From the IMG/VR virus record IMGVR_UViG_3300046466_000497, positions 1 through 22,452 of that record: a stretch of 22,452 bases of DNA; one strand, given 5' to 3'. Origin of the DNA: a virus. A model generated the notes under the pieces. That model saw only the letters and a list, made by a program, of their open reading frames with translations, did no database searches and was not told where the DNA came from. Shown in pieces: positions 1-22,452 of this stretch (positions within the stretch are counted from its first letter, which is position 1; the number at the start of each line of letters is the position of its first letter). Position numbers and translations under genes: made by a program.

Positions 1-69
1 ACTTGTAAATGATACGATTAGAAGTACCAGTAATGCTAAGCACCATATTTTGGCAGCTAGATACTTCAT
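1..69 (-). CDS. Membrane or exported protein, N-terminal fragment
   Basis: An open frame starts with ATG at 69 and runs without a stop through the left edge, giving 23 residues. It begins MKYLAAKIW and continues with an unbroken hydrophobic run (CLALLVLLIV), so the N-terminus is a signal peptide or membrane anchor. The start lies one base after the stop codon of the upstream 104-aa gene (TAAtATG), which suggests translational coupling. No clear Shine-Dalgarno is seen beyond a weak purine stretch, and no family can be named from so short a piece. Because it follows a protein with one membrane anchor and a coiled coil, an outer or second component of a membrane pair such as a spanin is possible, but this is inference. 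The Cys at residue 10 does not sit in a convincing lipobox. Confidence 0.55.
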   Translation of the reverse strand, partial: MKYLAAKIWCLALLVLLIVSFTS

Positions 70-70
70 A

Positions 71-385
71 TTAATATCCGTTTACGTCTCTGTTTAAGTC
101 TTTAATATCCCAGGCTTGGTCTCTAACCTTTTCAGCAAGTTCTCTGTATAGGTTTTCAGCCATTTCCCACGTACCCTCCGCTCTGGATAAACGTGTTTTT
201 AGGTCAGCATTATTCTCGGCTACTAATGCAATATCTCTTTTAAGATTTGTAATTTCTAATGCTGAGTCGTTAATTTGACTTGTTAAGTTGATGACGTATT
301 TGACACCAGTAAATGACCCAACCAATATTGAGGCCACAACAGGTATCATTACAATATTTTTCTTTAAAATACTTGTTAGTTCCAT
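71..385 (-). CDS. Membrane-anchored coiled-coil protein (104 aa), unknown function
   Basis: Not recognised as a named family. Residues about 11-33 are a single hydrophobic membrane segment (IVMIPVVASILVGSF), preceded by a short N-terminus with two lysines. Residues about 35-100 are polar, rich in Leu, Glu, Asp, Lys and Arg with heptad-like spacing, typical of a coiled coil. This N-in, single-span plus coiled-coil layout is that of inner-membrane spanins, but many small phage membrane proteins share it, so the function stays open. The gene lies beyond the strong terminator that follows the capsid gene, so it should have its own promoter. A weak late-promoter-like CCTAAATA (complement of 410-417) is about 25 bases upstream. 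A purine-rich ribosome-binding stretch (AAAAAAGGAC) precedes the ATG. Confidence 0.75.
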   Translation of the reverse strand: MELTSILKKNIVMIPVVASILVGSFTGVKYVINLTSQINDSALEITNLKRDIALVAENNADLKTRLSRAEGTWEMAENLYRELAEKVRDQAWDIKDLNRDVNGY

Positions 386-409
386 AAGTCCTTTTTTATA
401 GTGTATTAT

Positions 410-417
410 TATTTAGG
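410..417 (-). promoter_or_regulatory. Possible weak late promoter
   Basis: On the minus strand the sequence reads CCTAAATA. It shares the TAAATA core with the T4 late promoter TATAAATA but differs at two positions. It lies between the capsid terminator and the start of the 104-aa membrane protein, where a new promoter would be needed. Only position and partial match support it. Confidence 0.3.
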
Positions 418-430
418 CGTTTTTTAGGCC

Positions 431-461
431 AAAAAAAAGGGCGACATAAAGCCGCCCTTTT
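431..461 (-). terminator. Intrinsic terminator after the major capsid gene
   Basis: On the minus strand a 9-base arm AAAAGGGCG (461-453) pairs perfectly with CGCCCTTTT (443-435) around a 9-base loop. It continues into a run of eight U residues (438-431). GC-rich stem plus U tract is the textbook rho-independent form. It lies about 30 bases beyond the capsid stop codon and closes the long late transcript. Confidence 0.93.
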
Positions 462-463
462 CT

Positions 464-477
464 GAAGTTTGTACTTC
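464..477 (-). other. Small hairpin upstream of the capsid terminator
   Basis: GAAGT (464-468) and ACTTC (473-477) form a 5-bp stem with a 4-base loop, just downstream of the capsid stop codon and directly before the main terminator. An alternative pairing uses ACTT (473-476) with AAGT (481-484). It could help pausing or 3'-end protection; this is inference from structure alone. Confidence 0.4.
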
Positions 478-488
478 GCAAAGTAAAA

Positions 489-1826
489 TTACATTAAGTT
501 TGCAACTTGTACTTTTTGGTAGTATCTGTTTGAGTTAGCAGAACCAGCGTCATTTACTGGAGTAGCAGCACCAGAAATGGCACCTGTTTCAGCAAATGGG
601 TTAGCAACAAGACCATATCTAGTCTTGAAACCAATTTTTGGTTGGAACGTATCTTGACCAACTGCTCTTACCATTTGTAGAGGTACATATGGACAATAGA
701 ACATACCAGCGTCATAAGGTGAAGTACCTTTATAACCAACTACATAGTATTGCTTAGCAGCACTATTAGCAGAGTATGGGTCAATATATACTTTGTATCT
801 ACCGTTAAGAACACCAGCAAAAGTATTACCTGTGTCATCAACGTTTAGGTTGTTGTTAAGAGCTGGAGTATAGTCTAATACACCTGCCATTTGAAGAGCA
901 GAGGCAACGTCTGAAGAACAGACTATCATATTACCTTTACCTCTTCTTGTTCTCTGAGCGATTCTGTTTGCGTCTCTTTCCAATTGGAACATAAGACCTT
1001 TGAATCTCTCAACAGACCATCTACCGTTTGAGTCAGTATCTAAATCAAATATACCAGCAGTTGTTGTATTTACAGCAGCACCTTTTTCAGCGTTGATGTA
1101 GATAGTTCTTACTACTTCTCTATTGATTTCAGCTAAGATTTCAGCAGATAAGATGTTTGCAAGTTCAGTTTCAGCGTCTAAACCGTGGATTGCTTTAAGG
1201 TCTTGAGCGAGTTCCATTGTGTACTCGGCTTTAAGAGCTCTTGACTTAGCAGTTACCGTTGACTTCTCAATTGAGAATGCCATTTCAGCAAATGCATTTC
1301 CACTAGCGTCACCTAATGCTTCAGCAGCAGCTGTAGTCATAGCAGTACCTTTTGTGTAAGTACCTGGTGAGCTATCGTTTAATACTGATGGATTAGCACC
1401 TGAATGTGCTGTAGATGAATAACCATCTACACTTGAACCAGCAGCGTTTCTACCAGAGAAATCAGTATCAGCTTCGTCAAACATAGCTTCTGCGCCAGTT
1501 TGATTAGTGTATCTGCTTCTCATAGCAAATATAAGACCAGTAGGACCAGTCATTGGTTGAACACCTGCGATATCGTAAGCAATTAAATTAGGCATTGCTC
1601 TTCTTACTAGACTAATTAGGATTGGATCCCAGTTAGAGATAGCTGAACCAGTTGCGTTAGTTGGTGCAGCCTCTGATAAGAAAGCGTTGTCTTCTTTAGA
1701 AGCTCTTTCTTGGTTTTCCAAGATAACAGAGGTGACGGCACGTCTGTATGAGTCCGTGATTTTTGGTAAATCAGGATGCTCAAGGACTGGCTGCCATTTT
1801 TTTTCGTGAGTTTCGGATAAGTACAT
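489..1826 (-). CDS. 23: Major capsid protein (T4 gp23-like)
   Basis: Forms the hexameric lattice of the phage head. The 445-aa product has the standard gp23 features of marine T4-like phages, including the block GRWSVERFKGLMFQLERDAN near residue 265, GNMIVCSSDVASAL, and the C-terminal KIGFKTRYGLVANPF. An N-terminal piece appears to be removed at maturation: FLSE (49-52) followed by AAPTNATG fits the Leu-x-Glu cleavage rule of the gp21 prohead protease. T4 gp23 is about 520 aa, so this is a short form, as is usual in marine relatives. The start has a strong ribosome-binding site (AAGGGAG). It lies 24 bases after the scaffold gene with no room for a separate promoter, so the two are co-transcribed. 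A strong terminator follows. Confidence 0.97.
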   Translation of the reverse strand: MYLSETHEKKWQPVLEHPDLPKITDSYRRAVTSVILENQERASKEDNAFLSEAAPTNATGSAISNWDPILISLVRRAMPNLIAYDIAGVQPMTGPTGLIFAMRSRYTNQTGAEAMFDEADTDFSGRNAAGSSVDGYSSTAHSGANPSVLNDSSPGTYTKGTAMTTAAAEALGDASGNAFAEMAFSIEKSTVTAKSRALKAEYTMELAQDLKAIHGLDAETELANILSAEILAEINREVVRTIYINAEKGAAVNTTTAGIFDLDTDSNGRWSVERFKGLMFQLERDANRIAQRTRRGKGNMIVCSSDVASALQMAGVLDYTPALNNNLNVDDTGNTFAGVLNGRYKVYIDPYSANSAAKQYYVVGYKGTSPYDAGMFYCPYVPLQMVRAVGQDTFQPKIGFKTRYGLVANPFAETGAISGAATPVNDAGSANSNRYYQKVQVANLM

Positions 1827-1850
1827 TATTTTTCTCCCTTTTCCTTGATA

Positions 1851-3041
1851 TTAAGATATTTTCATATCTTTTGTTTTACTAATAGCGGCAGTATAAGCAG
1901 CCATCGCTTTTGATAGGTCTTCGTTAGAAGCTCCATCATCAGCCGCCACATCATCTAAAGACTCATCTGCTTTTGCCTTTTGTCCAAAGTATGATTCTTT
2001 AATAGTTTCACACTTTTTCTTAAAGTCATCTGCATTTGAGTATTCAATCTCTTCAGCAAGTTTAGCAAATTTTTCTTTTTGAGTGTCTGCTAAATCAGAA
2101 GCAACTTCAGCCATAACTTCTTTTTGAGTTTTGCTTGCGTTGTCGCTGTTTAGTTCAACATTCTTTTCAATTTGCTCGTTTAACTTCTTTTCTAGGTCTT
2201 CAATTTTAGTTGCTTGCGCTTCCAAAACATCATACTTCTCATCTGGAACATCAATATAATGTTCAGAGAAAAGTTTTTTAAGACCAGAAATAAAGTCTTC
2301 AGCAATCTCGCCTTTAATTCCTCGTTCAAGAGCGATTTCGTTTTCTTTCATCCACTCTTCAACAACGTAAGACAAGTAAGAATCAACTTTTTCAGTTAAC
2401 TCTTCTTTTGCTTTTGCACTTTCTTGCTCTAATTTGTTGTTATAGTCTGCTTCCATTGATTCTGCAATCTCAGCCACTTTTGACTTAATTGCTGTTTCAA
2501 ATATGGTAGCAGCCTTGTTTTTAAATTCTTCGGATAAATCAGTTTCACCGTTAACAAGAGCTTCAACGTGGTCAGAAACATCTATGTCTTCTTTTTTGTA
2601 AGAAGCCTTCATATATTTCTCATCTTTCTTCTCTTTGTCTTCAGCGTCTGCTTCTTCTTTCTTCTCTTTGTCTTGCGACTTTTTAAGAGCGTCAAGAGCA
2701 GCTTTAGGCATTTCGCCTTCTTTGATTTCTTCCGAACCTTCGTCTTCTGTTGACTCTAACTTCGTATTGTGTCCTGACAATTTTGGCATTGCCTCAGGAG
2801 CACCTTGCGATTTTTGTTGAGCGTCACCAGAAACCTGCTTGGTTTTTTTAGTTGCGTCTGGATTAGAATCTGTAGGTTTAACTACAGCTGCACCCAAATC
2901 CTCAGCATTATTCATACTAGCAATGTGAGAAGGTTCAGCCGCTACAGCGTTCTTCTTTGGAGCGTCCGCTTGTGGGTTAGCACTAGCTTCTGCCACCGCT
3001 TCTTTTTCCAGAGCCTCTACTTTGTTTTCTGTCTCGGCCAT
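1851..3041 (-). CDS. 22: Prohead core scaffolding protein (T4 gp22-like)
   Basis: Main internal scaffold of the prohead, degraded by gp21 during maturation. The product is 396 aa and extremely rich in Glu, Lys, Asp and Ala. The C-terminal half (about 150-396) is the conserved part, with predicted long helices and the block KKLFSEHYIDVPDEKYDV typical of gp22 in marine T4-like phages. The N-terminal 140 residues are low-complexity (Ala/Pro/Glu, then Lys/Glu/Asp stretches such as KSQDKEKKEEADAEDKEKK). This makes the protein longer than T4 gp22 (about 270 aa). Many Leu-x-Glu tripeptides offer cleavage sites for the protease encoded just upstream. A late promoter (3093-3100) and an 18-bp palindrome lie in front, and AAGGAG precedes the ATG. 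Confidence 0.93.
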   Translation of the reverse strand: MAETENKVEALEKEAVAEASANPQADAPKKNAVAAEPSHIASMNNAEDLGAAVVKPTDSNPDATKKTKQVSGDAQQKSQGAPEAMPKLSGHNTKLESTEDEGSEEIKEGEMPKAALDALKKSQDKEKKEEADAEDKEKKDEKYMKASYKKEDIDVSDHVEALVNGETDLSEEFKNKAATIFETAIKSKVAEIAESMEADYNNKLEQESAKAKEELTEKVDSYLSYVVEEWMKENEIALERGIKGEIAEDFISGLKKLFSEHYIDVPDEKYDVLEAQATKIEDLEKKLNEQIEKNVELNSDNASKTQKEVMAEVASDLADTQKEKFAKLAEEIEYSNADDFKKKCETIKESYFGQKAKADESLDDVAADDGASNEDLSKAMAAYTAAISKTKDMKIS

Positions 3042-3061
3042 TTAGAAATCTCCTTATTTAA

Positions 3062-3079
3062 AAAATAAACGTTTATTTT
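3062..3079. repeat. 18-bp perfect palindrome in the scaffold gene leader
   Basis: AAAATAAACGTTTATTTT is its own reverse complement with no spacer. It lies between the late promoter at 3093-3100 and the scaffold start at 3041, so it falls within the expected 5' untranslated leader. It could be a protein-binding dyad or a weak RNA hairpin. Function unknown. Confidence 0.6.
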
Positions 3080-3092
3080 CTCTTCTATATGA

Positions 3093-3100
3093 TATTTATA
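3093..3100 (-). promoter_or_regulatory. T4-type late promoter for genes 22-23
   Basis: The minus strand reads TATAAATA exactly, inside the longer symmetric string ATATTATAAATAT. It sits right after the stop codon of the protease gene and about 52 bases before the scaffold start. In T4-type phages this element is recognised by the late sigma factor gp55 with the sliding clamp. Confidence 0.8.
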
Positions 3101-3103
3101 ATA

Positions 3104-3748
3104 TTAGAGATTTTTAAGAAAGGATTTAAAGACATCCGCCTTAGCTTCTGCTAATTTGATTGACTTTGCTTTCTGTATATACTCTTTATATTCTTCAATA
3201 TCTTTTGATTTAACTATACCATTATCCCATACCCACTCTTTATTTTCCATAATACCTTCTACGAAAGCGTCTGGAGCGCTTGGGTCTGCAACAATGTCAG
3301 CGGCAGCAGCTAGATAGAAGTCTTTTCCTACATAGTTGGCGCCGTTCTTTTGAACCAAGGAACCCATACCTCTTGAAGATACTCCTAATTGAGCACCATC
3401 ATCAATAAGACTTTTTACAATCTTACCGTAAGGTGTGTTCATAATCTTGGCTTCACCCATAAAATTTTTACCGTCTGGTGTTAGAGCGGTTACCATATGT
3501 GATACTCTCTCTAAATTTACCGTAGGACCATCAGGATGGCCTAGTTCACCAAATGCACGATTTTTTTGGATAAATTCTCTATTATATCGGTTAACTTCTT
3601 TCGCAAGAATATCATTCTCGTATATTCTTCCGTTTTTGTTTTTGATATCTGATTGTAAAAAGACACCACGAATTTTGTAGTCCTTTTTACCATTTTTATC
3701 TTCAACAATATACTCTGCTTGTTGAATTTCTTCCGATATTAATTTCAT
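3104..3748 (-). CDS. 21: Prohead core scaffold and maturation protease (T4 gp21-like)
   Basis: Serine protease of the herpesvirus-assemblin-like fold that cleaves scaffold and capsid proteins inside the prohead. The 214-aa product matches gp21 in length and layout. The GVFLQSDIKNKNGRIY segment lies near the N-terminus, the conserved GELGHP motif holds the likely catalytic His71, and LGVSSRGMGSL holds the nucleophile (Ser124 or Ser125). A downstream AAADIVADPSAPDAF block is also typical of the family. Residue assignment is by motif comparison, not by structure. The gene has its own late promoter, upstream of the scaffold and capsid genes that encode its substrates. A purine-rich GAGAGAGAAAAA leader precedes the ATG. 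Confidence 0.95.
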   Translation of the reverse strand: MKLISEEIQQAEYIVEDKNGKKDYKIRGVFLQSDIKNKNGRIYENDILAKEVNRYNREFIQKNRAFGELGHPDGPTVNLERVSHMVTALTPDGKNFMGEAKIMNTPYGKIVKSLIDDGAQLGVSSRGMGSLVQKNGANYVGKDFYLAAAADIVADPSAPDAFVEGIMENKEWVWDNGIVKSKDIEEYKEYIQKAKSIKLAEAKADVFKSFLKNL

Positions 3749-3760
3749 TTTTTCTCTCTC

Positions 3761-3780
3761 TTGTTATATATTTATAACAA
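3761..3780. repeat. Inverted repeat overlapping the gene 21 late promoter
   Basis: TTGTTATA (3761-3768) and TATAACAA (3773-3780) are perfect inverted copies separated by four bases. The late promoter (3769-3776) lies inside this dyad. It could be an operator-like site or a coincidence of AT-rich promoter sequence. Confidence 0.5.
3769..3776 (-). promoter_or_regulatory. T4-type late promoter for gene 21
   Basis: Exact TATAAATA on the minus strand, 20 bases before the gene 21 start codon and just after the stop of the upstream 130-aa gene. Confidence 0.8.
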
Positions 3781-3783
3781 TTA

Positions 3784-4176
3784 TTATCTGAATTCAACAA
3801 TAATCGTATAATTATCATTTACAGCAAAGTTTTTAGTTGATAATAGTACGTCTCCAGTAGGTGTTGTCGCATTATTTGTTATCTCATTACCTGCTGTACG
3901 CAAATCCCAATACCCATTACCACTCAAAATTGTTGCTGTTGAATTTGTTGCTCCGTTCCAAATCAATTCAACTGCTGATTTAGAATCAGACGTATTAATA
4001 GAATACCAAATTTTGGCAATTTTTCTATTACCGTCTTCAGTCATAAATGTGACCTCTGAAGCGTCTATTTTTTTAACTAAATTCTCGCCTGTGCCGTCTG
4101 ATAGATTAGTTAATTTTGCAACAAACTTTACGCCTATTGTATCCGCTAATATCTGTGTTGTTACCGTATCTGCCAT
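3784..4176 (-). CDS. Small beta-rich putative virion protein (130 aa)
   Basis: No named family recognised. The protein is rich in Thr, Asn, Ser and Val with alternating hydrophobic residues, as in small beta-sandwich structural proteins. It ends in the strand-like NYTIIVEFR and has no signal peptide or membrane segment. It belongs to a run of four closely spaced small genes between the 67-like gene and gene 21, a position where marine T4-like phages often carry small structural proteins. The gap to the preceding gene is two bases, so the run is one transcript with coupled translation. Head decoration or prohead accessory roles are possible; none can be shown from sequence. Confidence 0.8.
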   Translation of the reverse strand: MADTVTTQILADTIGVKFVAKLTNLSDGTGENLVKKIDASEVTFMTEDGNRKIAKIWYSINTSDSKSAVELIWNGATNSTATILSGNGYWDLRTAGNEITNNATTPTGDVLLSTKNFAVNDNYTIIVEFR

Positions 4177-4178
4177 TT

Positions 4179-4568
4179 TTATTCCTCAAATCCTGATTCT
4201 TTGTGACATTCTAAACTTATATTAAATTTTGGCACCGTAGAATCTGCTAATAGTTGTACACTCTGCTCTGCCTCATCAACCAACTTTGATTCAGTTGGTT
4301 TTAATCCATAATTACCTCTACCACTTATAGACAATTCTTTTTGACCAAGTGTTAGTTTAACATTACCTGTTCCAAATATTTCATAATTAACATTTGCAAT
4401 ACTAATTTTTGGTTGACTTGTAGCGTTCTTTAATTTAGAAACATCAACTACCGTACCACCATCTGATTGTATACCTTTTATATTTGTAATGACTTTAAAA
4501 TCATCATCTAATTTGTGTACAATAGATTTAGATTCAGTATCAGTATTATCAAACCAAAGTATTGTCAT
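4179..4568 (-). CDS. Small putative virion protein (129 aa)
   Basis: No named family recognised. The start MTILWFDNTD is followed by polar, beta-prone sequence with Gly-rich turns (ISGRGNYGL near residue 82) and an acidic, helical C-terminal part. There is no membrane segment or cysteine pattern beyond a single Cys near the end. The ATG overlaps the stop codon of the upstream 78-aa gene (TAATG, 4570-4566), so translation is likely coupled. Its neighbours are all small genes of the head module, which points to a structural or assembly role. This is inference from position only. Confidence 0.8.
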   Translation of the reverse strand: MTILWFDNTDTESKSIVHKLDDDFKVITNIKGIQSDGGTVVDVSKLKNATSQPKISIANVNYEIFGTGNVKLTLGQKELSISGRGNYGLKPTESKLVDEAEQSVQLLADSTVPKFNISLECHKESGFEE

Positions 4569-4804
4569 TATTGACCATCATAATAAGTTTTTGATAATTC
4601 ACCACGTTCAACCGTTTCACCAGTCATTCGTGTTCTCATATAAATTTTTGTGACAGCATTAGTTCCTGGTCTTGTATGTGTTCTTATACCACCAGAAACC
4701 GTTGAGTTTGCCCCAGCAGCCGAGTCTGGATATGTATTAGATACCGTAGCAGTATTTTCATATTGCCACAAACTATTTGAACCTGGTACCGTGACCCACG
4801 CCAT
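4568..4804 (-). CDS. Small conserved structural protein (78 aa)
   Basis: The N-terminus MAWVTVPGSNSLWQYENT resembles a short protein type often seen in marine T4-like phages next to head genes, but its function is not known to me. The body is Thr, Ser and Gly rich, with SAAGANSTVSGGIRTHTRPG in the middle and a basic, strand-like KIYMRTRM after it. It is probably a beta-rich virion component. It sits two bases after the 75-aa gene and shares TAATG with the 129-aa gene, so it is part of one translationally coupled chain. Confidence 0.8.
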   Translation of the reverse strand: MAWVTVPGSNSLWQYENTATVSNTYPDSAAGANSTVSGGIRTHTRPGTNAVTKIYMRTRMTGETVERGELSKTYYDGQ

Positions 4805-4806
4805 CT

Positions 4807-5034
4807 TTATACTCCTAATTCTTTATCTATGTAATCATAGATAACATCTGTTTTTATATTATGTTGAAGTGAAACATCATCTATTGTTGTTTCAACCTCT
4901 TTAACAATGTCATCATTATCATAGTCTAAATTATTATAAAAGTCTGTCACCAAATCTTTATGAAGTGGTGGCAATTCTTTAAATGTTGAAGTATCAACCA
5001 CGTCTTGTTTAATTACTTGGCTGACTTTCATCAT
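4807..5034 (-). CDS. Small acidic protein (75 aa), head module
   Basis: Not recognised. It is acidic, with Asp-rich stretches (NNLDYDNDDIVKEVE) and likely helical. The C-terminal part (IKTDVIYDYIDKELGV) could be a small helical domain. The reading frame overlaps the end of the upstream 67-like gene by 26 bases. Two adjacent ATG codons (5034 and 5031) are possible starts. Small acidic head proteins in this position in T4 (gp67, gp68) are prohead core parts, so a core role is plausible but unproven. Confidence 0.75.
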   Translation of the reverse strand: MMKVSQVIKQDVVDTSTFKELPPLHKDLVTDFYNNLDYDNDDIVKEVETTIDDVSLQHNIKTDVIYDYIDKELGV

Positions 5035-5329
5035 TACTCACTGGTGCCTCTGCCGTTGGCGTTTCTGTATTTGGTGTAAATTCAATTTCTTGTCCAGTAG
5101 TGTCCATCATTTGGTCAGTTTTAGGCGAAGGTTCTGTTACCGCTGGTTTCGGGTCGCTGTGTGCTTCCGGTTCAGGTACTCCATTAAATATTTTACCTGC
5201 GATATCTTGCCTTTGTGCGTCAAGAGAAGTTGCTACTTTATCTCTTAATGCGTCTTTAAATGCTTCGCCTGCGCCAGCATTATCTCCTGTGGCCAATTTG
5301 TCCACAAAATCTTGTATTTTTTCCGTCAT
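5009..5329 (-). CDS. 67: Prohead core protein (T4 gp67-like)
   Basis: Minor prohead core protein thought to help shape the head. The N-terminal 47 residues carry the pattern of the gp67 group in marine T4-like phages: a short helix, a Gly-Asp-Asn turn, then an amphipathic helix (GEAFKDALRDKVATSLDAQR) ending in DIAGKIF. The C-terminal half is Pro, Thr, Glu and Ser rich and looks disordered. At 106 aa it is somewhat longer than T4 gp67 (80 aa). Its location directly downstream of the portal gene is the T4 position. It has a good ribosome-binding site (AGGAG). Assignment rests on position and a short motif, so it is less certain than its neighbours. Confidence 0.75.
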   Translation of the reverse strand: MTEKIQDFVDKLATGDNAGAGEAFKDALRDKVATSLDAQRQDIAGKIFNGVPEPEAHSDPKPAVTEPSPKTDQMMDTTGQEIEFTPNTETPTAEAPVSNDESQPSN

Positions 5330-5339
5330 AATTTATCTC

Positions 5340-6854
5340 CTATTTGATTTCTCTAGTATATTCACCAGCGTCTGGCATAGCGATAATACCGTCATCAATT
5401 TCTTTCTTAATTTGTTTATCAATAGCTGCTATCTCTCTGTCTGTTTGTCTTAATACATTTTTTCTAACAAACTCCACAGAAAAATATTTACCAACATAAT
5501 CTCTCATTGAATCAGCCAGTCTCAATCTTTCCATTAACATTTCTGACTCTTTCAATTCTGCAAAATGTCCGTCTTGCAAGAAATTATATAGTATATTATC
5601 TCTAATAAAGTGCCATTCTTCTTCAGCAATTACACCTTTTAAAACTAATTGTGTTCTTAAAATATCATTAAAGACTTCAGTAAATTTCTTTCTTAATCTT
5701 TGAACAAATTTTGTAAACTTCAATTCGTCTCTTGTAATTTCAGTTGAACGACCTAAATTAAATCCTGAAGAAGACTCTAATCTACTTACAGGTACATTTA
5801 AAGAACGATATAACTTCGCTCTAAAATATTCAATGTCTGCAATCTCACCTAAATTTGCACCACCTGGTAAAGTATCTATTTGTGTACCTCTACCACCCTC
5901 TCTACTTGGCAACCAGAAATCTTCCAACATAGACATATAATTTCTATCGTCTTTGATTTCACCTGTGCTTGCGTCATAAACAAGTTTGTTTCTATATCTT
6001 GCCATAACATCACGTAGATATTGTTCAGCTTTTGCTTTAGGTAAATTACCTACATCAATCTTAAAAATTCTTCTTTCAGGTGCCCTTGCTATTCTGTAAA
6101 TAACTGAAGCGTCTTCAATCATACGCAACTGATTTACAGGTTTAATTGCTTTATGTAAATAAGATAATACTATATTCTTATTCTGGTCTACTATACCAGA
6201 CGGACAAAAAGCAACTGCGTCAGGAGCAATTTTAATACCACCTGAAGTAGTGTTTGAAACACCCTTTTCGTTGTAAATGTAGTATTCTTCAAACTCATCA
6301 ACAACCGTTAGACCATAAGGAGTAGGACCATCAGGTCTTTTCTTTCTTATTTCTCTAATCTTTTTGATTTTTCGGGGGTCAATATATCTTAATTCAGTTA
6401 TACCTTTGATTGGTGAATCTCTATCTATAATTTTATGATAGTATATTCTGCCATCAACGTACCATCTTCTAAATAAGTCGTGACCTCTTGTATTAAAGTT
6501 CATCAACCTTAATACTTCTTTAAATTCGTTATCTATTTTCTTTTTAATTTCTAAACCAAAGTCAAGATTACCCAAATCCAGTTTTACTGCGTCTTTCAAC
6601 TCATTAGCAACGATAGCTTCGTTAACGATATCTTCAATTGCCATATCACACTCGGGGTGTAATGCAATCTCTCTATATCTTCTAATTAGTTCCTGCTCAT
6701 TTCTAGCAGTACCTTCCATATCAAGGTACTGACCGAAATAACCACCAGCGGCGACGGTTTGTGTACCGTCTTCCGCTTGTGGTGTAGTAAAGCTTTGTTT
6801 TGGATCCTGGGGTTTCTTTGCCCTAGTGATAGAAAATCCAAATAATTCTGCCAT
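5340..6854 (-). CDS. 20: Portal vertex protein (T4 gp20-like)
   Basis: Forms the dodecameric DNA entry ring of the head and docks the terminase. The 504-aa product is close to T4 gp20 (524 aa). Recognisable blocks include HPECDMAIEDIVNEAIV near residue 90, LRYIDPRKIKKIREIRKK, RIARAPERRIFKIDVGNLPK, the SREGGRGTQIDTLPGGANLG segment, and RLESSSGFNLGRSTEITRDELKF. All of these are typical of T4-like portals. It lies between tail tube gene 19 and the core gene, the T4 order, and has its own late promoter at 6883-6890. The last residues before the downstream gene are separated by only 10 bases. Confidence 0.97.
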   Translation of the reverse strand: MAELFGFSITRAKKPQDPKQSFTTPQAEDGTQTVAAGGYFGQYLDMEGTARNEQELIRRYREIALHPECDMAIEDIVNEAIVANELKDAVKLDLGNLDFGLEIKKKIDNEFKEVLRLMNFNTRGHDLFRRWYVDGRIYYHKIIDRDSPIKGITELRYIDPRKIKKIREIRKKRPDGPTPYGLTVVDEFEEYYIYNEKGVSNTTSGGIKIAPDAVAFCPSGIVDQNKNIVLSYLHKAIKPVNQLRMIEDASVIYRIARAPERRIFKIDVGNLPKAKAEQYLRDVMARYRNKLVYDASTGEIKDDRNYMSMLEDFWLPSREGGRGTQIDTLPGGANLGEIADIEYFRAKLYRSLNVPVSRLESSSGFNLGRSTEITRDELKFTKFVQRLRKKFTEVFNDILRTQLVLKGVIAEEEWHFIRDNILYNFLQDGHFAELKESEMLMERLRLADSMRDYVGKYFSVEFVRKNVLRQTDREIAAIDKQIKKEIDDGIIAMPDAGEYTREIK

Positions 6855-6882
6855 TATATATCCTTACTTTTTATATTACTAA

Positions 6883-6890
6883 TATTTATA
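6883..6890 (-). promoter_or_regulatory. T4-type late promoter for gene 20
   Basis: Exact TATAAATA on the minus strand, 28 bases before the portal start and just beyond the gene 19 stop codon. Confidence 0.8.
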
Positions 6891-6897
6891 CTACTTA

Positions 6898-7425
6898 TTA
6901 TGTAGTAGTATTACTTTCAAAATATTGATAAGCAAAGGTAACACCAAACTCTTCAATCGAATCGTTAGTGTCATATGCCAAGTCAATTGCAGCTATTTCA
7001 GTCGGGAAAGCACCTCTTAAAGTGTACGACTTAATAGTTGCACCGTTTCTATCTAATTGGTCAACAAATGCGTCAACTTGATAGTCAGCAGGATTTGTTA
7101 ATCCTTCACCATCTGTCGCATTGTTAATACCATTTGACCATCTTTCAAATGCGTTTCTTAATTTGAAGTTTGTATCATTTAGTACCGTGATTGTCCAATC
7201 AGCGTATGTTCTATCACCAGCAATCTTAATTTGTCTGCCTCTGAACGGAACCGTAAATGACGGTATCGTCATTGCCGGAAGTTGAGTGCCCTTACATAAG
7301 AATGCTAGTTCCTCTATTTCGCCACCAACCTGTGCGTAACCAGGAAAAGGCATTGTAACCTTAAACTGATTGGCTCTTGAGCCGCCGCCTGCAAGTTTAG
7401 CTTTGAAGTCATTAATGTTTGCCAT
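6898..7425 (-). CDS. 19: Tail tube protein (T4 gp19-like)
   Basis: Monomer of the inner tail tube. The 175-aa protein (T4 gp19 is 163 aa) starts MANINDFKAKLAGGGSRAN and continues with QFKVTMPFPGY. It has the central LPAMTIPSFTVPFRGRQIKIAGDRT region and the C-terminal SYTLRGAFPTEIAAIDLAYD that define the family. It follows the sheath gene after 23 bases with a clear ribosome-binding site (AGGAG), so it is probably transcribed with the sheath gene from the promoter at 9466-9473. The beta-rich composition fits the known tube fold. Confidence 0.96.
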   Translation of the reverse strand: MANINDFKAKLAGGGSRANQFKVTMPFPGYAQVGGEIEELAFLCKGTQLPAMTIPSFTVPFRGRQIKIAGDRTYADWTITVLNDTNFKLRNAFERWSNGINNATDGEGLTNPADYQVDAFVDQLDRNGATIKSYTLRGAFPTEIAAIDLAYDTNDSIEEFGVTFAYQYFESNTTT

Positions 7426-7448
7426 TTTTTATTTCTCCTATTCTATAC

Positions 7449-9368
7449 TTACCCAGCAACTTCGTCAAAAGAGACGCCGGTTCTAGTAGCGATAAATTGT
7501 AATGTGATAAAGTTGATACTTCTAGCAGGTTTCACAAAGATTTCTGCTATAAATTCATTTCTATCAATTACTTCGCCTGTGTTATTAGTTTCATCACAAA
7601 CAACTAAAAAGTCTGTGATACCTCTTCTACCTTGTACTTCTCTTAAAAAAGGTTCTACAATGTTTCTAAAGTTAGCTCTTGTAAACTCATCATTGAATTC
7701 AAAGAGTTGGAATTTAGAAGCAGTTGCTATCGCCTTCTCTAAAGTGATAAACAATCTTCTTACGTTGATTCTATCAAAAGCACTTGGAGCAGTTAATCCA
7801 GTTTTATCACCGAAAAGTATTGTACCTTGGCCTGGGAAGGTTGCAACAGGATTTACTCTTGCTCTGTACAATTCGTCTCTTTGTGCTTTAGTTGGATTAA
7901 ATGCAAGTTTAACAGCGCCTCTGATTATACCTCTGTTGAAACCAGCAGGTGAGAACCAGCTGTCTGCAACAAGGTCAGTTCGTGCTGAAAGACCTGCGAT
8001 ATCTCCGTTAAGTGGAACATATCTATAAACGTCACTATATCTGTCGTACATATATTTGTAACCTGAATCAAATACTACGTAAGATGATGAGTTGATTGTA
8101 TTGAAAAATGCAACAACATTACTCTTTTGTGTATTTGCGTCAGCGATACCTACAACGTCACTTCTTTCAGGACTTGCAAATACAACAGCGTCTTTTCTGT
8201 TCTCTGCAATCGTGATTAAGTTTCCGATATGTGTAGCGTCACCGGCACCAGCAATGATTAATCCGATATCAACGGTTTCACCGTCTTGGAATTTTTCATA
8301 TGCCGTTTTTCTTTGGCCGATTGTCGCTGTTGAACCATCAGAACCAGCCTGAAGTGATACATTAGAAACAGCAGTCACGTCTGTGAAAGTTGTTCCTGAA
8401 GCTGCACTACCCCAGTTTGAACCGCCAGCGTTGTGGTCCATCCAGTAGATATAGTTTGAAGCTTTATAGATTACATCTGGATAGTAATTTACAGAACCTT
8501 GACTTGTCTTAGCGTCTGAAGCTTTTGATACTGCTTCAAATTTTTCTAAAACATCGCCTTTAGTTCCTGTAATTTCACCATCTTCGTCTATTACAACAAT
8601 GTGAAGTTCATCATTTACACCACTCTTAGCTTGTGCATAAGGTGATGTTCCTGGTGCTCTGTCAAATAAATCGTAATATTTCCATCTTCGTCTTACTTGA
8701 GCGCCGTTTGTAGGTGCTTGATGTAGACCAGAAGATTCAGACGTACCAAAATAAGCAGGCTCATCTTTTCTAACAATGTTTAAATCATTAGTAGCCACAC
8801 TTATTACTCTATATTCGTACTCATCACCAAAATTAACAATGTCTCCAGCCGTAATTCCTGCTGCTGAAGTAACCGTCACAACCGTGTCACCGACAGCCAT
8901 AGCGGCGTCAGCAACGGTAGTTTTGTTTACTTCTTCATAAGCAGTAGCAGATGGACAAGAGGAAATCTGTAAAGAGTTTCCAAATGCGCCAGCAGTTCTA
9001 CCTGCCCATAAACCAACAGAAGCTTGACCAGCGGCATAGTTATTTGTGTAATCAGTAGTATTTTTTATTACAAACGCCGAACCTGATTCGGTAGCGTTTG
9101 ATACAGATGAATTCTGTACACGTACAACTCTTAAAGCATTAGAATATTGTAGAAAGTTAGCAGCGCTGAAAAAATCTTCAAAGTTTGAAGAATCAGGTTT
9201 GCCAAAAGTTGCTACAAGTTCTTGCTCACTAGAAATACTTACTACTTCGTCCAAAGGACCTTTACTGAATTTTCCAGCAAAAGCGCCTGTTGAAGTTGAA
9301 ACAGCAGGTATAATTCTTGTTAAGTCTTTTTCCTGTACGAGAACACCTGGTGATACTTGAAATGCCAT
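7449..9368 (-). CDS. 18: Contractile tail sheath protein (T4 gp18-like)
   Basis: Subunit of the contractile sheath. The 639-aa product is close to T4 gp18 (659 aa). It begins MAFQVSPGVLVQEKDLTRII, and the N-terminal domain contains TGAFAGKFSKGPLDE. The conserved C-terminal domain shows AFNPTKAQRDELYRARVNP, GTILFGDKTG, RRLFITLEKAI and the closing FVKPARSINFITLQFIATRTG. The middle (about 150-400) is variable and includes a Val/Thr-rich insertion near 155-205. The ATG overlaps the stop of a possible 13-aa leader peptide (TAATG), and a strong AAGGAG site lies inside that micro-ORF. The late promoter is about 98 bases upstream. Confidence 0.97.
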   Translation of the reverse strand: MAFQVSPGVLVQEKDLTRIIPAVSTSTGAFAGKFSKGPLDEVVSISSEQELVATFGKPDSSNFEDFFSAANFLQYSNALRVVRVQNSSVSNATESGSAFVIKNTTDYTNNYAAGQASVGLWAGRTAGAFGNSLQISSCPSATAYEEVNKTTVADAAMAVGDTVVTVTSAAGITAGDIVNFGDEYEYRVISVATNDLNIVRKDEPAYFGTSESSGLHQAPTNGAQVRRRWKYYDLFDRAPGTSPYAQAKSGVNDELHIVVIDEDGEITGTKGDVLEKFEAVSKASDAKTSQGSVNYYPDVIYKASNYIYWMDHNAGGSNWGSAASGTTFTDVTAVSNVSLQAGSDGSTATIGQRKTAYEKFQDGETVDIGLIIAGAGDATHIGNLITIAENRKDAVVFASPERSDVVGIADANTQKSNVVAFFNTINSSSYVVFDSGYKYMYDRYSDVYRYVPLNGDIAGLSARTDLVADSWFSPAGFNRGIIRGAVKLAFNPTKAQRDELYRARVNPVATFPGQGTILFGDKTGLTAPSAFDRINVRRLFITLEKAIATASKFQLFEFNDEFTRANFRNIVEPFLREVQGRRGITDFLVVCDETNNTGEVIDRNEFIAEIFVKPARSINFITLQFIATRTGVSFDEVAG

Positions 9369-9409
9369 TAGGGTTTCTCCTTCTTAATTTGCAAATTATT
9401 ATTACTCAT
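9368..9409 (-). CDS. Possible 13-aa leader peptide before the sheath gene
   Basis: A micro-ORF (MSNNNLQIKKEKP) whose stop TAA shares bases with the sheath ATG (TAATG). The ribosome-binding site of the sheath gene lies inside it. Its translation could couple to sheath translation. It could equally be chance; only the tight arrangement supports it. Confidence 0.3.
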   Translation of the reverse strand: MSNNNLQIKKEKP

Positions 9410-9410
9410 T

Positions 9411-9455
9411 TTAGTCAAAACTCGTATTGTTCATACGCCCATAGTCAAATTTCAT
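9411..9455 (-). CDS. Possible 14-aa leader peptide before the sheath gene
   Basis: A micro-ORF (MKFDYGRMNNTSFD) starting about 11 bases after the late promoter, with a weak purine-rich site before the ATG. It ends one base before the ATG of the next micro-ORF (TAAaATG). Support is only its position in the longest leader of the window. Confidence 0.27.
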   Translation of the reverse strand: MKFDYGRMNNTSFD

Positions 9456-9465
9456 ACTCTACTGA

Positions 9466-9473
9466 TATTTATA
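9466..9473 (-). promoter_or_regulatory. T4-type late promoter for genes 18-19
   Basis: Exact TATAAATA on the minus strand within ATATTATAAATAT, the same extended string as before gene 22. It lies 11 bases beyond the terminase stop codon and about 98 bases before the sheath start. Confidence 0.8.
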
Positions 9474-9484
9474 ATATACGTAGT

Positions 9485-11113
9485 TTATAGACCTTTTCTC
9501 ACTACGGGGTGCCAAACCGTACCGTATTCGTCAACTTCTACCTTTTCGTGGTCAGGAGTACCATCATCCACGAAGCCAAAAGGTGACATATCTTGCTCAA
9601 TTAAGTTTTGTTGTTCTTCGTATAGTTGTTGTCTTGCGTTAGTATCTGTCATTTCTTTAAAGAATGGTTGATTAGATAACCAACCAAATATAACTAAACA
9701 CATCATCAAATCGTCTGAATTTCCTTCTTCAGCCTGCCAACTTTGACCTTTTTTAATAAATGTTGACATCTCCTCAATGATATTAAAGTCATTAATAATT
9801 AACTTATCACTTTCAATTAGTGTTTTAATATTAGCACAACCAATTTTTTTAATCTGTTTAGTCATTCTAACACCAAAACCAGAACCTCTACCTGAAAAAC
9901 CTGCGCCTAATATTTGACCAGCACGACCTCTTTGTGTAGTCATTAACAAGTTATCATACTCTAATTCAAATTGTAAAGCTTCTGCAATTTGTTGACCTAG
10001 GTCATTTGTTTCTACTAATATATGAGCGTGATTATATGCTTTACATACTCTTTCAATTGTGTGAGGAAACAAAATAGGTTTTACTTCATTGTTTCTGTAT
10101 TTAGCCACAACCTTATAAGGCATTTGTGTAGCGTCAATAATTGTAAATGCTGAATAATCTTTTGATACACCTCTAGCGACATCAACACAACACACGTATG
10201 TTTTATCTTTAATAGGGTCTTCATAAACATCTAAGCCTGCATTTGATTTTATTGGTGTATGAAAAGTAATATTTTTAATTTTTGCTGGACTAATAAGTGT
10301 ATTTACAGAACCTAAAAACTCACATTCAAACTCTTGTTGAAATTGCTCTGGTGAGGTATTTCTAATAGTATCGTCTTTCCACTTCTCATCACGACCTGGT
10401 ACCTCTGACCAATGTACTTCAATAGGTACATAATCATTTCTTTTATTTTCTGCGTCTGTCCATAATTTATAAAACTGATTCATACCATAAGGTGTAGATA
10501 CAATAATCATTTTAGTTTTAGAACCAGATGATATTGTTGGATAAACTGAGCTAAAAAACATTTCTGCTATATTAGGTGGTACGAAAGCGTACTCATCAAG
10601 AAAAATAATATTATAAGAACCACCTCGGATTGCACTTGAAGATGTTGCAGCCGCCACAATGGTAGATTTATTTTCTAATTCTATATTACCTTTGTTCCAG
10701 TTTATAACACCTTGTTGTAACCATTTTGGTAAGTTTTCATATGCTAATTGTACTCTACTTAAAATATCTCTAGCAGTAGAAGATTTATTAGCAAGTATGG
10801 CAATGTTTGAATTAGGATTAAACAATGCATAATGTAATAGATAAGAAACCACGGTAGTTGATTTACCTGATTGTCTTGGTAGTTTGCATATTGTAAATCT
10901 ATTATCGTGTATTGTTCTTACAATATGTTCTTGAAAAGGATACATTTCAAAAGGTACTAGACCCTCATCAAGAGATACAATACGAATAAATTTTTTCATA
11001 AAGTAAATAGGGTCTTTATTACACTTTTGAAATTCTACAATTTGGTCTTTTGTAAATTCAACAGGTGTATTTACTTTTTTTAAATTTGGATTACCTAGAT
11101 ATGAATCACTCAT
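9485..11113 (-). CDS. 17: Terminase large subunit (T4 gp17-like)
   Basis: Packaging ATPase and nuclease that cuts concatemeric DNA and pumps it through the portal. The 542-aa protein has the full ATPase set: Walker A LPRQSGKST (78-86), Walker B NIIFLDEYAF with Asp173-Glu174, and coupling motif IVSTPYG (204-210). The RNase H-like nuclease follows, with candidate metal ligands Asp311 (CCVDVARG), Glu368 (ILVETNDLG) and Asp468 (NSDDLMM). It is shorter than T4 gp17 (610 aa), mainly at the N-terminus. Its first 8 bases overlap the end of the ParB-like gene (ATGAGTGA). Gene order 16, ParB-like, 17, 18 is T4-like apart from the extra gene. Confidence 0.97.
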   Translation of the reverse strand: MSDSYLGNPNLKKVNTPVEFTKDQIVEFQKCNKDPIYFMKKFIRIVSLDEGLVPFEMYPFQEHIVRTIHDNRFTICKLPRQSGKSTTVVSYLLHYALFNPNSNIAILANKSSTARDILSRVQLAYENLPKWLQQGVINWNKGNIELENKSTIVAAATSSSAIRGGSYNIIFLDEYAFVPPNIAEMFFSSVYPTISSGSKTKMIIVSTPYGMNQFYKLWTDAENKRNDYVPIEVHWSEVPGRDEKWKDDTIRNTSPEQFQQEFECEFLGSVNTLISPAKIKNITFHTPIKSNAGLDVYEDPIKDKTYVCCVDVARGVSKDYSAFTIIDATQMPYKVVAKYRNNEVKPILFPHTIERVCKAYNHAHILVETNDLGQQIAEALQFELEYDNLLMTTQRGRAGQILGAGFSGRGSGFGVRMTKQIKKIGCANIKTLIESDKLIINDFNIIEEMSTFIKKGQSWQAEEGNSDDLMMCLVIFGWLSNQPFFKEMTDTNARQQLYEEQQNLIEQDMSPFGFVDDGTPDHEKVEVDEYGTVWHPVVRKGL

Positions 11114-11393
11114 TTATTACTACTGCCTCTATATGTGTATAACCTAACTTTAAAGCTGCTTGTACCCTTTGACTACCTCTAAAAACACTATAATGTTTTT
11201 CTTCATAAGGTACACCACCAACACCTTTTCTAGGTGTCAAAGAATAGTGATGTTGTCTTACTTCAATAGGATTCTGCAACTCCTCACCAGCCATTAACTC
11301 TGGCAATGGTGTCATAGATTTGATATAATGGATTTTACTTATTTCCAGTATTATCTTCGGTTGCTGTTGTGCTTTCGCCTTCAATAACTTCAT
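11106..11393 (-). CDS. ParB/sulfiredoxin-fold domain protein (95 aa)
   Basis: A single small domain resembling the N-terminal nuclease-like fold of ParB and sulfiredoxin. It shows LEISKIHYIKSM near residue 16, then NPIEVRQ, and YSVFRGSQRVQAALKLGY near residues 68-85. The last matches the family pattern of a Gly-x-x-Arg followed by an Ala-Ala helix. No helix-turn-helix or other domain is attached. It sits between the two terminase genes, overlapping the small subunit by 59 bases and the large subunit by 8. The start at 11393 is the only ATG that keeps the whole domain; an ATG at 11315 would remove its first strand. A DNA-binding role linked to packaging is inferred from position only. Confidence 0.75.
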   Translation of the reverse strand: MKLLKAKAQQQPKIILEISKIHYIKSMTPLPELMAGEELQNPIEVRQHHYSLTPRKGVGGVPYEEKHYSVFRGSQRVQAALKLGYTHIEAVVINE

Positions 11394-11802
11394 CTTTTTT
11401 TAACATCTTTTGTAATTCTGCCGTTGAACCAACAAACAAAGCATTTTTAATATTAGCACTTGTTTTGTTAGGTACTTCTTTTAAATCTTTTAATTTTTTC
11501 TGCAAGTCTTGTAATTTATCTACCGTTTGTGCAACTTGACCAATCAATTGACCTGCAACTTCATATGCTCTAGGGTGTTGGCCTTCTTTTGCAATATCTA
11601 ATATACCTTCAATGGCTTGATTACCTTTATCTATTAGATTATAATAATTATCTCTACTATTTACATAATCATTATCAATATCATTTTTATTTTCATCTAC
11701 TTTTCTAGGAACAGGAGCTGGTTGCTCAAAGTCTTTTATAGCAACTTCAGTTTTCTTTTCAATTCCTAAAATTTCATTTACGTTATCTTCAAGTTTACTC
11801 AT
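11335..11802 (-). CDS. 16: Terminase small subunit (T4 gp16-like)
   Basis: Recognises DNA for packaging and stimulates the gp17 ATPase. The 155-aa protein is close to T4 gp16 (164 aa). The conserved core is residues about 45-100, with NSRDNYYNLIDKGNQAIEGI, the HPRAYEVAGQLI motif and a coiled-coil stretch (VDKLQDLQKKLKDLKE) expected for ring assembly. The C-terminal tail is acidic and Thr-rich, probably disordered. The start overlaps the gene 15 stop by 8 bases (ATGAGTAA). The end overlaps the ParB-like gene. Confidence 0.92.
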   Translation of the reverse strand: MSKLEDNVNEILGIEKKTEVAIKDFEQPAPVPRKVDENKNDIDNDYVNSRDNYYNLIDKGNQAIEGILDIAKEGQHPRAYEVAGQLIGQVAQTVDKLQDLQKKLKDLKEVPNKTSANIKNALFVGSTAELQKMLKKDEVIEGESTTATEDNTGNK

Positions 11803-12601
11803 CTGTATCTGTTACCGGATTATAATTTTTACCGTCACTAAAATTTAAAATTTGTGTAGTAAATCCAAAATCATCATCTGCGTCAGCAGTAGCAGGATTT
11901 GGTGTCACAATAATCCTTTCCTCTCTTGTTGATGGTGGCTTATTAATATCTGTATATAAATCATCTTGTACTTCTTTAATAACTTTTTGATTAGTCATTG
12001 GTCCGAATAAATAAGTTTTTGCTGTAAAATTTAAAGTATATATTACGGCTCTTCTTGTAGTAAAACTACCGTCATAACTATCTTCATAAGCAACATTATT
12101 TAAAATTATTGGTACGTCTCTTTTTATATTTAATTCAGGTACCATATTAATTGTTACCGTATAATCAGGTTGGAAAAATGGTAAAATTTGTTCTACAATA
12201 ATTAATCCGTTTTCTGCTGTTGCTGTAAAAATGTTTAAGGTATAACTTACATTGTACGGAACAGGTGTGTAATTAAAGTTTAAAACTTTACCATTTTCGC
12301 CTGATTTTACCTGTCTAAACTTTTGCATTTTATTTAACTTTCTACTAGGGTCATAAGCCAAACCAGTCATTTCAAATCCCATTCTAGGAAGTTTTTGTGC
12401 AAATTCTCTACTTTCTAAATTAGCTTGTTCATCTAATCTAACTAAAAATTTTTCTTTTGGTGCATATGCTAAAGGTACTCTATATCTCTTTGTGACAGCA
12501 CCTGTGCTACTTGTATTTTGTACTATAATATTATTAAACAATTGACCAAAAGCAATTGTTAATTTTCTCATACCTTGATTGTAAAAGTGTGTTCCAAACA
12601 T
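11795..12601 (-). CDS. 15: Tail sheath stabiliser and completion protein (T4 gp15-like)
   Basis: Terminates the tail tube and sheath and joins the tail to the head neck. The 268-aa product matches T4 gp15 (272 aa). It begins MFGTHFYNQGMRKLTIAFG and has VPLAYAPKEKFLVRL near residue 42, followed by the LPRMGFEMTGLAYDPSRKLN block characteristic of gp15. The N-terminal two thirds are beta-rich and the C-terminal tail is acidic. Its ATG overlaps the stop of the 55-aa gene (TAATG). Confidence 0.95.
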   Translation of the reverse strand: MFGTHFYNQGMRKLTIAFGQLFNNIIVQNTSSTGAVTKRYRVPLAYAPKEKFLVRLDEQANLESREFAQKLPRMGFEMTGLAYDPSRKLNKMQKFRQVKSGENGKVLNFNYTPVPYNVSYTLNIFTATAENGLIIVEQILPFFQPDYTVTINMVPELNIKRDVPIILNNVAYEDSYDGSFTTRRAVIYTLNFTAKTYLFGPMTNQKVIKEVQDDLYTDINKPPSTREERIIVTPNPATADADDDFGFTTQILNFSDGKNYNPVTDTDE

Positions 12602-12768
12602 TATAATACTTTACCTTTATTAGGTCCGTTTTTAATTCTATATCTTTGTGTGCCTGTAGCACCTATCTCTACTTCTTGTCTTAAAGATTTAGATAGTTCC
12701 AATTCTTTTTTCTTTAAATTAATTTTATTAGTATGTTCTACTAATTGTTTTGTTCTATCTCTATCCAT
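12601..12768 (-). CDS. Small basic protein (55 aa) between genes 14 and 15
   Basis: A complete frame starting MDRDRTKQLVEHTNKINLKK and ending GPNKGKVL. It starts on the gene 14 stop (TAATG, 12770-12766) and its own stop starts gene 15 (TAATG, 12603-12599). It fills the interval exactly. The first 35 residues are Lys/Glu/Leu-rich and likely one helix or short coiled coil; the rest is basic (TQRYRIKNGPNKGK). No family recognised. The double stop-start overlap and the absence of spare DNA make it a real gene rather than a chance frame. It may be a small neck or tail-completion accessory protein. Confidence 0.8.
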   Translation of the reverse strand: MDRDRTKQLVEHTNKINLKKKELELSKSLRQEVEIGATGTQRYRIKNGPNKGKVL

Positions 12769-13589
12769 TATTCATCTACCTCTCCGAAAGGGTTTCTTTC
12801 TGTAAAGTCTAATATATCATCAGCTGTACCAGCTGTATCATAACCTGCTTCAGAATTTAAGTCTAAATTACTAGCATAAGGACTTTGTGTGGCAATATTA
12901 TCAGTACCAGAATATGTCTCTAACATCAATAAAGATTTCTGACCAGTTGAATAATCAAAGTAATCTTCTAATTCAATTGAACCATCACCTGTTAATGCTA
13001 CTTGACCTGATTCTAATGATAGTTTATGATTTAAAGTGTTAAGGGTATATTTGTCTTCAGCTTGGTCAAGTAAATCTTGTCCTGTATTAATTTCTTCGTT
13101 AGAGTATTCAAATCTTGATACTCTTAATTTATAAACAGGTAAATTTCCTAATTGGAAAAATGGCTCTTGGTCTTCTACAAACTTGATTTCAAAAAATGAA
13201 TTCATCAAAGGTAAATAGATTATATCACCTTCATTTGGTCTGCCAACTGCAATTAAATTAGCCTTACTTGCAACGTGTTCCTCAAATCTACGTTTAGAAA
13301 CAACTAATGTTGTATCTTCTCTTATTTCTAAACCAAATTTATTAATTAATTCTTGTTCACCAGCAAAGCCTTCAGTTGTTTCAAAATACATTTCAATCAT
13401 ATACGAGTCATCAAAACGACTTGTAGTGTCTTCGCCTAAAACTAAATCTCTATTGACTAATGTTCTTGGTAGGTAATATACGTCTTGACCGTATATTTTT
13501 AATCCTTCAATGATTAGGTTTTCGTGTAATACTTTTTCGGCATTATTCCCAATCCCTTTGCCGCCTTGAAAATAGTGATTGATAGCCAT
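12768..13589 (-). CDS. 14: Neck protein (T4 gp14-like)
   Basis: Neck component that completes the head and provides the joint to the tail. At 273 aa it is close to T4 gp14 (256 aa). The N-terminal block NHYFQGGKGIGNNAEKVLHE and the following GLKIYGQDVYYLPRTLVNRD are hallmarks, and VGRPNEGDIIYLPLMNSFFE in the middle is also typical. The C-terminal 60 residues are acidic and variable, ending NPFGEVDE. It follows gene 13 with seven bases between stop and start and is co-transcribed with it. Confidence 0.96.
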   Translation of the reverse strand: MAINHYFQGGKGIGNNAEKVLHENLIIEGLKIYGQDVYYLPRTLVNRDLVLGEDTTSRFDDSYMIEMYFETTEGFAGEQELINKFGLEIREDTTLVVSKRRFEEHVASKANLIAVGRPNEGDIIYLPLMNSFFEIKFVEDQEPFFQLGNLPVYKLRVSRFEYSNEEINTGQDLLDQAEDKYTLNTLNHKLSLESGQVALTGDGSIELEDYFDYSTGQKSLLMLETYSGTDNIATQSPYASNLDLNSEAGYDTAGTADDILDFTERNPFGEVDE

Positions 13590-13596
13590 AAGTCAC

Positions 13597-14403
13597 TTAC
13601 CCTATCATCATTGCTGGATTTAATTCAAATGAACTTCTTATCTCTAACTCTAATTTTTCTATATCACTAATAGCATCCATATATATTTGTTGACCGTTTA
13701 ATGTGACACCACCTATCATTTGTACACCACCAAATTTTGATAGATTAGCACCCCATTGTTTTTTAAATAAAGCAGTCACATATCTTTTTAAAAATATATC
13801 GTTAAACACATCCGTATTTGTTGCTGGGTCTAATTTTCTATATGCTTCAATTACAAGATATTCACCTACTTGTAAATCATTTTTCCAATCCATATCAACA
13901 TACAATTTATTTTCGTGTTGATTAAATCTCATAGGTTTTTCACCAACTAAAATGTGGTCTAAAAAATCTAAATGTCTTAATACAACATCATAGTTAACAA
14001 TTGATGTGGATGAAAAATCATACAAATCATTTAATCTTAATTGATATCTAACATCAAATAGATTTAGATTACCTTTATTTGAAAACGGAAAGATATTAAT
14101 AATAGATATAATAGAACTAGGTATTGATAGAAAATTTTGTCCTTCTTTCCAACTAGTAGTCACAGAGTCAGCTGTAGCTGATTCAGTAGAATCAGTTGTC
14201 ATTCTATCTTTATCCGCTTGTGTATATTGATATTTTAAATATGTTCTTTTTACACCATCATAATGGTATTGAGCAAAGTATTGTAATGCCTCATCAATTC
14301 TATCTTCAAGTTGGTCATCATCTGCGTTTATTTCAATTACAGGCTTACCTAATGCTCTTAAAGCATATTGTTTTAAATTCTCTCTTGTTGCTGGTTCTGC
14401 CAT
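13597..14403 (-). CDS. 13: Neck protein (T4 gp13-like)
   Basis: Head completion and neck protein working with gp14. The 268-aa product (T4 gp13 is 309 aa) starts MAEPATRENLKQYALRALGK and shows the conserved DDDQLEDRIDEALQYFAQYHYDG early. Typical later blocks are QNFLSIPSSIISIINIFPF and the C-terminal FLKRYVTALFKKQWGANLSKF, then GGVTLNGQQIY. It is the first gene of the T4-order neck-to-capsid series here. It has its own late promoter (14424-14431) directly after the bilin reductase stop codon, which separates it from the pigment genes. Confidence 0.95.
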   Translation of the reverse strand: MAEPATRENLKQYALRALGKPVIEINADDDQLEDRIDEALQYFAQYHYDGVKRTYLKYQYTQADKDRMTTDSTESATADSVTTSWKEGQNFLSIPSSIISIINIFPFSNKGNLNLFDVRYQLRLNDLYDFSSTSIVNYDVVLRHLDFLDHILVGEKPMRFNQHENKLYVDMDWKNDLQVGEYLVIEAYRKLDPATNTDVFNDIFLKRYVTALFKKQWGANLSKFGGVQMIGGVTLNGQQIYMDAISDIEKLELEIRSSFELNPAMMIG

Positions 14404-14408
14404 TTGTT

Positions 14409-14424
14409 ATACCTTTTCTGGTAT
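14409..14424 (-). promoter_or_regulatory. Small hairpin over the gene 13 ribosome-binding site
   Basis: ATACC (14409-14413) and GGTAT (14420-14424) are inverted copies with a 6-base spacer. On the minus strand the AAAAGG ribosome-binding site straddles loop and stem. A transcript starting a few bases after the late promoter would lack the 5' arm, so only read-through RNA could fold it. Function is inferred. Confidence 0.35.
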
Positions 14425-14431
14425 ATTTATA
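14424..14431 (-). promoter_or_regulatory. T4-type late promoter for gene 13
   Basis: Exact TATAAATA on the minus strand, 20 bases before the gene 13 start and 7 bases after the bilin reductase stop codon. Confidence 0.8.
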
Positions 14432-14438
14432 ATAGTTA

Positions 14439-15143
14439 TTACAGATAGGGTTGGTTTTCTGACACTATCGGGAATAGGTTGTCGGAACAGAATAATTTAA
14501 TATCTTCATCTGGTAAACCAAGAGATTGCATAACTCTAGGTGTATGTGGATTCTTTTGTTGGTGTTCAGAATAGTAATTTTGTGCTTTAATTACATCTTT
14601 CATTTCTGCTTCACCTTCGTGATTTCTAATTTTATCTATATAATTATTTAAATTAGAAACAGCCATATTACAAATTTTATTTAATTCATCTTCTTCTCTT
14701 ACATTACCAGCGGCTATCATTCCACCACTAAAAATAGCCTTTGCCCAATCTGGTAATTCTCTCTCTTTGCTAGGTTTGTACCATTTATTTTCTTCTATAA
14801 ACCACTTTGTTAATGGGTGGTCTTTTTGTAATAATGGACTAAAATCGTGAAAAGCACCTGTTACCTTTTTTTGACCTGCAATGATATCAAAACCATAAAT
14901 CGGTCCACCATTAGTTAACATAGGAAAAAGGCATAGATGAGCCATCCATAAACCTTTAGATTCTCTTACATCAACAACATCTAAATGAGCTCTTCTAATA
15001 TATCTATTATTCCAGGTTCTATTAACCCAGCCTAACTTTTCATCATTGAATCTTTCCATACCTGGTTCATCATATTCAACCAGATTTTTATTTAAGACTT
15101 CAATAGTCTCATTTTGCCACTTGATTAGTCTGTCCCAAATCAT
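14439..15143 (-). CDS. pcyX: Ferredoxin-dependent bilin reductase (PcyX/PcyA-like)
   Basis: Reduces biliverdin to a phycobilin using electrons from reduced ferredoxin. The 234-aa protein aligns by eye with PcyA. AHLDVVDV (52-59) matches the HLE segment, MAHLCLFP (67-74) carries the conserved catalytic His69, PIYGFDII (81-88) the conserved Asp86, HDFSPL follows, and RELPDWAKAIFSG matches the later PcyA block. At the Glu76 position of PcyA an Asp (Asp55) is found. PebS of cyanophages looks far more distant. Viral PcyX enzymes from ocean metagenomes are PcyA-like yet make phycoerythrobilin; this product is the likely one here but unproven. The start at 15143 is preferred because AAGGAAA lies just upstream. 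An in-frame ATG at 15203 would add 20 residues lacking family similarity. It overlaps the heme oxygenase gene by 35 bases. Confidence 0.9.
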   Translation of the reverse strand: MIWDRLIKWQNETIEVLNKNLVEYDEPGMERFNDEKLGWVNRTWNNRYIRRAHLDVVDVRESKGLWMAHLCLFPMLTNGGPIYGFDIIAGQKKVTGAFHDFSPLLQKDHPLTKWFIEENKWYKPSKERELPDWAKAIFSGGMIAAGNVREEDELNKICNMAVSNLNNYIDKIRNHEGEAEMKDVIKAQNYYSEHQQKNPHTPRVMQSLGLPDEDIKLFCSDNLFPIVSENQPYL

Positions 15144-15711
15144 ACATTTCCTTAAATAATTTTGTTGCGTTTTCAAAACAATATATTGCTTCAGGCAATA
15201 CATTTACTTCATATAAATTTAAATAACTTTCAACTCTTTCTTTTACTATTCTTTTATATTCTTTAATTTCACCGTGTTTAAAAATATAATATCTATTAGG
15301 TCCCGGCGTTTTCTTCATAATCATTTGACCACCAGATAAATCACCTAAATGTCTAACATAAACGTGAGCATATAGTTTTTCGTTTTCACCTCTAATAGTA
15401 TCTAAATGTTTAACGTATGCTTTTGTGCTTTCTGTTTCAATAGGAGGATTATCTGTATCGCCCCATAAAGCCTTATAATCATAGAAAATATGAGGTGCTC
15501 TTGGTAAAGATTTTGTATCCATAAACAAAGAACTTTCTAAACAATATTCTTCTAATTTACCATAACAAATTAACTGATTATACAAATAAGTTGCATATAA
15601 TTTTTCGTCAATATTACCTGATAATAAAAGTCCCACAAATTGTTGCCTTTCAGCATTTTTATGATACTCCCAAGTCAGGTCTTTTATTCTATATTTCTTC
15701 TCTTGTTCCAT
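15109..15711 (-). CDS. ho1: Heme oxygenase
   Basis: Opens heme to biliverdin IX-alpha, releasing CO and ferrous iron, with electrons usually from ferredoxin in bacteria. The 200-aa product shows the proximal heme ligand region DLTWEYHKNAE with His17 and the family signature HVYVRHLGDLSGGQMI (116-131), including the distal-helix Gly residues and Asp124. Length is near that of bacterial and cyanophage enzymes (about 215-240 aa), slightly short. No membrane anchor is present, so it is soluble and cytoplasmic. It overlaps the 218-aa gene by 23 bases and the bilin reductase by 35, so the product biliverdin would be made beside its consumer. The ribosome-binding site is weak (GAAG), consistent with coupling to the upstream gene. 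Confidence 0.96.
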   Translation of the reverse strand: MEQEKKYRIKDLTWEYHKNAERQQFVGLLLSGNIDEKLYATYLYNQLICYGKLEEYCLESSLFMDTKSLPRAPHIFYDYKALWGDTDNPPIETESTKAYVKHLDTIRGENEKLYAHVYVRHLGDLSGGQMIMKKTPGPNRYYIFKHGEIKEYKRIVKERVESYLNLYEVNVLPEAIYCFENATKLFKEMYDLGQTNQVAK

Positions 15712-16345
15712 CTTCGTTTATTTGATATCCTTCTTGCCAAGCACCAATCTGTTTATCAGCTTCTTTCAATCGCCATTCGCCCATTTCCATAGTTTCTTTA
15801 AATACATCTGGTGTTGCAATAACAAAATCAGATACATTAACAATTGCACTAACAACTTTTATTTGTACTCTTTTAAATTTTTTAGGATTGTATTTAAATA
15901 GTGGTAATGTAAATGCTTTTATATCTTCATCAACATTTAACAATTGTGAATACATAGATAACATTGTAATATAAACAACTTGTAAATCAAACCAATCTTT
16001 TGGTATATCTACTCTATGTTGTTTAATACCATAAAAATTAAATTGTTCACCAACATATGAAAAACCATCTAATTGTGTTGGTAAAGTTGCGTGAGCTGGA
16101 GCACCACCTATTTCGGGTGTTAAATCAAACGGCCACTTATCTTTCCACATTTTAAATAATTCAGGACCTTGATTTAAATGTTCAAAATCAATTTCTGTCA
16201 TCATACCTTCAAGTCTATCAATATAAGTCCAAACATTCCACCAATATTGTGCTTGTTGTTCTTTAGGATAAATTGAAGTATCTGAAAAGTCAGAAAAGAC
16301 TTTATGCTTTTTAAAATTTTTTAGATTTAAATTTGTTTTATACAT
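15689..16345 (-). CDS. Unrecognised 218-aa protein upstream of the pigment genes
   Basis: I do not recognise a family. The protein is soluble, with no signal peptide or membrane span. It is aromatic-rich (AQYWWNVWTYIDRLEGMM near residues 32-49, FKMWKDKWPFDL, GFSYVGEQFNFYG) and has a helical-looking C-terminal half, including VVYITMLSMYSQLLNVDED and IKVVSAIVNVSDFVIATPDVF. It ends with an acidic tail that overlaps the heme oxygenase start by 23 bases. It is the first gene after the late-promoter-like element at 16382-16389. It could be a structural protein of the fibre or neck region after which the pigment genes were inserted, or part of the pigment cassette. The overlap favours co-expression with the heme oxygenase but does not decide function. 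Confidence 0.85.
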   Translation of the reverse strand: MYKTNLNLKNFKKHKVFSDFSDTSIYPKEQQAQYWWNVWTYIDRLEGMMTEIDFEHLNQGPELFKMWKDKWPFDLTPEIGGAPAHATLPTQLDGFSYVGEQFNFYGIKQHRVDIPKDWFDLQVVYITMLSMYSQLLNVDEDIKAFTLPLFKYNPKKFKRVQIKVVSAIVNVSDFVIATPDVFKETMEMGEWRLKEADKQIGAWQEGYQINEDGTREEI

Positions 16346-16370
16346 TTCAACTCACTTTGTTAATAATAAT

Positions 16371-16384
16371 ATACTATAAAGTAT
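16371..16384. repeat. Small inverted repeat in the leader of the 218-aa gene
   Basis: ATACT (16371-16375) and AGTAT (16380-16384) with a 4-base spacer form a short stem next to the late-promoter-like element. Weak and AT-rich; reported as a possible structure only. Confidence 0.3.
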
Positions 16385-16389
16385 TTATT
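16382..16389 (-). promoter_or_regulatory. Late-promoter-like element of the pigment gene unit
   Basis: The minus strand reads AATAAATA, one base different from TATAAATA. It overlaps the stop codon of the upstream fibre-like gene and lies 37 bases before the 218-aa gene start. It is the only candidate promoter for the 218-aa, heme oxygenase and bilin reductase genes. Confidence 0.5.
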
Positions 16390-18625
16390 AATCTCCTGGA
16401 GGAGATTTCATATGAGCACGATAGTTATTACTACCCCAAGATGAACCAGTTGCTGACTGATATCTATAAGACATACCTTCGTATAGGTGTGTTTGGTTAT
16501 TTGGTTGATAACCTGATAGGAATATTTTACCGTCCCAATTTCTGTATGCATAGTTTTGAGCTGTAGGGTAACCATAGCAGTGTAAATCTGTTAATCTACT
16601 ATTCATTGGTTGTACACCTCTTCTTTTTCTATGTCTGTTTGTAGAGTTATCTTCAAAACCTTGAGAAGGCATATGCCAATATCCATCAGAACCGTTATTA
16701 GGTGAATCAGAATGACCTGAAGCCGTAAATGCATAGTCATAAGCATTACCGTACCAGAAACTACCGTCTTCATCTAATATAATTGGTGAGTCATAAATGT
16801 ATGAACCATCACCTCTTCCTTCGTTTTGACCTGTAACCCATTTAGTATATGCTGGTCCTCTTACGTGAGAGAACATTCCGTGAATACCACCAGAGTTGTA
16901 CCAGTAACCTTGTTGTGAACGTGAACCTCTTGTACCATAAGTACCATAGTTACCATCAGAAATCCATAACATACCTGTTGATTTTTGTCTTATGTACATC
17001 CATTTATGTTCATCACCACCTAACCAGAATTCATCTACATCTCCGTTTAAATGAAAGTCTGCTCTTTTAAACATAGACTGATATCTAGTTGAGTTATCAC
17101 CTAATCCATAAAAACCTGGTGCCTGTCCACTTGTATAGTAACCTGTGTACCATAAGTAGCCTTCGCCATCAAGTACCCAAGTACCTACGTGTGATTGAGT
17201 TGAATAACCCCAATGTTGTAGCATTTTCATACCACCGTATTTGTTCCAATCTACTTCAACTCTTCTAGGAATATAATAGTAATATGTTCCTTCGGAAGTG
17301 TGTGAGTTAGAACCTACACCAGCACCACCGTGAACTGATTGACCCCAGAACCATAACCAACCATCTTCGTCTAATGCGTGGAATGATGGCTCAGTACAGC
17401 CCTCTGCCCACATATCAACGATTCTTTTGTTGTTAAAAAATTCTTGAGGAATTTTAATAGGTCTTTTTACGTTAACTGAATAGAAAGCAAATGAGTAAGG
17501 CGAACCACCAGTAAAGTCAGTTGAGTTGTTTATTCCTGGGTTACCACCACCAAATTGTGCTTGATTGTTTCTACCCCAAGTCCATACTGAACCGTCTTCG
17601 CCTAATGCAAATTGTTGATTACCTTCAGAGTTTTGACCTTGACCTGAAGAACCTATTTTTACAATTTTTGTATTGTTAAATGAACGTATAGTTTCACCTA
17701 ACCAATCTACCGTATCATCTGCTGATACTCTATTTGCATAATATCTATCTGTTGTATTTGTTACCGCTATGTGATGACCTAAATCGTATGTTGAGTTATC
17801 ACCAGCAGAATAAACTTCTCCGTTATTCATTAGCCAGAAACTAGAGTTTGTGCTTGATACGTGTTGAATTACTTTTGGTGCCTTACCATCAGGAGTTACC
17901 ATTCTACCTGTATGTTCAGTTTGTGTTAAATCTTTATTGTCAGTAGAAACCATCCAGTCAACCATAGTAAATCCAGTATAACGACTTCTACCCATTCTTG
18001 AATTTCCTTCTTGACCGTCACCAAATCCCATTTGTCCAGTAGAGTTATTACCACCTTGACCTACGAAATCACCATTTGATTCAATTACACCCATTGTATA
18101 GTTGGCTTGTCTTTCGTATGAGTTTCTACCCATATTGTATTTCCACCCTAAAGGAGCTCTGTTAGTGTATGATACAACTTTGTTTCTATCTGGATATGCA
18201 AAAGGTGATTCATAAATCATCACCCAATATTCTGAATCTCTTCCGTCGTGTTCTACAACCCAAGTATTATATTTTCTTGTTCTTTTTATACATTGGTAAA
18301 TTCTTCTACCAACCGTAGTCATTTCACCTGGCTCGTATTGTCTCCACATTTCCCATTCGCCAATATCGTCTGTTGAACGTAAAAATAATTGCCAATATTT
18401 TGCATTATCTGGTCTAAAAGATTTTTGAACCAATCTAGGTGGGTCAAAAGAATAGTTGTTAGTGTTAACTAAACCATCTATTGATATTGAATATGCAATA
18501 GGACAATCTTGAATACATCTATAAGACTTACCTTTCCAAGAAACGATATCGTTTTTAGAATAAGCAGTCCTATCTTTCCAAGGTCCTTGCCACTTTAGTT
18601 TAAAATCTTTTAAATCAAAAGACAT
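16388..18625 (-). CDS. RCC1-repeat fibre/adhesin-like protein (745 aa)
   Basis: Probable tail fibre or baseplate-associated receptor-binding protein. Residues 11-82 (WQGPWKDRTAYSKNDIVSW, then GKSYRC and YWQLF) and about 92-137 (YEPGEMTTVGRRIYQC, then YWVMI) resemble small carbohydrate-binding modules of the chitin-binding type. From about 180 to 740 come repeats of the RCC1 kind, each with a Gly-x-Val/Leu-Trp strand and often a Gly-Asp/Asn-Gly turn. Examples are GDFVGQGGNNSTGQMGFGDG, GSVWTWGRNNQAQFGGG and GWLWFWGQSVHGGAGVG. About seven or eight units suggest one beta-propeller. It is paralogous to the larger gene two positions upstream. AAGGAAA precedes the ATG. Receptor specificity cannot be read from sequence. 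Confidence 0.85.
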   Translation of the reverse strand: MSFDLKDFKLKWQGPWKDRTAYSKNDIVSWKGKSYRCIQDCPIAYSISIDGLVNTNNYSFDPPRLVQKSFRPDNAKYWQLFLRSTDDIGEWEMWRQYEPGEMTTVGRRIYQCIKRTRKYNTWVVEHDGRDSEYWVMIYESPFAYPDRNKVVSYTNRAPLGWKYNMGRNSYERQANYTMGVIESNGDFVGQGGNNSTGQMGFGDGQEGNSRMGRSRYTGFTMVDWMVSTDNKDLTQTEHTGRMVTPDGKAPKVIQHVSSTNSSFWLMNNGEVYSAGDNSTYDLGHHIAVTNTTDRYYANRVSADDTVDWLGETIRSFNNTKIVKIGSSGQGQNSEGNQQFALGEDGSVWTWGRNNQAQFGGGNPGINNSTDFTGGSPYSFAFYSVNVKRPIKIPQEFFNNKRIVDMWAEGCTEPSFHALDEDGWLWFWGQSVHGGAGVGSNSHTSEGTYYYYIPRRVEVDWNKYGGMKMLQHWGYSTQSHVGTWVLDGEGYLWYTGYYTSGQAPGFYGLGDNSTRYQSMFKRADFHLNGDVDEFWLGGDEHKWMYIRQKSTGMLWISDGNYGTYGTRGSRSQQGYWYNSGGIHGMFSHVRGPAYTKWVTGQNEGRGDGSYIYDSPIILDEDGSFWYGNAYDYAFTASGHSDSPNNGSDGYWHMPSQGFEDNSTNRHRKRRGVQPMNSRLTDLHCYGYPTAQNYAYRNWDGKIFLSGYQPNNQTHLYEGMSYRYQSATGSSWGSNNYRAHMKSPPGD
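16390..16407. repeat. Inverted repeat at the end of the 745-aa gene
   Basis: AATCTCCT (16390-16397) and AGGAGATT (16400-16407) are perfect inverted copies separated by two bases. They cover the last codons and part of the stop of the fibre-like gene. No U tract follows on the minus strand, so it is not a standard terminator. It may protect or process the 3' end. Confidence 0.5.
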
Positions 18626-18649
18626 ATTATTTTTCCTTATTAATTCCTA

Positions 18650-19066
18650 TTAATCTGTTGGCAGACCGTAACCTGAATATATTGCGTTAATGTCAGATTT
18701 TAAAGTTGCAATTTTAGTTGCTAAACCTGATTCATTAGCTACAAGACCTTCAAGTTGTAAATGCCTAGGATTTGCTACATCAAAAGTAGATTGAATTTCT
18801 GCAACTGCAACCTGTATTTTGTTTGTAGTTTTAAGTTTATTTAATATTACCAAGTCGTCTGCGTCTGAAGCGTCTAATACAGCAACACCGTATTTTGAAG
18901 CATTTGTACCTGAAGCGTCAACCGTTACCTTTGAGTCATCATAAGAAAAGTAAGCTTTTCCGTCAATGTTATCAATGTAATTTGGTGTTGCGTCATCAGT
19001 TACCACAGGAGCGACAAAATCATCTTCTTGAGCAATATCATTTATACCATAAATTTTCTGTGCCAT
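18650..19066 (-). CDS. Unknown 138-aa protein between the two RCC1-repeat genes
   Basis: No family recognised. The N-terminal part is acidic (NDIAQEDDFVAPVVTDDATP), and the middle is Val/Ser/Asp/Thr rich and beta-prone. The C-terminal part is helical (ESGLATKIATLKSDINAIYSGYG). There is no signal peptide or membrane segment. It has a strong ribosome-binding site (AAAGGAGA) and its own exact late promoter, so it is expressed as a late, probably virion-related protein. The 745-aa fibre-like gene follows after 24 bases and likely shares its transcript. A small fibre-associated protein or assembly helper fits the context but is inference. Confidence 0.8.
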   Translation of the reverse strand: MAQKIYGINDIAQEDDFVAPVVTDDATPNYIDNIDGKAYFSYDDSKVTVDASGTNASKYGVAVLDASDADDLVILNKLKTTNKIQVAVAEIQSTFDVANPRHLQLEGLVANESGLATKIATLKSDINAIYSGYGLPTD

Positions 19067-19093
19067 TTTAGTTTTCTCCTTTAGTATTATTAC

Positions 19094-19101
19094 TATTTAT
19101 A
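19094..19101 (-). promoter_or_regulatory. T4-type late promoter for the 138-aa and 745-aa genes
   Basis: Exact TATAAATA on the minus strand, 27 bases before the 138-aa start and just after the stop codon of the large RCC1-repeat gene. Confidence 0.8.
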
Positions 19102-19110
19102 ATAATTTTT

Positions 19111-22100
19111 TTATCTTCCTTGACCTGTTGATGTTGGTTGGCCATTTGGTGATGTCCAACTATGTCCCCACCAGTTATGTGTTGAAGACAACCAGTTTGA
19201 ACGACCCCAATAATATATTTTTCCGTACTCATCAATAAAGTGGTAAGTACCTGCATATTCAGCAGAGCCTTGGTCATCTGTTGTAATTCTCATTGTAACC
19301 GGTTTTGCGTTAGGTAAATACCAGTGGAAAGGATGATAGTTACCATCTTCACCAGTCCAGTTTGTACCTGCCTGTGGGTGCAACATAGAATTTCTTGAGT
19401 CATAACCATAACAGAATGATTCGCCACTATCAGTTAACCAGAATGTTCTAGCTTGGTCTGAATAGTTGCAAGAAGTTTTAACTTCTTTTAAATTTGTAAC
19501 CTTTTGTACAACTGCTGGAGTGGTAACGTTACCTGTATTACCTGTTCCTAATGCGTAATATGTACCTGCGTGGCCATATCCGTAAGTTGTACCATCTTTT
19601 GTTCTAAAGTAACCTGATTTGTAACCATTGTAATATTGTATCCAAATGTCAACAATATCTCCGTTAGGTGTAGTTTCGTTTTTAGTAAATGTTGTTGTAT
19701 TAGTTGTAGTACCATTACCAAAGTTACCATAGTTGTTTTCACCACACCAGTGTGTGTAACCATTACCATCTAGGATTACAACCCAAGTATCTTCTTCATT
19801 TCCTTCACACATAAACACAGCGATACCATTATTAGCAACTGGATCCCAACCTGTCATTTTTATAGGTCTGTATTTGTCAGTTGTTGTACCATCACCTAAT
19901 TGTCCGATACCGTTATTACCCCAAGCATATATTTGGTCACTTGCTGTTCTAGCATATGAACTATCACCTGTTGTAGCGATATCAATAATTTTTTCGTTGT
20001 CAAAATACTTACTAGGTATTCTGTAAGGTGCTGTTTTGTTTTGTGTTCTACCATCACCTAATTGACCCTCGTTATTATAACCCCAAGTCCAAACATAACC
20101 TAATTCATCTAAACACATAATATGTTTAGTGTTGTTCCAAGGATAAGTTGTGGCTTTAATAACTCTTGTATCTTCTAAACCGTGAACTCTGTAAAAACCA
20201 TTTCTGTCTGATTGAGTATTACCGTGTCCCATTTCACCATTTGATTGTTCACCGTTTCTGTATAATTCTCCATTTTCCATAAGAAGCATACAACTATCTC
20301 TTTCTTCGTGTAATTGTATAATTCTTGGTGTCGTAAATTCTTGTCTTCTAGGATTTGTGTGATGACCTCTCATTTCTTGGTAACCACCTGCGTTCATATC
20401 CTCTGAACGTCTGTATTCCCAAAATCTCATATTCATTTCACCAAAGTATGATGAGTAATGAGATTGTGAATCTTGGAATCCTGTTCTAGGATATCCCATA
20501 CCCCATAGAACACCGTTTTTATCAATGTATCTATTAGCATTATCAATACTCATAGCTACGTTATTGTGGTGTTTGTAAGGCCAATGCATTGGTTCTGGAC
20601 CAAAGAACATAGCAGCATTTTCTTCTTGGTTAACCATTCTACCAAAAGATTGCCAATCATTGAAATATGATTGTACGTGTGCTGGATAATCTTCGTAATC
20701 TTCTTTAATTAATCTACCACTTGTTGTTGTAGATTTTGCCATCAAAGGAGACCTTGTTCTTTCTTGAGGACCAAAATGAGGATATCTACCTTGCGTATCT
20801 CTTAAAGCTCTGTACATACCTGTAGGACCTTTGTAAATTATTTCACCATCACTTCTTCTTTTTTGTGGTCTGTAAATTACAACATCATTATAAGAATAGT
20901 GAGTATAAGGATTATATTCACCTCTAAATTTAATTCCTGTTTGTAGTCTGTCCCAATGTTTATGTCCTCTCCAAGATTGTTCTATGTCAAAACCTATGCT
21001 TGCGTTATTACCATACATAGCAGTTTTGCCTGAAGCTGAACAATAAGGATATATTTTTGTATATGAATTTCTGTAACCGATAGGTATATAAATTTCTACA
21101 ACTCTATCTTGGTTTTTTTCAAAAGATAATTCACTACCACCTCTTGTAGAACCATCTTCAGTAGTGTATGACGGCATATCACCAGTATAATTACCACCAC
21201 TATTTGCAAAAGTATTATTTAATGAATTGATGTATTGTGCTTCTGTAACCTGTCTGTTATTTAAGAAGTATCTTACGTAACCATTTTTACCTGCACCTCT
21301 CCACATTGGAATATTTGTTGGAACATAAGACCTTGCTCTTGTTTGTGGAGCATTTGTCTCTGCTGACCAACCCATACCTGAATGTGATGTACAATAGTAG
21401 TAAAGTGTTGGTGTACTTGCTCTTACTTTAATTTCTGTATATGCACCTTTTTTACCTGGTGTACCAACAACGGTTACGCCAGTTGTGTATGCTGAACCTG
21501 AAGCGTGTGTTCCATTAGCAGTTGTTGATAATTTTAAAGGATGACCTGTATTTGAACTATCTGATTGGTCAAATCTATAAGTTTTACCCTCTGTTAAATT
21601 TAATGCAACATTAGCCGTAGCGGTTACACCGTCTATTGAATATTTGTTTGTAGAACCTGTATTGTAATAAGGGTGGTCACTAGGGTTACCTGAAACTACT
21701 GCAACTTCAAAAATTCTTTCGTCAACAGCAGTTGGGTCTATCATATTTGGTAAATGAAAAGTTGTACTATCATTTGATACCGTTTCGTTATTTGGACCTC
21801 TTATAATTTCTGAAAATGTAAAACTAGTTGAAGCACCTGCACCACCCATTCTTGTATCTTCAGTATTTGCACCTGTGCTTGATAGATATAATGGATAGAA
21901 TACACCTGATTGACCATTTGAATTAGTACCTACAACATAGTAAGGACCATCATTGTCAGCCGCAAGTGAAGTACCTGAACCGTGAGTACCATCAACGGTT
22001 GTTGAAAACGCTAATGGAAAAGTTTTATTTGATTCGTCTCTTTGATGAAATCTATATTTTTCACCTTCTCTAAAGTGAGTAAAGTTTCTGTCGCCATCTT

Positions 22101-22452
22101 GTTCTTGGCCTAAATCTATACTTGGTAATCTATTATCAAATTTAAATTGATTTGAAGGAGAAGTTACCGCTTCCACATAAAAGTTATTATGAACTGGTGT
22201 GTAAGATTGATAGAAAGCATTTTTTTCTGTATTTAATTCACCATATCCATAGAAATTACTTCTATCACCTTGAGCGTAATCTTCTTTTTCGTGTAGTAAA
22301 TGATATTGATAATCCAAGAACATACCATTTGAAATATTACTATAATTAGATTGTTCAAAAGGCATTCTTGTAGAATTTTGTGTATTTTCATCACTACCAT
22401 ATCTTGATGTGTTTACAATTCTTCTACCTGTAGCGTCATTTCTTTGGTCGTA
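19111..22452 (-). CDS. Large RCC1-repeat fibre/adhesin-like protein with cupredoxin-like domains, N-terminus cut by the window
   Basis: The frame is open to the right edge, adding at least 29 residues before the first internal Met at 22365, so the true start lies outside (at least 1113 aa visible). Counting from that Met: residues 62-165 are a degenerate, and 218-336 an intact, copy of a cupredoxin-like domain common in marine phage structural proteins (KTYRFDQSDSSNTGHPLKLS, then YYYCTSHSGMGW). Residues about 476-525 resemble a carbohydrate-binding module (YSYNDVVIY, then GMYRALRD). About 606-1065 are RCC1-type repeats (GYVWTWGYNNEGQLGDG, QIYAWGNNGIGQLGDGTT and others), probably one propeller. 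It is paralogous to the 745-aa protein. A tail fibre or other exposed adhesin is the best guess. Confidence 0.85.
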   Translation of the reverse strand, partial: YDQRNDATGRRIVNTSRYGSDENTQNSTRMPFEQSNYSNISNGMFLDYQYHLLHEKEDYAQGDRSNFYGYGELNTEKNAFYQSYTPVHNNFYVEAVTSPSNQFKFDNRLPSIDLGQEQDGDRNFTHFREGEKYRFHQRDESNKTFPLAFSTTVDGTHGSGTSLAADNDGPYYVVGTNSNGQSGVFYPLYLSSTGANTEDTRMGGAGASTSFTFSEIIRGPNNETVSNDSTTFHLPNMIDPTAVDERIFEVAVVSGNPSDHPYYNTGSTNKYSIDGVTATANVALNLTEGKTYRFDQSDSSNTGHPLKLSTTANGTHASGSAYTTGVTVVGTPGKKGAYTEIKVRASTPTLYYYCTSHSGMGWSAETNAPQTRARSYVPTNIPMWRGAGKNGYVRYFLNNRQVTEAQYINSLNNTFANSGGNYTGDMPSYTTEDGSTRGGSELSFEKNQDRVVEIYIPIGYRNSYTKIYPYCSASGKTAMYGNNASIGFDIEQSWRGHKHWDRLQTGIKFRGEYNPYTHYSYNDVVIYRPQKRRSDGEIIYKGPTGMYRALRDTQGRYPHFGPQERTRSPLMAKSTTTSGRLIKEDYEDYPAHVQSYFNDWQSFGRMVNQEENAAMFFGPEPMHWPYKHHNNVAMSIDNANRYIDKNGVLWGMGYPRTGFQDSQSHYSSYFGEMNMRFWEYRRSEDMNAGGYQEMRGHHTNPRRQEFTTPRIIQLHEERDSCMLLMENGELYRNGEQSNGEMGHGNTQSDRNGFYRVHGLEDTRVIKATTYPWNNTKHIMCLDELGYVWTWGYNNEGQLGDGRTQNKTAPYRIPSKYFDNEKIIDIATTGDSSYARTASDQIYAWGNNGIGQLGDGTTTDKYRPIKMTGWDPVANNGIAVFMCEGNEEDTWVVILDGNGYTHWCGENNYGNFGNGTTTNTTTFTKNETTPNGDIVDIWIQYYNGYKSGYFRTKDGTTYGYGHAGTYYALGTGNTGNVTTPAVVQKVTNLKEVKTSCNYSDQARTFWLTDSGESFCYGYDSRNSMLHPQAGTNWTGEDGNYHPFHWYLPNAKPVTMRITTDDQGSAEYAGTYHFIDEYGKIYYWGRSNWLSSTHNWWGHSWTSPNGQPTSTGQGR

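Follow-up and report, generated by a model that had tools for sequence, protein, structure and literature searches.

The window, by which we mean the whole stretch of DNA analysed here, is the linear IMG/VR virus record IMGVR_UViG_3300046466_000497 of 22,452 bases, in whose open reading frame list all long genes, from 71 to 22452, lie on the minus strand. Their order is T4-like, running from fibre-type genes through u218, a heme oxygenase (HO), the bilin reductase PcyX, gp13, gp14, a sheath stabiliser, the terminases, sheath, tube, portal, protease and scaffold to the capsid. The features at and around the HO-PcyX pair are as follows:

16388-18625, minus strand: RCC1-like fibre-type protein upstream of u218 (PF25390, 53.3 bits, below the cut-off of 150)
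16382-16389, minus strand: late-promoter-like motif AATAAATA, 44 nt before u218
15689-16345, minus strand: u218, a 218-aa protein overlapping the start of HO, with a predicted heme-oxygenase-like fold
15109-15711, minus strand: heme oxygenase (HO), 200 aa (PF01126, 68.1 bits; H17 and the GDxxGGQ core invariant among 44 relatives)
15109-15143, minus strand: overlap of the HO end with the PcyX start, 35 nt, from the coordinates
14439-15143, minus strand: PcyX, ferredoxin-dependent bilin reductase, 234 aa (5OWG match, tree, D55/H69/D86)
14424-14431, minus strand: late-promoter-like motif TATAAATA, 28 nt before gp13
13597-14403, minus strand: gp13-type neck protein, directly downstream of HO-PcyX (phrog_211, 149 bits; a Mosig neck protein is annotated at the same place)

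The reductase most likely starts at the ATG at 15143, rather than at the mechanical ORF start at 15203, because an MIW start, for which the script looked, is readable in 76 of the 80 distinct homologues. With this start the two genes share the 35 nt listed above, so that the overlap reported by the first-pass annotation stands. That annotation had also placed the pair between fibre-like genes and gp13, which is right for the downstream side, whereas on the upstream side u218, which overlaps HO by 23 nt, intervenes between the fibre-like gene and HO. The window holds two large RCC1-like fibre-type proteins (16388-18625 and 19111-22452), which apparently form the host-recognition side of the virion; the idea that these fibres are iron-loaded was rejected on the HxH counts (1 versus 0.91 in shuffles for one fibre, 0 versus 0.51 for the other).

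Both members of the pair are identified far above chance, the HO against a PF01126 cut-off of 23 bits and the reductase with 58.8 bits to PF05996 (cut-off 31). The proximal His17 and the HLGDLSGGQ signature described earlier are both present, and the PF01126 match, proximal His and GDLSGGQ distal helix together place the protein among the HO-1-type enzymes; the residues invariant in 44 aligned phage HOs are H17, R120, G123, D124, G127, G128 and Q129. In the reductase, His69 and Asp86 were likewise correctly assigned, with numbering from MIWDRL, and it also carries D55, the residue that passages of Wegner 2024 (PMC11480375) describe as PcyX-specific. Its best solved relative, PcyX_EBK42635 (PDB 5OWG, E 2.6e-157), comes from phage sequences of marine metagenomes and is 94.4% identical to it across 234 aa; it has the same D55/H69/D86 set, and none of the differences seen between the two would be expected to alter the chemistry. 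In a tree of 87 rows, comprising the window, EBK42635, 80 distinct homologues (viral loci and Mosig) and five PcyA sequences, with PebA, PebB and PebS outside its sampling, the window reductase and EBK42635 fall into one 21-row clade (support 99/87), and the 82 PcyX rows are split from the five PcyA rows at 100/100, the PcyA branches being long. H69 and D86 are kept in 87/87 rows, and position 55 is D in 81, E in the five PcyA and N in one (L292). The reductase is thus of PcyX type, grouping with a characterised PcyX and apart from PcyA; grouping with PcyA, the outcome named beforehand as contrary to the first reading, did not occur. With D55 present, the rule of Wegner 2024 (PMC11480375) predicts phycoerythrobilin as the product of the enzyme, and homology to characterised relatives makes it very probable that the HO-PcyX pair forms biliverdin and, from it, phycoerythrobilin. 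The cyanophage genes ho1, pcyA and pebS likewise form a heme-to-bilin pathway, although cyanophage PcyA is only 21-25% identical to the window reductase and has E at the D55 position.

The nearest relatives of the pair and of the virion proteins point to the same phage. Among isolates, only Mosig EXVC030M, a Pelagibacter phage whose host is Ca. Pelagibacter ubique, has a close PcyX (82% identity; the 19 further phage records that match stay below 60%), and it also holds the closest HO (63%). There the pair (Mosig_00053, Mosig_00054) occupies the same place before gp13, and the genes from HO through to the capsid gene are arranged as in the window, whereas upstream of it Mosig has 2OG-Fe(II) oxygenases in place of the RCC1-like fibre-type genes and u218. 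Among the 25 matches listed, the window capsid is 93% identical to that of Mosig, 76% to Melnitz, 73% to HTVC008M and at most 69% to cyanophages; the portal is 82% identical to Mosig, 63% to Melnitz and at most 59.5% to cyanophages, HTVC008M not being among the 25 matches listed for it. This affiliation is by pairwise identity of structural proteins rather than by a tree; with capsid, portal, PcyX and HO all nearest to Mosig, a SAR11 phage, it agrees with the earlier view of a phage of an alphaproteobacterium and not a cyanophage, and a firm placement of the markers within cyanophages, the other contrary outcome, did not materialise. A SAR11 host is likely for the window phage, judging from Mosig; Melnitz, a relative, infects OM43.

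The cassette itself has been described: Wegner 2024 (PMC11480375), in the passages concerned, reports a marine hemO-pcyX cassette, likens it to Mosig, places it with pelagiphages by gp13, and describes as enigmatic both what the heme-catabolic phage genes are for and their co-occurrence. The novelty claimed in the first-pass annotation is therefore weakened, and the pair in the window is a further case of the published pelagiphage cassette. The hemO-pcyA/X-valaS arrangement given there for aquatic phages resembles the window in joining HO and PcyX in pelagiphage-like contigs and differs from it in valaS, no AlaS being found in the window ORF list (judged by length and order); AlaS (TIGR01821) was found in 0/15 phage records related to the window. 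Six heme-pathway terms looked for in the main text of the Mosig genome note are all absent.

The distribution of the pair was followed in viral contigs scanned with PcyX (71 loci), with gp13 (best 80 of 595) and with a divergent PcyX (30). When only distinct PcyX with an upstream stretch of 700 nt or longer are counted (11 with less were set aside), HO lies directly upstream in 77/79 and one gene away in 2/79, and the two genes overlap by 1-35 nt in 76 of the 77 relatives with HO directly upstream and by 0 nt in one. Where enough downstream sequence is available, gp13 follows PcyX in 72/74, is one gene away in one and absent in one. The converse scan shows more variety: of the gp13 loci nearest to that of the window (best 80 of 595 confirmed ones), 55 have HO and PcyX, 15 neither, two HO only and one PcyX with a cut HO, while seven are too short, so that both genes are missing in 15 of the 72 loci with enough upstream sequence. 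Because contents differ among loci, and because the place before gp13 holds dioxygenase genes in HTVC008M and a tail fibre in Melnitz, we regard it as a variable cargo site. The two loci with HO directly before gp13 and lacking PcyX are L099:774-1340 and L103:1723-2289.

Promoter-like motifs bear on when the pair would be read. The cyanophage late promoter is given as NATAAATA in the relevant part of PMC2984593, and in the relatives of the window ATAAATA lies at most 60 nt upstream of u218 in 14/15 and of gp13 in 61/61 distinct sequences, as well as upstream of c18, a fibre-side gene of another lineage, in 7/7. The same motif precedes PcyX in 0/62, HO in 3/73, gp14 in 0/71 and gp15 in 0/76, against 2.0% of random windows. 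Counted across the entire window, NATAAATA shows no excess (coding strand, 7 versus 12.4 in shuffles) and TATAAATA occurs 6 times versus 3.5 in shuffles; sigma-70 promoters were rejected as a candidate, the count of 18 being below the expected 20.9. Late-transcription genes are annotated in Mosig. Our prediction from these motifs is that u218, HO and PcyX are expressed late, with the HO-PcyX pair closing a putative late operon.

Beyond the window's lineage, the pair keeps company with genes of protein quality control. The gene ahead of HO in several loci encodes a DUF401 membrane protein (26.8 bits to PF04165, cut-off 24); such a DUF401/TIGR00529-like protein stands just before HO at L110:3644-4675 and in many related loci, and elsewhere occurs with no HO in the stretch, and as an exclusive partner it was rejected, HO being in the stretch in just 34/64 loci. 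Tracing these loci led to Hsp20 (PF00011) and ClpS (PF02617) before HO-PcyX. The ClpS scan took the best 80 of 236 relatives of a query from an HO-linked locus and called ClpS in 77 loci; among the 54 distinct ClpS of these best 80 of 236, HO is near 51 and DnaK near 45, the exact order DnaK-Hsp20-ClpS-HO-PcyX is found in 34, and three lack HO, two of them ending close behind ClpS. In the same set HO is the next gene for 40 distinct ClpS, and 28 of these overlap it by 4 nt; the ClpS-linked reductases, 46-53% identical to that of the window, have D at position 55 in 49/49 distinct sequences. The window itself has no ClpS, and text searches for phage ClpS together with heme oxygenase or a bilin brought up nothing relevant. 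Contigs with the DnaK-Hsp20-ClpS-HO-PcyX cluster are L343, L345, L346, L348, L359, L377 and L385-L464. A gene of tryptophan-halogenase length lies between HO and PcyX in L388-L390, L395-L397, L400, L401, L405 and L409, that of L395 matching PF04820 with 314 bits. A very large phage contig of 372 kb carries Hsp20-ClpS-HO-reductase-RimK (L294:7378-11571); the product of its reductase may differ, since N replaces D at position 55.

On the host side, 297 genomes sampled from the family to which a Ca. Pelagibacter ubique genome belongs were searched with the models for bilin reductase, HO, PHY and phycobiliprotein (PF05996, PF01126, PF00360 and PF00502). None of the genomes matched any of the four, an absence by sample with genome completeness not given; as a control, each of the four models matched at least 1 of 14 control genomes. 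The GAF and phycobiliprotein models gave 0/15 in related phage records, mostly fragments. The search for bilin users consisted of the PHY, GAF and phycobiliprotein models. The earlier statement that the host has no phycobilisomes is supported by the 0/297 for phycobiliprotein. Of six records searched for Fer2 ferredoxin, four gave a match, namely two SAR11 genomes, Mosig and one relative of 109 kb; the other two, fragments of relatives 55 and 63 kb long, gave none.

Taken together, HO would cleave the heme of the host, yielding biliverdin, Fe2+ and CO, and PcyX would reduce biliverdin to phycoerythrobilin with four electrons, probably from a phage or host 2Fe-2S ferredoxin, both genes being read late as the last of the fibre-side operon before neck gene 13; the purpose would be heme disposal and iron recovery during host protein turnover, with phycoerythrobilin as the end product. 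Gene identity, key residues, synteny, purifying selection, the promoter-like motifs and the host-family null are read from the sequences, and timing and purpose are what we infer. Of the uses suggested in the first-pass annotation, we favour heme/iron handling: the best single reading, with a probability of about 0.5, is that heme is disposed of and iron recovered late in infection, since no bilin user turned up in the sampled hosts and the pair is linked to protein turnover in relatives. We counted for it the two loci that keep HO without PcyX before gp13 and the proximity of HO to 51/54 distinct ClpS, mostly with DnaK and Hsp20 (best 80 of 236), and against it the tighter constraint on PcyX than on HO, the absence of an iron gene beside the pair and the start of the ClpS scan from an HO-linked copy. 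No iron genes were seen beside the pair in the window; a ferrochelatase label beside the pair in Mosig (Mosig_00059, L002:16357-17127) was discarded, as it has no Pfam match at E 0.01 and looks doubtful.

The neighbour u218 may bear on a partner protein. It precedes HO in 35 of 36 profile-found loci, the remaining one being cut by the contig end, and among the loci seen it is limited to one lineage of pair carriers. AlphaFold models of two members from the same family alignment have mean pLDDT of 72.7 and 76.4, and their VIA matches are almost all HO, TenA and related proteins, with Z of 8.1-10.8 (a set that includes one ferritin-like row, 4rc5) and 10.1-11.3, values that helical folds may reach by arrangement. 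Foldseek gave nothing significant (best E 1.5-1.6), hhalign against HO a probability of 0.2%, and the u218 profile had no match to PDB chains up to E 10, while u218 itself had none to Pfam. From the models, a HO-like fold appears somewhat more probable than another. The GDLSGGQ distal-helix motif is absent from the 29-row alignment, and a diiron HO-like oxidase was rejected on the single invariant His (H14 in 29 rows), the usual ligand set thus being absent. We regard as rather unlikely a fuller version of heme disposal, a phage programme tied to protein turnover in which, in one broad group, DnaK, Hsp20 and ClpS clustered with HO-PcyX would pass the heme of dismantled hemoproteins to phycoerythrobilin, and in which, in the window's lineage, u218 would have a HO-like fold with no HO activity, bind heme or bilin and work with HO.

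The strongest rival is that phycoerythrobilin itself is wanted and binds an unrecognised phage or host protein, perhaps u218, acting independently of light as a cofactor, inhibitor or scavenger; its standing comes from PcyX being more constrained than HO. Within the window's lineage, median pairwise dN/dS, from pairs that are not independent, is 0.05 for PcyX (28 distinct sequences) and 0.13 for HO (31), beside 0.09 for gp13 (27), gp14 (24) and TerL (11), 0.25 for the RCC1-like fibre (20) and 0.48 for the fast-evolving u218 (31). Over all loci the values are 0.14 for PcyX, 0.19 for HO and 0.11 for gp13, so that PcyX is the most constrained gene measured within the window's lineage only, gp13 being tighter over all loci. 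In both sets PcyX is tighter than HO, as would be expected of a wanted product more than of disposal. The adjacency of HO to PcyX, or its position one gene off, in 79/79 testable cases also counts for this rival, as do the overlap of u218 with HO and the HO-like fold predicted for u218. The confinement of u218, among the loci seen, to one lineage of carriers, and a fold match that is significant neither by Foldseek nor by sequence, weigh the other way, and we judge a wanted phycoerythrobilin rather unlikely.

That the pair serves as an electron sink or antioxidant, bilin reduction using up ferredoxin electrons and the bilin quenching radicals late in infection, is improbable: the bilin reductase family draws its electrons from ferredoxin and two relatives carry one, but the gene neighbourhood gives no specific pointer. 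The first-pass annotation had proposed a chromophore for a photoreceptor, and a light-sensing or light-harvesting role within infected cells might be expected of a cassette from sea-water phages, phycoerythrobilin being a light-harvesting pigment in cyanobacteria; a photoreceptor or antenna partner was nonetheless rejected on the absence of PHY and phycobiliprotein from the 297 host-family genomes and of GAF and phycobiliprotein from the 15 phage records, which leaves this purpose improbable. HO and PcyX can hardly be functionless passengers of the window phage, as the variable cargo site with its 15/72 loci lacking both genes (from the best 80 of 595) might suggest, because both are under purifying selection (dN/dS 0.05 and 0.13) with key residues intact.

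What is new here is the host-family null, the lineage dN/dS, the late-promoter-like motifs, the u218 fold prediction and the DnaK-Hsp20-ClpS-HO-PcyX cluster. No partner protein of the pelagiphage HO-PcyX cassette is known to us so far; u218, should it bind heme or bilin, would become the first. In this marine virus, whose host is probably of SAR11 type, the pair should turn heme into a pink pigment, phycoerythrobilin. The literature has yet to settle what phages of non-photosynthetic bacteria gain from a phycobilin (Wegner 2024, PMC11480375, finds the co-occurrence enigmatic), and the question is narrowed here by the lack of a known bilin-using domain in the sampled host family, by late-looking genes and by the chaperone and protease-adaptor ties in related phages. 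With Mosig and its host in culture, heme disposal and a role in light can be directly distinguished.
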